A program made the position numbers and the translations under genes. 64,000 nucleotides of DNA from Nodosilinea sp. P-1105 (GTDB taxonomy: Bacteria > Cyanobacteriota > Cyanobacteriia > Phormidesmidales > Phormidesmidaceae), in the NCBI RefSeq assembly GCF_012911975.1, contig NZ_SMDQ01000009.1, forward strand, positions 1 through 64,000, given 5' to 3'. A model generated the notes under the pieces. That model made no database searches. It was given only the letters and a program-made list of their open reading frames with translations, and was not told the origin of the DNA. This document shows, in pieces, positions 1 to 64,000 of this stretch (position 1 is the first letter of the stretch; every line of letters starts with the position of its first letter).

Positions 1-1152
1 CTCGACAATCCCAGAGCCCAAGGGGAGCTCCTGTTGAGCATAGTCGTGATAGTGAATGTGTGAGCGATGGTCTTGGAGATACTGCTGCACCTGGATTAGG
101 GTTTTTCGGCTCGACGGGGTGAGCTCATCGCGTTGAATTAAGCGGGTCAGTTCGCGCAGGAGCTGTCGGTCTCCACCATGTCGCAGGAGATGACGCCAGC
201 GCTGAAAACACCACTTGGCTGAGGAGGTGCGACCATCCAACCAGGCGGCTGCGGCTCGCCAGAGATGACTGGCCGCATGGTAGAAATCGAGAATGGCTAC
301 GGCATAGGTGGCAAAGTAGTGCCGATAGAGCCGCCAAAAGCCTTTGCCCCCGTCACTGAGCCAAACCACCTTGGGGGCACTGAGCAGGCCCTGCCGCAAA
401 GCTTCGAGCTGTAATCGAGGGGCAAGCTCCTCAATCGACCCCAAAACGGCGACTAATCGTCGGTGATACAGCTGAGTGACACTGCGCCCTGAGCGGGTGA
501 CCCGTTGCCCTAAGCGGGCGAGCACCGCGACTTTGACTTCCAGCCATCGGGTTTTGCCCTGGGAGGTTCCCACCTGCGGTCGTATCGGCACCATAACGCC
601 ATCGGCCGCCATTACCAGTGCCATCTGGGCCACAGCCTCGTCCAGGTCATCCGGTTCGATGTTGCCCCCATTGGCCAGGTGGCTGAGTTGGCGCTCTAGC
701 TGCTCGACCGCTTGCTGGCCCCGGCGTTGAACCCACTGCCACAGACTCGAACTGGACACCGATACTCCACTCATCTGACGCATCAACTCAGATGCCAACT
801 CAAAGGGCAAAAACAGACTCAGCAAACAACCCAACCGTTCGACTTCGACCGAGATATGTTGGTAAGGCTGCACCCCCAACGCTTCGTCTAACGGCATGGC
901 TTGAACCCCGTCACAGTGTCCAGGACAGCGCCCTACTCGCCGTCGCCAGCGAATCGTCCCCAGCCAAGTGGTCAATTGACGGGCTCGGAAGCCTTTACTG
1001 TGTAATCGTCGCCCGCAGTGAGGGCACTCTGGCCACGAGGTCGGGGCCTGGGCACGCCGCTCCAGCTCTTGCTCAACGATCCCTCGTGCCAGCCATAACC
1101 CGATTTCGAAGCCAATCCACACCAGGGCACTCAGGCTAGCGGCATCGCGCAA
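1..1152 (-). CDS. ISKra4-family transposase, partial (continues past left edge)
   Basis: DDE transposase that moves its own insertion sequence. The minus strand stays open without a stop from about 1152 to base 1. The N-terminal part has a zinc-finger-like CPHCGRRLHSKGF followed by a basic WRRRVGRCPGHC stretch; the middle has AADGVMVPIRP (first Asp region) and VVWLSDGGKGFW (second Asp), then ILDFYHAASHLW; the last residues before the edge, LPLGSGIVE, hold the catalytic Glu. This order is typical of ISKra4 transposases common in cyanobacteria. No ATG is available at the 5' end; TTG at 1150-1152 or GTG at 1120-1122 could start it. As I recall the family, relatives have a few more N-terminal residues, so the copy may be 5'-truncated where it meets the tubulin-like gene. 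The family call is confident; whether it is active is unknown. Confidence 0.85.
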   Translation of the reverse strand, partial: MRDAASLSALVWIGFEIGLWLARGIVEQELERRAQAPTSWPECPHCGRRLHSKGFRARQLTTWLGTIRWRRRVGRCPGHCDGVQAMPLDEALGVQPYQHISVEVERLGCLLSLFLPFELASELMRQMSGVSVSSSSLWQWVQRRGQQAVEQLERQLSHLANGGNIEPDDLDEAVAQMALVMAADGVMVPIRPQVGTSQGKTRWLEVKVAVLARLGQRVTRSGRSVTQLYHRRLVAVLGSIEELAPRLQLEALRQGLLSAPKVVWLSDGGKGFWRLYRHYFATYAVAILDFYHAASHLWRAAAAWLDGRTSSAKWCFQRWRHLLRHGGDRQLLRELTRLIQRDELTPSSRKTLIQVQQYLQDHRSHIHYHDYAQQELPLGSGIVE

Positions 1153-1180
1153 GCGTTGGCGCCATAAGAGCCTCGGAGCC
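1..1180 (-). mobile_element. Insertion sequence (ISKra4 type), right-hand part
   Basis: The region is filled by the transposase reading frame. The element boundary should lie close to 1150-1200, because the stop codon of the neighbouring tubulin-like gene is at 1181-1183. The other end of the element lies outside the window. I could not identify a terminal inverted repeat with only one end visible, so the exact border is a guess. Confidence 0.55.
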
Positions 1181-4100
1181 TCAGCTAGGCAAGGAGAGTC
1201 TAAAAGATCTATAGTCAACGTATTGTTTTAATTCGGCAGGGATGGTCACCACCATCCCTCTTCTTTTATAGAACAGTTGCCCTCCCCCCACTACTTGCGA
1301 CGCCCGTTCCAGGGTGTCTTGGGGTTGGTATTGGGCCGCGATCGCGTTGGCCTGTTCCACCGAAACCCCGTACTTCACCCGAAACTTCTCCAGCAGCTCC
1401 AGCTCCGTGGTGGAGGGGGTGCCGCGTCGGTAGCAGGTTTCCACCAGCTTGGCGTACTTGGCCAGGTTTTCGGAGTCGAGGGCGGGGGGATTAAGTTCTG
1501 AATTTTGAATTTTGAATTTTGAACTTGATTGGGGAGATGGGGAGGGAGGGGGAGAGGGGGAAGCAACCGGGGTGGGGATGGTGATGGGTTGGGGGGTGTC
1601 GCTAGGAATAAACAAGCGGTGGGTGGTGACGAAGTCAGCGATCGCAGCCTGGATGCGCTTATACTCCTCGCTGTCGGTGCCGCCGGGAATCGTTTGCTGT
1701 TGCTCTTGTAGGTAAGCCATCACCTGGGCATAGAGGGCCTGCTTTTGGGGTTTGGTGGCGGCCTGCTCGCCGATGGTCCGAATGCTGGTGTCCAGGGTTT
1801 CGGCTAGTTTGCGGTTTTGGTCGGTAAGCAAAAAGTCCTCGGCTTCCTGCCAGGTGGCCCCCATCACATCGGTTTTATTGAAGCCAGTGAGTTTGTCGCG
1901 GTAGGTGAATTTGACCTCGGCAAAGCCGGTGACTCGGTTGTCTTCCCGGCGCACCAGGCCCAGGGCATTGGCCAGCATCAGGTTGTAGCGGGCCTGGCGT
2001 TCGTTGCTGGTTTCGGGCATGATGTCGCCAAACTGGCGGTAGTCCTGGTGGGTATGCAGGGGGTTGTGGTCGGCCTGGGCCACGGCGCGGTAGAGCGATC
2101 GCATCCGTTCCATCCCCTCAATCAACCGCAGGGGGAAGGCTCCGGTTTCCTGGACAAAGTAGACATGGTAGGGGTCGTTGAGGGGACGAATTTCCTTGTC
2201 GGTGACGGTGCTGGTTTTGCGGATCATCGGCAGCAGGGCCGAGACGGCGGGGTCGGTGGGTTTGCTGCCCCCCTGGATGCCCACCAGTTTTTGGTACTTC
2301 TCCAGCTTGTCGTCCCAGCCCAGTTTCTTTTGCTCCTGGCTAAGGCGCAGGAAGGGTTCCGACTTCTCGAAGGTGGTTTTGATCTGGGCTTCCTGCATTT
2401 CCACGGTGGGGTATTGTTCCAGGAACTTGCGGGCGGTGGAAATGTCGAGCTGGCTGCGGCGGCGGAACACCTCCATGGCCTGGCCTAGCAGTCGTCCGTA
2501 GAGGTCTTTGGTCTTGAGGGCGTCGAAGAGGTAGAGGTCGAACAGGCGCAGGCGCAGGTCTTCCAGCACCTGCTGGGAGAGGGTCTGGCAGAGGGTTTCT
2601 TCCTGGTCAGCGACGGTTTTGCGGTAGGCGGCGTCGATTTCCTTTTCGTCGTAGAGTAAAATGCCGTTGACGGTCAGACCTCTGGTTTCGCGGGTGTAGA
2701 CCCGCTCTTTATCCCGTAATTCGGTTTGCAGGTTGGCTAGGACCGCTTCAAAGGCGGTCAGGTCGACCAAAAGCTGGTCGATTTCTTCCCGCAGGCCGTC
2801 TAGCAGCATTACCCCCAGGGTACGGGCCTTGACTTCGACCTTGGATACATAGATCTGCTCCAGGGCCTGCATAATGCCCTGAAAGTCGTCTTCGATGACT
2901 TTCTTACGGTTGAGCATCATCATCTGCCGGGCGTGGTTGTCGATCTGCTTCAGCAGGGTTTGCAGGGCGTTTTGGGCCGATCGTTCCCGGGGCAGCCAGT
3001 ATTTTTGCCGCTCTTGGTCGAACTTACTGCGGAAGTCGGCAAACACCTCGATCAGCACTTCCAAAAACTGCCGGGTAAACTTTGGCCCCCGGAAGCGGTC
3101 TTCTACCATTTGGTACACCGCTGTTCGCAGTTCCTGGCGCTTTTCGGGGATCAGCCAGGTGAGGTTGTCCCACATTTTTTGGAAGTAGTCGCTCCAGCGC
3201 TTGGGGTCGGTGCCGGTGTCGTGGAAGTGGGGGGCGTACTTCTCCTGCTCGTTGGAGATGAACCGTTGCAGGTTCTCGAAGGGGATGTTCAGGTCGTTGC
3301 GGCGTTTGCGGATGCTGGCCACCCAGTCGGCGACTTCCTTAGCGTAGGGCTTTTTGTTGTCGCCCATGCTGATGCTGTCGATGATCTGGTGGTCGTGCTC
3401 GGATTCCGCCAGAAACAGCCCCGGCAAAATCTCGGTGCGAATCAGGTCGGACATCGCCGAGGGAGCCGGGGTGGGGTTGCTCCACCAGTCCACCAGCTTG
3501 CCCGCCAGTCGGGCCGAGCAGGCATTTAGCACTCGCTCCACCGGAAACTGGACGCTAGAGAGGCCAAAGCTCATGAAGTTCTGGGGGTAGCCCAGGGCGT
3601 CGGCGCTGGCCCAGTGTTTGCGGACGTTGTCGCGCACCAGCTTTTTGTACTGGCTAAAGCCGGAGGTGAAGTCCAAAAACACGTTCTGGGACACCATCTC
3701 CAGCACATCGCCTAGGGTGGGGAAGGTGACTTTGTCGTTGCTGTTGCCCACCAGGTAGGTGAAGTTGAAGGGGGTATCCAGGCCGCTCTGGCTGGTGATG
3801 CGATCGCTCTGGCTGTCGCTATACTGCACGTCAAAGCGGGTGTCGCCCCGGCTGTAGTGGTTTAGCTCCATCAGGGCGGCGTAGGCGTTGGCAATAACGC
3901 GATCGCCCAGGCCCGAAAATGCCCCCGGTAGCACCAGAAAGGCACTGGTCTGGGGGAGCTCGGAAATGGGCACCCAGTCCCGTAGGTTGTAGGCCAAATC
4001 CAGCACCATGCCGGACCCTGTCCCCCCCGATAGGGAGCAGACCACGAAAATGTTGATGCCCTTATCGAGCTGCACCTTCCATCGATCGAGCATGAATTTC

Positions 4101-4537
4101 TCATGGCCAACGATCCGCCCTTTGGCTTTATTGAAATAGTCCTTAATCAGCGGATAGTTGAGGCTAAAGGCAAATCGCCCCAGGGCACGAATTTGACCGG
4201 CCCCGGCCAAAATGGAATCGGTGCCCTTGAGCTCGCTGGGAAACCAATCATCTAAATAGCTATAGGCCGAGAGCTTATTCAGAATCGCCTTGGCATCTTC
4301 CACCTTGGCCCACACCTGCTCAATCGGGCGCAGGGAAATGTCTTGCTTGAGAACGGTCTGCGCCTCAGAGACCCGAGCATTCTGTTCGGTATCAATGTGG
4401 AGAAAGGAGACAATGGGCAGGGCATCGAGGGAGCCATACTGCTCCACAATCATGCGACGAATTTTGATTAAAATCTCTTTGCCAGTGCCCCCCAGGCCAA
4501 TGATCACGGTGGGAGTCATACCTGTGTATTCGCTCAT
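1181..4537 (-). CDS. Tubulin-like domain protein, 1118 aa
   Basis: Large protein of the bacterial tubulin-like (tubulin_2) group; its cellular role is not established. Residues 14-20 (GLGGTGK) form a nucleotide-binding-type glycine loop, and residues 171-176 (GGTGSG) match the tubulin/FtsZ GTP-binding signature. The middle (about 400-850) is long, charged and helix-rich. Around residues 985-1020 there is a Pro/Ser-rich linker containing SKFKIQNSEL, which is encoded by a short tandem repeat, then a C-terminal helical module with YAKLVETCYRRG and LEKFRVKYGV. No ABC or kinase partner is adjacent; the gene stands alone with a repeat-rich leader. The 3' end abuts an insertion sequence, so the last residues could be IS-derived. 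Start ATG 4535-4537 is used; an ATG six codons downstream is also possible. Confidence 0.85.
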   Translation of the reverse strand: MSEYTGMTPTVIIGLGGTGKEILIKIRRMIVEQYGSLDALPIVSFLHIDTEQNARVSEAQTVLKQDISLRPIEQVWAKVEDAKAILNKLSAYSYLDDWFPSELKGTDSILAGAGQIRALGRFAFSLNYPLIKDYFNKAKGRIVGHEKFMLDRWKVQLDKGINIFVVCSLSGGTGSGMVLDLAYNLRDWVPISELPQTSAFLVLPGAFSGLGDRVIANAYAALMELNHYSRGDTRFDVQYSDSQSDRITSQSGLDTPFNFTYLVGNSNDKVTFPTLGDVLEMVSQNVFLDFTSGFSQYKKLVRDNVRKHWASADALGYPQNFMSFGLSSVQFPVERVLNACSARLAGKLVDWWSNPTPAPSAMSDLIRTEILPGLFLAESEHDHQIIDSISMGDNKKPYAKEVADWVASIRKRRNDLNIPFENLQRFISNEQEKYAPHFHDTGTDPKRWSDYFQKMWDNLTWLIPEKRQELRTAVYQMVEDRFRGPKFTRQFLEVLIEVFADFRSKFDQERQKYWLPRERSAQNALQTLLKQIDNHARQMMMLNRKKVIEDDFQGIMQALEQIYVSKVEVKARTLGVMLLDGLREEIDQLLVDLTAFEAVLANLQTELRDKERVYTRETRGLTVNGILLYDEKEIDAAYRKTVADQEETLCQTLSQQVLEDLRLRLFDLYLFDALKTKDLYGRLLGQAMEVFRRRSQLDISTARKFLEQYPTVEMQEAQIKTTFEKSEPFLRLSQEQKKLGWDDKLEKYQKLVGIQGGSKPTDPAVSALLPMIRKTSTVTDKEIRPLNDPYHVYFVQETGAFPLRLIEGMERMRSLYRAVAQADHNPLHTHQDYRQFGDIMPETSNERQARYNLMLANALGLVRREDNRVTGFAEVKFTYRDKLTGFNKTDVMGATWQEAEDFLLTDQNRKLAETLDTSIRTIGEQAATKPQKQALYAQVMAYLQEQQQTIPGGTDSEEYKRIQAAIADFVTTHRLFIPSDTPQPITIPTPVASPSPPPSPSPQSSSKFKIQNSELNPPALDSENLAKYAKLVETCYRRGTPSTTELELLEKFRVKYGVSVEQANAIAAQYQPQDTLERASQVVGGGQLFYKRRGMVVTIPAELKQYVDYRSFRLSLPS
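1498..1524. repeat. 9-bp tandem repeat inside tubulin-like gene
   Basis: The unit TGAATTTTG is repeated about three times. It encodes the SKFKIQNSE stretch of the tubulin-like protein's linker. The repeat length is a multiple of three, so copy-number change keeps the frame. Similar AAATTCAAAATTC repeats are widespread between cyanobacterial genes; a short related piece is seen at about 23093-23118. Confidence 0.8.
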
Positions 4538-4680
4538 AAGCCGGGTAAGGAAGAATTACTATTGCTGTAGTTTTCCCCGGTGACTTCCAACCTATCCTGG
4601 TAATTCCGTAACCTCGCAATAACATGTAATATCCGTGCCCCAGGACATCTAGACAGATGCCCTGGAACCCTAACTAACGG

Positions 4681-4983
4681 TCTGTTTCCGGCCCCCCTTC
4701 CTCCCGTTTTGGGGGACTACTAAGTACACACATCTTGGCCCTCACCCCCTCAGTCCCCCTCTCCCAAAAATGGGAGAGGGGGAGGCAAGACAAGCATTTC
4801 TGGCTGTTTCCGGCTCCCCTTCCTCCCGTTTTGGGAGGAAGGGGCTGGGGGATGGAGGGAAAGCTCTGCCCACAAGGGGCTCAGGACTTATGTGTACTTA
4901 GTAGGTTTTGGGAGGAAGGGGCTGGGGGATGGAGGGAAAGCCCTGCCCACAAGGGTCTCAGAACTTATGTGTACTTAGTAGGC
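4681..4983. repeat. Nested fold-back repeat cluster (MITE-like)
   Basis: This intergenic stretch between the tubulin-like gene and the FKBP gene holds no credible gene. CTACTAAGTACACA at 4717-4730 is the reverse complement of TGTGTACTTAGTAG, which occurs at 4891-4904 and 4969-4982, giving terminal inverted repeats. A 77-bp unit is repeated directly at 4829-4905 and 4906-4982 with few differences. CCTCCCGTTTTGGG at about 4701 recurs at about 4822. GGGAGAGGGGGA near 4772 pairs with upstream CCCCCTCTCCC. Short reading frames here are repeat translations. Confidence 0.85.
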
Positions 4984-5007
4984 CCTCTGCCCTCTGCCTT
5001 CCTGGCC

Positions 5008-5580
5008 CTAGCCAATGCGCAGCAGTTCTACATCAAACAACAAGGTGGCATTGGGTGGAATTACGCCGCCGGCACCTCGGCTGCCGTAGCCTAATTCGGG
5101 GGGGATAACAAGCTTGCGCTGGCCACCGACCCGCATGGTGGCGACCCCTTCATCCCAGCCTTTGATCACCTGGCCGACGCCAATTTGAAAGCTAAAGGGA
5201 CGACCGCGATCGCGAGAGCTGTCAAACTTCGTACCGTCTTCCAGGGTACCCGTGTAGTGCACAGTCACCCGTTGCCCTGGCTGGGGCATCGCCCCTGTAC
5301 CTTCCACCACATCGGCATACTGTAAACCAGAATCAGTGGTAATCAATGCGTCGTCGGCCATCGGGGAGGTGGTCTCGGTAAGGGATTCTGTAGGGGATTC
5401 TAAGGCGTCAGCTTGGGCTAGCATAACCCCCTGATCCTCAGCTGGGGTTGAGGCCTCGATGGGGGCGGCTTGGTTTAGCTGATCGGCGATCGCCTCGGGT
5501 TGGGGACTGGTAAACTGGGCGACTATTAGCACCAGACAGCATGCCGCCAGCACGCCAAAACTAATTAAAATGTCTCGCAC
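5008..5580 (-). CDS. FKBP-type peptidyl-prolyl cis-trans isomerase, membrane-anchored or exported
   Basis: Catalyses cis-trans isomerisation of prolyl bonds during protein folding. Residues 3-26 are a hydrophobic signal or anchor segment ([18 protein letters not shown]), followed by an acidic Ala/Thr-rich linker to about residue 80. The FKBP domain then runs to the C-terminus: [33 protein letters not shown], and [17 protein letters not shown], all with the usual active-site aromatic residues. Total 190 aa is normal for a single-domain exported FKBP. It most likely acts in the periplasm or thylakoid lumen. It lies just downstream of the histidine-kinase-like gene on the same strand (36 bp gap), so co-transcription is possible. 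Confidence 0.92.
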
Positions 5581-5616
5581 AACTCTATCTCCCGTCGGGA
5601 TTTGTTCTGATGGAGA

Positions 5617-7113
5617 TCATATCAGTCCAAAGGGGGAAGGGGTGCGACTTAAGCCTTCTACCGCCACATCTGAGCTGAGGGTCGCCTCAGCCGGTGGCTC
5701 TATTCGTCCTTCCGTGCGCCCACTAGAAGCCTCTAAATTTGGCAATAACACCACAATTCGATGGCCCACATCAGGGCCGCCATGGAGTTGAAATTGACCA
5801 TGCTGTTGCTGGGCCAAATACTGGCTGAGCAGCAACCCCTGAACATCTACGGATACATCAGGGGATAGGCCATTGGCTACCAGGGGGGCTTGAATTGTGG
5901 GTGGGGCTTTGGGGTTGGGGGCTTGGCTGAGGGCTTGACAAAACTCAACGATAGCAGCGGGCAGTCCCTCTCCGAGCCAGGGATTGGCCAGCCAAACAGC
6001 TAAGGCTAAATAGGCTCCCTTGCGGGAAGCATGGACGCGAATGGTGCTATTCTCCCCAGCCAGCTGCATGACACTAAAGACTAGGTGATACAGCACTTGT
6101 TTAGCCATAGCTTTGTCTAGAATCCACTGGTGCTCGTGGGGTTCTATGGTGAGCTCTAGGGTTTGCGCCCGTTTTTCAGCTAAGGGATGTAGCGTTGCCA
6201 GTACCAGCTGGCTCAGGTACTGGATGTCCACAGAGGTGGGCGCTAGCTGGATCGACTGGGCCGTTAAGCCACTGAGCTCGATGATCTCACCCACCAGGGT
6301 CATCAGGGTTTGGCTGCTGGTGCAAACAATTTCGGTGTACTCCCGCTGTTTGGGAGTAAGGGGGCCATAGATTTCGCGCCTTAGCATACTGGCCATCCCC
6401 AGCACAGCGGTCAATGGGCTGCGTAAATCTTGAGTGAGTTGGCTGATCAGATGTAACTGAATGCTGTCGATGGGCGATCGCGCCTGGCTATCCACCCCAC
6501 TGGTCACCGCTGCAGTCCCCCTGGGTTGACCCCCCTGGCTGCGTTCATAGTCTCCCATGGCCCATCGGGCCGTCATCGTTAAGAAACTCATGTCACGCTC
6601 CGTCAGGGAATGGGGCTTAACATCCATAATCGCCAGGGTGCCCACACACTGCTGATCACTGGTGATTAAAGGGACAGCGCCATAGGTGATCAACCCCTGA
6701 CTTGCCACTAGTGGGGCCTGGGCCAAAGTAGAGTGCAGGGTAAGATCTGGTAAAACGAGGGGCTGGTGGCTGGCGAGCACATAATGACTCAGGCCTTCCC
6801 CTAAGGGCATTTGACGATGCAACAGCAATGGATGGGTAAGCCCAAACTGGGACAAACCATAGGCTCCTTTAATGTACTCAGTCGTTCCATCCGCGACGCT
6901 CACCCATGCCACAGGCACCTGAAGATAGCGGGCCGCAATTTGGGCCGCCTCTTCAAAGCTGGCCACGCTACGGTTGTTGTCTAACCCTAGGGCCGCTAAA
7001 CAAGCTAAACGATGGTGCTGACGCTCGGCCAAGGCCGTTTCTGGTAATGGGCAGCAAGGCCACGACTGTACTGGTAGGCTACCGGCCGCAACGTTCGATA
7101 GGGAAGGGCTCAT
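5617..7113 (-). CDS. GAF-domain histidine-kinase-like protein lacking the phospho-acceptor His
   Basis: Sensor-type protein with a GAF domain (roughly residues 50-190 from this start) and a histidine-kinase-like C-terminal half. The dimerisation helix reads SQLTQDLRSPLTAVLGM, where an active kinase would have His in place of the Gln. The ATPase half is also eroded: I see no clear N-box Asn motif and no DxGxG, and it ends IVVLLPNLEASSGR. It is therefore probably a catalytically dead, regulatory member of the family. No response regulator is adjacent; neighbours are obg upstream and an FKBP gene downstream. An upstream TTG would add 35 residues (to 7218); I prefer the ATG at 7111-7113. Ligand and output are unknown. 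Confidence 0.8.
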   Translation of the reverse strand: MSPSLSNVAAGSLPVQSWPCCPLPETALAERQHHRLACLAALGLDNNRSVASFEEAAQIAARYLQVPVAWVSVADGTTEYIKGAYGLSQFGLTHPLLLHRQMPLGEGLSHYVLASHQPLVLPDLTLHSTLAQAPLVASQGLITYGAVPLITSDQQCVGTLAIMDVKPHSLTERDMSFLTMTARWAMGDYERSQGGQPRGTAAVTSGVDSQARSPIDSIQLHLISQLTQDLRSPLTAVLGMASMLRREIYGPLTPKQREYTEIVCTSSQTLMTLVGEIIELSGLTAQSIQLAPTSVDIQYLSQLVLATLHPLAEKRAQTLELTIEPHEHQWILDKAMAKQVLYHLVFSVMQLAGENSTIRVHASRKGAYLALAVWLANPWLGEGLPAAIVEFCQALSQAPNPKAPPTIQAPLVANGLSPDVSVDVQGLLLSQYLAQQQHGQFQLHGGPDVGHRIVVLLPNLEASSGRTEGRIEPPAEATLSSDVAVEGLSRTPSPFGLI

Positions 7114-7280
7114 GGCCAATACAACACTCTTAAGGGATACAGGCTTAGAATGCCCGGAAGCCAGCGGTAAGCAACGACTTTTAGTCCCAGAACATGGGGT
7201 TAAAGCCTTGCCAGTCAATCTATGTAGCCCCTAAGGACGATACCAAGGGGGATTGCGCCGATAAGAAGCTTTGGTAAAGC

Positions 7281-7344
7281 TAGTATCCTGCGGCATAAGT
7301 CGGCCCAACCATTCCCGATACCTGACACCTAGAGCCTGACACCT
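7281..7344. repeat. Dispersed repeat B, copy 1
   Basis: Shares CGGCATAAGTCGGCC and the following TACCTG/CACCTAG-type segment with 32615-32678, about 60 bp of clear similarity. Both copies are intergenic. The function is unknown; it fills most of the gap between obg and the kinase-like gene. Confidence 0.65.
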
Positions 7345-7378
7345 TCAGCAACGGCAGTTATAGGTCTGCCAGGCAGTA

Positions 7379-8377
7379 CTAGATGATAGCTGGGTCCAGC
7401 GTATCCCAAATGTGTTGCAGCATCGGCTGTAGGCCAGCCCCGGTGACCGCTGAAATGCCATGGACAGAAGTATCCGTTTCAGCCTGCAATGCGGCCACCA
7501 GGTCAGCTTGGGTGGCACTATCTAGGGCATCGATTTTATTTAGGGCCAAAATTTGGGGACGCTCGGCCAGGGTATGGCCATAGGCCTGTAGCTCTTGCTG
7601 AATAATGTGGTAATTCTCAATTGGGTCCTCAGCCGTGGCGTCAACCACATGCAGCAACAGGCGCGTACGCTCAATGTGGCGCAAAAATTCGTGACCCAGC
7701 CCTAAGCCGGTATGGGCTCCTTCAATCAAGCCGGGAATATCGGCAAACACAGTGCCGTCTCCAGTGGGACGGCGCACTACCCCCAAATTGGGTATCAGGG
7801 TGGTAAACGGATAGTCAGCAATTTTGGGTCGGGCGGCTGACAAGGCTGCAATCAGGGTGGATTTACCAGCATTGGGCAGCCCAATAATCCCCACTTCCGC
7901 CAATAGCTTGAGCTCTAACCGAATCCGTCGTTCTTCTCCAGGGAGTCCTGGCAGTGCATGTTCTGGGGCACGGTTGCGATTACTAAGGAAGTGACGATTG
8001 CCGAGTCCCCCTTTACCCCCTTGGGCCACTAGCAGCACCTGATCAGGCGTCACTAAATCCCCCAGTAACTCCTGGGTGGTGGCATCGTAAACCACCGTTC
8101 CGCAGGGCACGTCTAAGTGCAGGTCATCACCAGCCGCTCCAGTCATGTTCTTAGGACCGCCTCGCTGGCCATTCCCAGCCTTAAATCGATGGGCATAGCG
8201 GAAGTCCAGTAACGTCTGGAGACGGGTCACCGCCCTCAGGTAGATCGATCCGCCAGGCCCACCGTTACCCCCCGCAGGGCCACCAGCAGGAACATACTTT
8301 TCCCGGCGAAAAGCAACAATACCGTCACCCCCATCCCCGGCAATGACGTCAACTTCAGCCTGATCGATAAACTGCAT
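7379..8377 (-). CDS. obg: Obg/CgtA GTPase, ribosome assembly
   Basis: Obg GTPase that binds the large ribosomal subunit during assembly and links growth to stress responses. The glycine-rich N-terminal OBG fold is obvious in the first 155 residues ([20 protein letters not shown] and [11 protein letters not shown]). The G domain follows: GLPNAGKST (P-loop, about residue 165), FTTLIPNLG (switch I), DIPGLIEGA (G3) and NKID (G4). At 332 aa it lacks the extra C-terminal OCT domain found in some bacteria. Its ATG overlaps the stop codon of the upstream DUF4168 gene by one base (TAATG), implying translational coupling. Confidence 0.97.
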
Positions 8378-8913
8378 TATTGGGAAGCCCCATTACGAGG
8401 GCGGCTATTGCCCTGCTGCTGAAGTTGAATCAGGGCTGTGCGGATTTGTTCCGCTAGGGCTGGATCCTCAGGATGGGCAGCGGTGATGGCGTTGAACTGG
8501 CGGATGGTCAGCCCGTGGGACTGGACGATCGCACTGGCTTCGTTACAGTAATTCACCACAATCGTGCGAATGTTGCCCCGGAGGTTGCGCGGTAACTGGT
8601 TTAACGACGCGGTGCTAGTGCAGCTCATGTCGATGGTGTTGATATTGTGATTCGTATTGGCCAACAAGGCCTGAATTTGATTGTAGGCTTCGGTTCTATA
8701 GCCATCCATCTCCAGCACTGAGGCGGCATAGCCGACAATTTCAGCTTGGCTAAAGCTGGCCCCTTGAGCCCAGGCGGCGGTTCCGACCGTCCAGGTCGCC
8801 TCACCGGTCGACGACAGGGGCCGACTTATTTCGCCGACGCCCACAGACGCCACCGCTAAGGCCAGAACCAGGCCCCAGCGCACTTTAAATAATGACTGTG
8901 AATGCATCACCAT
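8377..8913 (-). CDS. DUF4168-type exported protein
   Basis: Small secreted or periplasmic protein of 178 aa. A signal peptide covers about residues 1-50 ([19 protein letters not shown] and later AAWAQGA). The mature part is helical and contains [20 protein letters not shown] and a C-terminal [11 protein letters not shown], resembling the DUF4168 family, whose function is unknown. Two Cys residues (MSCTST and NYCNEA) could form a disulfide. It is directly coupled to obg by a one-base stop/start overlap. The family assignment is by recognition only. Confidence 0.7.
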
Positions 8914-9104
8914 AATCTCCCTGTACTGGCCTTAACCAGGCTTAAATTGTGCTCCGAAGGAATAACTCGCTGTTGGTGTGGTGTAGGGCTGCCCTGTTAA
9001 TCCATGGCCGATCTGTCGATCTATGTTGTTGCTGGCTGACGACTGGATTGCGTTTACTACTGGATGTATTGTAGTCAGCCTAAGTTCCCCTGCAAGCGGC
9101 TGAG

Positions 9105-9135
9105 CCCCCCCCTTGCCCCCCTTGCCCCCCTTGCC
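9105..9135. repeat. C-rich TTG tandem repeat
   Basis: Three runs of six to seven C separated by TTG, a period of 9-10 bases, located between holA and the DUF4168 gene. A short reading frame across it (GKGGKGGKGG on the minus strand) looks like a repeat translation rather than a gene. Confidence 0.75.
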
Positions 9136-9188
9136 TTGATCAAAGGCCATCGCTAAACACTAGCGCTGGGCCCAAGGATGATGCCCCC

Positions 9189-10172
9189 TTAGGCTCGAAA
9201 GCCTTGGCAAAGCTCAATTATTGTGGTTTGTAGGGCTGCTCGTTCATCTTTACCAGACTTTAAACCAAATTCTAATTCTAATAGCAAAGGTAAACTTCGT
9301 TGCAGGGCAGGCAGGGTTAGCGATCGCACTTCCTGCTTGAGAAAGTAAATGCGCTTGGGGTTAGTCACCTCTGCCGCCGCCGCGATATCCGCATCACTCT
9401 GGCCACGGATTTCGGTCATTAGTTTAATCCAGAGCCAAAGCCGAAACTGGCTAATCAGGGTAGCGACAATCCGGAGGGCGGGCTCGTTCCGGTTGATCAG
9501 GTCATCAACCAGGGTCAGGGCGGTTCTAGTATCGGCCTGTTTAATTGCCGCCGCCAACTTCAGGCTGGTTTGGGTGGAAACGGTCACCAGCTTGGTCGCC
9601 ACCTCCGGGGGAATGGGCTGGGCTGGTTGATCCCAGTAGAGGGCCAGTTTTTCCAGTTCTAAATAGAGCTGACGGGTGTCATTGCCCACGGCCTCAGCGA
9701 GGACATCCACGGTTTCAGGGGCCAGGCTGACTCGTTGCTTATGGGCGATCGCTGCCACCTGCTGACGAATTAGATCGCTTTTCCAGGGGGGAATCGTGGT
9801 GAATTCTCGAATTTCGCCGTACTTTTTCAGCAGTTTGGTGAACTTTGCTCGACCATCTGGCTTGGTGGGGCTAGTCAGCAGTAGCACCGTGGTTTCGGGT
9901 AGAGCTGGCAGGGTGCGCTCAAACTCGGCCAACATGTCTTCTGGGCAGCGCTGCCCGAGGGAGGTATTTTGCAGCCATACTAGCCGCTGACCCAAACCAA
10001 AGGGGGGGGTCATGGCCTGATTTAACCCCTGAGTAGCATCATTGGGTTGATCTGTAGCAATGACATCGTAGTTAAAACTAGCCCAGTCGGCGGCAAGGGT
10101 GTTTTGGCGCAAGTCGTTGACCGCAGCCTGTAGCTGAAAGTCGTCATCACCCCAAAAGTAGTAGATGGGCAT
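9189..10172 (-). CDS. holA: DNA polymerase III delta subunit
   Basis: Clamp-loader delta subunit, which opens the beta sliding clamp during replication. The 327-residue protein begins MPIYYFWGDDDFQLQ, the usual N-terminus of cyanobacterial HolA. It continues with PFGLGQRLVWLQN and LLTSPTKPDGRAKFTKLLKK, and has a C-terminal helical collar domain with KRIYFLKQEVRSL and LKSGKDERAALQTTIIELC. The Walker motif is degenerate, as normal for delta. The gene is third in a tight minus-strand run after cyAbrB and a CPBP protease gene (33 bp gap), suggesting an operon. Confidence 0.93.
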   Translation of the reverse strand: MPIYYFWGDDDFQLQAAVNDLRQNTLAADWASFNYDVIATDQPNDATQGLNQAMTPPFGLGQRLVWLQNTSLGQRCPEDMLAEFERTLPALPETTVLLLTSPTKPDGRAKFTKLLKKYGEIREFTTIPPWKSDLIRQQVAAIAHKQRVSLAPETVDVLAEAVGNDTRQLYLELEKLALYWDQPAQPIPPEVATKLVTVSTQTSLKLAAAIKQADTRTALTLVDDLINRNEPALRIVATLISQFRLWLWIKLMTEIRGQSDADIAAAAEVTNPKRIYFLKQEVRSLTLPALQRSLPLLLELEFGLKSGKDERAALQTTIIELCQGFRA

Positions 10173-10205
10173 AGATAGGCTTCATGGTGAGTCTGCACAA
10201 GATGA

Positions 10206-11048
10206 TTATCCCAAACCAGGGCTCAGCCAACCGATCTGGCTAACGCCCCAAAGGCCCAGACCAGTTATGGCCAATAGGGCTAAGGCAGCTCCGCCAGTTA
10301 GGGGCTGGTCGGGTTGACCGACCCACCAGGTGGGGGCAGCAGGGGCCGGGGTAACCAGGTTTAGGGTGTCTACGAGGGCGATCGCAAAGATCCACCCGGC
10401 ATGCAGACCCCAGGGTATACCCAATGACCCACCGTTGACCCATCGGGCCACCAGCAGCACCGCCCCCATCAGGGCCAATCCTGGTAACTGGGGTACCCCT
10501 GCTGGTCCATCCCACAGCAAGTGGGACAGGGCAAAAACAGCGCTAACCAAGACGGCTATGGCTAGCCAGGGGAGGGCAGGCCTTAAGCCCTGCACGAGTA
10601 CCCCCCGAAAAATTAACTCCTCGACCCAGCCAATGAATAGGGTTAACGGCAACAGAGCCAGGACTATCCCCCAGGGGGGCAGAGTCGTCGCTGCGGTCTG
10701 GGAGAACTTTGGGCCACGCCACTGCTGCCAGCCCAGGGCCAGTTGCCCTCCCACTAACGCGACCACCCCCAACAGGCCAAGGCCAAAACCCAAAGCCGCC
10801 CCCAGTACCAGGGTAAAGCTCCAGTCAGCCCCATAGTCAGCCCACGTCGCCCCTGGGCCATAGCGGCGATGTAGTTCTACAGCCACTGGCGCTAGGCCAT
10901 AGAAGGGAATAAGCAAAAGTAGCTTATGGTCTGGGGCAACGGGATAGGTTAAGGGTATGTGTCGGGCTCGGGCGATCGCCACAACCACGGGCAAGCCGAT
11001 AACTACCCAAGTTAGAAAAAAAGCCAGTAAGCTCACAAAGGAAGACAA
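10206..11048 (-). CDS. CPBP-family intramembrane glutamic endopeptidase
   Basis: Integral membrane protease of the CPBP (Abi/CAAX) family. Three conserved motifs are visible: EELIFRGVLVQ (double Glu and Arg, about residue 163), FALSHLLWDG (His) and HAGWIFAI (second His). About seven hydrophobic segments span the 280 residues. The first, LLAFFLTWVVIGLPVVVAI, starts near the N-terminus. Family members cleave prenylated or membrane-anchored substrates, or mature bacteriocins; the substrate here is unknown. It lies 14 bp after cyAbrB and 33 bp before holA on the same strand. Confidence 0.88.
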   Translation of the reverse strand: MSSFVSLLAFFLTWVVIGLPVVVAIARARHIPLTYPVAPDHKLLLLIPFYGLAPVAVELHRRYGPGATWADYGADWSFTLVLGAALGFGLGLLGVVALVGGQLALGWQQWRGPKFSQTAATTLPPWGIVLALLPLTLFIGWVEELIFRGVLVQGLRPALPWLAIAVLVSAVFALSHLLWDGPAGVPQLPGLALMGAVLLVARWVNGGSLGIPWGLHAGWIFAIALVDTLNLVTPAPAAPTWWVGQPDQPLTGGAALALLAITGLGLWGVSQIGWLSPGLG

Positions 11049-11062
11049 CAGACACCATTTCC

Positions 11063-11446
11063 CTATTCATATTCATCTGAATCAGTATCTAACTGCTTCA
11101 GATGAATATGCTTATAGCCCAACTTAATCTCAAACTCATCCCCAGATTGGAGCCCCATTTCCTGAGTGTAGGTAGAACCAATCACAATTTGTCCATTTTT
11201 ATGGACACTGACGCGATAGGTCGGTTCACGACCACGACCATCTTTACCACTATCTGGATCGAGGCTAATCCCTTTTGCCTCTAGCAGGGCATCATAAAAC
11301 CCAGACAGGTTTACCCTCGCTTTGCCCTCCTGCGAGAGAGTATAATAACCACACTCTTTAGCAGTTTCTCGCTTAGATAGATGGGCAAGCTCCTTTACCT
11401 TTTGGAGTAGCGCTTTACCAGTCAGGGGGGTGGGTTTGTCTGCCAT
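11063..11446 (-). CDS. cyAbrB-type transcriptional regulator
   Basis: DNA-binding regulator of the cyanobacterial AbrB family, which controls carbon, nitrogen and redox genes. It begins MADKPTPLTGKALLQKVKEL, the standard cyAbrB N-terminus, and has the diagnostic KDGRGREPTYRVSVHKNGQI and FEIKLGYKHIHLKQL. Length is 127 aa. A frame extension of 19 residues upstream (to 11503) is probably not translated, because family members start at MADKP. The acidic tail DTDSDEYE resembles other members. It heads the run cyAbrB-CPBP-holA. I cannot tell cyAbrB1 from cyAbrB2. Confidence 0.93.
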   Translation of the reverse strand: MADKPTPLTGKALLQKVKELAHLSKRETAKECGYYTLSQEGKARVNLSGFYDALLEAKGISLDPDSGKDGRGREPTYRVSVHKNGQIVIGSTYTQEMGLQSGDEFEIKLGYKHIHLKQLDTDSDEYE

Positions 11447-11846
11447 CACTAGGGAAGTTCCTTGGGGAAAAAGTATAACGCCGAATTGTACAAAACTTTT
11501 CAAACTTGCCAGGTATAAATCCTAGCAGAGGAATGACTTAGATTTAACGCAATATGAATAAAGAATTTTCTAGTTTGATTGCTTCGTCCTATCAATTATA
11601 ATCATGGGCTAGAAATCTGTCAGCAAAAAAACAGATGAAGATCTCAAACCTCTCCATCTGCTGACAAGGACACCATTTGTTTTGGCGTATTCCTTAAGGT
11701 GGGAAGCTATGCCCGTAATAGAATTCAGGAGCCTACCCTGAGCTGGTTAAAGGTCCAGGAGTCAGAACACAAGAAGGGACTGGGTTCTGACTCCTAGATT
11801 CCGACTCCTGCCTATTCAGAATTCCCCGGCTTAAATGTCACGCCGA
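11447..11846. other. Intergenic region acsA-cyAbrB with two hairpins
   Basis: No gene seen. A perfect 12-bp inverted repeat, AGGAGTCAGAAC (11757-11768) and GTTCTGACTCCT (11784-11795), lies about 50 bp beyond the acsA stop codon but lacks a T-run on that strand. A second imperfect stem pairs GTCAGCA...AGATG near 11620-11637 with CATCTGCTGAC near 11656-11666. The first may help end acsA transcripts. The rest is the cyAbrB leader. Confidence 0.6.
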
Positions 11847-13814
11847 TTAGCCTTCCCTTAGCATGTCAAGAACGCTTTGATCTTCCATGGTGGATGCGTC
11901 TCCAGCTACCGCTTCGCCACTCGCTAGATTGCGTAAGAAGCGACGAATGATCTTGCCTGATCGGGTTTTGGGCAGGGCATCCGCAAAGCGAATTTCCCCA
12001 GGCCGGGCAATAATCCCAATTTCTTTAACAACATGTTGCTTCAGTTCATCTTTCAGGGTATCGCTAGGGGTATACTGCCCCTCTAGGGTGACAAAGGCAA
12101 AGATATCTTCTCCTTTAATCTCATCTTTGCGGCCTACAACGGCGGCTTCGGCAACGGCCGGGTGAGACACCAAAGCCGATTCAATTTCCATCGTGCCCAG
12201 GCGGTGACCCGAAACACTAATCACATCATCGACGCGCCCCATCACCCAAAAGTAACCGTCTTCGTCCTTGCGAGCCCCATCCCCGGCAAAGTAAAGGTAC
12301 TGACCGTCTTTGGGCGGAATATGCTCCCAATAGGTGCGACGGTAGCGCTCGTCATTACCGTAAACTGTGCGCATCATGCTGGGCCAAGGGTGCTTAATCA
12401 CTAGATAACCGCCCTCGTTAGCCGCTACTGGGTTACCGTCCAGGTCTACTACATCTGCCAAAATGCCAGGAAAGGGAACCGTAGCAGACCCAGGTTTGGT
12501 GGGGATAGCGCCGGGTAATGGAGTCAACATAAACCCACCGGTTTCCGTTTGCCACCAGGTATCAATAATCGGGCAACGCTCCCCTCCCACCACCCGGTGG
12601 TACCACATCCAGGCTTCGGGGTTAATCGGTTCACCGACAGTGCCGAGCAGCCGTAGGGAAGACAAGTCCCGGGCTTTGGGTAGTTCATCCCCCATTTTGA
12701 TAAAGGCGCGAATGGCGGTGGGGGCTGTGTAGAAAATGTTGACACCGTACTTTTCAATCACATCCCAAAAGCAACCGGGGTTTGAAGGCCGGGGAACCCC
12801 TTCGTACATCAAACTGGTCGCCCCATTCGACAGGGGGCCATAGACGATGTAGCTGTGGCCCGTGATCCAGCCGACATCGGCCGTACACCAATACACATCG
12901 GTTTCTTTGATGTCAAAGGCCCACTTAAAGGTCATGTGGGTATACAGGTTATAGCCGCCTGTGGTGTGGACCACCCCTTTGGGTTTTCCGGTGGTGCCGC
13001 TGGTGTAGAGAATAAATAGTAAGTCCTCGGCGTCCATTTCTTCGGCGGGGCAGTGGGGCGATGCGGTGGCTTGGAGCTCATGCCACCAGTGATCGCGGTT
13101 GGGCACCATGGTGACATCGGCCTTGGTGCGCTGGACCACCAGTACGTTTTCTACACTGGGGACCCCATCGTTGGCCAAAGCATCGTCCACAGCCGCCTTG
13201 AGGGGAATCGTTTTATCCTTGCGGAAGCCGCCATCGGCGGTAATCACCAGCTTGGCTTCGGCGTCCAACAGCCGATCTTTCAGGGCCTCGGCACTAAAGC
13301 CACCAAAGATAACGGTGTGGGGAGCGCCAATGCGAGCACAGGCCAGCATGGCGATCGCCGCCTCGGGCACCATGGGCATATAAATACCCACGCGATCGCC
13401 TTTTTTGATACCAAATTGCTTCAGCACATTGGCCACCTGACACACCTCCCGATGGAGCTGAGCGTAGGTCAAGGTGCGACTATCCCCAGGTTCTCCTTCC
13501 CAAATCAAAGCGGCCTTATTCCGGCGGGCCGTGGTCAGGTGACGATCTAAACAGTTATAAGAAATATTAATTTTGCCTCCCTCGAACCACTTGGCAAAAG
13601 GTGGCTGCCAATTCAGCACCGTATCCCAGGGCTTGAACCAGTGCAGTTCTTGAGCCGCCAATTCAGCCCAAAACTGCGCCGGATCCCTAGCCGCGCGATC
13701 TGCTAACGCTTGATACTGATCAATGTGCTTGATCGCAGCATGCTGGACAAAACTCTCGGGAGGCGTAAATAGACGCTTCTCATGCAGGATAGATTCGATT
13801 GTGGGTGAAGCCAT
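11847..13814 (-). CDS. acsA: Acetyl-CoA synthetase
   Basis: Activates acetate to acetyl-CoA via acetyl-AMP. The 655-residue length and layout match AcsA. The P-loop is [15 protein letters not shown] (about residue 270), the substrate pocket region is [16 protein letters not shown], and [19 protein letters not shown] marks the hinge to the C-terminal domain. The lysine in [15 protein letters not shown] (about residue 620) is the catalytic Lys controlled by reversible acetylation in other bacteria. Neighbouring genes show no link to acetate metabolism; it appears monocistronic. Confidence 0.97.
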
Positions 13815-14119
13815 AGCGCTGGTCTATTGCAAAACGTCAACAGAATGATTGAGCTGATTTCCCCAGTCCAGGGCCGCATGGGTCTACAAGCAACCGCCAA
13901 TGTCAAGTTAGAGCTGATCTAGACTGGCTTTAAACTCAATCGCATCTGTTGAAAACATACGTTTTTTAGTGACCCTTTGATCGCCTTATAGGGTTTACTT
14001 AACGATTGATTATCCTTTGCCTTGGCCTATTCCAGCGACTATCTAGTTCAGACACTAGGCTAGATATCCTTCTGCGATCGGGGGCAACGTTTATATGACG
14101 GCTGCGAATTGTACATCTC
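13815..14119. other. Intergenic, acsA promoter side
   Basis: About 300 bp between the acsA start and the SRP RNA. No gene or clear repeat seen. It must hold the acsA promoter on the minus strand and the SRP RNA promoter on the plus strand; I could not pick either with confidence. Confidence 0.4.
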
Positions 14120-14239
14120 GCCTGGGTACGCTTAACAATAACCAGGGTTCCGCGTTCATGTCCTCAGGCCCGGAACGGGCAGCCCTGCGATCAGGTCATG
14201 GCTGTGGGTGTTGTTCTCAATTTACCGCTGCCCCAAGGC
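14120..14239 (+). ncRNA. ffs: Signal recognition particle RNA (4.5S-type)
   Basis: Non-coding RNA that scaffolds Ffh for membrane-protein targeting. CAGGCCCGGAACGGGCAGCC at 14165-14184 closely matches the conserved SRP domain IV (usual form CAGGCCCGGAAGGGAGCAGCC). Flanking helices can be drawn: ATGTCCT (14158-14164) with AGGTCAT (14193-14199), AACAATAACC (14135-14144) with GGTGTTGTT (14207-14215), and GCCTGGG (14120-14126) with the CCCCAAGGC end (14231-14239). The apical loop differs from the usual GGAA-G arrangement by an extra C and lacks one A in the asymmetric loop. Ends are approximate. Confidence 0.75.
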
Positions 14240-14296
14240 GCTGAACGATCGTAGCAGTCACCATAGCGCCAGAGTTGTGCCCAGCTTTGACCCATC

Positions 14297-14366
14297 CATA
14301 CCAAGTCCAGCTTGGGATCTGGAGTTTTCCCACAGGCAGAACTCCAGGTCTGGGCTTGAATTTGGT
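14297..14366 (+). repeat. Dispersed hairpin repeat A, copy 1
   Basis: About 70-bp palindromic element. Outer arms: CCAAGTCCAG (14301-14310) against CTGGGCTTG (14350 region). Inner arms: CTGGAGTT (about 14319) against AACTCCAG (about 14340), with the loop TTCCCACAGGCAG. The same element is found at 32551-32613, 37436-37503 and 62097-62163. Here it lies between the SRP RNA and the roadblock-like gene. Confidence 0.85.
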
Positions 14367-14404
14367 TTAGTTCTAGATTCAATGCCACGCTCAAGGCTGC
14401 AAGT

Positions 14405-14818
14405 ATGACTACGGTTAATGCATTTCCCCTGGCCCAACCGGTATCATCTCTACCGTCCCACGACGCTATTATTCAGACAATTGTAGGGGTAGCGACCTTT
14501 GACCTCAATGGCCTTCCCAAAGAATATTTCATTACCGCAGACAATAAACAAACCAACTGGGTGCAATTGGTGTTCCAGGCCCTAGGCCTCAAATCACTGC
14601 TGCTGTCTTCCCTGAAGTTAGAAGGGTTTCAGCACATTACCATTGACTTGCAGCAACAGAGCGCCATTGTGGTCCGGGGTAGAGACAACTATATCGCTGT
14701 ACTGATGAAGAGCCGGATTACCTTTGCCAGTTTGGCAGAAGCCGATCAATTCAGTCATTGGGTCCGCCAGTTTGAAAGTCAGGTCTTACGCCAGCACGAT
14801 CGCTTCATAGTGGCTTAG
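14405..14818 (+). CDS. Roadblock/LC7-like conserved cyanobacterial protein
   Basis: Small cytosolic protein of 137 aa. The pattern of a strand-rich core, GVATFDLNGLPKEYF and then HITIDLQQQSAIVVRGRDNY, flanking a helix (WVQLVFQALGLKSLLLSSL) is what a roadblock/LC7 dimerisation fold looks like. It ends with a helix SHWVRQFESQVLRQ. Such proteins are often partners of small GTPases, but none is adjacent here. The gene converges on the metal-sensor gene (8 bp between stops). Family call is tentative; function unknown. Confidence 0.65.
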   Translation: MTTVNAFPLAQPVSSLPSHDAIIQTIVGVATFDLNGLPKEYFITADNKQTNWVQLVFQALGLKSLLLSSLKLEGFQHITIDLQQQSAIVVRGRDNYIAVLMKSRITFASLAEADQFSHWVRQFESQVLRQHDRFIVA

Positions 14819-14826
14819 AACAAGTC

Positions 14827-15171
14827 CTAGGGCAGAAATCGGTCAAGGGCGGCTTTTAATTCCGCAATTTCAGCCTCGATATTGCCGTCTTCCGCCGCAC
14901 GGCCAATACATTCTGTCAGGTGCTCATCGAGAATAATCCGAGCCACCCGGTCTAAGGCCCCTCGCACGGCCGCAATTTGGACCAGCACATCGGGACAGGG
15001 GCGACTTTCCTGCACCATCGTTTTGATGCCACGAATGTGGCCCTCAATCCGAGCCAGACGGTTAATGATCCGACGTAGGGATTCAGGATCATGGACGTGG
15101 GGATGAATGTCCCGGCTTTCAGCAGGGGCCGAAATATCGTGTAAGTGAGTGTGGGGAATGGGGTCTTGCAA
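14827..15171 (-). CDS. CsoR/RcnR-family metal sensor, InrS-like
   Basis: Helical tetrameric repressor that releases DNA when it binds metal. The 114-residue protein has a His-rich N-terminus (PHTHLH, IHPHVH), then LARIEGHIRGIKTMV and VRGALDRVARIILDEHL. Putative ligands are His27, Cys59, His84 and Cys88. Their spacing (32, 25, 4) is the same as that of the nickel sensor InrS (H21, C53, H78, C82), which differs from copper CsoR by the first His. No efflux pump is adjacent, so its target is elsewhere or is its neighbour, the thioredoxin-like lipoprotein gene, 125 bp upstream on the same strand. Nickel sensing is inferred. Confidence 0.88.
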   Translation of the reverse strand: MQDPIPHTHLHDISAPAESRDIHPHVHDPESLRRIINRLARIEGHIRGIKTMVQESRPCPDVLVQIAAVRGALDRVARIILDEHLTECIGRAAEDGNIEAEIAELKAALDRFLP

Positions 15172-15296
15172 GGTAGGGGAAGGGGGGGAAAGGCAGAAGA
15201 CAGAAGGCTCGAGGCCTTAGAGCATGATTGGAGGATTAGCGGTTGGGCCAGGGGCAGGGGGGGGAGACTGATAGTTTGTGCGCCTAGCTTGTGCGT

Positions 15297-15731
15297 TTAA
15301 GAGTCACCGCTGTCGGGGGGAGGGGCAAACCCAGATAACTCAGCCAGATCTTCCAGGCGTTTGGCGCCAGGGATGAATTCGCCATCAATCTCCCAGGTGG
15401 GAAAGGCCTGAATTCCTTTATCGGCGCACAGCTGGGGCTGGGCATTTTCGCCGTCGGCTGCACATTCCACATAGGGCACCTGGTCGCTGGCTTCACCAAA
15501 GGCGGCTTTCTGGTCAGCGCAGTGGGGGCACCAGTAAGCCCCATACATCACACTGCCAGTCTCTTCTAAGTGCTGGGCCAGTTGGGCTTCATAGCTGTCA
15601 GCCGTGCCCGCCTGGGGCTGTTCGGTACCACATCCCACCAGCAAAACTGCCCCTAGGGCCAGGGTTCCAGTCCAGCGTAAGTTAGGCTTAACGTTGGACA
15701 GCGAGAAACGAGAAGACGATAAGTTAGCCAT
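15297..15731 (-). CDS. Thioredoxin-like lipoprotein related to VKOR C-terminal domain
   Basis: Exported thiol-redox protein of 144 aa. The N-terminus has a hydrophobic stretch ending in a lipobox (LGAVLLVGCGTE), so it is probably lipid-anchored. The rest is a thioredoxin-like fold with the active site WCPHCADQK, then PYVECAADG, LCADKGIQAFPTWEIDG and EDLAELSGF. It is very similar to the C-terminal domain of the VKOR fusion at 47203-48123 (shared WCPHC, VECA, FPTWEIDGEF and LAELSG), so it looks like a freestanding version of that domain. It probably takes part in oxidative folding in the periplasm or lumen. It is downstream of tsaD, same strand. Confidence 0.85.
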   Translation of the reverse strand: MANLSSSRFSLSNVKPNLRWTGTLALGAVLLVGCGTEQPQAGTADSYEAQLAQHLEETGSVMYGAYWCPHCADQKAAFGEASDQVPYVECAADGENAQPQLCADKGIQAFPTWEIDGEFIPGAKRLEDLAELSGFAPPPDSGDS

Positions 15732-15795
15732 AGCAACGTTCTAGACTTTAGGGGATGAGCTGTATGAATGTTTAGAGCACATGGCTAGTGTAGCG

Positions 15796-16839
15796 CTATC
15801 CATAGAGTTCCATCACTCGGGTGATGTCCAGGCGTGACTGAGCCCCGATCTCTAGCCCAGAGTAGTGGCCGTGGTTAAGGTGGTCGGCGGCAGCACAGCC
15901 GATCATGGCGGCGTTGTCAGTGCAGAGGCTAAGGGGCGGAAACAGGACTTGCAGGTGGTGGTGTTTGGCCGCCTCAGTCAACTGCTGCCGCAGTCCACGA
16001 TTAGCCGCTACCCCGCCCCCGACAGCAATGGTGGTGAGATCATAGTCACGGGCGCAGGCGATCGCTCGCTTGGTTAAACTACGGGCCACGGTCGCCTGAA
16101 AGCTGGCCGCCAAATCGGCGATCGGTAGAGGATCTACCCCATCAGCGCGCAACTTTTCCACCAAGCGCAGCATGGCGGTTTTCAGACCGCTAAAGCTGGA
16201 ATCGTAGGGGTGAAAGCCCCCTTCTGGCAGAGAAATATTGCCCTCGGGTAGAGGAAATGCCTTGGCATTGCCGGTGTGGGCCAATTTGTCGATCACCGGG
16301 CCACCGGGATAGCTCAACCCTAGCAATCGGGCCACCTTGTCAAAGGCTTCTCCGGCGGCATCGTCGCGGGTTTGGCCCAGGGTCTGGTACTGGCCACAGG
16401 CTTTGACATAGATCAAACTGGTATGCCCCCCTGACACCAGCAGGCACAAATATGGGGGCTGCAACTCTGGACTGGCCAGGTAGTTGGCATAAATGTGTCC
16501 CTCTAGGTGGTGGATTCCTAAAAAGGGTTTTTGATGCACCATGGCCAGAGTTTTACCGGCGGTTAGCCCCACCAGCAGAGCCCCCACCAGCCCTGGAGCA
16601 CAGGTGGCCGCCACCCCATCAATGGCATCCCAGCTCAGTCCAGCTTGGGTTAAGGCGGCCTCAAGCTCTGCGCCCAGGGTAACCACATGCTGTCGGGAGG
16701 CCACCTCGGGCACAATGCCGCCATAACGCTGGTGGATATCAATTTGAGAGGACACCACACTGCTGAGAATAGCGCGATCGCGCACCACCGCCACCGCCGT
16801 TTCATCGCAACTGGTTTCTAGAGCCAAAATTGTTGCCAT
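15796..16839 (-). CDS. tsaD: tRNA N6-threonylcarbamoyladenosine synthase subunit TsaD
   Basis: Transfers the threonylcarbamoyl group to A37 of ANN-decoding tRNAs, with TsaB and TsaE. The 347-residue protein starts [19 protein letters not shown], the hallmark of the family. It has the metal-binding [12 protein letters not shown], an [12 protein letters not shown] loop, [13 protein letters not shown], and the C-terminal [15 protein letters not shown]. Length is normal. It is divergent from psaF across a 182-bp intergenic region, an arrangement found in many cyanobacteria. Confidence 0.97.
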
Positions 16840-17021
16840 GGGCTAACCGCTAAATAACCTGAATTGAATCTTGTAGAGATGTAAACACCCCACCGATCTT
16901 AGCTTTACGGCGTCCCGATGGCGGGGTATTATGGCGTCCAAGTTGGGTGAATTTTTGTACAAAAAACTTAACTTTCGTTCGAATCGCCCTAGGTTTCTTA
17001 GGTAATTAAAAGGAACAGTTT

Positions 17022-17522
17022 ATGCGACGGTTTTTTGCTGTAGCTCTGGTAATTTGCCTCTGGTTTGGGTTTGCCTCCCCAGCCTCTGCCAGTTTGGCTG
17101 GGGACAACGTAGCGGGCCTCACCCCCTGCGGTCAAAACGAAGCTTTCCTCAAGCGGGCCGCCCAGGCCACCACGGACCAAGCCAAAGCTCGGTTCGAGTT
17201 TTACGGTAACTCTAGTTTGCTCTGTGGTACCGATGGCCTACCCCACCTGGTGGTTGATGGCGATCTAGCCCATGCTGGAGAGTTTCTCATTCCTAGTCTC
17301 CTCTTTCTCTATATTGCCGGCTGGATTGGCTGGGTAGGTCGCGCCTACTTGATTGCGGTCAGACAGGAGAAAAAGCCTGAAGAGAAGGAAATCATTATTG
17401 ATGTTCCCTTGGCTGTGAAGTGCTCTCTGTCTGGGTTCGCTTGGCCTCTGACCGCCTTTAAAGACATCACCACGGGTGCCATGTTTGCGAAGGATGACGA
17501 GATCACCGTTTCCCCTCGCTAG
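17022..17522 (+). CDS. psaF: Photosystem I subunit III (PsaF)
   Basis: Lumenal and transmembrane PSI subunit at the plastocyanin/cytochrome c6 docking side. It begins with a cleavable signal peptide ([20 protein letters not shown], residues 4-23). The mature protein has [15 protein letters not shown] and the second Cys in [12 protein letters not shown], which form the conserved disulfide. One transmembrane helix follows ([20 protein letters not shown]), then a short C-terminal tail. Length 166 aa is usual for the precursor. The start is set by AAAGGA eight bases before the ATG. psaJ follows 54 bp downstream, and psaL after that. Confidence 0.97.
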
Positions 17523-17576
17523 ATCCCTAGCGTTTTCGCCCATGCCCTTGTCTTGATCAACTTTGGAGAGACTTTA

Positions 17577-17699
17577 ATGGACAACCTGCTTAAGTATCTG
17601 TCCACGGCCCCCGTGCTGGCCGCCGTGTGGATGGTGATTACCGCCGGGATTTTGATTGAGTTTAATCGATTTTTCCCGGATTTGTTGCTGCACCCCTAG
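17577..17699 (+). CDS. psaJ: Photosystem I subunit IX (PsaJ)
   Basis: Single-helix PSI subunit of 40 aa that stabilises PsaF. The reading frame starts [19 protein letters not shown] and ends [12 protein letters not shown], the classic PsaJ pattern with one transmembrane helix and a lumenal FNRFFPDLL motif. A GGAGAG Shine-Dalgarno-like sequence lies 8-13 bases before the ATG. It is between psaF and psaL and is almost certainly co-transcribed with psaF. Confidence 0.97.
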
Positions 17700-17745
17700 G
17701 CGCTGCAATAGCGTTCTGGGCTGTACAGCGACTTCCCAAACGTTT

Positions 17746-17815
17746 CTTAAGGCCTTATAACTGTTTTAAGGCCTTTAACTGTTTTGTCAGATAGCAGCCT
17801 TACCGTAAAACAGTT
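17746..17815. promoter_or_regulatory. Repeated AACTGTTTT motif in psaL leader
   Basis: AACTGTTTT occurs at 17759-17767 and 17777-17785 (18 bp apart, embedded in two copies of TTAAGGCCTT) and in inverted form at 17807-17815, all 40-110 bp upstream of the psaL ATG. The helical-turn-like spacing suggests an operator or activator site for a psaL-specific promoter. It is not an obvious HLR1 (RpaB) site. Function is inferred from position only. Confidence 0.5.
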
Positions 17816-17857
17816 GATTATATTGCTGTGATCTGTGTTTGACTGGAGAACTACCCT

Positions 17858-18340
17858 ATGACCGAGCTTATTACGCCAGCTGGGGATCCCCAAATTGGTA
17901 ACTTAGAAACGCCAATTAATTCCTCGGCCTTTTCTAAGGCTTTTATTGGCAACTTGCCTGCCTACCGAACTGGGTTATCTCCCCAGCGGCGGGGTCTGGA
18001 AATTGGTATGGCCCATGGCTATCTGCTGTATGGCCCCTTTGCCGTTCTTGGCCCTCTGCGGGACTCTGAGATTCCTGGCTTAGCTGGGTTGCTCAGTGCT
18101 GCCGCCTTGATTGTAATTTTGACGGCCTGCCTCTCGATTTACTCTGGGGCTGGGGTTAACACTGCGGTCACCAAGACCACAACCCCCTTCACTCCGCCAG
18201 CTAGCCTGGAAACCGATGAAGGCTGGAGTGAGTTTGCCGGTGGCTTTTTGATTGGCGGCATCGGTGGCGCTACCTTTGCTTACCTGCTAGCGGCTAATCT
18301 GCCTATTTTGACCACCCTGGTCAGCGGCGGCCACAGCTAG
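17858..18340 (+). CDS. psaL: Photosystem I subunit XI (PsaL)
   Basis: Membrane subunit that mediates PSI oligomerisation. The 160-residue protein has a soluble N-terminus (NSSAFSKAFIGNLPAYRTGL), then GLEIGMAHGYLLYGPF with the chlorophyll-ligand His, and three hydrophobic segments including GLLSAAALIVILTACLSIY and GGFLIGGIGGATFAYLL. A Pro/Thr-rich loop TKTTTPFTPPASLETDE joins the second and third. psaL follows psaF-psaJ by 158 bp rather than being paired with psaI. A Rho-independent terminator follows. Confidence 0.97.
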   Translation: MTELITPAGDPQIGNLETPINSSAFSKAFIGNLPAYRTGLSPQRRGLEIGMAHGYLLYGPFAVLGPLRDSEIPGLAGLLSAAALIVILTACLSIYSGAGVNTAVTKTTTPFTPPASLETDEGWSEFAGGFLIGGIGGATFAYLLAANLPILTTLVSGGHS

Positions 18341-18388
18341 TTAGCGTGTGATGAACAGAGCTTAGCCATGAAGCTCTTTAAATAACTA

Positions 18389-18427
18389 AGCGGGGCTATT
18401 GAAAAATATCAATAGCCCCGCTTTTTG
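18389..18427 (+). terminator. Rho-independent terminator after psaL
   Basis: Perfect stem AGCGGGGCTATTG (18389-18401) with CAATAGCCCCGCT (18410-18422), loop AAAAATAT, followed by a T-run. It ends the psaF-psaJ-psaL unit. Confidence 0.93.
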
Positions 18428-18493
18428 TTTCTGCTTTTTGCCTGAAGACTAATGGCTCTTGGGTTCTAGTCCATTTAACCCATCAAATGATGT

Positions 18494-19060
18494 CTAACCT
18501 TTTTGAGCGAACTGATACCAATCACTTTGGAGTAAGCCATAGAGCTTGATATCTCGATACTTACCCCACTTCAAGGTATGACGATGACGGTAACCTTCGC
18601 AGCGCATACCCAGCTTTTCCATCACCCTGCCAGAGGCAGGGTTGTCGCTAAAGTGGGTGGCATTGATGCGATTTAGTTCCAATGTTGTAAATCCAAACGC
18701 CACAATTGCACGGGCGGCTTCAGTGGCGTAGCCTAATCCCCAGTAGGGTTGGCCAATCCAGTAACCCAGTTCCGCCAAATTATGATCAGGGTTTAAGCCC
18801 AATCCCACGGATCCACAGAGACTGACATCATAGCGAGTGATGGCATAGTCAATAGCTTTACCTTCCGCCCACAGTTGAGGATGCTGGCTAATCCAAGCTG
18901 TGGCATCAGCTTCAGTGTAGGGATAAGGAATAGATAAAGTCATCTCGGAAATTTGCCTGACGCCAGCCAAATCAGTAACGGTAGGTACATCAGCCTGGGT
19001 AAATGGCCTCAGGATTAGCCGCTCTGTCGATAAAATTGGCTGTTCTGCCAGTGCTTTCAT
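18494..19060 (-). CDS. GNAT acetyltransferase, RimJ/RimL type
   Basis: Transfers an acetyl group from acetyl-CoA to an unidentified amine, possibly a protein N-terminus. The protein begins MKALAEQPILSTERLILRPF, typical of RimJ/RimL-like members, and carries the acetyl-CoA binding region GYWIGQPYWGLGYATEAARA, then NRINATHFSDNPASGRVMEKLGM. About 188 aa is normal. An upstream ATG would add eight residues. The small DUF5340-like gene lies 33 bp upstream on the same strand. Confidence 0.88.
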   Translation of the reverse strand: MKALAEQPILSTERLILRPFTQADVPTVTDLAGVRQISEMTLSIPYPYTEADATAWISQHPQLWAEGKAIDYAITRYDVSLCGSVGLGLNPDHNLAELGYWIGQPYWGLGYATEAARAIVAFGFTTLELNRINATHFSDNPASGRVMEKLGMRCEGYRHRHTLKWGKYRDIKLYGLLQSDWYQFAQKG

Positions 19061-19093
19061 GGAGTCACCAAGCCATAACAACACAAGACGTCT

Positions 19094-19363
19094 TTAGGTC
19101 GGATTATCTTCCGATGAAAACCGCTCAGACAGTTGATTTGTAGACCACTGGTACTCCACAGGTTGTTGAGTCTGTTTACAAAACTCCTCAATTTGACGCT
19201 GCTGGGACAGGGCTTTGCGCAGGGTGCTGATTAACTCTTGGACCTGGGTCCGCATGGCAGGGGCTTGATAGACCGCTGCCATCGTTTGCTGTTCTAGCAA
19301 CTGTAGGAGTAACTCGTAATGAATATGAGAGGGGAGTGGAACCGGTTTACCCGAGTTAGCCAT
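19094..19363 (-). CDS. Small conserved cyanobacterial protein (DUF5340-like)
   Basis: 89-residue soluble helical protein of unknown function. The segment VPLPSHIHYELLLQLLEQQT followed by ELISTLRKALSQQRQIEEFC is what I recall of a cyanobacterial DUF family (DUF5340). No catalytic residues or membrane segments are apparent. It precedes the acetyltransferase gene on the same strand by 33 bp and may share its transcript. The coding call is supported by amino-acid composition and family resemblance; the function is not. Confidence 0.7.
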   Translation of the reverse strand: MANSGKPVPLPSHIHYELLLQLLEQQTMAAVYQAPAMRTQVQELISTLRKALSQQRQIEEFCKQTQQPVEYQWSTNQLSERFSSEDNPT

Positions 19364-19511
19364 AAGAATTCGATTAAGTAAGCGGACACATGGGCTAGCC
19401 TGAGCGTGTTCCCATGACTACAGTACCCAGGCTGTGGGCTAAACGTCCCTGTTTGGCTGAGTTTAGCGTTCACACCATGGATATTCTCTATCCTGGAATA
19501 CCCTCAGGGGA

Positions 19512-20399
19512 TTAAGGTCTACGGAAAAGCCGATCGATCGCAGCTCCTGGATCAGGTTGTTTCATGAGAGATTCGCCCACCAGCACCGCCTTCGCTCCAG
19601 CGTTGGTCACAGTTTGTAAGTCATCAGAGGTATGAATACCAGACTCACTAACAATCAGGATATCCCTTTCTTGCAGCAGGGCCTGACGAGCGGCAATCAG
19701 CGACTGGGTGGTTGAAAGCTGGGTGGTAAAGGTTTCCAGGTTACGGTTGTTGATTCCAATCAGAGATACGGAAGGAATGGCCAGCACCCGATCCAGCTCG
19801 TCCAGGGTATGCACTTCAACCAGGGCGTTCATGCCCAGGGCCTTAGCAATTTGGACGAAGTAACCCAAATCCTTATCTGACAAAATCGCGGCAATCAAGA
19901 GCACCGCATCGGCCCCCTTTAGCCGGGCCAGGTACATTTGGTAAGGGTAAATGATGAACTCCTTGCACAGCAGGGGCAGTTCCACCGCTGCCCGAATCTG
20001 AGCCAGATAGTCAAAGTCTCCCTGGAAAAAGGGCCTATCGGTCAGTACAGACAGGCAAGTGGCACCGTGGCGGGCGTAGGCTTGGGCGATCGCGACGGGG
20101 TCAAAGTCGGCTCGAATGACGCCTTTGCTGGGGGAGGCCTTTTTGACCTCAGCAATCAGGGCAGGGGTAGTAGGTCCCTGCCTTAACGCGGCCTCAAAGT
20201 CTCGGGCTGGGGGAGCGCTGAGCACGTCCCGCTGCAACTCGGCCAGGGGCAATTGCTCTCGCAGTCGATCTACTTCTGCTTCTTTTTGCCAAACGATTTT
20301 TTCGAGAATATTGCGCGGTTCTCCATCTTCAGATTTGATTTGATAACGGAGATAGTCCACAGCAACAGCGGGATTAGGAGGACGGCGACGAATTTTCAT
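19512..20399 (-). CDS. trpC: Indole-3-glycerol phosphate synthase
   Basis: Closes the indole ring of 1-(o-carboxyphenylamino)-1-deoxyribulose 5-phosphate in tryptophan biosynthesis. A TIM-barrel protein of 295 aa starting [17 protein letters not shown], the usual cyanobacterial N-terminus; an ATG three codons earlier is also possible. Signature stretches: [50 protein letters not shown], and [15 protein letters not shown] with the phosphate-binding end [10 protein letters not shown]. It lies 59 bp downstream of lpdA on the same strand; no other trp gene is nearby. Confidence 0.97.
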
Positions 20400-20458
20400 A
20401 TTGAGCACATAACTTGACCTAGACTAGCCGTTGAAATGATGACCACGGGGCGAGCCTC

Positions 20459-21913
20459 TTAGGCAGGCACCACCACGGCCCGCTTGAAGGCTTCATCCAA
20501 GACTTCTGACAGGGTGGGGTGGGTGTGGACACAGAAGGACAGGTCGGTGACCGTTTGCCCTTGGGCGATCGCATTGGCCGCCTCCTGAATTAAATCAGCC
20601 GCATGTAAGCCAATGATATGGGCTCCCAGAATCTCCCCGGTATCTTGGCGGTAGATCACCTTGGCTATGCCGTCAGATTCCCCTTCTGCCAGGGCTTTGG
20701 AGTTGCCTTTGAAGTAAGTGCGCACAGTATCAATGGCGAACCCTTCCGCCTCGGCTTTGGCTTTGGCGGCGGGCTCGGTCAGCCCCACAAAGCTAACCTC
20801 TGGGTGGGTAAAGGCGGCGGCAGGGACACTGAGATAGTTAACGGTGCGATCGCGCCCACAAATATTTTCTACCGTCACCACCCCCTGGGCCGAGGCGGCA
20901 TGGGCCAGCATCATTTTGCCAGTGGCGTCGCCAATCGCCCACAGGTGGGGGACTGGTTCCCCCTGTCGTAGCACCTGCAAATGATCATTAGTGGGGATGA
21001 AGCCCCGCCGGTCTAGCTCAACCCCGACTCGTTCTAGGCCCAGGTCTTTGGTGGCTGGAATCCGTCCCGTGGCCACTAGACAGGCATCCACCTCCAGGGT
21101 TTCCACAATTTCCTTTGTTTCCCGGTCGGCCAGTTCAATCACCACGGGCGATCCAGGGGTCACGGTTTTAGCAATCACCCCAGCCCGGGTTTCGATGTCC
21201 CGGGGGGCAATCAGCACCCGCTGGGCAATCTTGGCGATGTCAGGATCAAAGGTGGGCATCAGCTGATCCAGGGCTTCAATAATCGTCACCTCACAGCCTA
21301 GGGCCGTGTAAATATCAGAAAATTCTAGGCCAATGTAGCCACTGCCGATGATCGCAATCCAGTCGGGCAGCCAGTCCAGCTTTAGAGCTTCGTCGCTGGT
21401 GAAGACGGTTTTGCCGTCCACCTCAATCCCTGGGGGCACAAAGGGCACTGACCCTGGGGACAGAATAATGTCCTGGGCCGTAACCACTTTTTCTCCATCG
21501 GGGGTGTCGATCACCGCTTTTTGTTCCCCGGCCACTCTGGCCCAGCCGGTGATAATGTCGACCCCCAACCGGGTCAAACTGTTGGTCATGTCCCCCTGAA
21601 TTTTGCTGACCAGGGTGTTGGCATGATCGGCGATCGCGCTGCGCTCATAGGTGACTTGCCCCACCTGAATCCCTAAAGATTTGAGGTGATGCTGGTTGCG
21701 CAATTCCCGCACCCGGCCAGAGGCGGCCAAAAGTGCCTTAGAGGGAATGCAGCCCCGATTAACGCAGGTGCCTCCCATCATATCAGCTTCAACAATGGCC
21801 GTTTTGAGACCCGCCTTGACCGCGTGAATAGCGGCACCGTGGCCCCCTACCCCAGCCCCAATAATCAGCAGGTCGTAGTCAAATGCGTCACTCACAGCAG
21901 GCTCCTGAGACAT
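20459..21913 (-). CDS. lpdA: Dihydrolipoamide dehydrogenase (E3)
   Basis: FAD- and NAD-dependent E3 subunit of 2-oxoacid dehydrogenase and glycine cleavage complexes. FAD-binding [16 protein letters not shown] is near the start, then the redox disulfide [13 protein letters not shown]. The NAD-binding loop is [16 protein letters not shown], the second FAD motif [14 protein letters not shown], and the active-site [13 protein letters not shown] is near the C-terminus. I start at ATG 21911-21913 ([16 protein letters not shown]) because relatives begin close to the FAD loop; the frame is open for 28 further residues upstream. Confidence 0.95.
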
Positions 21914-22041
21914 CACCACATCAGCATTAACACCGGCCAGAGGCTGTTCTGACCCGTGGGGCAGAGCCACGGACAGCCTCGACCTGGTCAAGGTCATCCC
22001 CCATTCTTGACCACATTGGGGGGATTAGACAACTCTTAAAT

Positions 22042-22836
22042 TCATTTCTCTAATTTCCTTTGCTGGCGCTGGCGCTTGGCTTCATAGAGCAGCAGAGCTG
22101 CTGAAATGGCGGCATTCAACGACTCTACCGCCGGGTGCATGGGGATAGACACCTCTACCGTGGCCGCTTGCTGCAAGGGGGCTGGTAGCCCAGCCCCTTC
22201 GTTCCCCAGCAAGATGATGGTTGGTTGGTTAAAGTCAATGGCCCAATAGTTCAGGGAGGCCCTGGGATTTGTCGCCACCAGCTGTACCCCCTGCTGACGC
22301 CAGCCTGTCACTAGGGGGGGCAAGTCCTCCGTGACTACCAGCGGTAGGCGAAACCACTGCCCTGCTGACGCCCGCAAGACCTTGGGATGATCGGGGGCTA
22401 CACTATCGGCACTGAGCCACAGCCCCCCAGCCTCAGCCGCTACTGCGGTACGAATGATGGTGCCCAGATTGCCGGGGTCTTGGAGGGTGGCGATCGCTAG
22501 CCCCACCCCGGCAATGGGGACATCAACGGTATTGGGGCGTCGGGGAGCGACGACCACCACCCCATCTGGATGCTGAGTGGTGGCTATCGCCTGCAATACT
22601 CCCTCAGAAACCAGTTCTGCCCGTTGCACCTGCCCCACTAAAGTCGCCATCAAAGCGGGATAGCGCTGGGCCCAGGCTTCGGTGTAACACGCTGTCTGAA
22701 GGGGATAGCCGACGGCCAGGGCTTCCTGTACCAGATGAGTACCCTCCAGCAATAACTGCCCCTGGGCACGGCGAAATTTTCCTTGATGCAAGCGCCGGAT
22801 CGCCTTCACCAAAGGGTTTTGCAAACTGGTCAACAT
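22042..22836 (-). CDS. TrmH/SpoU-family RNA 2'-O-methyltransferase
   Basis: Methylates a ribose 2'-OH of rRNA or tRNA using S-adenosylmethionine. The start MLTSLQNPLVKAIRRL is standard for the RlmB/TsnR-like group. An N-terminal substrate-binding domain precedes the trefoil-knot SPOUT domain, with motif 1 ATLQDPGNLGTIIRTAVAAE, motif 2 ILLGNEGAGLPAPL and motif 3 VESLNAAISAALLLYE. About 264 aa is typical. The frame extends upstream to 23049, but that part overlaps a palindromic intergenic region and is unlikely to be translated. Confidence 0.92.
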   Translation of the reverse strand: MLTSLQNPLVKAIRRLHQGKFRRAQGQLLLEGTHLVQEALAVGYPLQTACYTEAWAQRYPALMATLVGQVQRAELVSEGVLQAIATTQHPDGVVVVAPRRPNTVDVPIAGVGLAIATLQDPGNLGTIIRTAVAAEAGGLWLSADSVAPDHPKVLRASAGQWFRLPLVVTEDLPPLVTGWRQQGVQLVATNPRASLNYWAIDFNQPTIILLGNEGAGLPAPLQQAATVEVSIPMHPAVESLNAAISAALLLYEAKRQRQQRKLEK

Positions 22837-23267
22837 AAGCACTGTGCCTAAATCAGGAGAGGTAGCGATGGCGCTAAAGCATCGGTACAGGATGTCAAGA
22901 TCCCAGGGTTCTTGGGCTGATTGGCCAGGTTTTTTGGGGCATCCAGGGACAGAACCCTGGGATCTGAACCGGCGTTCTAGTGGTCTGTCAAGGCTAAAAA
23001 TTAGGGCAAGCGCTGTGCAAAAGCCTAGTACACCAAGGCAGAAATCCACCTACTGTTCAGGACGCTTAAAATCCTTGCGCAGCAACAATTTTTCACCTTG
23101 AACTTTGCATTTTGAATTCCGCGTAGCGGTACTAGTCCCTTCAGGAAGGTAGTAGGACTTATGGTCCCCTCCCACGGAGGGGTGCCCGGAGGGCGGGGTG
23201 GGTTCTTCGGGCTTGCTTGACCCACCCCTACCCCTCCAAAGGAGGGGATTTCGGAGCTTAACCAGGA
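22837..23267. other. Intergenic region with palindromes
   Basis: No gene seen between the methyltransferase gene and tRNA-Leu. It holds a perfect 15-bp inverted repeat, AGATCCCAGGGTTCT (22898-22912) and AGAACCCTGGGATCT (22951-22965), with a 38-bp loop containing a T-run; an AAATTC-type short repeat near 23093-23118; and dispersed repeat D at 23165-23247. Confidence 0.65.
23165..23247. repeat. Dispersed repeat D, copy 1
   Basis: Palindrome-rich element starting CCCCTCCCACGGAGGGGTG and ending ACCCCTCCAAAGGAGGGGA. It is nearly identical to 39541-39622 except in the middle. Inverted CCCTCC/GGAGGG arms at both ends give two small hairpins. Both copies are intergenic. Confidence 0.85.
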
Positions 23268-23351
23268 TGCGGAACCCGGGACTTGAACCCGGATGTTATT
23301 GCTAACACTAGGACCTGAACCTAGCGCGTCTACCAATTCCGCCAGTTCCGC
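23268..23351 (-). tRNA. tRNA-Leu (anticodon CAG)
   Basis: 84-nt class II tRNA on the minus strand. Acceptor arms GCGGAAC and GTTCCGC pair. The D-loop region is GGCGGAATTGGTAGACGC. The anticodon stem CTAGG/CCTAG encloses TTCAGGT, giving anticodon CAG (reads CUG). The variable arm is TGTTAGCAATAACA. The T arm CCGGG-TTCAAGT-CCCGG is intact, and CCA is not encoded. Confidence 0.97.
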
Positions 23352-23563
23352 ATAGCGATGCTATATTCACACCGCGATTTGTAATCATGCCTTAGTGTCT
23401 GATCACAGTCAAGGCTTTTGAAAAAGATTTCGTTATTGAAACAAATCGGCTATTCTATGGTGGCTCTGCTCTAGCCAGGGAAATCTAGATACCTATGGCG
23501 AAATTAAGGATTTCGGGTAGAATCTAGACGAAAATTTGGCCTTTTAGGTGGGGATGTTCAGCT

Positions 23564-24949
23564 GTGGAGGATACCGCTATCGCTACGTCTATCAGTTCGC
23601 CTAACCCCTTGACAATCTCTGACACTGACGATGCCGTCCTAGAGATTACCGGTGGCACAAAACTATCGGGCCATGTCTCGGTCAGCGGGGCCAAAAACTC
23701 GGCCTTGGTGGTGATGGCCGGGACACTCCTGTGCTCACAGCCCTGTCGCCTCCGCAATATTCCCCACTTAATGGATATTGAGCGCATGGGGGAGGTCTTG
23801 CTTGCCCTGGGGGTGAAGCTGAAGCGAGATGGGGACGCTCTAGATGTTAATGCCAGTAGCATTGCCCACACCAAGGCACCCTATGACGTGGTTAGTCGCC
23901 TGCGAGCCAGCTTCTTTGTGATTGGTCCCCTGTTAGCCCGGATGGGGGTGGCTCGGGTGCCGCTGCCAGGGGGCTGTGCCATTGGGGCCCGCCCGGTGGA
24001 ACTGCACGTGCGGGGCCTGCAAGCCATGGGGGCTGATGTTCATATCGAGCATGGCACGGTTCATGCCTATGTTCCGGGCAGTGGTAAACGCCTAAAAGGA
24101 GCCCGAATTTATCTAGACTATCCCAGTGTTGGGGCTACTGAAACCCTAATGATGGCGGCTACTTTGGCCGACGGCGAAACCGTGATTGAAAACGCAGCCC
24201 AAGAACCAGAAGTGGTTGATCTGGCGAACTTTTGCCGGGCCATGGGAGCCAGGATTCGAGGGGCTGGCACCAACACCATCACGATCGCCGGGGTGCCGCG
24301 CCTGCATACCACCGACTACGGCATCATTCCCGATCGCATCGAAGCGGGCACCTTTCTGGTGGCCGGGGCGATTACCCGGTCTGAAATTAGTTTGTCTCCG
24401 GTGCTGCCCGAGCACCTCACGGCCGTGATTGCCAAGCTGCATGACATGGGGGGGCAAGTGGTTGTCGATGGTCCCAGTCGGGTGCGTTACGTGCCCGGTT
24501 CGGTGATTCACCCCGTGGATATCCAGACGGGGCCATTTCCGGGTTTTCCGACGGATATGCAGGCTCAGTTTATGGCCCTGATGGCGCTGTGCGATGGCAA
24601 CAGTCTGATTACCGAAACGGTGTTTGAAAATCGTCTGCGCCATGTGGCTGAACTGAACCGGATGGGGGCTGATATTCGTTTGAATGGTAACTGTGCCGTG
24701 ATTAAAGGGGTGCCTCAACTCTCGGCCGCTCCGGTATTAGCCACTGACCTACGGGCTTCGGCGGCACTGGTGTTGGCGGCCCTGGCGGCCCAAGGCACGA
24801 CCACGATTCAAGGACTACAACATTTGGATCGGGGCTATGACGATTTAGAGGGTAAGCTACGCCGCTTAGGCGCAAACATTCGACGGCAAGTGGGGGATAG
24901 CGCGATCGCCGCTGCCCCCCTGACCGAGAGCTTACTGAACAGCCGATAA
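23564..24949 (+). CDS. murA: UDP-N-acetylglucosamine 1-carboxyvinyltransferase (MurA)
   Basis: First committed step of peptidoglycan synthesis: adds enolpyruvate from PEP to UDP-GlcNAc. The 461-residue protein has the substrate-binding [18 protein letters not shown] near residue 45, the catalytic Cys in [15 protein letters not shown] (about residue 138; fosfomycin target), and the C-terminal [20 protein letters not shown]. Repeated inside-out alpha/beta architecture is apparent. The start is GTG at 23564; an alternative internal start would cut only non-conserved N-terminal residues. Confidence 0.96.
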
Positions 24950-25027
24950 GCCAACGCTGGGATTAAGCTGGGTTTACAATGGTTTACACGTCCCAGCCGG
25001 GGCCATGTTACTTGCCTAGAGGCGTGT

Positions 25028-26416
25028 ATGACCGCAGTTCACCCACCTACTGACATCAACTGGGAGGTTCTAGCCCAGGCGTTTGGTGCGATTGAAACCA
25101 TCCGTGACCCGAACCAGTTGGATAAGCTCTCTAAGGACTATTACTACTTCAGTCCGGTGCTGCAAGGGCTGCTGGCTGATAAGGTCGGGGACCTAGTGGT
25201 GCGTCCTACCACTGAGGCGGAAGTCCTAGCTGTTGCCCAAGTCTGCGTCGATGCCCGGGTGCCGGTTACGGTACGGGGGGCAGGTACTGGCAACTATGGG
25301 CAATGCATGCCCCTAGCGGGGGGAGTGATTGTAGACCTGAGCCGGATGAACGCGATTCAGCGGGTGCAGCTGGGAGTAGCCTGGGTAGAGCCCGGTGCTA
25401 AGCTGGCCGCCATTGATAAGGTGACTCGGCCCTCGGGCTGGGAACTGCGCATGTACCCTTCGACCTATCGCACGGCCACCATCGGCGGCTTCATTGGCGG
25501 CGGTAGCGGCGGCATTGGCTCGATTACCTATGGCCAACTGCGCGATCGCGGCAACCTTAATGCTGTTCGGGTCGTCACCCTAGAAAGTACCCCCCGGGTG
25601 ATTGAGCTGCGGGGAGACGATGTCCAAAAGGTAAACCATGCCTACGGCACCAATGGCATCATTACCCAGTTGGAGATTCCGTTGGGGCCTGCCTACCCCT
25701 GGGCCGAGGTGATTGTCGTCTTTGATCAGTTCATGGCTGCTGCCCACTTTGGTCAAGTATTAGGGGAATCTGACGGCTTAATCAAAAAGCTGATCAGCAT
25801 CCACGCCTGGCCCATTCCCAGCTATTTCGTCGCCCTCAAGCCTTACTTGCCCACGGGCAAAGCCGCCGCCCTACTGATGGTGGCGGAGTCATCCCTAGAG
25901 CTATTTAGAGAACTGGTAGCGGCCTGTGGGGGCACGATTACTTACTGCAAGTCGGCCCAGGAGGCCCAACGGGGGGCTCCTCTGGCAGAGTTTACCTGGA
26001 ACCACACCACCCTCCATGCCCGCAGTGCTGACCCGTCCCTCACCTACCTGCAAACCCTATTTCCCTACGACGCAGATTTAAAGGGAGTGCAGCATTTTTA
26101 TGACTACTTCGGGGACGAAGTGCTGATGCACCTCGAATATTTGCGCATGGGGGGGCAGGTGTGTCCCGCTGCCCTACAAATTGTCCGCTACTCCACTGAG
26201 GACCGACTGAATCAGATTATTCAGTACCACGAAGCCCACGGTGCCCTAATTGCTAATCCCCATACCTATGTCCTAGAGGATGGGGGCATGAAGCAGGTGG
26301 ACCAGGTGCAGGTGGACTTTAAGGCTAAAGTGGATCCCTATGGGTTGCTAAATCCCGGCAAAATGCGAGGGTGGTTAGAGCAACACCGCGATCGGGCCGT
26401 GCTTCCACAGAGCTAG
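25028..26416 (+). CDS. FAD-binding (PCMH-type) oxidoreductase, GlcD-like
   Basis: Flavin-linked oxidase of the glycolate oxidase/D-lactate dehydrogenase superfamily; the substrate is unknown. The FAD-binding region shows VPVTVRGAGTGNYGQCMPLA then VIVDLSRMNAI and VEPGAKLAAIDK, and TATIGGFIGGGSGGIGSITY. The C-terminal part reads YGLLNPGKMRGW, the usual end of this family. Length 462 aa. It follows murA by 78 bp on the same strand and converges on the DUF4332 gene. It could be a glycolate or 2-hydroxyacid oxidase but is not clearly GlcD. Confidence 0.87.
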   Translation: MTAVHPPTDINWEVLAQAFGAIETIRDPNQLDKLSKDYYYFSPVLQGLLADKVGDLVVRPTTEAEVLAVAQVCVDARVPVTVRGAGTGNYGQCMPLAGGVIVDLSRMNAIQRVQLGVAWVEPGAKLAAIDKVTRPSGWELRMYPSTYRTATIGGFIGGGSGGIGSITYGQLRDRGNLNAVRVVTLESTPRVIELRGDDVQKVNHAYGTNGIITQLEIPLGPAYPWAEVIVVFDQFMAAAHFGQVLGESDGLIKKLISIHAWPIPSYFVALKPYLPTGKAAALLMVAESSLELFRELVAACGGTITYCKSAQEAQRGAPLAEFTWNHTTLHARSADPSLTYLQTLFPYDADLKGVQHFYDYFGDEVLMHLEYLRMGGQVCPAALQIVRYSTEDRLNQIIQYHEAHGALIANPHTYVLEDGGMKQVDQVQVDFKAKVDPYGLLNPGKMRGWLEQHRDRAVLPQS

Positions 26417-26452
26417 GCTTTGCTTAATACTTCACACCTGTATTCTGCCTTT

Positions 26453-26875
26453 CTATACGCCACTGGTTTTCTGCACCAGGACGCGAGCATTAGTGATCCA
26501 CAGCTTCACTTGATCAGGCGTAGGACTGAGGTCATTGCGTCGTAGGGTAGCGACATGGAGTCGCTTCACCTGTACTGCCAGGGTTTGGGCTGAGGTCTGG
26601 GCCAGTTGTTCCGGGGAGGTAATGCCTGCATGGAGCAGTAATCCGTTGAATTCGCAACCAACTGTCGGGACCCTGGCTAAGTCGGCCAAAATTACCCACT
26701 TTTTGACATATCTCAGCGGCAATCGTAACTGCTGGGCCAGCGCTGCCTGATGGGATGGGGACTGGCCAAAGCGATACAGCTGCGTTGTGGTCGAAAATCC
26801 CAAATTAGCCAGAGCTGTTTGGTGCTCAGTACTCAGGCCAGGTAAGTTCTGAAGGGGATAATCCTGGGTGATCAT
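26453..26875 (-). CDS. DUF4332-type helix-hairpin-helix protein
   Basis: 140-residue soluble protein made of repeated helix-hairpin-helix-like units: LPGLSTEHQTALANLGFSTT with TQLYRFG, then ADLARVPTVGCEFNGLLLHA, which is typical of DUF4332. In other proteins such units bind DNA non-specifically, but the role of this family is unknown. It lies between convergent and divergent neighbours (oxidase end, tRNA-Pro start) and has its own transcript. Confidence 0.78.
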   Translation of the reverse strand: MITQDYPLQNLPGLSTEHQTALANLGFSTTTQLYRFGQSPSHQAALAQQLRLPLRYVKKWVILADLARVPTVGCEFNGLLLHAGITSPEQLAQTSAQTLAVQVKRLHVATLRRNDLSPTPDQVKLWITNARVLVQKTSGV

Positions 26876-26917
26876 ATCGGTCGGGATTGGGTTTATACTG
26901 AGGATAGTTTTAGTCTA

Positions 26918-26991
26918 CGGGATGTAGCGCAGCTTGGTAGCGCGCCTGCTTTGGGAGCAGGATGTCGCAGGTTCAAATCCTGTCATCCCGA
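26918..26991 (+). tRNA. tRNA-Pro (anticodon UGG)
   Basis: 74-nt tRNA. Acceptor arms CGGGATG and CATCCCG pair. The D arm is GCGCAGCTTGGTAGCGC; the anticodon stem CCTGC/GCAGG encloses TTTGGGA, giving anticodon TGG. The T arm is CAGG-TTCAAAT-CCTG in context. CCA is not encoded. A run of eight T follows directly and may help terminate transcription. Confidence 0.97.
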
Positions 26992-26999
26992 TTTTTTTT

Positions 27000-27303
27000 C
27001 GACTTCTTTAGCAAGTCGGCCCAGGAACCGGGCTCCGAGTGACCTGTCGATCTTAATGTTTAGGACCACAGGTACGCTTGAAGACCCTTCTGATAAGTAC
27101 ATGGACACAATAACTGACTTGATCCTTGATCCGGCCTTCGACTCCGCTCAGGCCTCGTCGCTGGTTGAGCGGAGTCGAAACCAGGGCATTGAATTAAGGC
27201 TGGTGGGCACTTGCCCACCTTACAGCAGATCAAGGCTTTCAGCGATTTTCGAGGACTGTTTAGGGCTTATTTCAGTAGCATTCACCCATACTGTGCCGAC
27301 GCC
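27000..27303. repeat. Intergenic palindromes after tRNA-Pro
   Basis: No credible gene. TTCGACTCCGCTCA (27137-27150) pairs perfectly with TGAGCGGAGTCGAA (27166-27179); this core is a close variant of the hairpin inside the 121-bp MITE at 50884 and 62584. A second small palindrome GGTGGGCA/TGCCCACC lies at 27202-27219. A short frame across the tRNA is spurious. Confidence 0.7.
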
Positions 27304-28407
27304 CTAGGAATGAAGTGACGAGGATAGACGGCGCTTTGTTGGCAGCGGCACCAGGCTATTGGAATCCGCATCCCACAAAATAAATCGGGCACAGTTCGGC
27401 ATATCGCTAATCCGAAGGACCTTGACATTTGAGAGCAAGTGGCTGTTAGCCCGATGACAAGCGGCCAAGTGGTAGTTGGGAATCCGCTCTGAAAGGTGAT
27501 GGATGTTGTGGTAGCTGATATCTGCGGTAAACCATCGCAGGATCGCAGGTAATTCTAGGTAGCTGCTCCCCTCAACTGCGCCACGAATATAGTCCCAGTC
27601 AGCCGTACTGTGAGCATAGGAGCCCTCAAAATTGTGCTGCACAAAGAAGATGCTGATAAAAACAGCCCCAGCCATCGTCAGAGTAACGGCATATAAGCCA
27701 AAGAAGAGCTTTACCCCAATGAGTTGGCTGAGGATCAGCCAGCTGCTAACCACAAAAATATTATTTAAGAGCAAGTCCCAAAACTCTTCTTTCGAATGCC
27801 AGTATTTAGAGTTGTGGGAAGACACTATCATCCCCAAGTCGATATTGCCTTTATGTTTCAAATAGGTTATTCCATGGTTTATAAAATCATGGATACCAAA
27901 AATTAAAGCCAGTCTAGGTTTGATGACCAGATAAAAGAAACCACCAGGCAAAATAATGATGGGCTGGCGTAAAATCCCATAGAGCCTTTGATTAAAGCTG
28001 TCCAACTGAGCAAACTCGTCGGTGGACAGGAAGTCTCCAATACCACGATAGCGCTCCCAGTCTCCATTAGTTTTGTGATGGTAGGCATGATCTCTTGACC
28101 AGCCATACTGGGGGATGGCGTTAATAACTCCTAGCATAAAGCCGACCCATCTGTTAGTGGCCTTAGATCTAAAGAGGGAGTAGTGGCCACAATCATGCAT
28201 TAGCGAAAAACAACGTAACAAGAAGAGCACCATCAAAATAATGATGGGCGGCAAAATCCATAGAGAAATGGAAGCCGCCTTAATAGCCAGAAACCACAAC
28301 CCTACATAAGGGACTACTGTATTTAAAATCTGATACGTGGCCCGTCGATCATCACTCTTCATGTAGGGGACTAAAACAAAATCTGACTTTTTTAACACGG
28401 TTTCCAT
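27304..28407 (-). CDS. Fatty acid desaturase family protein
   Basis: Membrane di-iron enzyme that introduces double bonds into acyl chains (or hydroxylates a lipid-like substrate). All three His boxes are present: HDCGHYSLF (His71 and His75), RDHAYHHKTNGDW (His107, 110, 111) and YHNIHHLSERIPNYHL (about residue 300). Hydrophobic pairs lie around 30-65 and 220-260. At 367 aa it fits acyl-lipid desaturases of the omega-6/omega-3 layout, but the boxes differ from DesA/DesB enough that I do not assign a symbol. Base composition is visibly more AT-rich than flanking genes, and its leader is a long AT-rich non-coding stretch, suggesting transfer. Confidence 0.88.
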   Translation of the reverse strand: METVLKKSDFVLVPYMKSDDRRATYQILNTVVPYVGLWFLAIKAASISLWILPPIIILMVLFLLRCFSLMHDCGHYSLFRSKATNRWVGFMLGVINAIPQYGWSRDHAYHHKTNGDWERYRGIGDFLSTDEFAQLDSFNQRLYGILRQPIIILPGGFFYLVIKPRLALIFGIHDFINHGITYLKHKGNIDLGMIVSSHNSKYWHSKEEFWDLLLNNIFVVSSWLILSQLIGVKLFFGLYAVTLTMAGAVFISIFFVQHNFEGSYAHSTADWDYIRGAVEGSSYLELPAILRWFTADISYHNIHHLSERIPNYHLAACHRANSHLLSNVKVLRISDMPNCARFILWDADSNSLVPLPTKRRLSSSLHS

Positions 28408-29073
28408 ATGTTCTCATTAATGTCAAAAGCTAGAACGTCTTCTCATGTATGAAAGACGTAAAAGTAAACAATCTATCCCACGGGCAGAGCTTCTGGCAAG
28501 AAAACATTTCCGTGGAGTAATAGGACTAGAAATGTTAGCCAGGTCACTTGAAAATTGGCTAGGAGTTTGATCAAAAACTCTTGATAAGAATTAAACGAAG
28601 ATCAGTGGCAACATCAACAATGTCCATAAGCGAAAGGTTTCAGGTGTATCCCAGAACTAATGTTTGGTAGCCACAGCTTGTTTAGCTCAGTCAGTACAAA
28701 AAGCAAACGTGCCATCAAAGCTGGAGTAAAGCATAGATTAATCATCAGCAGCTACTCTGGCGTTAGCCCTAGATCTCAGACTCTAAGTTGATCGCCAGCA
28801 TCAAGTTAAACTATCAAGCCCCGTGACAGCTGTGGAGCAAAGGCAGGTTTGCACTACTACTATGATCCTGTTGTGGTTTTCATTATCCTGTGGTTCCCAT
28901 GACCTGATTTTTGCCGAAGCCTATGCATGATGCAATCTAGCACACCCCAGATAGATCAGCACAGCCGGTTGTCTCAAGCGGGTATAACCCTCAGATTACT
29001 GTCACAAGGGCCATGCTCATTATGTGTCGCTTATGAGTAGAATTTGACCTGCTGTTGATTATGCTGTAGCCCT
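28408..29073. other. 666-bp intergenic region, nothing recognised
   Basis: AT-rich relative to the rest of the window, without long reading frames or clear repeats. It separates the divergent desaturase and Tic22-like genes and must contain both promoters. No RNA gene or transposon end was recognised. Confidence 0.5.
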
Positions 29074-29814
29074 ATGCGACGTCTGTTTCCCCGATCATTT
29101 TTGCCTGCCACTGTGTTAAGCGCCATCGTTGGCGGTGGCATCTTGGCTGGGTCCTGGCTGTTTCCCTTACCTGCTGAAGCCCTGAGTGACGAAGACATTG
29201 TCGATAAGCTGGAGCAAGTTCCTGTCTTTATTATTTTGAACTCTGATGGCCAGCCGCTAACGGCCTCCGCTGAAGCGAACAATCAGGAAGTTAAGGTGCC
29301 AGTGGTGTTTATTGATGGTGAAACCGCTGAAACCTTTCTAGACCAAGCCCAGGCTGAAGATCAAAGTGCCACCATTGCTCTGATTGACCTCGGCACCCTT
29401 TACCAAGAGACTCACTTGAGTGCTGAAGCGGCTACCCCGCTACTCTACTTCCCCATTGTGGAAGAGCTAGATACCGCCATGGGAATGGAGGAAGACTTCC
29501 AGGGGGTGCCATTGTTCATTGCCCGCCAGGGGGAAGATGGTCCTTACTTAACCATTACCCAAAATGGGGAAACGTCATTGCCTATGTTCTTTTCCCGCAA
29601 TGACTTGCAAACCCTGTTAGATCGTTATGCCGAAACCGATGCTGCCGCCGCCCAAGAAATCGTGGTACAGGTGCTCTCCCTAGAATGGCTTCTAGCAACG
29701 ATGGCAACCAATGAAGATCCAGCGTTGGATGCTCAACTGGAGCAGGTACGGCTATTTCCATCCACAGAGGTGCTCAACTACATTCGTTCGCAGCAGCCTG
29801 AATCGGGGCAGTAA
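29074..29814 (+). CDS. Tic22-family periplasmic protein
   Basis: Cyanobacterial homologue of chloroplast Tic22, a periplasmic chaperone linked to outer-membrane protein biogenesis. The signal peptide covers about residues 1-36 (LPATVLSAIVGGGILAGSWL then PAEA). The mature 210-residue part has the alternating pattern VPVFIILNSDGQPL, VPVVFIDGETAETFLDQAQ and VPLFIARQGEDGPYLTITQ typical of the family. It is divergent from the desaturase gene and upstream of the CHASE2 kinase. Length fits Tic22. Confidence 0.85.
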   Translation: MRRLFPRSFLPATVLSAIVGGGILAGSWLFPLPAEALSDEDIVDKLEQVPVFIILNSDGQPLTASAEANNQEVKVPVVFIDGETAETFLDQAQAEDQSATIALIDLGTLYQETHLSAEAATPLLYFPIVEELDTAMGMEEDFQGVPLFIARQGEDGPYLTITQNGETSLPMFFSRNDLQTLLDRYAETDAAAAQEIVVQVLSLEWLLATMATNEDPALDAQLEQVRLFPSTEVLNYIRSQQPESGQ

Positions 29815-30138
29815 GCCCTGTAATTACTGGCTTCCTGATTCCCTGGAGTGAGATGTCTGCGCTGAAGACGGCACAACTCTTTCAGGGAGTCGTTAGTTGC
29901 CAGTTGTCAGGAGTCAAGAGGGGACGTCATCAATTCAAACAAACAAACAAGCTGATTGAAGGTCGATGCCTTAGGTTAAGCTGGGGGCTAGTGCAGGGTG
30001 TTTTGGTGCGCTTGAATGACTACAACACCACCATCGGTCTAGCCTATGGCGGCATACATTCCACTGGTTTCGTCTGGAATGGGGAGAGGGTAGCGTTCAG
30101 CCATGTCGCCTTGGCCAACCCTGTTATTTTTGTAGGCT
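29815..30138. other. Intergenic region before CHASE2 kinase
   Basis: About 320 bp. A 100-codon frame exists but shows no family resemblance, no signal and a repeat-like GTTGCCAGTTGTCAGGAGTC start, so I treat this as non-coding leader. Nothing else recognised. Confidence 0.45.
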
Positions 30139-32547
30139 ATGACCCTTGGTCCTAAATCATCTCGATCTGGCAGTTCCAGCTTATCGGCCACCCATCAAGT
30201 CACGGGCTGGGTGAAGCAAAACTTGAACCGGGGCTGGTTTAAGGTTTCTTTAGCGGGTTTGTGGCTGAGCTTCTTAGCCGTCCATGTGGCGACAGATTCC
30301 TTACCAGCCCAGTTCTTGGACCGGCGGCTGCAAACCTTATTTTTTGAAATGCGGGGACCAGTAGTGGCCCCCGATGACATTGTCATTCTGGCCATGGATG
30401 ATGAGTCCGTTGACCAAGCTGAGCATTACCGAGCTGACCCAGACCGGCATCAGGCCCTGGCCCCGCTTGCTGGTAGCCCCTGGCAGCGGCGCGCCCATGC
30501 GATCGCCATTGAACGGCTGCTAGAGGCTGGAGCTAGCGCGGTGGCGGTGGATGTAATGTTTTTCACCGACAGTAGCTATGGTCCTGCCGATGACCAAGCC
30601 CTGGTTGACGTGTTGGATCGCTACGGCGATCGGGTTGTGCTAGCTGCCAAATTTGACGACGCTAACCTCCGCCAAGGAACGTTAATTCGTCCCACCCTGC
30701 CGATTCCATCGCTGCTGGATACTGCGGCCTACCTGGGTAACATTAATTTTCTCCGAGAACCCGATGGTCGAATTCATCGCCATGGTTGGGTTTATTTAGA
30801 CTGGGTACAGCAGGATGTGTCTGAGCTGCTGACCGCTAGCCCAGGCGATGGAAACCTGCCGATCCCACTCTCGTTCGCAGAAGCAACCCTTGAAGCCGCT
30901 GGCATGGCTTATCCGCCGCCAGGGGGAGAGTTTATTAATTTCTACGGTCCTCACCAGACCTTTACCCATCTGCCGTTTTGGTATGTGCTTGATTCTGACC
31001 CCTGGGTGAATCAGCTGCAGGAAGGAGCCTTTTTTGCCGACAAGATTGTGCTGATTGGGGCTACGGCTGGTTTTATGCAAGATTTTCACCAGGCGCCTTT
31101 TTCAGAAACGTTGCTCCACCCTATCCCCATGGCTGGGGTGGAAATCTTAGCCAATGACATTGCCAGTTTGCAGAATGGCACTACCCTGCGCCAGGGGATT
31201 CCCAACCCCTGGGGCCGCGCCTTGCTGATACTGGGCATTGGCTCTGGATTTGGCCTACTGCTCTGGCATTTTAACCGCCCCATTGCCCGCCTGGGCTGGA
31301 CTGGGGCTACCATTGGCGCCTGGTTTTGGTTGAGCTATGGGGCTTTTAGCCTGGGAGGAATGTTGCTGCCTGCCGGAACCCCAATCGTCGGCTTTATGGT
31401 GCTAGGGGGTAGCTTTATTGTTACCGACATTGTCACCGAACAGTTGCGCAAGCAACGCCTACGCCAAACCCTAGAGCAATACGTAACCTCCCCGATTGTG
31501 CAGGAGATTATTAGTCAGCAGGAAGACCTCAAGGATCTGCTCAGGCTACGGGAAGCGGAGGTGATTGGCCTGTTGTTGGGCAACCGCTACCGGATTGTCC
31601 GCTTGCTAGGGTCAGGGGGGTTTGGCGAAACCTATGTGGCCCAAGATACGCAACGTCCTGGGGAGCCGGTGTGCGTAGTCAAGCAGTTGCGGATTATTAG
31701 CGATGACCCCAAGGCCCATCGGCTGGGGCGGCGCTTTTTCTTGGGGGAAGCTGAAACCTTAGAAAAGCTAGGTCACCATGACCAGATTCCTCGCCTACTC
31801 GCCTATTTTGAGGATCAATATTCCTTCTATCTGGTGGAAGAAATGGTGGCAGGGCGGCTGCTGAAAGCTGAGTTGACCAGTCGACGGCCGATGGGGCAGA
31901 TCTATGCTCTCGATCTGCTGCAAGGCCTGCTGCCAGTGATTGCGTTTGTCCATCACCAGGGGGTGATTCATCGAGATATCAAGCCTTCCAATGTCATCCG
32001 CCGTAAGTCTGACGGCAAGCTAGTGTTGATTGACTTTGGGGCCGTAAAACTAATCTCTAATAAGCTGGCTGACAGTGATGTCCAAATCACGTCCACATCC
32101 ACGGTGGGGGTGGGCACCCAAGGCTATATGCCCAGTGAGCAGTCAGCGGGTCTGCCTAAATTTAACAGTGATCTCTATGCCCTAGGGATTACAGTGATTG
32201 AGGCCCTAACCGGGATCCCAGCCTATGCCATTAAGCGGGATAACCAGGGAGAGCTGATTTGGCGCCATGGGGTGCCTGAGTTGGACCAGGCCTTTGGCGC
32301 CGTGGTAGACCGACTGGTGAAGTATGACTTTACGGAGCGCTATCAGTCTGCCCTGGACGTCATCACCGATTTAGAACAGATGGCACCTCGGTTGCGATCG
32401 CAAGCAGATTCTCTCCCACCCGTGGATGATGGCCAGACACCTGAGTCAATCGACCAAGGGGATTCACTTACCGCCGCCACGGAATCTACCGAAATGCTGC
32501 CCGAGGGTTGGACCCCATGGCAGAACGAGGAAACCTGGCCCAACTAA
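30139..32547 (+). CDS. CHASE2-domain serine/threonine protein kinase
   Basis: Transmembrane receptor kinase of 802 aa. An N-terminal membrane helix (about residues 34-52) leads to an extracytoplasmic CHASE2 sensor domain (about 55-340) with VVAPDDIVILAMDDESVDQ and RAHAIAIERLLEAGASAVAV. Three more helices (about 350-430) precede a complete Hanks-type kinase: GSGGFGETYVAQ (G-loop, about 490), CVVKQLRI (Lys), HRDIKPSNVIRR (about 609) and LIDFGAVKL (about 632). Ligand and substrates are unknown. It is probably monocistronic, and a hairpin repeat lies right after the stop codon. Confidence 0.93.
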   Translation: MTLGPKSSRSGSSSLSATHQVTGWVKQNLNRGWFKVSLAGLWLSFLAVHVATDSLPAQFLDRRLQTLFFEMRGPVVAPDDIVILAMDDESVDQAEHYRADPDRHQALAPLAGSPWQRRAHAIAIERLLEAGASAVAVDVMFFTDSSYGPADDQALVDVLDRYGDRVVLAAKFDDANLRQGTLIRPTLPIPSLLDTAAYLGNINFLREPDGRIHRHGWVYLDWVQQDVSELLTASPGDGNLPIPLSFAEATLEAAGMAYPPPGGEFINFYGPHQTFTHLPFWYVLDSDPWVNQLQEGAFFADKIVLIGATAGFMQDFHQAPFSETLLHPIPMAGVEILANDIASLQNGTTLRQGIPNPWGRALLILGIGSGFGLLLWHFNRPIARLGWTGATIGAWFWLSYGAFSLGGMLLPAGTPIVGFMVLGGSFIVTDIVTEQLRKQRLRQTLEQYVTSPIVQEIISQQEDLKDLLRLREAEVIGLLLGNRYRIVRLLGSGGFGETYVAQDTQRPGEPVCVVKQLRIISDDPKAHRLGRRFFLGEAETLEKLGHHDQIPRLLAYFEDQYSFYLVEEMVAGRLLKAELTSRRPMGQIYALDLLQGLLPVIAFVHHQGVIHRDIKPSNVIRRKSDGKLVLIDFGAVKLISNKLADSDVQITSTSTVGVGTQGYMPSEQSAGLPKFNSDLYALGITVIEALTGIPAYAIKRDNQGELIWRHGVPELDQAFGAVVDRLVKYDFTERYQSALDVITDLEQMAPRLRSQADSLPPVDDGQTPESIDQGDSLTAATESTEMLPEGWTPWQNEETWPN

Positions 32548-32550
32548 CCG

Positions 32551-32613
32551 GATTCAAGTCCAGACCTGGAGTTCTGCCTGTGGGAAAACTCCAGATCCCG
32601 AGCTGGCCTTGGT
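32551..32613 (-). repeat. Dispersed hairpin repeat A, copy 2
   Basis: Inverted orientation relative to copy 1, starting three bases after the kinase stop codon. Inner arms CTGGAGTT and AACTCCAG are perfect; outer arms AAGTCCAG and CTGGCCTT are slightly decayed. Its position suggests a transcript-end or mRNA-stabilising role for the kinase gene. Confidence 0.85.
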
Positions 32614-32614
32614 G

Positions 32615-32678
32615 TAGTACCGTACGGCATAAGTCGGCCAACCCCTTCTGTTACCTGTCCCCTAGCACCTGGCGCCCC
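32615..32678. repeat. Dispersed repeat B, copy 2
   Basis: Matches 7281-7344 (TAGTA, CGGCATAAGTCGGCC and a TACCTG/CCCTAG segment). It directly follows hairpin repeat A here and lies between the convergent kinase and M16 peptidase genes. Confidence 0.65.
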
Positions 32679-32711
32679 CAGCGAAGGGGATCACATTTCT
32701 GCCAGCCAGCC

Positions 32712-34211
32712 CTAAGCCCCTGGGGTGGGAATAGTGATATCAATGGATGTGACGGATTGGTTGGGGTCAAGGGCCGCCAGGGGCGGTTGCATTTCCGTTG
32801 GATTTCCCACCACTAGTACCACCAGTTGGTCCGGTTCCAGGTGGGTTTGGGCCGCTGCCAGTACCGCCTCTGGGGTGACCTGCCTGACCCCGTCTTGAAA
32901 CTGAAATACAAAATCAGCTGGGTAATCGTAGTACTCATAGCGGATCAGCCGCGACAGGGTCTGGCTAGGGCTTTGAAAGTTAAACACAAAGCTGTTCAGT
33001 ACCGAGTCCTGGGCCTGGGCTAACTCAGTGGTCGTAATGGGTGCTGTGCGGAGGCGGTTCAGTTCAGCTTTGACCGACTGAATAAAGGGCACCGTCGCCT
33101 GGGCACGGGTCTGCCCACCGCCAATCACTAGGCCAGGGTAGTCATGGCGGGGAGACCAAAAACCATAGACCGAGTAGGCTAACCCCTGGCGCGATCGCAC
33201 CTCGTTAAACAACCGCCCGCCAAATCCATTCAGCACCTCATTCATCACTGCTAAGGCTGGGTAAGTGGGGTCATCTAACTGTCCGCCCAAATGGCCCAGT
33301 TGCACATAGCTCTGGGTCAGTTGAGATTGCTCAACTAAAAACACGCCCGTCTGAGCCTGGTTCACGGTCGGCAGTGGTGATGTGGCTAGGGCTGGTCCAG
33401 TCCCTTCCCACTGGCCGAAATAGCGATCAATCATCGCTTTCATCGCCTGCCGGTCAAAGTCGCCCACCAGGCCCAAAATGGTATGTTCTGGCCGAATCGA
33501 CCCCTGGTAAAACCGCTGTATATCCTGCTGGTCGATGGCGTCCAGGGTGGCATATTCCATGGTGCGGGCATAGGGACTGTCTTGCCCGTAGACCAGCTTA
33601 TTGAACTCTCGCGAGGCGATCGCATCAGGACTATCGTTACGCCGCGCAATACTACCGCCGTACTGACTCTTCAGTAGGGCAATCTTGTCTTCGGCAAAAG
33701 CAGGGCGCTGAATCACCTCGGCAAACAACTGAAAGACCGCCTCGGTATCTTCGGCCAGAGCGCTAAAGCTGGCGCTACCTGCCGCTGTATCAATGCCAGT
33801 TTCAATCGAGGCGGCCCGCTGTTCCAGCTGATCATTCAAGGCATCGGGGGCCAGGTTGAGGGTGCCCCCCAACCGCATGGCTTCCCCGGTTAAGGTGGCC
33901 AGGCCCACCTGGGCAGCTGGTTCAAACCGAGAGCCAGTGCGAAAGGTAGCCGAGCCACTCACCAAAGGGAGCTCATGGTCTTCCATCAGATAAACCACCA
34001 ATCCATTGGCCAACTGGTAGCGCTCGTAGTCGGGAATTTGGACATCCCCTAGGGCTGGGAACTCTAACTGATCATAATGACGGGGGGCCAGGGCGCGAGC
34101 TGGAGACTGCCAGCCCAGTAACATCACCCCTAACAGCCCTAACAACCCCAAGGTGGGCAACAGTATCCAGCGTTGGGTAAACGGGCGGCGGACAGTAGAT
34201 AACCAGCTCAT
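32712..34211 (-). CDS. M16-family peptidase-like protein, non-catalytic subunit
   Basis: 499-residue exported M16 (insulinase-type) homologue. The signal or anchor is at 16-40 (ILLPTLGLLGLLGVMLLGW). The zinc site HxxEH is missing: the corresponding stretch reads VGLATLTGEAMRLGGT. It keeps the partner-subunit hallmark GLAYSVYGFW in the C-terminal half and QVGLATL/FGGRLFNEVRS. It probably forms a heterodimer with the catalytic M16 protein encoded 103 bp upstream on the same strand, each contributing to one chamber. Substrate peptides are unknown. Confidence 0.9.
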   Translation of the reverse strand: MSWLSTVRRPFTQRWILLPTLGLLGLLGVMLLGWQSPARALAPRHYDQLEFPALGDVQIPDYERYQLANGLVVYLMEDHELPLVSGSATFRTGSRFEPAAQVGLATLTGEAMRLGGTLNLAPDALNDQLEQRAASIETGIDTAAGSASFSALAEDTEAVFQLFAEVIQRPAFAEDKIALLKSQYGGSIARRNDSPDAIASREFNKLVYGQDSPYARTMEYATLDAIDQQDIQRFYQGSIRPEHTILGLVGDFDRQAMKAMIDRYFGQWEGTGPALATSPLPTVNQAQTGVFLVEQSQLTQSYVQLGHLGGQLDDPTYPALAVMNEVLNGFGGRLFNEVRSRQGLAYSVYGFWSPRHDYPGLVIGGGQTRAQATVPFIQSVKAELNRLRTAPITTTELAQAQDSVLNSFVFNFQSPSQTLSRLIRYEYYDYPADFVFQFQDGVRQVTPEAVLAAAQTHLEPDQLVVLVVGNPTEMQPPLAALDPNQSVTSIDITIPTPGA

Positions 34212-34314
34212 AGCGCAATAGTCCTAATCCTGAGGTCTTAGCTAATTTCAAGCAGTCAGGGCGTTATTAACCCCTCGGGCATGCCCAATCTTGGTACTTG
34301 TTATCGGGAATGGG

Positions 34315-35907
34315 TCATCCACCATGGTCGCCATGGTTCGAGAGTAATTTACCTACGGTCCGGTGATTGGGTTGAAACAGGGCTTGAGCTACGCGCTGCA
34401 CATCGGCAGCTGACACCGCTTCAATCGCTTTCAGGTCGTCGAACACATTACGCCAACTACCCGTTTTGGCCTCATACTCAGCCAGTAGGGAAGCCATGCC
34501 ACTGTTAGACGCCAAACTGCGCAACAACCCTGCCCTAGCCTGGGTTTTCACCCGGTCTAGTTCAGCTTGACTAATGGGCTCGGTCTGGAGCCGTTCTAGC
34601 TCTCGGGCCATTAACTGGGCAATATCGCCAGGGCTATGTCCTTGGGCTGTTAACCCATAGAGAAGAAAGATGTTGTCGTATTTGTCGCCGGGAAACCCGT
34701 CTAGGGCACCAATGCTGAGGGCGACCCGTGCGTCTGTGACCAGGGTTTTATAGAGACGGGAGGTGCGTCCCCCTGTCAGCAGGCTTTGAATCATGCCGTA
34801 GATGACATGGTCTGGGTGGGTGAGCCCAGGTCGGTGATATCCCTCCAGGTACCAGGGTTCTGAAGCAAGCTCTAGGGTGAATTCCCGAGGGGCAGTTTGC
34901 TCTGGCTCGTTGATCACAGGTTGGGGTGGCTCGGGCCGAGGGGTGTAGCGGCCAAAGTAGATGGCAGCGAGCTGCTGCACCTCTGGAGGGTTAACATCCC
35001 CCACCACCACCGCCGTTAGATTGCTGGGGCCGTAGTAGATGTCGTAGAAGTCTTGAATATCTTGACGGGTGGCCACATACAGGTCGTCTTGATAGCCAAT
35101 CACTGGACGCCGATAGGGATGGGCGACAAAGGCGGTTTCTAGGAATTGCTCGACCATAGTGCCGATGGGGGAGTTATCCACCCGCATGTGGCGTTCCTCT
35201 AAAATGACCTCTTTTTCTTCAAAAAACTCGCGAAACACCGGCTCCAGAAACCGTTCCGATTCCAGGGACATCCACAGCTCTAACTTATTTGAAGGCAAGC
35301 TATAGAAGTAGCGGGTAGCATCGGCCCCAGTGGTGGCATTCAGCCCCACGCCACCCGCCTGTTGGACAATTTGACCATACTTATTCTGCTCCACATAGCT
35401 AGCGGCCTGTTGCTTCAGGGCCTCTAGCTGCTGCCAAAGTTGGGTCACCTGGGCAGTATCACCGGCTGCTTCAGTCGCCAAGATCTGGTCAAAGACATTG
35501 TCCATCTGGTCTAGCACCTGGGCCTCCGCCGGGTAGTCAGTGGTGCCGATGCGCTCAGTGCCTTTGAAAGCCAGGTGTTCGAGGTAGTGAGCAACGCCAG
35601 TTTTGCCATCCTCCTCATCCACCGCCCCCACATTGGCATGAATCATAAAAGACACCACGGGGGCCTGGTGCCGCTCTAACACAATGAATTTCATGCCGTT
35701 GTCTAGGGTGAACTCGGTGACTGAATCGGCCACCCGATCGATGTAAGGCTGAATCGCCTGGGCATTGGTAGCGGCCTCTCGGGCCTGAACCGGGGCGATG
35801 GGCCAGCCAATCCATAGGCCAAGGGCAACCATGATCGAGGCGATCGCCCTGATCCATCCCCGTGATTGAGCAAGTTGGGGCAATTGGGTCGCCATAGTTA
35901 CTTTCAT
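34315..35907 (-). CDS. M16-family zinc metallopeptidase, catalytic subunit
   Basis: 530-residue exported peptidase. A hydrophobic signal is at about residues 20-40 (IASIMVALGLWIGWPIA). The zinc-binding HxxEH is intact in GVAHYLEHLAFKGTERIG, with the downstream Glu in the helix around EEKEVILEERHMRVDN. GRTSRLYKTLVTDARVALS lies in the C-terminal half. It likely degrades peptides in the periplasm together with the non-catalytic partner encoded downstream. A second ATG four codons in is an equally good start. Confidence 0.93.
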   Translation of the reverse strand: MKVTMATQLPQLAQSRGWIRAIASIMVALGLWIGWPIAPVQAREAATNAQAIQPYIDRVADSVTEFTLDNGMKFIVLERHQAPVVSFMIHANVGAVDEEDGKTGVAHYLEHLAFKGTERIGTTDYPAEAQVLDQMDNVFDQILATEAAGDTAQVTQLWQQLEALKQQAASYVEQNKYGQIVQQAGGVGLNATTGADATRYFYSLPSNKLELWMSLESERFLEPVFREFFEEKEVILEERHMRVDNSPIGTMVEQFLETAFVAHPYRRPVIGYQDDLYVATRQDIQDFYDIYYGPSNLTAVVVGDVNPPEVQQLAAIYFGRYTPRPEPPQPVINEPEQTAPREFTLELASEPWYLEGYHRPGLTHPDHVIYGMIQSLLTGGRTSRLYKTLVTDARVALSIGALDGFPGDKYDNIFLLYGLTAQGHSPGDIAQLMARELERLQTEPISQAELDRVKTQARAGLLRSLASNSGMASLLAEYEAKTGSWRNVFDDLKAIEAVSAADVQRVAQALFQPNHRTVGKLLSNHGDHGG

Positions 35908-36006
35908 AGACCGACTCTAAGCCTGACTCTAAACCAATGATTCCTCTCTGCCAGGATACTGGAGTTCATCGGTAGATGACCACACTAATGCCGCACTAAT
36001 GCTGCA

Positions 36007-36333
36007 CTAATGCCGCCGCTTCACAGTGATCAGCCCCTGGCTAAGATACAGAGTATAGGTGTCAAACAACAGACCCACCAGGCTAGCGGTGATCGCAATG
36101 GTCAACGCTCCTTGCCAAGGGTCGCCACTGCCCAGGGTGGTAAGTAACGTCAGCAGTTGGTCGTAGGGAGCCTGCGCCCATGGGCTTAACCCGGGGGACT
36201 GTTGCAAACTGGCTAGCACCAGCAGACAAATTGCGACTAGGATGAGAGGCATGAGAAAGGTAATGATCGCCGTCATCACCAGCGATCGCAAATAGTATCT
36301 AACCCGTTTAGATTGTGTAGTCACAGCATTCAC
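36007..36333 (-). CDS. Small membrane protein, unknown
   Basis: 108-residue protein with two hydrophobic segments, MTAIITFLMPLILVAICLLV (about 19-40) and LTIAITASLVGLLFDTYTLY (about 76-96), and a basic C-terminus VKRRH. I do not recognise a family. It lies 99 bp upstream of the catalytic M16 gene on the same strand, so it may share its transcript. Coding is supported by clean membrane topology and length but not by homology. Confidence 0.6.
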   Translation of the reverse strand: MNAVTTQSKRVRYYLRSLVMTAIITFLMPLILVAICLLVLASLQQSPGLSPWAQAPYDQLLTLLTTLGSGDPWQGALTIAITASLVGLLFDTYTLYLSQGLITVKRRH

Positions 36334-36574
36334 CTAAACGATTAACCTAAACGTGGGGCTCGTTTGCGGCCAGAGAGCAACCTCCCCGGCAGAATTTCTA
36401 ATACCTTACGCAGATAGTCTTGGAGTGGGTAGACCTGTAGAAAAAACTTCAAGCTTGATTACGTATTGTTTTGAAGTGCTGTAACAAAGGCTGGCGGTAT
36501 ACGCATCATCGCGGTCAGGGGATAATGACTCTACAGCAATCACTAGGCCGCTCGGCGGTTAAGGGGGTAGACAT

Positions 36575-37372
36575 TTGGCACAGGCGGTAGATCGCTCAAC
36601 GTTAAGGCAGTGGGGGCAGCGAATGGTAGCGGCGCTCTTTTTGGCTGGGCAAGTGGTGATTCACCTGATTTCTCGGCCAATTCATCGCCGTAACACGATC
36701 GAGCAAATGGCGGCTGTAGGGCCAGAGTCACTGCTGATTGCGCTGATTACCGCCAGCTTTGTCGGTATGGTGTTTACCATTCAGGTGACCCGAGAGTTTA
36801 TTAATTTTGGGGCTGGTGCGGCAGTCGGCGGTGTCCTAGCCCTAACCCTAGCCCGCGAACTGGGGCCTGTGCTGACCGCAGTGATTATTGCCGGACGAGT
36901 GGGGTCAGCCTTTGCGGCGGAAATTGGCACCATGCGCGTGACCGAACAAATTGATGCCCTGCAAATCCTTAAGACGGATCCAATCGATTATTTGGTGATT
37001 CCTCGGGTGATTTCCTGCGCCCTGATGTTGCCGCTGTTAAGCGTGCTGTCTTTCATTACCGGTATGACCGGCGGTCTGTTAATTGCCACGAGCCAGTACA
37101 ACATCCCTTATTCCGTCTTTTTAGACTCGGCCAAAAACTTCTTAACCGTCTGGGATCTGTTTAGTTCGCTGATTAAAGCCTTTTGCTTTGGCATTTTGAT
37201 TGCCATTATCGGTACCAGTTGGGGGCTAACCACCACGGGTGGGGCCAAAGGGGTGGGGCAATCGACGACCACAGCTGTGGTCACGGCCCTGTTGGCGATT
37301 TTTATCAGCAATTTCTTTTTGTCTTGGGTGATGTTCCGAGGTACGGGCAGTGCCGTGATCGGTAATTTTTAG
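36575..37372 (+). CDS. mlaE: MlaE-family ABC transporter permease
   Basis: Inner-membrane permease of a lipid (phospholipid) transport ABC system of the Mla/TGD1 type. It has about five helices and the conserved NTIEQMAAVGPESLLIALIT, FTIQVTREFINFGAGAAVGG, ALARELGPVLTAVIIAGRVG-like core and AAEIGTMRVTEQIDALQ. The C-terminus has TTTGGAKGVGQSTTTAVV. Length 265 aa is normal. Start is TTG 36575-36577; no ATG precedes the conserved part. The ATPase (MlaF) and MCE (MlaD) partners are not adjacent. Confidence 0.93.
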   Translation: MAQAVDRSTLRQWGQRMVAALFLAGQVVIHLISRPIHRRNTIEQMAAVGPESLLIALITASFVGMVFTIQVTREFINFGAGAAVGGVLALTLARELGPVLTAVIIAGRVGSAFAAEIGTMRVTEQIDALQILKTDPIDYLVIPRVISCALMLPLLSVLSFITGMTGGLLIATSQYNIPYSVFLDSAKNFLTVWDLFSSLIKAFCFGILIAIIGTSWGLTTTGGAKGVGQSTTTAVVTALLAIFISNFFLSWVMFRGTGSAVIGNF

Positions 37373-37435
37373 CCAGGACCAACGTAAGCCAACCTGGAGC
37401 ATTCAGGGCATCGAGTTGCTCAGCGGCCAGCTAAA

Positions 37436-37503
37436 CCAAGTCCAGCACGGGATCCGGAGTTTTCCACCAGGCAGAACTCCAGATCTGGACTTGGAGATGG
37501 TTT
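37436..37503 (+). repeat. Dispersed hairpin repeat A, copy 3
   Basis: Outer arms CCAAGTCCAG (37437-37446) and CTGGACTTGG (37485-37494) are perfect complements; inner arms CCGGAGTT and AACTCCAG have one mismatch. It lies 63 bp past the mlaE stop codon. Confidence 0.85.
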
Positions 37504-37504
37504 A

Positions 37505-37613
37505 GGAGATTTCTGAGAAAGATAATCCCGCTTATTGTCAGCGATCGTAGCTTTCGTAGGGTGGGCATTGCCCACCACTCGGTAGAAGGTTTCCTGGAAG
37601 TCACCTTAGTCAT
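37505..37613 (-). repeat. Dispersed repeat C, copy 1
   Basis: About 105-bp element centred on the palindrome GTGGGCATTGCCCAC. It is the inverted counterpart of 40534-40639, sharing TCTACCGA, CTACGAAAGCT and CGATCGCTGAC when reverse-complemented. It follows directly after hairpin repeat A, copy 3. Confidence 0.8.
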
Positions 37614-37633
37614 GATTTATGCAGAATTCAAAA

Positions 37634-38356
37634 CTACAGACAACCTTCTGGCCACGTGACTGAGGGAAACTGCCCGGCCCGATACTGCACCACCCTACCA
37701 CGGTCATCGGTTTCAAAAACCAGGCGGAAGATATCTTCGCCGGGGTCTTTAGGGGTAAACACAATGGTTTTGCCGAGGGTAATTGGGTTGGCTGTGGCCT
37801 CTAGTTGATCGCCATAAAGCTGGACCAATTCTTCCTCTGTAGAGCCAATTTTGGCCCCACTCAGGGTTTCGGTTTCGCTACCCGGCCACACATCAATGCG
37901 TAACACCCGATTATCAATCGCCATCAAACCAATGGGGTCACTGTGATTTTGCAACTTATAGTACTTACATTCGCCACTGCCGCTGTTGGCCATTGGCTCT
38001 AACCGCAAGCCTTTGGTCCTTATCTGCCCCAGGCTCATGCCAATTTCAATGGGCCCTAGCCCTGTGGTCTTGAGAGGTTCGGTCAAAATAGCTAACGTTG
38101 CCACTTCCCGGACATTGGTGGTCGGAGAAACGGCGATCGCCCGTTTCATAGTCTTTAGAGAATTAAGCGGGGCGACTACCCCATTAAGCATTCTGCTAGC
38201 CTGAGACCTATAGGAGGTTCGCCGCCCAGAGTCTGCCGCTACTGCCGAGAGGTTATTGACCGGGGGCTGGTGATAGGTGCTAGCTATCAATACCCCTGAG
38301 AGGAATGCCATTGTACCTAGCACCGCCGCTAGACCTGTTGGTTTTGCCATGCTCAA
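37634..38356 (-). CDS. Exported protein of unknown function
   Basis: 240-residue protein with an N-terminal hydrophobic helix (LAAVLGTMAFLSGVLIA) and a mature C-terminal half of beta character: LGPIEIGMSLGQIRTKGL, ECKYYKLQNHSDPIGLMAI, RIDVWPGSETETLSG and TEEELVQLYGDQLEA. This pattern recalls small secreted folds seen in many bacteria, but I do not recognise a named family. Two Cys (ECKYY and the terminal GCL) could form a disulfide. It is transcribed alone and is divergent from the SLH protein gene. Confidence 0.65.
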   Translation of the reverse strand: MSMAKPTGLAAVLGTMAFLSGVLIASTYHQPPVNNLSAVAADSGRRTSYRSQASRMLNGVVAPLNSLKTMKRAIAVSPTTNVREVATLAILTEPLKTTGLGPIEIGMSLGQIRTKGLRLEPMANSGSGECKYYKLQNHSDPIGLMAIDNRVLRIDVWPGSETETLSGAKIGSTEEELVQLYGDQLEATANPITLGKTIVFTPKDPGEDIFRLVFETDDRGRVVQYRAGQFPSVTWPEGCL

Positions 38357-38518
38357 TTCGTTCAGTTCAACCTGATTGTTGGACGTGACTGTAACCCAGA
38401 ACTCTAAAGTTTAACAGAGACCATACCTGTTCATCGCTATGAAAGACTTATCATGAACAGCAGGTAGAGTCAAAAACTTGCCTGGCCTTGCTTCTCGGTT
38501 GTTTCAACTCCCAAGTCT

Positions 38519-39442
38519 ATGTCGTCCTCTTCTCGTTCCCGCGTCAGACTTGAGGAATGGGTCATCATTGTCGTCTTATTGGCAGCTACCACCGCCGCCC
38601 TGTTTCTGATCTGGCGGGCCAGGTATCCCGTCCTAAACACCTGGCTTAACCGGCTTTCCCTGGCCTGGCCTCGGGAGCAGCCCAGACCTGAGGTGACAGA
38701 TTCTCTGGCTACAGCACTTCCCCCCCCCCAGGATCAGACGGCATTGACGGTGCCGCCACCGGTGATTCCTCAACCCCTACTTCCCCACGAAGCCTGGCCA
38801 GAAAACCCCATACAAGACTCACAGCAAGCCATGCAGGGGTTTAACGATCTGCCCTCCGACCATTGGGCCGCCCCTGTGGTGCAGGACTTGACCGGTCGCC
38901 AGATGCTCTCGGGCTTCCCTGATGGCTCGTTTCGCCCGGCGGTCCCCATGACCCGAGCCGAGTTTGCCGCCCAGTTAGCCCGGCTGTTTGATTTTCCCCA
39001 GTCCCATACAGCCCCCGCCTATGCCGATGTGGGAACTACCTATTGGGCTCAGGCAAGCATTCAAAAATCAGTGCAGATGGGCTTTTTAACCGGCTACCCC
39101 AATGACACTTTTGCACCGGAGCAAACCATCACCCGTATTCAGGTCATTTTGGCCCTGGCGAATGGATTAGGCCTACGGTCTAGCAGCGGTGCTGCAGCGG
39201 TGCTGCAGCCTTACGATGACCATGACCAGGTACCCGACTGGGCTCAACGGTCATTGGTGGCTGCGATCGAAGCGGGGCTGGTGGTCAACCATCCGGACCT
39301 AAACCAACTTGAACCTAACCGTCAGGCCAATCGGGCCGAGGTCACGGCCATGGTGCACCGGGCCCTAGTTTATACCGGCCAGTTACAGGCGGTACCGCTG
39401 CCCTATGTGGTGGTTCCCCAGGCGATGCCCCACTCGTTGTAA
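38519..39442 (+). CDS. SLH-domain protein, membrane-anchored
   Basis: 307-residue envelope protein. A single N-terminal helix (VIIVVLLAATTAALFLIW) is followed by a Pro-rich linker and two to three S-layer homology repeats: FNDLPSDHWAAPVVQDL with GFPDGSFRPAVPMTRAEFAA, then YADVGTTYWAQASIQKSV with GYPNDTFAPEQTITRIQVI, and a weaker third with VPDWAQRSLVAAIEAGL. SLH domains bind secondary wall polymers or peptidoglycan. Unlike S-layer porins, there is no beta-barrel. A paralogue-like gene is at 60594. There is no operon partner. Confidence 0.88.
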   Translation: MSSSSRSRVRLEEWVIIVVLLAATTAALFLIWRARYPVLNTWLNRLSLAWPREQPRPEVTDSLATALPPPQDQTALTVPPPVIPQPLLPHEAWPENPIQDSQQAMQGFNDLPSDHWAAPVVQDLTGRQMLSGFPDGSFRPAVPMTRAEFAAQLARLFDFPQSHTAPAYADVGTTYWAQASIQKSVQMGFLTGYPNDTFAPEQTITRIQVILALANGLGLRSSSGAAAVLQPYDDHDQVPDWAQRSLVAAIEAGLVVNHPDLNQLEPNRQANRAEVTAMVHRALVYTGQLQAVPLPYVVVPQAMPHSL

Positions 39443-39540
39443 GGCGGGTTCAGAAAGGCAGAAGTAAGAAGGCGGAAGTGAAATCCTTTTCCACGCGAAG
39501 GTTTGAGCTATTTGAGCTAATAGAACTTAAGACCTACCAT

Positions 39541-39622
39541 CCCCTCCCACGGAGGGGTGCCCGGAGGGCGGGGTGGTCCCTTCGAGGGTGCTTGACCCAC
39601 CCCTACCCCTCCCAGGAGGGGA
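39541..39622. repeat. Dispersed repeat D, copy 2
   Basis: CCCCTCCCACGGAGGGGTG to CCTCCCAGGAGGGGA, near-identical at both ends to 23165-23247. It is intergenic, between convergent SLH and coiled-coil genes. Confidence 0.85.
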
Positions 39623-39701
39623 TGGCGAGGCTGATTTTGCACAGACTTTTCTTATCCCGAACTTCTTATCCCGAACTCAGGCTGACCTATACCGCAGACC
39701 A

Positions 39702-40256
39702 CTAGGCGTTACCAAAGGAGGGAAGGGAAATGCCATCGATCGCATCGGGATCTAGGCTGGGTAGCTCCAGTCGTTGACTGCGACGAGTCCGCACCGCCAG
39801 TCGGTAGCTGACACTCTGGAGTTCTGCTTGTAATTGTCGATTTTCCCGCTGAATTTCGGCCACCCGTTGCTTCACCAGGGCCATGCGCTCAGCAAATTTT
39901 TGCCGATAAACCGTTGGCAGCTCTTGCACCACCTGTTCTAGCATGCGGGAGCGATCCGTCAGCTCCTGGACCGTCTGGCGCAATTGCAAGATTTCCCCGT
40001 CGCGTTCGGCCATTTGAGCTTGGTAAAAGTCAATCTGCTTTTCAACCCCACGCAACTGATCCCGCAGGGCTGACAGTTCGGCCTGGTGCTGTTCTGACGC
40101 TTCGGGGCTGGGCACAAAGCCTGTATTCCCCTTAACCAGCCGAAACAGCTCCTGGGATAATTGTTGCACCAGCTGATCACGAAGCTCTAGCTCAGCCTCG
40201 AGCCGGGCAATTTCAGCTTGTTGCTCGCTCATGTCTGTGTACGGCGTTTGAGTCAC
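39702..40256 (-). CDS. Conserved cyanobacterial coiled-coil protein
   Basis: 184-residue soluble protein, almost entirely heptad-rich coiled coil: ARLEAELELRDQLVQQLSQE, FYQAQMAERDGEILQLRQTV and LVKQRVAEIQRENRQLQAEL, with a conserved FRLVKGNTGF near residue 38 and ELQSVSYRLAVRTRRSQ toward the end. I recall very similar proteins across filamentous cyanobacteria, of unknown function. A second ATG eight codons in (MSEQQAE) could also start it. It is upstream of nothing on its strand and appears monocistronic. Confidence 0.75.
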   Translation of the reverse strand: MTQTPYTDMSEQQAEIARLEAELELRDQLVQQLSQELFRLVKGNTGFVPSPEASEQHQAELSALRDQLRGVEKQIDFYQAQMAERDGEILQLRQTVQELTDRSRMLEQVVQELPTVYRQKFAERMALVKQRVAEIQRENRQLQAELQSVSYRLAVRTRRSQRLELPSLDPDAIDGISLPSFGNA

Positions 40257-40423
40257 AGAACTACTCCCCTACCAACTAACACTACGTCCCTCGTTGATGC
40301 GCCCAACGGCTACTGGCCGACTGCCTGAGTCACGGGCCTTAGTCTGGCCAGATTTTCCCTAGCGTTGAGCCTAGTTGCTGCTACTTTATAGCACCTACTG
40401 GAAAAAGTGACACACAAACCCCT

Positions 40424-40473
40424 AAAACAAGTCCCCTTGCCTGGGGAATCTCACAGGAAAGGGGACTTGTTTT
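40424..40473. terminator. Long perfect hairpin downstream of rpsF
   Basis: AAAACAAGTCCCCTT (40424-40438) is exactly complementary to AAGGGGACTTGTTTT (40459-40473), with a 20-base loop. Reading the minus strand it ends in TTTTAGGGG after the stem, about 200 bp beyond the rpsF stop codon; a terminator or attenuator role is plausible on either strand. Confidence 0.55.
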
Positions 40474-40533
40474 GGCGTCAAGCCCTCGGCCGATCAGGTG
40501 CTATGACAGCGGGCCGCAGCACCGAGGATAAGG

Positions 40534-40639
40534 CTTAGGTAACTTCTAAGAAACTGTCTACCGATTGGTGGGCATTGCCCACTCTACGAAAGCTGCGATC
40601 GCTGACTTAACGCGAAGATCTTCTTTCTCGAAAGTCACC
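40534..40639 (+). repeat. Dispersed repeat C, copy 2
   Basis: Inverted copy of 37505-37613, centred on GTGGGCATTGCCCAC, sharing TCTACCGA, CTACGAAAGCT and CGATCGCTGAC. It is located just downstream of the rpsF stop codon. Confidence 0.8.
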
Positions 40640-40671
40640 TTAGACGATCAGGGGTTAATGACTTAGGCCGT

Positions 40672-41025
40672 CTACTCTTCTTCGGTGGCACCGACAGCCA
40701 CCACTTCTGGCTCAGCCTCAGGCAAGGCCTCCTCGGTCTCTTGTTTCACCGTCAAGAAGCGGATGACTTCATCGCTCAGGCGCATGGCTCGCTCTAGGGG
40801 GGCGATCGCGGCGCCCGGAGCTGTGTAATTCATTTGAATGTAAATCCCTTCGCGAATGCGATCGATTTCGTAGGCTAGGCGACGTTTGCCCCGGTGCTGG
40901 GTTTCCAGAATAGAAGCGCCTTGGTCCTTTAACATGCCTTGGTATTTACCAATGACGGCGTCAACAGCCTCATCATTCAAATCAGGCCGAAGAATGTACA
41001 TGGTTTCGTACATGTAAGCTTTCAT
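40672..41025 (-). CDS. rpsF: 30S ribosomal protein S6
   Basis: Binds the central domain of 16S rRNA next to S18. The 117-residue protein opens [20 protein letters not shown] and has [20 protein letters not shown] and [10 protein letters not shown], all classic S6. The acidic C-terminal tail ([19 protein letters not shown]) is common in cyanobacterial S6. A clear AGGAGA precedes the ATG. It is not clustered with other ribosomal genes here. Confidence 0.97.
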
Positions 41026-41174
41026 AAAGTCTCCTTGTGGACAGAATGGCCTTTAATCGCCAAAAATAAGGCACCAGTGCCGATTTTGCTGGAGTAAAAC
41101 CAGCCGCTTCAGGTGCCTGTGTGATTGGCTTAAAGACAAGGATCTACAATTATACCAAGGATTTAGCAGGTAAT

Positions 41175-41966
41175 ATGGCGCAGCGATACGTTAGAGTCCA
41201 GTCCCATACCGGACAGTTGCACTATGGGCTACTTCGCCCCGACCGCAGTGTGCAAGTGCTCGACGCGCCCCCCTGGTTGCAAGGGCAACCCATGGAGGAT
41301 GAACTATCCCCCAGCCAGTATTCTATTTTGGCGCCCTGTGCCCCGTCTAAGGTGGTGGCTGTAGGTAAAAATTATGCTGACCACGCCGCCGAAATGGGCA
41401 CCCCGTTACCGACAGAACCATTGATTTTTATCAAGCCCTCAACCACCGTCACCTCTGTCGGGGCACCCATTTTTTACCCCTCCCAAACCCAGCGGTTGGA
41501 CTATGAAGGGGAACTGGCGGTGGTGATCGGCGATCGCTGCGCCCAAGTGCTACCTGACGAGGCCCGAGCCAAAATCTGGGGCTACACCATCGCTAATGAC
41601 ATTACTGCTCGGGATTTGCAAAAGCGCGATGGCCAATGGACCCGCGCCAAGGGCTTTGACTCTTTTTGCCCCTTGGGGCCCTGGATTGTGCGAGAGCTTA
41701 ACCCGGGGGCGGTTCTGCAAACGTTTTTGAACGATCAACCGACTCCGGTACAATCGGCCACCTTGGATGCCATGGTCTTCAGCCCTGATTATCTGGTGGC
41801 CTACATCAGTCAAATTATGACTCTGCTACCAGGGGATGTGGTGCTAACCGGCACCCCAGCCGGAGTAGGCCCCCTCGCCATTGGTGATCAGGTAAGGGTT
41901 GAAATTGAAGGCATTGGTGTGCTGCAAAACCAGGTGGTTGCCCGCCTGGAACCGAAAACCGCATAG
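41175..41966 (+). CDS. Fumarylacetoacetate hydrolase-family protein
   Basis: Metal-dependent hydrolase or decarboxylase of the FAH superfamily (as in 2-oxo acid or acylpyruvate hydrolysis). Core motifs: KVVAVGKNYADHAAEMG, IFIKPSTTVTSVGAPI, LDYEGELAVVIGDRC (metal-binding Glu pair) and ANDITARDLQKRDGQWTRAKGFDSFCPLGP in pieces, plus VVLTGTPAGVGPL. I start at ATG 41175 (MAQRYVRVQ), which fits relatives; an 18-residue upstream extension is open. The actual substrate is unknown; oxaloacetate decarboxylase or acylpyruvase activity is possible. Confidence 0.9.
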   Translation: MAQRYVRVQSHTGQLHYGLLRPDRSVQVLDAPPWLQGQPMEDELSPSQYSILAPCAPSKVVAVGKNYADHAAEMGTPLPTEPLIFIKPSTTVTSVGAPIFYPSQTQRLDYEGELAVVIGDRCAQVLPDEARAKIWGYTIANDITARDLQKRDGQWTRAKGFDSFCPLGPWIVRELNPGAVLQTFLNDQPTPVQSATLDAMVFSPDYLVAYISQIMTLLPGDVVLTGTPAGVGPLAIGDQVRVEIEGIGVLQNQVVARLEPKTA

Positions 41967-41975
41967 CCTGGCCAA

Positions 41976-42464
41976 CTACCGCACCTGCATATGTACCGCT
42001 TCGGAGAGGGTGGGAATTTCGGCGTATAGCCCCCGAAACGTTTGGACCAGGGAGAAACCAACGGCAATTAACATGCCTAGAAACAGCACGTTAGATAGGG
42101 TATTGAAGAGCAGTGCCCCAAAAATGCTGGGATCCAACAAGCTAAGAATCAGCCCCACCACAGCAAAAATAAGACTGAGCAAAATCGCCTGCATGGTGTT
42201 GAAGCGAATGAAGCGACTGATGCTGTCGTTCCGAACCACCAGCAAAATCAGGGCAAAGAAAATAATTAAGCCAAAAAAGGGAATTGTCCGTTGGAGGCCA
42301 ATGTAAATGTTGATTAATGGAGACAGGGGCAGCAGAATATACCCAAACACAGGGAACTGAGCCGTCAACTGCAAACCATAGGGCAGAGCCGCAACAATGG
42401 GCAGGATGTAGGGTAGGGCGGCAAAAATGCGATCGCGAATGCTAGGGGAACTGCTCCAGGTCAT
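41976..42464 (-). CDS. Tic20-family membrane protein
   Basis: Cyanobacterial homologue of the chloroplast inner-envelope translocon component Tic20. The 162-residue form from ATG 42462-42464 (MTWSSSPSIRDRIFAALPYI) has four hydrophobic helices. It also has the conserved LPYILPIVAALPYG, IPFFGLIIFFALILLVVRN and FIRFNTMQAILLSLIF, typical of Tic20. Role in bacteria is not settled. It converges with the FAH-family gene, with 9 bp between stop codons. Confidence 0.88.
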   Translation of the reverse strand: MTWSSSPSIRDRIFAALPYILPIVAALPYGLQLTAQFPVFGYILLPLSPLINIYIGLQRTIPFFGLIIFFALILLVVRNDSISRFIRFNTMQAILLSLIFAVVGLILSLLDPSIFGALLFNTLSNVLFLGMLIAVGFSLVQTFRGLYAEIPTLSEAVHMQVR

Positions 42465-42581
42465 CAGACTTCTCCATGGGAATGACTTAGTCTTACCATA
42501 TCGTAATCTGCTGAGGGCTGGCACAGTAGCAGGATGGTCCTGCTGTCAGCACCCATGGGAGCCAGCTGGCGAAAACCGTCC

Positions 42582-42779
42582 CTAGCCGATGTTGGCAATG
42601 CGGAAGCCCATTTGGCACTCAAACTGAGCAGGCCGGTCACCCCCTATGCCCGTAATCAATTTACCACAGCGCAGTTCTCCCTGCTGCCAGCGGGGTTGGC
42701 CATTATGATCGGCCATCAAACAACCAGCACAGACAGCTTGGGGCGAAATCAGTTGGTTCTCAGTCACCATTACCAGCAT
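42582..42779 (-). CDS. Small conserved Cys-containing protein
   Basis: 65-residue protein preceded by a strong AGGAGGTGA Shine-Dalgarno five bases before the ATG at 42777-42779, which decides the start. It carries VCAGCLMADHNGQPRW, LRCGKLI and FECQMGFRIANIG: four Cys in a C-x2-C ... C ... C arrangement that could bind zinc or iron. I believe similar small proteins occur in other cyanobacteria but cannot name a family. It sits in the gap between tic20 and the RNA helicase gene, on the same strand as both. Confidence 0.65.
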   Translation of the reverse strand: MLVMVTENQLISPQAVCAGCLMADHNGQPRWQQGELRCGKLITGIGGDRPAQFECQMGFRIANIG

Positions 42780-43016
42780 GGGAATCACCTCCTGAACATC
42801 GCGCAGCCTTAGGGGTATGACCACCTAAACCAATATCCACTGGCTAGATATTAGCGGGAACCCTTTCCCCTAAGCTCCCCTTAATTTTAGGAGGTTCCTT
42901 TAGGGTAGGTGTGTCCTTTCATACGCAATGCCAGGAAATGATACTGAATGTAATATAACGATAACCCGCCTGGTGCCCTGCGCGGGTACCTACGATCCCC
43001 TCAGGCTTGTTACCTC

Positions 43017-44435
43017 CTAGTCTTGGGCTTTGGTGGCTTCTCTGGGTTCAGTTTTCCCCGACTTAGATTTGCGCTTTTTCACCGGAGGAGCGGCTTTGCG
43101 AGGGCTGGAATCCTCGGTGGCATGTTGATCGTGACGCTGCCAGGCAGGCACAGTCTGGTCATAGGCCATTTGCAGGGCAGCGGCAGCGACGGTACGCAGG
43201 TCGTACTCTTCGCTGAGTTGAGACACAATCGGCAAAAATGAGGCTAGTCGCTCGCTGGTAATCGCTTCTCTGACCTGGGTGCGCAGTTTCTCTAAATTGC
43301 GAGCCGCAATTTCAGCCCGGGTGGGAATTTTTGCAAAGGTCATGGGCTGCTTAGTGTGGCGCTCAATCTGACGCAGCTTATATTTTTCCAGAGGCGTCAC
43401 CAGGGAAATGGCAACGCCAGTTTTGCCAGCCCGCCCGGTGCGGCCAATGCGGTGGACATAGCTCTCGACGGCGTCGGGCAAGTCGTAGTTGATCACATGG
43501 GTCAGGTCGTCCACATGCAGTCCCCGAGCGGCAATATCGGTGGCCACCACCAGCCGTACCTGTTGCTGCCGAAACCGCATCAGCAACCGCTCTCGCTGGG
43601 ACTGGCTGAGATCCCCATGATATTCATCGACACTGTAGCCCGCCGCTTGCAGCTGCCGGGTCAGGTCGCCAGCCGTGCGTCGAGTGCGCACAAAGATTAG
43701 CGCTGTTTCTGGATCCTCGATTTCTAGAATGGGTTGCAGAGCCCGCACCTTGGTCCAACCCCGAGGGACGACATAGGTCATCTGTTGAATCTGCTTGGGC
43801 GAGGCTTTCGGAGACTGGACTGTAACCGTCACAGGCGATTGCAGAAACTTGGTAGCCAGTTCCCGAATCTCAGGGGCCATGGTGGCCGAGAAGAAGGCGG
43901 TTTGGCGATCGCCTGGAGCCTGACTGAGAATCTTCTCAACATCCTGGATAAAGCCCATGTTTAACATTTCGTCGGCTTCATCCAGTACCAGCCAGCCCAG
44001 GCCCTTTAAAGACAAGGTGCCCCGCCCCAACAGGTCCAGCACGCGACCAGGGGTGCCCACAACAATTTGGGTGCCCCGTCGCAGTTGCTCTTGCTGCCGC
44101 TCGATGGACTGACCCCCGTATAAGGCGAGTACCTTAGGTCGTCCTTGCAGGCGATAACTGCGCATGGCCTGACAGACCTGAATCGCCAGTTCGCGGGTCG
44201 GGGTCAGCACCAGGGCCTGGACTGTCGGATTGTTGTTGTCCACCTGCTCCATTAAGGGCAGCGAGAAAGCGGCCGTTTTGCCCGTGCCGGTTTGGGCCTG
44301 ACCAATCAGATCCCGTCCCGAGAGTAGATGGGGAATCGCCTCAGCCTGGATGGCTGTGGGTTCGTGGTAGCCCATCGCCTCTAGGTGGCTGACGCGGGCT
44401 GCAGACAACCCCAAGCTGGTAAACGATAAGGTCAT
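43017..44435 (-). CDS. DEAD-box RNA helicase (CrhR/DeaD-like)
   Basis: ATP-dependent RNA helicase that remodels RNA structure, often cold- or redox-induced in cyanobacteria. Motifs in order: Q-motif YHEPTAIQAEAIP, AQTGTGKTAA (I), PTRELAIQV (Ia), TPGRVLDLL (Ib), VLDEADEML (II), SATMAPEI (III), ATDIAARGLHVDDL (V) and HRIGRTGRAGKTG (VI). The tail is Lys-rich (PPVKKRKSKSGK). The start at ATG 44433-44435 follows GAGGAG; an upstream extension would overlap rimO and is unlikely. About 472 aa, close to CrhR (Synechocystis, about 490). Confidence 0.93.
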   Translation of the reverse strand: MTLSFTSLGLSAARVSHLEAMGYHEPTAIQAEAIPHLLSGRDLIGQAQTGTGKTAAFSLPLMEQVDNNNPTVQALVLTPTRELAIQVCQAMRSYRLQGRPKVLALYGGQSIERQQEQLRRGTQIVVGTPGRVLDLLGRGTLSLKGLGWLVLDEADEMLNMGFIQDVEKILSQAPGDRQTAFFSATMAPEIRELATKFLQSPVTVTVQSPKASPKQIQQMTYVVPRGWTKVRALQPILEIEDPETALIFVRTRRTAGDLTRQLQAAGYSVDEYHGDLSQSQRERLLMRFRQQQVRLVVATDIAARGLHVDDLTHVINYDLPDAVESYVHRIGRTGRAGKTGVAISLVTPLEKYKLRQIERHTKQPMTFAKIPTRAEIAARNLEKLRTQVREAITSERLASFLPIVSQLSEEYDLRTVAAAALQMAYDQTVPAWQRHDQHATEDSSPRKAAPPVKKRKSKSGKTEPREATKAQD

Positions 44436-44484
44436 AACATCTCCTCGAAACAACAACGAACGGTCAGTCCTTAACCAATCTCCA

Positions 44485-45801
44485 TCACGCCATGACCTGG
44501 CCAAACAGGTCATAGGTATCAGCGGCTACAATTTTCACCGGCACAATCTGATTTAGGGGGGCGGCCCCTTCGACATACACCACCCCATCGACTTCGGGGG
44601 CAAACCGGGCGGAACGGCCCAGGGCCATACCAGTGGCTGGGTTTTCTTGCTCAATCAAAACATCGACTACCGTACCGATCTGCGACTGGTTGCGCTGCCA
44701 GGCAATGGGTTGTTGGGCCAGCATCAGCGCTTCTCGCCGCTGTTCTCGTATATTCTCGGGTACCTGGTCGGGCAAGCTGTAGGCGGGGGTGCCCTCCTCG
44801 GCGGAAAAGCAGAAAACCCCCACATGATCAAATTGATGCCGGTCGACAAACTCCAGCAAATGCTGGAAATGGGCCTTGGTTTCCCCGGGGAAGCCAACGA
44901 TAAATGTAGTTCTCAGTACGGCTTCCGGCAGGGCGGCTTTAATGCGTTCAATCACATGATCGTTCACCTGCCCCTGCCAGGGACGATTCATCGCCCGCAG
45001 TACCTCCGGGTGGGAATGTTGCAGGGGTAAATCGAGATACGGCAGTACGTTGGGGGTTTCGCGAATGGCTGCAATCACCTCAGGGGTGAGGCCAGTGGGG
45101 TAGGCATAATGCATCCGGATCCAGGGCACGTCCACGTCTCCCAAGGCCCGCAGCAAATCGGCTAGGCGGGGCTTACCATAGAGGTCAACCCCATAGTTAG
45201 TGGTGATTTGGGAAATCAACACCAGTTCCTGGACCCCTTCACTGGCAAGTTGGTGGGCTTCGGCCACAATGGATTCAATCGGGCGCGATCGCTGGTTGCC
45301 CCGCAGGTGGGGAATTATGCAAAAGGCGCAGCGGTAATCACACCCCTCGGCTACCCGCACGTAGGCCACGCTAGAGGCGGTAGTGCGATAGCGGGGTACA
45401 GTTTCGTCAGCGATGTAAGTGGGCTCTGGCGTTACCAGTTTCACGCGCTCTCCAGCCTCGGCCCGTTCGATCACGGTCACAATCTGGTGGTAATCTCCGG
45501 TGCCCACTAGGGCCACAGCTTCTGGAATTTCCTGTAGTAGCTGATCTTGAAAGTGCTGAGCCAGACAGCCTGTAATCACCACCTTTTTATCAGCCGTGGC
45601 CAACTCCACCAGGGTGCGTACCGACTCCTGCCGGGCTTCTTCAATAAAACTACAGGTGTTGACAACCACATAGTCGGCCAACTCCTCGTTAGCGTCTACC
45701 TGATAACCAGCCTGCACCAGCAGGCCTAACATGTGCTCGGTATCGACCCGATTCTTCTCGCAACCAAGATGATTGAAGGCAATGGTTGGCTTTAACCCCA
45801 T
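44485..45801 (-). CDS. rimO: Ribosomal protein S12 methylthiotransferase RimO
   Basis: Radical SAM enzyme that methylthiolates Asp of ribosomal protein S12. An N-terminal [4Fe-4S] domain ([36 protein letters not shown]) precedes the radical SAM CxxxCxxC in [20 protein letters not shown], and a C-terminal TRAM-like domain follows ([13 protein letters not shown]). About 438 aa is usual. Start MGLKPTIAF fits relatives; an ATG 11 codons earlier exists. It lies just upstream of the RNA helicase gene, 49 bp between, same strand. Confidence 0.96.
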
Positions 45802-46268
45802 GGCGGTGCTTAATCCTCTGACAGTGCTGATCATTTGACGACTCTGACCTATGACGCGGCTAGCGGCTCCTGGTCACTGTACCGCTCAGACGACGGCAAG
45901 ATGACTGACCAAGCCTTGGGTACAAACGCATAGGACAAAGGTTAAACTAGGCGTCCATCCGTGTTGTGTTGACAGCTGCGCTGACAGCTGTGTTGACAGA
46001 TTGCCCAGCAAACTTTTCAGTCAATGTCACCTAGGGGCAATACAAATTAACACATGTAAATAATACATCACAAAAGCATGGCCTGCTGAGGCCGTTGGCC
46101 ATGGCCTGGGAGAAGGCTTGCTGGGGAATCATGAGATCAGGATATAGCCCGTTATGACACCGCAGTGTTGATATGCTGATAATGTAATTGAGGTTCTGGG
46201 GTAGCTGCGGCTGTGCTCAGATACATTTTACGGTTGTGTAGCTAATTTAGAGTCCAGGCACGATTAAC
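45802..46268. other. Intergenic rimO-btpA region
   Basis: About 465 bp, no gene seen. It contains an imperfect triple repeat of TGTTGACAGCTG type at about 45966-46000. A possible -10 GATAAT near 46177 (with upstream TTGATA) could belong to the btpA promoter. AT-rich in the middle. Confidence 0.5.
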
Positions 46269-47114
46269 GTGGACTTAACTGAGATCTTTGGAAGTCAAAA
46301 CCCTGTCCTAGGGGTCGTTCATCTTCTGCCATTACCGGGGTCGCCCCGCTGGCAAGGGGACTTACAAGTTGTGATTGATCGGGCTGAGCAGGAGGCCACC
46401 GCCTTGGCGTCAGGTGGGGTCAATGGCATCATTGTGGAAAATTTCTTTGATGCCCCTTTTACGAAAGGCCAGGTCGATCCAGCGGTGGTCAGCGCCATGA
46501 GTCTAGTGGTCCAGAGGCTGCAAACGCTGATTACCCTACCGATTGGCATCAATGTGCTGCGCAATGATGGTCGCAGCGCCCTGGCGGTTGCCACTTGTGT
46601 AGGGGCCGAATTTATCCGGGTGAATGTGCTGACGGGGGTGATGGCCACAGACCAAGGGCTGATCGAGGGCTGTGCCCATGATTTGCTGCGCTACCGTCAG
46701 ACTCTGGGGAGTCAGGTCAGTATTTTGGCGGATGTGCTGGTTAAACATGCTCGCCCCCTCAGTTCTCCGAACTTGACCACGGCGGTACAAGAGACGATTC
46801 ACCGTGGCATGGCCGATGGAATTATTTTGTCGGGTTGGGCGACGGGTAGCCCCCCCAGTCTGGAGGACTTGGAACTGGCCAAGGCTGCCGCTGGCGATCA
46901 TCCGGTGTTTATTGGTAGTGGCGCAGATTGGGAGAACATTGGCACGTTGATGCAGGCCGCCGATGGGGTGATTGTGGCCAGTTCCCTGAAGCGCCATGGC
47001 AATATCAACCAACCCATCGACCCCATTCGGGTCGGGCAGTTTGTGGAGGCCATGCAGGAAAGCTTGTTGAAGGATGATGCTCCCTTGTCAACACCGACGA
47101 TGGTGGTTCCTTAA
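46269..47114 (+). CDS. btpA: BtpA-family photosystem I biogenesis protein
   Basis: BtpA is needed for stable accumulation of PSI reaction-centre proteins in Synechocystis. The 281-residue TIM-barrel-like protein begins LTEIFGSQNPVLGVVHLLPL, continues GVNGIIVENFFDAPF, LPIGINVLRNDGRSALAVA and EFIRVNVLTGVMATDQGLIEG in overlapping pieces, and ends HGNINQPIDPIRVGQFVEAM. Start is GTG 46269-46271. It stands alone; the VKOR fusion follows after about 90 bp on the same strand. Confidence 0.92.
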   Translation: MDLTEIFGSQNPVLGVVHLLPLPGSPRWQGDLQVVIDRAEQEATALASGGVNGIIVENFFDAPFTKGQVDPAVVSAMSLVVQRLQTLITLPIGINVLRNDGRSALAVATCVGAEFIRVNVLTGVMATDQGLIEGCAHDLLRYRQTLGSQVSILADVLVKHARPLSSPNLTTAVQETIHRGMADGIILSGWATGSPPSLEDLELAKAAAGDHPVFIGSGADWENIGTLMQAADGVIVASSLKRHGNINQPIDPIRVGQFVEAMQESLLKDDAPLSTPTMVVP

Positions 47115-47202
47115 CGAGGACGTACTAAGCTAAGCGACGCACTAAGATAGGGCACGACAGGGTACCCTAAGGATTGCTAGGTCGTTTCTGATGGGGAGAA
47201 TC

Positions 47203-48123
47203 ATGGGACGTCGTCGTCAAGAAAGCCGTTGGATACATCGTTGGTCTCGCTGGCTACTGGTTGGCATCGCCGGCCTGGGGGCCATAGAAACTGCCTATCT
47301 AACCGTGATCAAGCTGACGGGTAGTGGTGCTTGTCCGACCGAAGGCTGCGATCGCGTCCTGTCTAGCCCCTATGCTGAAGTTTTTGGTTTGCCCCTAACC
47401 CTGTTTGGCTTTCTGGGCTATACGGCGATGCTGGGCTTAGCGATCGCCCCATTGCTGGTGAATGCGGATCAGCAGAAGTCGCTGTGGCAAAAGCTCAATA
47501 GCCAAACCTGGCCCCTGATCTTTCTTTTAGCCACAGCCATGGTGGTGTTTAGCGCTTACCTGATGAGCGTCATGGCCTTTGAAATTCAGGCTTTTTGTCC
47601 CTTCTGTGTGGCCTCTGCCCTATTTTCCCTGTCACTATTTGTGATCGCCTTGGTGGGCCACCCTTGGGAAGACTGGGGGCAGTTGGCTTTTATGGGGATC
47701 ATTGCAGGGGTGGTTACCCTGACCAGCGTGCTGGCTCTCTATGCCCCAATTCGAGGAGATGGTCTCGCCAGTAGCGTTGCTGTAGGACAAGCTGGCCCCC
47801 CCATCACCTTGGCATCGGGGCCAGCGGAGGTGGCCCTGGCGCGTCACCTAAAGGACACAGGGGCGGTGATGTATGGGGCCTGGTGGTGTCCCCACTGTCA
47901 CGACCAAAAGCGGGTGTTTGGGGCTGAAGCGGCTGAAACCATGCCTTACGTGGAATGTGCTGAAGATGGGGTGAACCCCCAGGTCAGCCTGTGTCGGTCG
48001 AAGCCCCAAATCACAGGTTTTCCCACCTGGGAAATTGACGGGGAGTTTTATCCAGGCACCCAATCCTTAGAGCGCCTGGCTGAATTGTCCGGTTACACTG
48101 GCCCCACCGATTTTCGCCATTAG
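47203..48123 (+). CDS. VKOR-thioredoxin fusion (LTO1-like disulfide-forming enzyme)
   Basis: Makes protein disulfides in the periplasm or thylakoid lumen and passes electrons to quinone. The VKOR half has four to five helices and the Cys pairs ACPTEGCDRVL (loop Cys) and FCPFCVASALFSL (CxxC at the quinone site). The C-terminal thioredoxin-like domain carries WCPHCHDQ, PYVECAEDG and FPTWEIDGEF. It is the orthologue type of plant LTO1, needed for PSII/PSI assembly there. Start ATG 47203 follows GGGGAGAATC; an ATG four codons earlier exists. It sits next to btpA and shares its thioredoxin domain type with the lipoprotein at 15297. Confidence 0.93.
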   Translation: MGRRRQESRWIHRWSRWLLVGIAGLGAIETAYLTVIKLTGSGACPTEGCDRVLSSPYAEVFGLPLTLFGFLGYTAMLGLAIAPLLVNADQQKSLWQKLNSQTWPLIFLLATAMVVFSAYLMSVMAFEIQAFCPFCVASALFSLSLFVIALVGHPWEDWGQLAFMGIIAGVVTLTSVLALYAPIRGDGLASSVAVGQAGPPITLASGPAEVALARHLKDTGAVMYGAWWCPHCHDQKRVFGAEAAETMPYVECAEDGVNPQVSLCRSKPQITGFPTWEIDGEFYPGTQSLERLAELSGYTGPTDFRH

Positions 48124-48137
48124 CCATTAGCCATTAG
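48117..48137. repeat. Heptanucleotide tandem repeat across two stop codons
   Basis: CCATTAG three times in a row. It contains the TAG stop of the VKOR fusion (48121-48123) and, on the other strand, the TAA stop of the DUF4912 gene (48134-48136), so both convergent genes end inside the repeat. Confidence 0.9.
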
Positions 48138-49999
48138 GGTTCTTCCGGCCATTCCGCTTGGGCCTCGTCCCGAGTATTGGTGTGGCGGTGGGGGGTGTAA
48201 CGCTCAAAGGTCATATGGATCGAGCGGTTTTGCTCTCCATCCGCCGCCACCGCCATAATTGGGTACTCAATCAACCCATCCGGGAAAGGCATTTGGAACC
48301 GGAAGGTACCGTCTTCACTGAGTTGAATGGGTACACCGCTGATGGTGACGGTGGCATCCGGTTCGGTAGCACCATAGACAATCAATTCGGCGTCGGCCAC
48401 CAGCCAAAATTGACGGGGGCGGATGGGCGGCATAGACGCTGAAAACCCAACCCCAGAGAAGGTCAGCCCTGAGATCCCCGACATGGTGGGGCCGGGATAG
48501 CCCGAAGGGGTAAAGCCTGACACGCCGGAAAGGGTGGGGACTATTCCACTGGGAGCCCCTCCCATGCCCATGCCCGAGGCTAGGCCATAGGAGCTGATGG
48601 GGGGAGCCATGGAACCGGGCAGATGGTGCATCGAACCAAACAGAGAGCCCGCTAGGCGCTGTGACTCGGTCCCTTGGGCGAGGGTATACAGCTGCTCATG
48701 CATTCCGACTGGTTGAGCTGTCTGATGGCGAGGATCCATCAGGGTGATCAAAGTTTTACCCTGCAGGTTGTCGTCCCAGCTGACGGTCATGAAGTGGTCT
48801 TCGCTCCAGTCGGAGGGGTAAACCGGAGGCACTCGAATAGTGTTGGAGCGGGCCAGCACGAGCCAGCGGCCATCACGGGTCAGATAACCAATGTCTACCT
48901 GGTAATCGCGATCGCTGACTGGAATCTGCATGTACCACTCACGGGCCAGTTCGTCACAGTCGAACTGCTGCATGCTATGGGGGGCCTGGTGATCTAAGTT
49001 GACATCGGTGACATCGTAAAACCGCAGGCCCAGGTGTTCTCCCCCTTGGCGTCGCAGGTCTTCTTTGTGGCTATTAGGGGTATCCCAATAGGCGTAAGCC
49101 CATTGGGGATCGCGGGGCATCAGTACAATGCGGCTTTCCCCATAGCCTGAGGGCAGCGGGGGCAGGCCATCATCAATGTCCGACAGGTCAATGTCGCCAT
49201 CGGCGGGACGCCCCACCACGTTAAACTTGCTGGCCTCTACCGCCGATTGATCGTCGGTCCCCGCTAAGGAGGCGTTGGCACTGGTAGCTAACCCGGCAGC
49301 CCCAGCGGCCCCAGCCATGCCCGTTATCCCCAAGGCGGAGGTTGAGGCCGGGGGTGGGGGCGGTTCTGGGGGCGCGGCCGCAGTGGGTGGTGGGGCCGGG
49401 GTTGGCACTGGGGCCGCTGGGGTATCTGCAGCGGCTGGCACTTCCGGCTCGGGTGCGGGTGTCGCAGCGGGGGCCGCAACAGACCTGTCCTCGGCACTGG
49501 CCGCCGGGCCGACAGGTACAGGGGGCACATCGGCCTCGGGTAGGGGTTCGGTGGGGGGCACCGCCGGAGCCGGACCGACGGGTAAGGGAGGATCGGCCAC
49601 ATCGCTGGTGGCAGGCGTGGGATCAGACCCTTTGTTGCGGGTTAAGGCCCAGACTAACGCCGCGATCGCAGCTATGGGTAGCAGCAGCCACCACCAGGGA
49701 GACACACCTGCTGCCTCAGCATTCACGGCATCGGCATCGGCAGCCTCTGAATCGATGGCTTGAGCCGTCTTTGCCTCGGAGGCCGCTCCGATGACTTCGA
49801 CCTCTGAAGCCTCAGCCCCAGCGGTGGAGAGCAACGACATGCCTGAGGGCACCACCGCTAGCACAGAAAAGGCTGGTGCTTGAGCCACCCATGCCGTCGA
49901 AGTAGTCGCAAAGGTCTGCTCATCAGAGGTCATAGGACTGAGGGCAAGCAGAGCGGCAATAAAAAACCTGGCTGAATACGGCATCGTTTCGGCGAACAT
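48134..49999 (-). CDS. DUF4912-domain protein with long Pro/Ala-rich linker
   Basis: 621-residue protein, probably membrane-associated. An N-terminal hydrophobic stretch and a second helix (WWWLLLPIAAIAALVWAL, about residue 100) precede a low-complexity Pro/Ala/Val linker of about 150 residues. The DUF4912 domain then reads RIVLMPRDPQWAYAYWDTP, GLRFYDVTD and REWYMQIPVSDRDYQVDIGY, followed by a Gly/Ser/Pro-rich stretch and a C-terminal beta domain (LIVYGATEPDATVTISG). Function is unknown. The start is uncertain (ATG 49997-49999 used; another ATG at 49984; TTG at 50041). Confidence 0.82.
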   Translation of the reverse strand: MFAETMPYSARFFIAALLALSPMTSDEQTFATTSTAWVAQAPAFSVLAVVPSGMSLLSTAGAEASEVEVIGAASEAKTAQAIDSEAADADAVNAEAAGVSPWWWLLLPIAAIAALVWALTRNKGSDPTPATSDVADPPLPVGPAPAVPPTEPLPEADVPPVPVGPAASAEDRSVAAPAATPAPEPEVPAAADTPAAPVPTPAPPPTAAAPPEPPPPPASTSALGITGMAGAAGAAGLATSANASLAGTDDQSAVEASKFNVVGRPADGDIDLSDIDDGLPPLPSGYGESRIVLMPRDPQWAYAYWDTPNSHKEDLRRQGGEHLGLRFYDVTDVNLDHQAPHSMQQFDCDELAREWYMQIPVSDRDYQVDIGYLTRDGRWLVLARSNTIRVPPVYPSDWSEDHFMTVSWDDNLQGKTLITLMDPRHQTAQPVGMHEQLYTLAQGTESQRLAGSLFGSMHHLPGSMAPPISSYGLASGMGMGGAPSGIVPTLSGVSGFTPSGYPGPTMSGISGLTFSGVGFSASMPPIRPRQFWLVADAELIVYGATEPDATVTISGVPIQLSEDGTFRFQMPFPDGLIEYPIMAVAADGEQNRSIHMTFERYTPHRHTNTRDEAQAEWPEEP

Positions 50000-50303
50000 C
50001 AAAGGGACAGGATGATTGAGGCAAAGGCAACAGTGAGCCAAGGAAGACGCCCATGGCTGAGCTTAAACCTGCATTCAGCAGCGTGCCAGCAGCCTTAGGA
50101 CAAGTAAACCATCCCAAAGTAATGCTAGAGCTGCTATTCAACTGAAAATCGCCTGAGATGGCAACTCAGCGGCATTTAAGCTAGGTAACGGTTGCGACGC
50201 CCTGGAATTACGCTCAACTATCGCAGCATTCGTCAGGGGAGTCAATGGTATAACCAGGACCGCAAGACCGCCTGAGCGGCCCCCGATAGGACGAGCTCGT
50301 GTG

Positions 50304-50354
50304 AAAAAAAATCCCCAACCTCATTCCTGCATAGGTGGGAATCCACCTGTGGGG
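50304..50354 (-). terminator. Rho-independent-type terminator, minus strand
   Basis: On the minus strand, CCCCACAGGTGG with an inner CCACCT partner and closing TTGGGG is followed by a run of eight T (A-run at 50304-50311 on the plus strand). It lies about 150 bp beyond the stop codon of the small gene at 50503. Confidence 0.65.
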
Positions 50355-50502
50355 TAACGGCTCTAGTGGGTACTGCATGTTAAGGCGTATTCCTTGCTCT
50401 CCTCCTACCCCACCATGGCGGCTACGGCTACTAGAATCAACTAGAGATCCTCTGGCCTAGAAATTTCCTAGGGCGAACAGTGGTCTTACGTGCAAGGCCT
50501 TA

Positions 50503-50757
50503 TCAATCGAGGTGGAGTTCGGCTTGCCAGACTCGTTCTTGCATCTGGCGAAACAGGGCACACTTTTCAGGGGCCGGTTGTCGGCCATTGACCAGAGCCG
50601 CTAAAATCTGATCTTCATCTTGCCGGGTCAGACGACCGGTGGCCGTGGCCCGATCGATGATCCCCTGAAAACGACTGAGATCGTCGGGCTTAGCCAGGGG
50701 AGAAGAGGTCAGGCTGATATTCCCTAGACTAGGGTCAGTGGGTTTTGAAATGATCAT
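50503..50757 (-). CDS. Small conserved cyanobacterial protein
   Basis: 84-residue soluble helical protein starting MIISKPTDPSLG. The core DRATATGRLTRQDEDQILAA and PEKCALFRQMQERVWQAEL resembles small EF-hand-like or helical proteins common in cyanobacteria whose role is unknown. A frame extension to 50841 exists, but its residues look non-coding. It is followed by a terminator-like hairpin, and the 121-bp MITE lies about 125 bp upstream. Confidence 0.65.
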   Translation of the reverse strand: MIISKPTDPSLGNISLTSSPLAKPDDLSRFQGIIDRATATGRLTRQDEDQILAALVNGRQPAPEKCALFRQMQERVWQAELHLD

Positions 50758-51169
50758 GGCTAAAGAGGGTGAGCTAGAGCAGCATTGATCGTCGATTGGG
50801 GTCAGTCGCCAAGCACCGAAAATTAGGGGGCTGGGAACCATGGGCGAAGTGAGTGGTGGCAGGAGCCAGTGACCTGGGGGTAAGGGACGTGCAGGAAAAT
50901 AAACTACCCGCTGATCGGGCCTCGACTTCGCTCAGCCCTCGATCCCTGAAGGTTGAGCGAAGTCGAAACCTGGCCACTGGGTACACTATTAACCCGCAGA
51001 TCCCTAAGGTCACTGGGGTACAGTTTATGGCCTGCCTTAAGCCTGAAACCGTGAATCCTAATAGCTAGTCACCTTGAGCGTGACCGTTTCTTATCCTTAG
51101 TTTTCCTTGGTTTATTAGAGTATTTAGCCCTAGCCTGGATTGTATGAGCTGGCACACTCTCATAAAGAT
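50758..51169. other. Intergenic region holding MITE copy 1
   Basis: About 410 bp between two minus-strand genes. The centre is the 121-bp MITE (50884-51004); the remainder has no recognised gene. Confidence 0.6.
50884..51004. mobile_element. 121-bp MITE, copy 1
   Basis: Identical over its length to 62584-62704. Ends GGGACGTGC and GCAGATCCC are imperfect inverted repeats (7 of 9). It is flanked by TAA on both sides (50881-50883 and 51005-51007), a 3-bp target duplication. Internally TCGACTTCGCTCA pairs with TGAGCGAAGTCGA, forming a long hairpin. Too short to encode a protein, so it is non-autonomous. Confidence 0.92.
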
Positions 51170-52816
51170 TTAAGCATTGGGCGATTCAGGGGCAGGGGAG
51201 GATGGGAACTTGCCGTCGGCCTCTGCTGCCCTGGGCACCGAGACAGGGGGAAGATCATAGGCTGGCTTCACGGGCACGGGCTTCACGGGTGCTGGCTGCA
51301 TGGGCACTAACTCAAGCTGACGCACAGGAGCAGGCTCTGTGCCTCGGCGGCGGCGACTGGAAATGGCTTCTTCGGTAGTTTGCTCGGCCACCACTTCGTA
51401 GAGGATGGCTTGCTTATGGCCACTGCCCTTGCGTAACACTCGGCCTAACCGTTGGATATACTCTCGGGTGGATCCACTACCTGACAATAAGATCGCCACC
51501 CGGGCCTCGGGTACATCCACCCCTTCATTCAAGACATGGGACACCACCAGGGTAGGATAGTCGCCGCTGCGAAAGTTTTGCAGGATGGTATGGCGCTCTT
51601 TGACCGGGGTCTGATGGGTAATGGCCGGGATTAAAAAAGTCTGGGAAATTTGATAGACCGTAGCGTTGTCATTGGTGAAAATCAGGATGCGATCGCCCCA
51701 ATGTTGGGCCAGCAAGTCCTCCAGTACCCGCAGCTTACCCGGCGTCCCTAGGGCAATCAATTTTGCATCTCGGTGGGCCAGCATGGCCCGTCGCCCCGCC
51801 TGGGACTGGGCACTGGCCCGCACAAAGCGTTGCCAGCCCTGGGCAGAACTCAGCCAGATATTGGCCTCTTGCAAAAAGCGATTGCGCTGGGCAATCAGTT
51901 GCTCATAGCGCTGCCGCTCCTGGTCCGACAGTTGGACCTTGATGGGCACAATCTGAAACGGTGCCAGCGCCTGGCCGGAGAGGTCCGCCGCTGACTTGTG
52001 GTAAACAATCGGCCCCAGCAAGTGCCTCAGATCGTCATGGCGCCCATCGGCCCGATCGGGGGTAGCGGTTAGCCCCAGGCGGTAAGGGGCAATCGAGTAT
52101 TCGGCAATCACCCGATTAAAATCGCTAGGCAGGTGGTGGCACTCGTCGCAAATCAGCAGGGCGTACTGGTTCCCCAGACTTTCGGCATGGATGGCCGCAC
52201 TGTCGTAGGTGGCCACCAAAATCGGGGTGCGGTCTTTGCTGCCTCCCCCCAGTAGTCCCACTGGTACATTGGGGAAGGCCGCTGTCAGGTGGGCGTACCA
52301 CTGGTGCATCAGATCCAGAGTGGGTACGGTGATCAGGGTACTGCGGGGGGTTGCCTGCATGGCCAGCTGAGCCAGGTAGGTTTTACCAGAGGCGGTGGGC
52401 AAGACCACCACCCCTTGCCAGCGGTGGCTGACCCAGGCGTGCAGCGCTTCCTGCTGGTGCAGATAGGGCGGCATCACAGTCTGGGGGTCTAGATTGAGGG
52501 CTTGAAAGGTGTGGGCCTGATCAGCAAAGGCTACAGCTTCGGCCCGCAGGGTTTCTACCAGGGTGCGATAGTGCTGGGCCGGAATGCGAAACTTTTCAAT
52601 TCGATCATCCCAGTGGGCGAAGTCAACCCAGCGTTTACCGCGAGGGGGTGGGTGCAAGATCAAGGTACCGCGATCGTAAGTAAGGGTAGGTGTGCGACCC
52701 ATGGCAGGTGGTAATAGCTGGGCGTATTGTATCGCGGTGGGTCGGGAACAGTCATACCAGCCAATGGGCCACACCTCCGGCCGTACCGGCAGTTCAGCAT
52801 TACTGATCGAAGCCAT
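51170..52816 (-). CDS. Superfamily 2 DEAD/DEAH helicase (XPB-like)
   Basis: 548-residue ATP-dependent DNA translocase resembling XPB/RadD-type proteins. Motifs: LPTASGKTYLAQ (Walker A, about residue 138), LICDECHHLPSD (Walker B), LTATPDRADGRHDD (III), LIFTNDNATVYQ (IV), VSHVLNEGVDVP (V) and QRLGRVLRKGSGH (VI). An N-terminal domain of about 110 residues precedes the helicase. The C-terminus is Pro-rich (KPVPVKPAYDLPPV). XPB-like helicases often pair with a nuclease (Bax1/DUF790); none is adjacent. Likely DNA repair; not proven. Confidence 0.88.
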   Translation of the reverse strand: MASISNAELPVRPEVWPIGWYDCSRPTAIQYAQLLPPAMGRTPTLTYDRGTLILHPPPRGKRWVDFAHWDDRIEKFRIPAQHYRTLVETLRAEAVAFADQAHTFQALNLDPQTVMPPYLHQQEALHAWVSHRWQGVVVLPTASGKTYLAQLAMQATPRSTLITVPTLDLMHQWYAHLTAAFPNVPVGLLGGGSKDRTPILVATYDSAAIHAESLGNQYALLICDECHHLPSDFNRVIAEYSIAPYRLGLTATPDRADGRHDDLRHLLGPIVYHKSAADLSGQALAPFQIVPIKVQLSDQERQRYEQLIAQRNRFLQEANIWLSSAQGWQRFVRASAQSQAGRRAMLAHRDAKLIALGTPGKLRVLEDLLAQHWGDRILIFTNDNATVYQISQTFLIPAITHQTPVKERHTILQNFRSGDYPTLVVSHVLNEGVDVPEARVAILLSGSGSTREYIQRLGRVLRKGSGHKQAILYEVVAEQTTEEAISSRRRRGTEPAPVRQLELVPMQPAPVKPVPVKPAYDLPPVSVPRAAEADGKFPSSPAPESPNA

Positions 52817-53012
52817 AACCCTGGCCCACGCCTCAGCCGCCGGGGATTGCCAGGACTATAAATTTATCCGGAAGGGTATATGAACCTGCAGTAAAGCTTG
52901 AGTAAGACAAAGACGTTGCCTATGGCTAAACCGGAGCCCTAGCCCCGCTCAGCCCCCCTATCCACGCTATTGCCCTTGCTGATCTAAGCCAACCCGTTGC
53001 GTCGGTGAGCGT

Positions 53013-53693
53013 ATGCCCCCTAAATTACTTGCGCTGTGTTTAGTTGCCCCGCTAACCACCGTAACCGCCATAGCGGGGGCCACCCCCCTGGCCCCAGAGC
53101 AGCCTGCCTATGCCGCAACCCTGGTTGAGTTTACCGGCGGTACTGGGCTGGATTCGTTAGAACTTTTCCCGGGCCAATCGTTGACCATGCCTGAGGGCCC
53201 ACGACCCTGGAATCAGCTCAGCTTCAACTGGTTTTCCTTCTCAGAGTCTTCGCTGCTGACACCAACAGCATTTGGTACCCTGTTTCTGCTGGATCAGGAA
53301 TATCTAGGTACGCCAGCGGGGTTAAATGAGACTCTATCCGGCTTTTTGGCTCAGACGTCCCAAATTTCAGCGGGTCGGTATGTGTTTCATCCGCAGGTCA
53401 CCCTGCAACCTGGTCAGCAGTATTTCTTTTACACCAATGCCAGTGGCCTGATGCTGACGGGGTCCCCCGTGGGGGTAAACCCTGGGGGCAGGTTTTACTT
53501 CACTCGCCAGGACACTGGTAACTTTATCTTTGAAGATCAGGCTTCAAATTTTGAGGGCGCGGATGCTAACTTCCGCTTATCTGGTCGGCCAGTGCCCACC
53601 CCCGCCATGCTACCGGTTTTAGTGGGTCTGGGAATCGCGGCAGTCCGCAGGCGCAGGGGGGCCAATTCTTTTCCACCAAAGATTAAGAGTTGA
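53013..53693 (+). CDS. Exported protein with PTPA/PEP-CTERM sorting signal
   Basis: 226-residue surface or secreted protein. The signal peptide is LALCLVAPLTTVTAIAGA to about residue 34. The mature part is beta-rich (LVEFTGGTGLDSLELFPGQS, FYTNASGLMLTGSP). The C-terminus is the sorting tripartite VPTPAMLPVLVGLGIAAVRR followed by Arg, the PTPA form of PEP-CTERM recognised by cyanobacterial exosortase. No exosortase is in the window. Ligand unknown; such proteins are often extracellular matrix components. Confidence 0.85.
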   Translation: MPPKLLALCLVAPLTTVTAIAGATPLAPEQPAYAATLVEFTGGTGLDSLELFPGQSLTMPEGPRPWNQLSFNWFSFSESSLLTPTAFGTLFLLDQEYLGTPAGLNETLSGFLAQTSQISAGRYVFHPQVTLQPGQQYFFYTNASGLMLTGSPVGVNPGGRFYFTRQDTGNFIFEDQASNFEGADANFRLSGRPVPTPAMLPVLVGLGIAAVRRRRGANSFPPKIKS

Positions 53694-54041
53694 AACTTAG
53701 ACCTTAAAAAACCGTGTTAATGGCCCCAGTCGCAGCCCTCACCTCATAGGATAGAGGAGTAAGAATAATTGCTTAGTCACTCCCTCAGCGGAGCTTCAAG
53801 GTTCCTGTAGCGAACGCTTAAGTTATGTTTGGTGGCTGGTCAGCAACTGTTCTGATCAGGTGACTCCTGTGAATTGTAGCCATTTGTTTGCCCACAGGAT
53901 CGCGATCGCGACTGATGTTCAGCTTGTCGTCTCTAGTGCTCCTTAGCTACGCCTAGTTTTTGTCTCCATCGCATCACCTGCACTGACAAAATTTACGCCC
54001 CTTCAGACGTAAATTTTATTCGCCGAATTTGGAGAATCACT
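53694..54041. other. ppsA leader region
   Basis: About 350 bp with no gene. Near the end, a perfect 10-bp inverted repeat precedes the ppsA ribosome-binding site. A HIP1-rich GATCGCGATCGCGA stretch lies near 53900. Confidence 0.55.
53988..54017 (+). promoter_or_regulatory. Inverted repeat just upstream of ppsA
   Basis: AAAATTTACG (53988-53997) and CGTAAATTTT (54008-54017) pair perfectly around a 10-base loop, 24 bp before the ATG. It could be an operator or an RNA hairpin affecting translation; which is unknown. Confidence 0.55.
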
Positions 54042-56567
54042 ATGGTCTTGTCCCATCGTCCAGAAGGTTATGTATCTGCTCAAAAAACCAAAGAAAACGC
54101 CTTCATTCTATGGTTTGAAGACGTAGGTATTGACGATATTCCCCTGGTGGGCGGCAAAAACGCCTCCCTGGGCGAAATGATCCAGCAGCTGGGGTCCCAA
54201 GGGGTGAATGTACCCACCGGCTTTGCCACCACTGCCTTTGCTTACCGCTACTTCATTGAAAAGGCGGGCCTAGAGGCCAAGCTGCGTGACTTATTTGCCG
54301 ATCTAGACTTGGATGACGTGTTGGATCTGCGAGTGCGGGGTAAGCAGGCCCGCAACCTGGTGATGAACACCCCCTTCCCCCCCGAACTGGAGGCGGCGAT
54401 CGCCAGTGCCTATTTGCGCCTGTGCGAACGGTACGGCCAAGATACCGACTACTGCAATCAGTTCGCGGGGGAATACGCCGACGAGTGCCGCAAATTTTCC
54501 AGTGACCTGGACGTGGCCGTGCGCTCCAGTGCCACTGCCGAAGACCTGCCCGACGCCAGTTTTGCCGGGCAGCAGGAAACCTACCTGAATATCCATGGGG
54601 TGAAAGGGGTGGTAGAAGCCTGCCACAAGTGCTTCGCCTCCCTATTCACCGATCGCGCCATCTCCTACCGCCACCAATACGCCGAGCGGATTGAAGGCTT
54701 CGACGAATTCTCTGTCGCCCTGTCCGTTGGCGTACAAAAGATGGTGCGCTCCGACCTGGCCACCTCCGGCGTCATGTTCTCCATCGACACCGAAACCGGC
54801 TTTAAGAACGCCGCCCTAATCACCGCTGCCTACGGCCTGGGGGAAAACGTGGTGCAGGGGGCCGTCAACCCCGACGAATATTTTGTCTTTAAGCCTACCC
54901 TGAAAGCGGGCAAGCGGCCCATTCTCAACAAACGCTTGGGTAGCAAAGAGATCAAAATGATCTACGACATCGGTGGCGGCAAAGATACCAAAAACGTGCC
55001 CGTCGCCGAGCCCGATCGCCATAAGTTCTGCATCAGCGATGACGAGGCCCTCACCCTAGCGAAATGGGCCTGCATCATCGAAGACCACTACAGCGCCAAG
55101 CGGGGCAAAGACACCCCCATGGACATTGAATGGGCCAAGGACGGCATCACTGGCGATCTTTACATCGTCCAGGCCCGGCCCGAAACGGTGCAGTCCCAAA
55201 AAGCCACCAATGTGATCAAGAGCTACAAGCTCAATGGCAGCGGCGATGTGCTGACCACCGGCCGGGCCGTGGGCGAAATGATTGGCGCTGGCCAAGCCCG
55301 GGTAATCATGGAGGTGCACCGGATCGCTGAATTCCAGGAGGGGGAAGTGCTGGTCACCAACAAGACCGACCCCGACTGGGAGCCGATCATGAAAAAATCC
55401 AGCGCCATCATCACCAACCAGGGGGGGCGCACCTGCCACGCCGCCATCATTGCCCGAGAGATGGGGATTCCGGCGATCGTCGGCTGCGGCGATGCCACCG
55501 AAGTGCTCAACACTGGCCAAGAGGTCACCGTTTCCTGTGCCGAAGGGGAAGAGGGCCGGGTTTACTCTGGGCTTGTTCCGTTTGAAGTGGTGGAAACCCA
55601 GCTAGATAACCTACCCCGCACCCGCACCCAAATTCTAATGAACGTCGGCAACCCCGAAGAAGCCTTTAGCCTGGCAGCTATCCCCTGCGACGGCGTCGGC
55701 CTGGCTCGGCTAGAGTTCATCATCGCCAACCACATCAAGGCCCACCCCCTGGCTCTGATGCACTTCGATGAACTGGAAGACAAAGCCGCCAAGTGGGAAA
55801 TCTCTCAACTCACCGCCAACTACGATGATAAGCCCGAGTTCTTCGTTGAGAAGCTGGCCACTGGTGTCGGCATGATCGCCGCTGCCTTTTATCCCAACCC
55901 CGTAGTGGTGCGCCTGTCCGACTTCAAGAGCAACGAATATGCCAACCTGATCGGCGGTCGCGAGTTTGAGCCCAAGGAGGAAAACCCAATGATCGGCTGG
56001 CGCGGCGCCTCCCGCTACTACGACCCTAACTACACCGAAGCCTTTGGCTTGGAATGTAAGGCAATCAAGCGGGTACGCGATGACATGGGCCTCACCAACT
56101 TGATCCCCATGGTGCCCTTCTGCCGCACCCCCGCCGAGGGTCGCAAGGTGCTGGAAACCATGGCCAACTACGGCCTGAAACGAGGGGAAAACGGCCTACA
56201 AGTCTACGTCATGTGCGAAATCCCCAGCAACGTGATTTTGGCGGATCAGTTCAGTCAGGTGTTCGATGGCTTCTCCATCGGCTCCAACGACCTCACCCAG
56301 CTCACCCTAGGCCTCGATCGCGACTCGGCCCTGGTGGCCCACATTTTCGACGAACGCGACGAAGGGGTAAAAGAACTGGTGCGCCAGGTGATCACCAAGG
56401 CCAAGGCCCAGGGCCGCAAGATCGGCATCTGCGGCCAGGCCCCCAGCGATTACCCCGAGTTTGCCGCCTTCCTGGTGGAACTGGGTATCGACTCGATTAG
56501 CCTCAACCCGGATACAGTGCTGAAGACTATGCTGGAAATTGCCAAAACGGAGGAGCGCATGGGCTAA
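54042..56567 (+). CDS. ppsA: Phosphoenolpyruvate synthase
   Basis: Makes PEP from pyruvate and ATP (to AMP and phosphate), the gluconeogenic direction. The 841-residue protein has an N-terminal ATP-grasp domain (FEDVGIDDIPLVGGKNASLG, VRSSATAEDLPDASFAGQQE), the phospho-His swivel motif NQGGRTCHAAIIAREMGIPA (His about 465), and a C-terminal PEP/pyruvate TIM barrel ending GICGQAPSDYPEFAAFLVELG. The Cys in GICGQAPSD is the usual acid/base. This layout and length point to PpsA rather than PpdK. Start ATG 54042 follows GGAGAATC. Monocistronic. Confidence 0.93.
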   Translation: MVLSHRPEGYVSAQKTKENAFILWFEDVGIDDIPLVGGKNASLGEMIQQLGSQGVNVPTGFATTAFAYRYFIEKAGLEAKLRDLFADLDLDDVLDLRVRGKQARNLVMNTPFPPELEAAIASAYLRLCERYGQDTDYCNQFAGEYADECRKFSSDLDVAVRSSATAEDLPDASFAGQQETYLNIHGVKGVVEACHKCFASLFTDRAISYRHQYAERIEGFDEFSVALSVGVQKMVRSDLATSGVMFSIDTETGFKNAALITAAYGLGENVVQGAVNPDEYFVFKPTLKAGKRPILNKRLGSKEIKMIYDIGGGKDTKNVPVAEPDRHKFCISDDEALTLAKWACIIEDHYSAKRGKDTPMDIEWAKDGITGDLYIVQARPETVQSQKATNVIKSYKLNGSGDVLTTGRAVGEMIGAGQARVIMEVHRIAEFQEGEVLVTNKTDPDWEPIMKKSSAIITNQGGRTCHAAIIAREMGIPAIVGCGDATEVLNTGQEVTVSCAEGEEGRVYSGLVPFEVVETQLDNLPRTRTQILMNVGNPEEAFSLAAIPCDGVGLARLEFIIANHIKAHPLALMHFDELEDKAAKWEISQLTANYDDKPEFFVEKLATGVGMIAAAFYPNPVVVRLSDFKSNEYANLIGGREFEPKEENPMIGWRGASRYYDPNYTEAFGLECKAIKRVRDDMGLTNLIPMVPFCRTPAEGRKVLETMANYGLKRGENGLQVYVMCEIPSNVILADQFSQVFDGFSIGSNDLTQLTLGLDRDSALVAHIFDERDEGVKELVRQVITKAKAQGRKIGICGQAPSDYPEFAAFLVELGIDSISLNPDTVLKTMLEIAKTEERMG

Positions 56568-56761
56568 GGCCAGTCTAGCTAGGCTGAATAGCTAACCTCT
56601 GGGGTGAGTATGGCGTAAGACAATGCTCACCCTTGGAGATTAGATAAGCCACTGTCGTTAGTCGGAATAGTCTACTATTTGGGTAAATTACAAAACGCTA
56701 TCTCATCTGAGTCAGGCATAATGGGAGATAAACGCATCATTCCTTCGGCTTACAGCGATCC

Positions 56762-57319
56762 ATGGCAGACCCTGTTACCCTTCAGGATATCTACGACCTA
56801 TTCAAAGCCTCCCAGGCCGAATTGCAAGCCTCACGGGAAGAGTTTGATCGGCGCATGGCCAAACTAGAACAAGTTACCGCCAACACCAGCCGAGAATTGG
56901 GGCGTTTGGGCGATCGCTGGGGCACGTTCGTAGAAAACTTGGTAGAACCAGCGGTGCTGCGGTTGTTTCAAGCGCGGGGCATTAACATTCAATCGACCTA
57001 CCGCCGTGCTAAGTCAACTCGCTCTGTAGCCCCTATGGAAATCGACATTCTTGCCGTCGATGGCGATGTTGCCGTAGCAATTGAAGTCAAATCCCGACTG
57101 AGCCAGCAAGATGTGGATGATTTGTGTGAAAAGCTTCAGAAATTTAAGCTAGCTTTTCCAGAACAGTCTCAGCATCAGGTGTATGGAGCCGTTGCGGCCA
57201 TTGAGTTTGTTCAGGACGTGGACCGCTACGCCTACCGCAAGGGGCTATTTGTCATCCGGCAATGCGGCGATTCGGTGGAATTAGCTAATGATACTGTTTT
57301 TCAGCCCAGAGCCTGGTAA
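56762..57319 (+). CDS. DUF3782/PD-(D/E)XK-like protein, copy 1
   Basis: 185-residue protein with an N-terminal coiled coil (SQAELQASREEFDRRMAKLE) and a nuclease-like core. The core reads WGTFVENLVEPAVLRLFQ with Glu58, and MEIDILAVDGDVAVAIEVK with Asp95, Glu108 and Lys110, the PD-(D/E)XK pattern of DUF3782-type proteins. Nuclease activity is inferred only. A close paralogue is at 57763, and the upstream 50 bp are also alike, so the pair arose by duplication. Function unknown. Confidence 0.78.
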   Translation: MADPVTLQDIYDLFKASQAELQASREEFDRRMAKLEQVTANTSRELGRLGDRWGTFVENLVEPAVLRLFQARGINIQSTYRRAKSTRSVAPMEIDILAVDGDVAVAIEVKSRLSQQDVDDLCEKLQKFKLAFPEQSQHQVYGAVAAIEFVQDVDRYAYRKGLFVIRQCGDSVELANDTVFQPRAW

Positions 57320-57386
57320 GACGGCATCACTGCTAATCCAGAGAGTGCCCTGGGTATCATAAGAACAGTTGCCACTCTGCATCGCT

Positions 57387-57641
57387 ATGGCCCAGGCTAC
57401 AGACGACGACTTGAATATCAACCCTACTCAAGCCGAGCAAATTCTGGCTGAAATCCGCGAGCTGCGCCAGGATGTGGAACAGATCAGTCAAGACGTTGAG
57501 CAGTCTAACCAAAGCACCAACGCCTTTAATCAAAAGTTCGACAACTATCAAAAAGCCACCCAGTGGGTTGTGCAGCTGGCCTTTAGCCTGATCGCCGCTG
57601 CCACCGTCACCGTGATTGTTTCGACCGTGGTCGGTAAATGA
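57387..57641 (+). CDS. Small coiled-coil membrane protein
   Basis: 84-residue protein starting MAQATDDDLNINPTQAEQ. A coiled coil (LAEIRELRQDVEQISQDVEQ) leads to a C-terminal membrane helix (WVVQLAFSLIAAATVTVIVS). A tail-anchored topology is likely. It lies between the two DUF3782-like paralogues, 67 bp after the first, on the same strand. An ATG six codons earlier exists. Not recognised as a named family. Confidence 0.65.
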   Translation: MAQATDDDLNINPTQAEQILAEIRELRQDVEQISQDVEQSNQSTNAFNQKFDNYQKATQWVVQLAFSLIAAATVTVIVSTVVGK

Positions 57642-57762
57642 GTTTAAAGCCCATGTTTGACCAGGCTGTCGTGGATAGCGCCCTATCCCACGAAAAACGC
57701 TGCCTTATCCGGGTCAGGCATAATGGGAGGTAAGCGCATCGTTCCTTTCGCCTACAGCACTC

Positions 57763-58353
57763 ATGGCAGACCCTGTCACCCTTCAAGACATTTACGACCT
57801 GTTCAAGGCATCCCAGGCTGACTTGCAAGCCTCGCGGGAAGAATTCGACCGGCGTATGGCAGAGTCTAAAGCCGAAGCCGATCGGCATATGGCAAAACTA
57901 GAACAACTCGCGGCCGACACCAGTCGAGAAGTGGGGCGTTTGGGCGATCGCTGGGGCACGTTTGTAGAAAATATGGTCGAACCAGCTGTGCTGCGGATGT
58001 TTCAAGAGCGGGGCATTGATATCCAAACGACTTACCGCCGAGCCAAGTCAACCCGCCCTGCAGCCCCTATGGAAATCGACATTCTGGCCGTCGATGGCGA
58101 TGTTGCCGTGGCAATTGAGGTCAAATCTCGCTTAGCCCAACAGGATGTAGATGATTTTTGCGAAAAGCTGAAGAAATTCAAGTTGGCTTTTCCAGAACAG
58201 GCCTCTCATCAGGTGTATGGCGCCGTTGCGGCCATTGAGTTTGTTCAGGACGTGGATCGCTACGCCTACCGCAAGGGGTTATTTGTGATCCGACAATGTG
58301 GCGACTCGGTGGAACTGGCCAATGATCATAGCTTCCAGCCCAGAGCCTGGTAA
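57763..58353 (+). CDS. DUF3782/PD-(D/E)XK-like protein, copy 2
   Basis: 196-residue paralogue of the protein at 56762, with about 11 extra residues in the coiled coil (MAESKAEADRHMAK). The core MEIDILAVDGDVAVAIEVK and the C-terminus SVELANDHSFQPRAW are nearly the same. It keeps all three putative metal-binding residues. The duplicated block includes the leader with GTCAGGCATAATGGGAG, which may be the promoter (-10 CATAAT). Role unknown; see copy 1. Confidence 0.78.
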   Translation: MADPVTLQDIYDLFKASQADLQASREEFDRRMAESKAEADRHMAKLEQLAADTSREVGRLGDRWGTFVENMVEPAVLRMFQERGIDIQTTYRRAKSTRPAAPMEIDILAVDGDVAVAIEVKSRLAQQDVDDFCEKLKKFKLAFPEQASHQVYGAVAAIEFVQDVDRYAYRKGLFVIRQCGDSVELANDHSFQPRAW

Positions 58354-58463
58354 GTAAGGCGTCCTGAACGTCTCAGCCCTGAACCCTAACACCTATAACT
58401 TGACTACTCTCAGCCAAGGGAGGTTTTATAGTTTGCCAGCCAAAGCTAGCAAGTTGGAGTCCG

Positions 58464-58775
58464 CTAAACCCGGAAGGCTTCTGACTCGGGGGAAAAACTG
58501 ATGGGCAAAATGCCATCCACATTCTCTTGGGGGTTTGGAATAATCACATGGGTAGTGACTTCAGCGTTATTGGGGCAGGCCTTGGCGGCCACCAGGCCCG
58601 CTTCCACCGCCCGGCGCACCTCCGCCACCGGGCCACGTACCACCACAAACTGCCGCCCACTTTCAGAGCGCTCTTGTCGAGTTAGGGTAACCCGACCAGC
58701 CTTAACCATGGCATCGCCAGCCGCCAGCACCGCTGGAAAAGTTTGGGTTTCAATTACACCGACGGCGATAGTCAT
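58464..58775 (-). CDS. CcmK-family carboxysome shell protein (BMC-H)
   Basis: 103-residue BMC-H protein that tiles into hexamers forming the carboxysome shell facet, with a central pore for metabolites. It aligns with CcmK2 (IAVGVIETQTFPAVLAAGDA, MVKAGRVTL, FVVVRGPVAEVRRAVEAG), but the pore loop KIGSG of CcmK1/2/4 is RSESG here (residues 36-40). The C-terminus IPNPQENVDGILPISF fits the CcmK3-type tail. It is not with ccmK1/2-ccmL-M-N. It could be CcmK3-, CcmK5- or CcmK6-like; I cannot decide. No other shell gene nearby. Confidence 0.88.
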   Translation of the reverse strand: MTIAVGVIETQTFPAVLAAGDAMVKAGRVTLTRQERSESGRQFVVVRGPVAEVRRAVEAGLVAAKACPNNAEVTTHVIIPNPQENVDGILPISFSPESEAFRV

Positions 58776-58879
58776 GCTGGGGCTCCTTCAGGGGGGAATA
58801 ATCGCAGGGACTGCCCAGGATGATGAAACCAGACCAGCCTCAACTCTTAACTATACCCTGCGGACCATACCCTATGACG

Positions 58880-59467
58880 CTATAGCTTGATCCCACTGGG
58901 CTCGCCGATGGTGGCAATAATGCGATCGCAGCCTGAGTCAGGTTTGGCCCAATCGTAGTGACAATCTTTGGGGTCACCCCAGCATAGGGTGAGATATAAC
59001 TCGCTGCGGGTGGCGGCGAGCTCGGCCCACTCGCTGGCCGCAATTAGCGTGTTGACATGGTCTAGGGTGGTGGCCCGGGGCACATGACCCGCCAGCCATA
59101 GGTTTAGGTCGCCAATGGCCTCTCGCCAAAACTGAATCAGGGCTGGCTTAGCCGCCACCAGGGTGAGCTTATCAGCCGGGATAGCGATCAATTGGGGATG
59201 CAGTTCAGGAATGCACAGGCTGCGTCCTTGAAACTGGCAGGTGTGCCACACCAGCCCCGACACCCCATGTTGGCGCTGGTAGTCATGCAGTTGGGCTCGG
59301 AAATCTTGGATGGCATAGACTTTGCTGAGTTTATCTGTGCCAATCGCTTTAGAAATCACTGGATTATCCAATCGATCAGCAGAGGACAGCACCAGCCGCT
59401 CTCCTTTCCAGGTGGCCCGCAGTTCCTGATCTAGAAAATCGAGCAGTTGCTCGGTGGTATAGCTCAT
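58880..59467 (-). CDS. Conserved cyanobacterial protein of unknown function
   Basis: 195-residue soluble protein starting MSYTTEQLLDFLDQELRATW. It has GLVWHTCQFQGRSLCIPELH and WREAIGDLNLWLAGHVPRAT in overlapping pieces, and a C-terminal SELYLTLCWGDPKDCHYDWA. Cys residues are conserved-looking but without a known motif. It lies just upstream of ccmK on the same strand (105 bp). A second ATG five codons earlier exists. I recall similar proteins in cyanobacteria, without function. Confidence 0.65.
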   Translation of the reverse strand: MSYTTEQLLDFLDQELRATWKGERLVLSSADRLDNPVISKAIGTDKLSKVYAIQDFRAQLHDYQRQHGVSGLVWHTCQFQGRSLCIPELHPQLIAIPADKLTLVAAKPALIQFWREAIGDLNLWLAGHVPRATTLDHVNTLIAASEWAELAATRSELYLTLCWGDPKDCHYDWAKPDSGCDRIIATIGEPSGIKL

Positions 59468-59531
59468 GGGGTCAACCGACAAAGGCTTAGGTTTATCCTA
59501 TCAAGCCCGACCGGCTCGATTCTGTGATGGT

Positions 59532-60467
59532 TTATAGTTTTGCCAACCGTTCCGTTAAGAGTTGATAGATCCCGTCAGCAGCAGCGGTTTCTAGCCCCGT
59601 GGCATTGGCCGGTTGGTCAGCATTGGGGTAGGGATTGACCACCGTGCGCCCTAGGCAGAGGGGGCTGTCGGTTTCGATCGCCAGGTGTATGGGCCGCCCT
59701 GTAAACAGATCGGGTTGCAGCAGATAGGCGATCACGCAGGGGTCATGGAGGGGGGACCCCGCCAGCCCATAGCGGTCGGCATCCAGCTGACCATAGTGAC
59801 GCAACAGATCCGTGGCCACTCGACCGACGGGGGTATCGATCGCGGCTAACGCCGCCAGTCGTTCTGGGGTGGTCACCACCTGGTGGGTAACTTCTAAACC
59901 CACCATGGTCAGGTCCAGCCCGGCTTCCACCACCACCCGGGCGGCATGGGGATCGGCATAGAGGTTAAATTCAGCCGAAGGGGTGACGTTTCCCAATCCC
60001 ATGGCCCCGCCCATCATCACCACCCGATTAATGCCCTGGGCAATATCAGGACACTGCACCAGGGCGACCGCCAGATTCGTTAAGGGTCCCAGGGTGGCCA
60101 GGGTAATCGGGGTTGAGGCTTGGGTCAGCTGATTAATCAAGAAAGCTACGGCATGTTGGGCCTGCAATGGGGCGGTGGGTTCCGGCAAGATAGCCCCGTC
60201 TAAACCCGTGGTGCCATGGACATGTTCGGCGGTGACGGGGGGGCACAACATCGGTCGTGGACAGCCCGCAAACACGGGCACATCGGTGCGCCCAGCCAGA
60301 TGGACAATGCGCCGGGCATTGTATTGGGTCAGGGGCAGAGGAACGTTGCCCGCCACGGTGGTAATACCCAGTACATCTAGGTCCTCGGTGGATGCCAGGG
60401 CCAGGAACAGGGCGATCGCGTCATCAACCCCAGGGTCACAGTCAATAATCAGTGGTTGAGCAGCCAT
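59532..60467 (-). CDS. Inosine/uridine-preferring nucleoside hydrolase family protein
   Basis: Cleaves N-glycosidic bonds of ribonucleosides. The 311-residue protein shows the metal site IDCDPGVDDAIALFLAL and the purine-site region VMMGGAMGLGNVTPSAEFN, then DPHAARVVVEAGLDL and LHDPCVIAYLLQPDLF. Length is normal. It could be specific for purine or pyrimidine nucleosides; not distinguishable here. It is divergent from the second SLH protein gene. Confidence 0.92.
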   Translation of the reverse strand: MAAQPLIIDCDPGVDDAIALFLALASTEDLDVLGITTVAGNVPLPLTQYNARRIVHLAGRTDVPVFAGCPRPMLCPPVTAEHVHGTTGLDGAILPEPTAPLQAQHAVAFLINQLTQASTPITLATLGPLTNLAVALVQCPDIAQGINRVVMMGGAMGLGNVTPSAEFNLYADPHAARVVVEAGLDLTMVGLEVTHQVVTTPERLAALAAIDTPVGRVATDLLRHYGQLDADRYGLAGSPLHDPCVIAYLLQPDLFTGRPIHLAIETDSPLCLGRTVVNPYPNADQPANATGLETAAADGIYQLLTERLAKL

Positions 60468-60593
60468 CCCCGTCCTCCGTCGGTGTCTATGAGTGTCTAT
60501 CAGTGGCAGGGTCCATCAGTGGGATTTATCCGTCAAGGTAACAGTCGCTGCCTTCCTGGCTTAAAATTGTGACTATGGCATTACGGTAGGCGA

Positions 60594-61607
60594 TTGGTGA
60601 GGAACAGGTCAGCTTTATTCAGTCTGTGTCGCCCCGCTGGGGTTATCCCACGGTTAGCGGTGGTTAGCCTGGTGCTGGTAGCGAGCTGTGCCGGTAGTCC
60701 CCTACAGCAATCCCTAGAGGCTGATCCCCAGCTTCAAGATCGCCTGGTTTCTGATGATGCAGAGGCCGAAGCTGAGTCAGAATCAGCGCCTTCTGATGGG
60801 GATAACGACCAGGACGTCGCCGACATCCCCCAACCGGGAGATGCGGACTTTATTGGCCCGGTCCCCTACGCCCAGGCTAACGATACCACCCCTACCACCC
60901 CTGTCCGCAGCCGCAATGGAAATACCCTACTGAGGGATGTGCCCGAGGATCTGCGACCCTACGTGCAGGATTGGATGGCGTTGGGATTAGCTGGGGAAAA
61001 CTCAAATGGGGCGATCGCGGATTTAGCCTTTCAGCCGAACCAGCCCATCACCCGGGCAGAGTACGCCCAATGGCTATTTGCGGCTAACAACCGATTCTAC
61101 GCTGACCAACCGGCCAAACGCATTCGCCCAGGGGCCAGCAGTAGCACCCCAGCTTTCCAGGATGTGCCCACCTCCCACCCCCAGTATCGAGCTATTCAAG
61201 GGCTGACGGAGGCTGGCATTATTCCCAGTGCCCTGACGGGTAACGCCACAGCCGTTAACTTCCGCCCCGACGATTCGCTGACGCGAGAAACTCTGGTGCT
61301 GTGGAAGGTGCCCCTAGACACGCGATCGCCCCTGCCCGCGGCCACCCCAGACGCAGTTCAAACCACCTGGGGGTTCCAGGATGCTGAGGAAATTGAGCCC
61401 CTGGCCCTGCGAGCCGTGTTGGCCGACCGTCAAACTGGAGATTTCGCCAATATTCTGCGTACCTTTGGCTTTACCACCCTATTTCAACCCCAAAAGGCGG
61501 TTACCCAGGCCGAAGCCGCTGCTGCTCTCTGGCGGTTTGGCAGCCAAACCGAGGGAGTTTCGGCCCGAGACCTACAACAGCGCGATCAAGAACAAGCCGC
61601 TGAGTAA
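60594..61607 (+). CDS. SLH-domain lipoprotein
   Basis: 337-residue exported protein. The N-terminus has a lipobox-like VVSLVLVASCAGSPL, so it is probably lipid-anchored. A Ser/Asp/Glu-rich linker precedes SLH-type repeats: LRPYVQDWMALGLAGENSNG with QPITRAEYAQWLFAANN, then FQDVPTSHPQYRAIQGLTEA with NFRPDDSLTRETLVLW, and a third near the end (FQPQKAVTQAEAAAALWRF). It is similar in design to 38519. Start is TTG or the next codon GTG; no ATG is available. Confidence 0.83.
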   Translation: MVRNRSALFSLCRPAGVIPRLAVVSLVLVASCAGSPLQQSLEADPQLQDRLVSDDAEAEAESESAPSDGDNDQDVADIPQPGDADFIGPVPYAQANDTTPTTPVRSRNGNTLLRDVPEDLRPYVQDWMALGLAGENSNGAIADLAFQPNQPITRAEYAQWLFAANNRFYADQPAKRIRPGASSSTPAFQDVPTSHPQYRAIQGLTEAGIIPSALTGNATAVNFRPDDSLTRETLVLWKVPLDTRSPLPAATPDAVQTTWGFQDAEEIEPLALRAVLADRQTGDFANILRTFGFTTLFQPQKAVTQAEAAAALWRFGSQTEGVSARDLQQRDQEQAAE

Positions 61608-61666
61608 CCTAGTGGATCTCGCCATGGGTATCACCATTGGGGAGAGACTATTTTCCAGAAGTGGCC

Positions 61667-61978
61667 TTAGCCTAGGGAAATCACCATGCCGATCAAGGCC
61701 AAAAGACCGGTTACCACCATCAGCAGGGCTGGCATCGCCTTGCGGGTTTGTTGCCAGCGGCGCAAAAAAACAATCACCAGGGCCACCGTTACCCCCATGG
61801 CCAACCCGGATCCCGCCGCAGACCCTATACTCCATAGCCAGGCCCCCAGGAACAATAACCCCCCGCTGATCAAACCGCTGATCAGCGACACCTGGCTGCG
61901 GGCCTGGGCATAGCCAATGATGCCACCCACCGCCGCCAAAATGCCATAGGCGATCGCGCTCCATACACCCAATTCCAT
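61667..61978 (-). CDS. TMEM14-family membrane protein
   Basis: 103-residue integral membrane protein with four helices, starting MELGVWSAIAYGILAAVGGI. GLISGGLLFLGAWLWSIG and AMPALLMVVTGLLALIGMVI follow, typical of TMEM14/FAX1-like proteins, which are fatty-acid-export candidates in chloroplasts. The frame is open to 62083, but that part contains no family residues. It lies about 185 bp after psaK, same strand. Confidence 0.82.
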   Translation of the reverse strand: MELGVWSAIAYGILAAVGGIIGYAQARSQVSLISGLISGGLLFLGAWLWSIGSAAGSGLAMGVTVALVIVFLRRWQQTRKAMPALLMVVTGLLALIGMVISLG

Positions 61979-62096
61979 AGTGGCTTGGCCTCGTGGTGGT
62001 GAGAAACAACAAAGGTGAGAAACAACAAAGCCCCACAGACGCCAAACGGCGCTATGGGGCCAAAAGCACGCCAAATTAATCAATCAGGGGCTCTAT

Positions 62097-62163
62097 ACCA
62101 AGTCCAGCTCGGGATCTGGTGTTTTCCCATAGGTAGAACGCCAGGTCTGGACTTGGATTGGGT
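62097..62163 (-). repeat. Dispersed hairpin repeat A, copy 4
   Basis: Outer arms CCAAGTCCAG (62098-62107) and CTGGACTTGG (62147-62156) are perfect; inner arms CTGGTGTT and AACGCCAG differ from other copies on both sides but keep pairing through a U-G pair. It ends one base before the psaK stop codon, on the side of its transcript end. Confidence 0.87.
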
Positions 62164-62424
62164 CTATAACGCCCCCAGATTAGCCAGGCCCAAAATCACT
62201 CCAGCCCCGATCAAGTGACCAAAGCTGGCCGTCCCCAGCACCGCTGGTAGCCCAAAGCCGCCAAATAGCTGCGGGGAGGGCATAGCTGGCTCAGCACTGG
62301 GGTACTTGATGGTCAGCTTGCCAAAGGCGATCGCCAAAATGTTGCACACAATCATTACCACCGCCACCTTAGGACTCCAGGTTAAGGTGTTGGGTACTGC
62401 CGCTAAAACAGGTAGAAATGCCAA
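62164..62424 (-). CDS. psaK: Photosystem I subunit X (PsaK)
   Basis: Two-helix PSI subunit at the periphery, involved in state transitions and antenna contact. The conserved core is LTWSPKVAVVMIVCNILAIA, then GKLTIKYPSAEPAMPSPQLF, GGFGLPAVLGTASFGHLIGA and a final LGLANLGAL. I start at TTG 62422-62424 because GGAGG lies seven bases upstream, giving an 86-residue precursor, the usual PsaK size; the frame also extends upstream to 62499. It is far from psaFJL and monocistronic. Hairpin repeat A follows directly. Confidence 0.9.
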   Translation of the reverse strand: MAFLPVLAAVPNTLTWSPKVAVVMIVCNILAIAFGKLTIKYPSAEPAMPSPQLFGGFGLPAVLGTASFGHLIGAGVILGLANLGAL

Positions 62425-62467
62425 AATACAGCCTCCAAGAACGCACAAAAACGCAATGTCATGGGCG

Positions 62468-62499
62468 CGTCCCGCTGGGGCACCGTCCCGCTGGGGCAC
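62468..62499. repeat. 16-bp direct repeat
   Basis: CGTCCCGCTGGGGCAC occurs twice in tandem (62468-62483, 62484-62499), in the psaK leader. No function assigned. Confidence 0.85.
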
Positions 62500-62583
62500 A
62501 GCCCATACTAGGCTTACTCTTCCATGAGCCCAGGGCTCTGAGGGATTAGCTGTTGCAAGACTTTACAATTTGAACAGAGCTTA

Positions 62584-62704
62584 GGGACGTGCAGGAAAAT
62601 AAACTACCCGCTGATCGGGCCTCGACTTCGCTCAGCCCTCGATCCCTGAAGGTTGAGCGAAGTCGAAACCTGGCCACTGGGTACACTATTAACCCGCAGA
62701 TCCC
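62584..62704. mobile_element. 121-bp MITE, copy 2
   Basis: Identical to copy 1 at 50884-51004, same orientation. It is flanked by TTA on both sides (62581-62583 and 62705-62707), a 3-bp target duplication different in sequence from copy 1 (TAA) but of the same TNA form. It lies between the divergent psaK and a small membrane-protein gene. Confidence 0.92.
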
Positions 62705-62752
62705 TTACTTCCTCCATTGGCCAGTGCTCAATAGGAAGTATTTGATCTGACA

Positions 62753-63226
62753 ATGCTGTTGTTAGCGTACATCGTCAGCGAGGATAAACCAGACCTTATG
62801 GAACGAGGATTGATGTGGTTGCCCCTGCTAGGTACTTTTATCTGGTTAGCCTGGGCGGGCTGGCGCGAGTACCAAAAGCTACAGGCCTATGAGGCCTGGG
62901 CTGCCGATTTTGACCGGGGCAAGTACGACATTCGGGCCGTATTGGCCCAGTCTGGGGCTACCCTGGTCTGGGGGCAGCCTACCCCCCAAGGACCGATTAA
63001 TCTACAATCCGTTGATCTACATGACGTAGACACCATTCAAGTGCAGGTGAATCGTCAACCACTTCCCCCCAAGACCCTGGTTAAACGGGGACAAGCCATT
63101 GAATTAGTCTTACTTCTGGCCAACGGTTCAGACTATCGAATTCCCTTTATTGACTGTGATATGGCGAATCAATGGGAAAAAGCGTTGCAGGAATCGCTAC
63201 AAACGCTAAAATCGGCATCAACCTAG
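62753..63226 (+). CDS. Conserved membrane protein upstream of ftsQ
   Basis: 157-residue protein with one N-terminal membrane helix (LMWLPLLGTFIWLAWAGWRE) and a soluble C-terminal beta domain: YDIRAVLAQSGATLVWGQ and LVKRGQAIELVLLLANGSDY, ending QWEKALQESLQTLKS. I have seen similar genes next to ftsQ in cyanobacteria; function unknown. A second ATG (MERGLMWL) 15 codons later could be the true start. It is directly upstream of ftsQ (38 bp), so co-transcription is likely. Confidence 0.7.
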   Translation: MLLLAYIVSEDKPDLMERGLMWLPLLGTFIWLAWAGWREYQKLQAYEAWAADFDRGKYDIRAVLAQSGATLVWGQPTPQGPINLQSVDLHDVDTIQVQVNRQPLPPKTLVKRGQAIELVLLLANGSDYRIPFIDCDMANQWEKALQESLQTLKSAST

Positions 63227-63264
63227 GCCCAGTCTGGGATACATGGGCTAACCTGGACGTTGCT

Positions 63265-64000
63265 ATGACTGATGTTTCTCCCGTTTCCCGTAGCCAGCTT
63301 CAGTCTCGTAGAAAAACCCTACGACGACAGCGACGGCTGACCATTAGCCAAGCCCTGTGGCGGTTTATGGCCATGGCTGGGTTGACGACAGCCATGTTTT
63401 GGGGGGCAACTCGCCCCGTGTGGTTAATTTATGGCCCAGATCAAATCATTGTCACCGGCAACGAACTACTGAGTAGCACCCTGATTCAGGATCTTGTCCC
63501 CCTTGACTATCCCCAACCCCTGCTCAAGGTAGAGCCAGAGGTTTTGGCTCAGCAACTGCGCGATCGCGCCCCTGTGACCGCCGTCGAGGTTACTCGTCAA
63601 CTGCTGCCCCCACGACTTAAGGTACAGGTGCAAGAGCGATTGCCCGTGGCCCTGGTCGAGCCTCCCCCCCGCCAAGACAACACCATCGACATTCAGTACC
63701 TGCAAGCCGGATTCTTAGATGCTGAAGGGGCTTGGATGCCTAGGTCCAGCGTTGTCCTAGGGGAGAATGCATCCCCGTTGCCGACCCTGCGGCTGCGGGG
63801 GGTGCAAGCCCAATACCAACGGTACTGGCCCCAAATTTATACCACTATCCGCCAGAGCCCGGTGGCGATTCAGGAAATTGACTGGCAAGACCCGAGCAAC
63901 CTGGTCCTACAGACAGAACTGGGGGTGGTTTATCTGGGGCCGTACACCCCAGAGCTAGAGCAGCAGCTAGCTACTCTGGACAAAATGCGCAATTTGCCTA
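63265..64000 (+). CDS. ftsQ: FtsQ-type cell-division protein, cut by right edge
   Basis: Bitopic divisome protein that recruits later division proteins. The visible 245 residues begin MTDVSPVSRSQLQSRRKTLR. A basic cytoplasmic tail precedes a membrane helix (FMAMAGLTTAMFWGATRPVW), then a POTRA domain (QIIVTGNELLSSTLIQDLV, VTAVEVTRQLLPPRLKVQVQ) and the FtsQ-type beta domain (GFLDAEGAWMP, IQEIDWQDPSNLVLQTELG). The frame remains open to the edge, so the C-terminus is missing. ftsZ is often next in cyanobacteria and probably lies just outside. Confidence 0.92.
   Translation, partial: MTDVSPVSRSQLQSRRKTLRRQRRLTISQALWRFMAMAGLTTAMFWGATRPVWLIYGPDQIIVTGNELLSSTLIQDLVPLDYPQPLLKVEPEVLAQQLRDRAPVTAVEVTRQLLPPRLKVQVQERLPVALVEPPPRQDNTIDIQYLQAGFLDAEGAWMPRSSVVLGENASPLPTLRLRGVQAQYQRYWPQIYTTIRQSPVAIQEIDWQDPSNLVLQTELGVVYLGPYTPELEQQLATLDKMRNLP

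Follow-up and report, generated by a model that had tools for sequence, protein, structure and literature searches.

A 121-bp sequence is found twice, letter for letter, in the window analysed here (the whole stretch of 64,000 nucleotides, part of contig 185 of G000, a 6.0-Mb draft cyanobacterial genome), which raises the question of what kind of element it is and which transposase moved it. The most probable answer, to which we assign a probability of about 0.9, is a MITE of ISAzo13 descent, as judged from its ends and its TWA (TTA or TAA) target duplication, moved in trans by an ISAzo13 transposase. In the mechanism proposed, the MITE ends would be those of one cyanobacterial branch of ISAzo13 insertion sequences (IS) of ~1.3 kb, the ISAzo13 transposase would bind these ends in trans, and the element would move by DDE-type transposition, inserting at TWA and duplicating it.

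The 121-bp elements and their insertion sites

The sequence-only reading had described two identical copies with imperfect inverted-repeat ends and 3-bp duplications at both sites. Direct inspection bore this out: the copies agreed across all 121 bp (Table 1), started with GGGACGTGC... on one side and with GGGATCTGC... on the reverse strand at the other, within imperfect 25-bp terminal repeats (consensus GGGAYYTGCNNGNNAATANNNTACC), and were flanked by TAA/TAA and TTA/TTA, respectively. The first 23 bases were found at two places in the window with at most 3 mismatches, against none in 100 shuffles. The element equalled its own reverse complement at 80/121 positions without gaps, compared with a mean of 30.4 and a maximum of 50 in 1000 shuffles, and its single-strand fold was 4.75 sd better than those of 200 shuffles. 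Coding capacity was absent, as in none of the six frames did an open stretch exceed 40 codons. The window copies are thus MITEs: short, gene-less and near-palindromic elements with terminal repeats, placed at unrelated sites.

Table 1. Positions of the elements, their parts and neighbouring reading frames in the window, and loci of the 35-bp forms in other genomes.
Feature	Position or locus	Strand	Remark
121-bp MITE, copy 1	50884..51004	+	direct reading; site empty in G013
Target duplication TAA, left of copy 1	50881..50883		direct reading
Target duplication TAA, right of copy 1	51005..51007		direct reading
Terminal repeat GGGACGTGCAGGAAAATAAACTACC, ISAzo13-type end	50884..50908	+	22/25 identical to Rhizonema IS end
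Terminal repeat GGGATCTGCGGGTTAATAGTGTACC	50980..51004	-	20/25 identical to each SM1_4_3 IS end
Central hairpin CTCGACTTCGCTC...GAGCGAAGTCGAA of copy 1	50921..50967		folding
121-bp MITE, copy 2	62584..62704	+	same letters as copy 1
Target duplication TTA, left of copy 2	62581..62583		direct reading
Target duplication TTA, right of copy 2	62705..62707		direct reading
Central hairpin of copy 2	62621..62667
psaK-like ORF adjoining copy 2	62164-62499	-	Pfam PF01241
ORF on the other side of copy 2	62753-63226	+
101-bp element, second MITE family	37505..37605	+	TTA/TTA
102-bp element, second MITE family	40538..40639	+	TTA/TTA
35-bp forms	L135, L138, L139, L144, L164		G032
35-bp form	L284		G256, distant genome

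Across the genome, three identical 121-bp elements were counted, together with four related elements of greater length (146-150 bp) on contigs C1, C108, C101 and C140. The third identical copy lay at C2:88471-88591 between TTA and TTA, flanks that were read from a scan in which equal TWA flanks were required. Six of these seven copies had equal TTA or TAA flanks, the exception being the C1 copy (TTA/TCA). Beyond this genome, equal 3-bp flanks were observed in 52/65 distinct related elements, a set limited to lengths of 60-220 bp and to loci from six genomes, many of them preselected for TNA or TWA at one end with the match of the second flank left free. All 52 duplications were TTA or TAA, so that the 3-bp duplication claimed earlier held and its TNA target was narrowed to TWA.

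The movement itself was visible in G013, the congener with the best match to the window flanks, in which both window sites lacked the element. At the site of copy 2, G013 carried a single TTA between flanks 90-92% identical to those of the window, and the surplus in the window was exactly 121 bp plus one TTA. At the site of copy 1, the flanks were 85-88% identical, and the triplet was a single TAG where the window has TAA twice. Since both sites were empty in G013, the window insertions postdate the split from this relative, in agreement with the recent movement previously deduced from copy identity; precise loss from G013 instead of insertion after the split is less likely.

Copy 2 sits in the upstream region common to the psaK-like ORF and the plus-strand ORF, and an effect of this copy on psaK expression is possible, considering its position. 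Elsewhere in the window, the ORFs at 56762-57319 and 57763-58353 (MADPVTLQDIYDLFKASQA...) are closely similar neighbours, an apparent tandem duplication.

Insertion sequences with the same ends

Full-length elements with the MITE end type were found in several cyanobacterial genomes. A 1325-bp element flanked by TTA/TTA, present in G269 and G275 (one of this length is that of Leptolyngbyaceae SM1_4_3), departed from the MITE end pattern at 1 position on one side and at none on the other and contained two overlapping ORFs of 160 and 242 aa, which matched PF07592 (5.9e-7 and 1.1e-59) as well as NF033519 and corresponded to two parts of one ISAzo13 transposase. G269 contained another element, of 1316 bp (TTA/TTA), with the same layout and more diverged ends; three such elements in G336, two of 1314 bp (TTA/TTA) and one of 1304 bp (TAA/TAA), also had more diverged ends, and a broken one in G032 (1320 bp, TAA/TAA) had 4 mismatches at each end. 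Hormoscilla GUM202 harbored eight copies of 1321 bp, of which seven were identical and the eighth differed at one base, and in 7/8 of them the 25-bp ends were perfect inverted repeats. The 397-aa transposase ORF of one Hormoscilla copy scored 252.5 bits against NF033519, above the curated ISAzo13 cut-off of 200 bits; the part-ORFs of split transposases, scored alone, stayed below 200 bits. A further PF07592 match for the transposase of the proposed parent reached 1.6e-78. The MITE ends and the best IS ends compared were identical at 20-22 of 25 positions, and beyond the ends nothing in common was seen between the window MITE and the ISAzo13 IS compared.

The association was also observed when loci were drawn by protein, the query being derived from the elements of G269 and G336. 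Eighty of 186 relatives were kept, 12 of which had insufficient flank, and ends at the resulting 68 ISAzo13 loci were chosen by sequence alone, without looking at the flanks. The MITE end type was present on both sides, with at most 4 mismatches to the pattern at each end, at 36 distinct sites; it was different or missing on at least one side at 31/68 loci, and one locus was a duplicate. Equal 3-bp flanks were seen at 33/36 sites and TWA at 29/36, these sites not being independent of one another, as they included eight from Hormoscilla GUM202, four from Leptolyngbya PCC 7375 and the G269/G275, G336 and G032 elements. In an earlier set of 30 ISAzo13 loci, the MITE-type end pair was found at five, showing four elements. 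As a control, the end pair was looked for at 40 loci of other transposases, where it occurred once, at a MITE with a nested IS, and in 300 block shuffles, where it did not occur. Among 16 genomes selected chiefly because they matched the MITE, 13 had a PF07592 match. Duplications of 3 bp are attributed to the ISAzo13 family in a published account (PMC10045372).

At 26/36 ISAzo13 sites, the upstream open stretch of the catalytic frame did not exceed 76 codons, and the transposase is therefore encoded in two frames there; a single frame was found at 10/36 sites (155-169 codons), namely those of Hormoscilla and one archaeal locus. In both G269 elements, the second frame was -1 relative to the first and an A7 run lay near the junction, which suggests programmed -1 frameshifting; the Hormoscilla copies also showed A7 close to this point, but their frame was uninterrupted. 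The transposases of L356, L339 and L344 were in two frames split near CTAAAAAAAC, and this region is a likely frameshift site.

The parent named by the sequence-only reading was an IS5-family element of the IS1031 group. IS1031-type elements duplicate TNA, which would fit such a parent, IS4/IS5-like transposases were present in the genomes searched, and one IS5-like element even sits inside a MITE copy of G032. Nevertheless, the ends of this nested element matched the MITE ends at only 7-8 of 25 positions, and none of 40 DDE_Tnp_1/DDE_Tnp_4 loci of G000 and G032 had MITE-type ends of its own, a sample comprising 10/10 DDE_Tnp_4 and 30/56 DDE_Tnp_1 matches of these two genomes. IS4/IS5-type parents (PF13359 and PF01609 in both genomes) had been considered on the ends of these loci, and none fitted. 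The MITE ends were found instead on ISAzo13 elements: the full-length IS that combined such ends with TWA encoded ISAzo13 transposases (PF07592, NF033519), so that the ends lead to a parent of another family and the IS5 attribution, now very improbable, was abandoned.

Two further readings concern the way in which the copies moved. The identity of the three copies, all in one genome, could also have arisen by gene conversion or recombination between repeats and not by transposition; this is hardly credible given the different flanks of the copies, the separate TWA duplication at each of them and the empty sites that correspond to both window copies in G013. A REP- or SDR-like palindrome, whose hairpin would be the mobile signal recognised by a single-strand (HUH/RAYT) transposase, is suggested by the nearly full palindrome and by the recurrence of the central hairpin in repeats with other ends. 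To our knowledge, however, HUH transposition leaves no target duplication, in contrast to the equal 3-bp flanks of 52/65 elements; moreover, the ends match DDE-type insertion sequences, and it is the internal sequence that varies and the ends that are kept, which makes a single-strand mechanism most unlikely. ISAzo13 descent thus remains the preferred reading.

Distribution and forms of the family

The 147-bp form of the element matched 17/57 genomes, its own included, at E <= 0.001, part of these matches being to the central hairpin alone. The end pattern TWAGGGAYYTGCNNGNNAATANNNTACC was found in 25/388 cyanobacterial genomes (own included), and its reversed version in none of the 388; in the Leptolyngbya genome G032, a looser pattern gave 87 matches against 7 for the reversed control. 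In the plasmid collection, one full-length MITE was detected, a 121-bp relative of 79% identity with unequal flanks (TTA/TAA) on Nostoc C057 plasmid p057_G, besides one weak partial match in Treponema; the phage collection gave no match to the MITE. An ISAzo13 gene lies ~2 kb from the Nostoc MITE, and the only visible end of its element differs from the MITE end pattern at 1 position; one plasmid can therefore carry both.

MITE variants differed in their inner hairpin modules and kept their ends. The lengths in G032, obtained in part in the scan that required equal TWA flanks, included 35, 87, 93, 98, 121, 136-154 and 198-211 bp. A length of exactly 121 bp was found for 1/38 elements of G032, 4/6 of G022, 6/8 of G047 and 2/7 of G049, and this recurrence in other genomes led us to give up the idea that the 121-bp form had recently arisen from the 146-bp form by deletion. 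Nested arrangements were also observed in G032. A 1203-bp element (L083), tried as a candidate parent, turned out to be a MITE with an IS5-like element inside (L083:239-1441, PF13359, GACYTGTTGTGAAATA ends), and a smaller element with like ends was likewise inside a MITE at L087.

In the 35-bp forms, a full 25-bp end is joined to 10 bp from the opposite end, and TWA lies on either side; a strict pattern for them was found at five places in 2/388 genomes. It is doubtful that they are mobile units in their own right, in G032 and in the distant G256. Alternatively, they may have arisen within longer copies by deletion between short repeats (GCGGGT or GATC), and their movement is left unclaimed because this reading also fits. 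Were they mobile, their size would place them with the smallest DNAs moved by a transposase, and their two transposase sites would overlap.

The hairpin was not confined to this family. At 27094-27190, what appears to be another repeat in truncated form, TAAGTACATGGACACAAT... (compare L009/L010), carried the GACTCCGCTCA...TGAGCGGAGTC hairpin that is also present in the 121-bp MITE, and the hairpin module seems to be common to repeats with unrelated ends.

A second family, apparently of ISAzo13 type to judge from its ends, is also present in the window. A scan with the end type of a different ISAzo13 branch (GGNRAYTTCYNNGAAA) recovered the 101-bp and 102-bp elements of Table 1 and, in 399,555 further bases of G000, two more elements with TTA/TTA and TAA/TAA flanks. 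The seven end pairs that it gave comprised these four elements, one chance 39-bp pair and two pairs in which one of the four elements was given a different left end; the reversed sequence gave none. One end of the 101-bp element (GGAGATTTCTGAGAAAG...) was identical at 22/25 positions to an ISAzo13 IS end of SM1_4_3 (L341, whose flanks are unequal, TAA/TTA), and another second-family end at 19/25 to an ISAzo13 end in Leptolyngbya RL_3_1. More diverged ends were seen in the 102-bp element, which reached at best 17-18 of 25 identical positions with the IS ends compared. ISAzo13 parentage is less certain for this family than for the 121-bp MITE. Its elements have an inner GTGGGCATTGCCCAC hairpin.

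Source of the transposase and comparison with known systems

A profile search of the draft genome of the window (PF07592) found no ISAzo13 transposase; the window copies would therefore have been moved by one that is not visible in the draft. Probable reasons are that the transposase has since been lost, that its gene is missing from the assembly or that it was present only transiently, possibly on a visiting plasmid. PF07592 matches were likewise absent from G013 and G049, though both carry such MITEs. Within the genus, 14/26 genomes had PF07592 matches, many as fragments, and at none of the 12 genus ISAzo13 loci scanned were equal flanks found together with the MITE end type at both ends. 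A locus in G021 came nearest, with 4 and 6 mismatches and unequal flanks; in G025, an element flanked by TAA/TAA had the second end type. The window thus presents MITEs in a genome without a detectable ISAzo13 transposase, one of them adjoining a psaK-like gene.

These results give a cyanobacterial MITE family a likely parent in place of a guessed one, and that parent belongs to a little-studied family. The ends, the duplications, the 397-aa transposase, the eight near-identical Hormoscilla copies and the many MITE forms together offer a test bed for end recognition by ISAzo13 transposases. The kind of element is ordinary, a MITE, and its ISAzo13 parentage is strongly supported; no ISAzo13-derived MITE was encountered in the limited literature searched.

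The SDRs of cyanobacteria, attributed to Elhai in 2008, are said to be very small mobile palindromic repeats nested in other repeats, and in being small, palindromic and nested they reportedly resemble the elements studied here. The 121-bp elements, set apart from SDRs by description, have IS-type ends and lie between target duplications. The MITE also resembles the cyanobacterial branch of ISAzo13 IS (for example those of Hormoscilla GUM202, SM1_4_3 and Fischerella PCC 9431), which has the same 25-bp end type and TWA duplication; unlike these IS, the MITE has no transposase, and its ends are identical to theirs at 20-22 of 25 positions. Nezha (Zhou 2008) is also a cyanobacterial MITE, reported to be moved by an ISNpu3-like IS with like ends (PMC3049150). 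The parent named there for Nezha differs from ISAzo13, a comparison with the 121-bp MITE made by description only.
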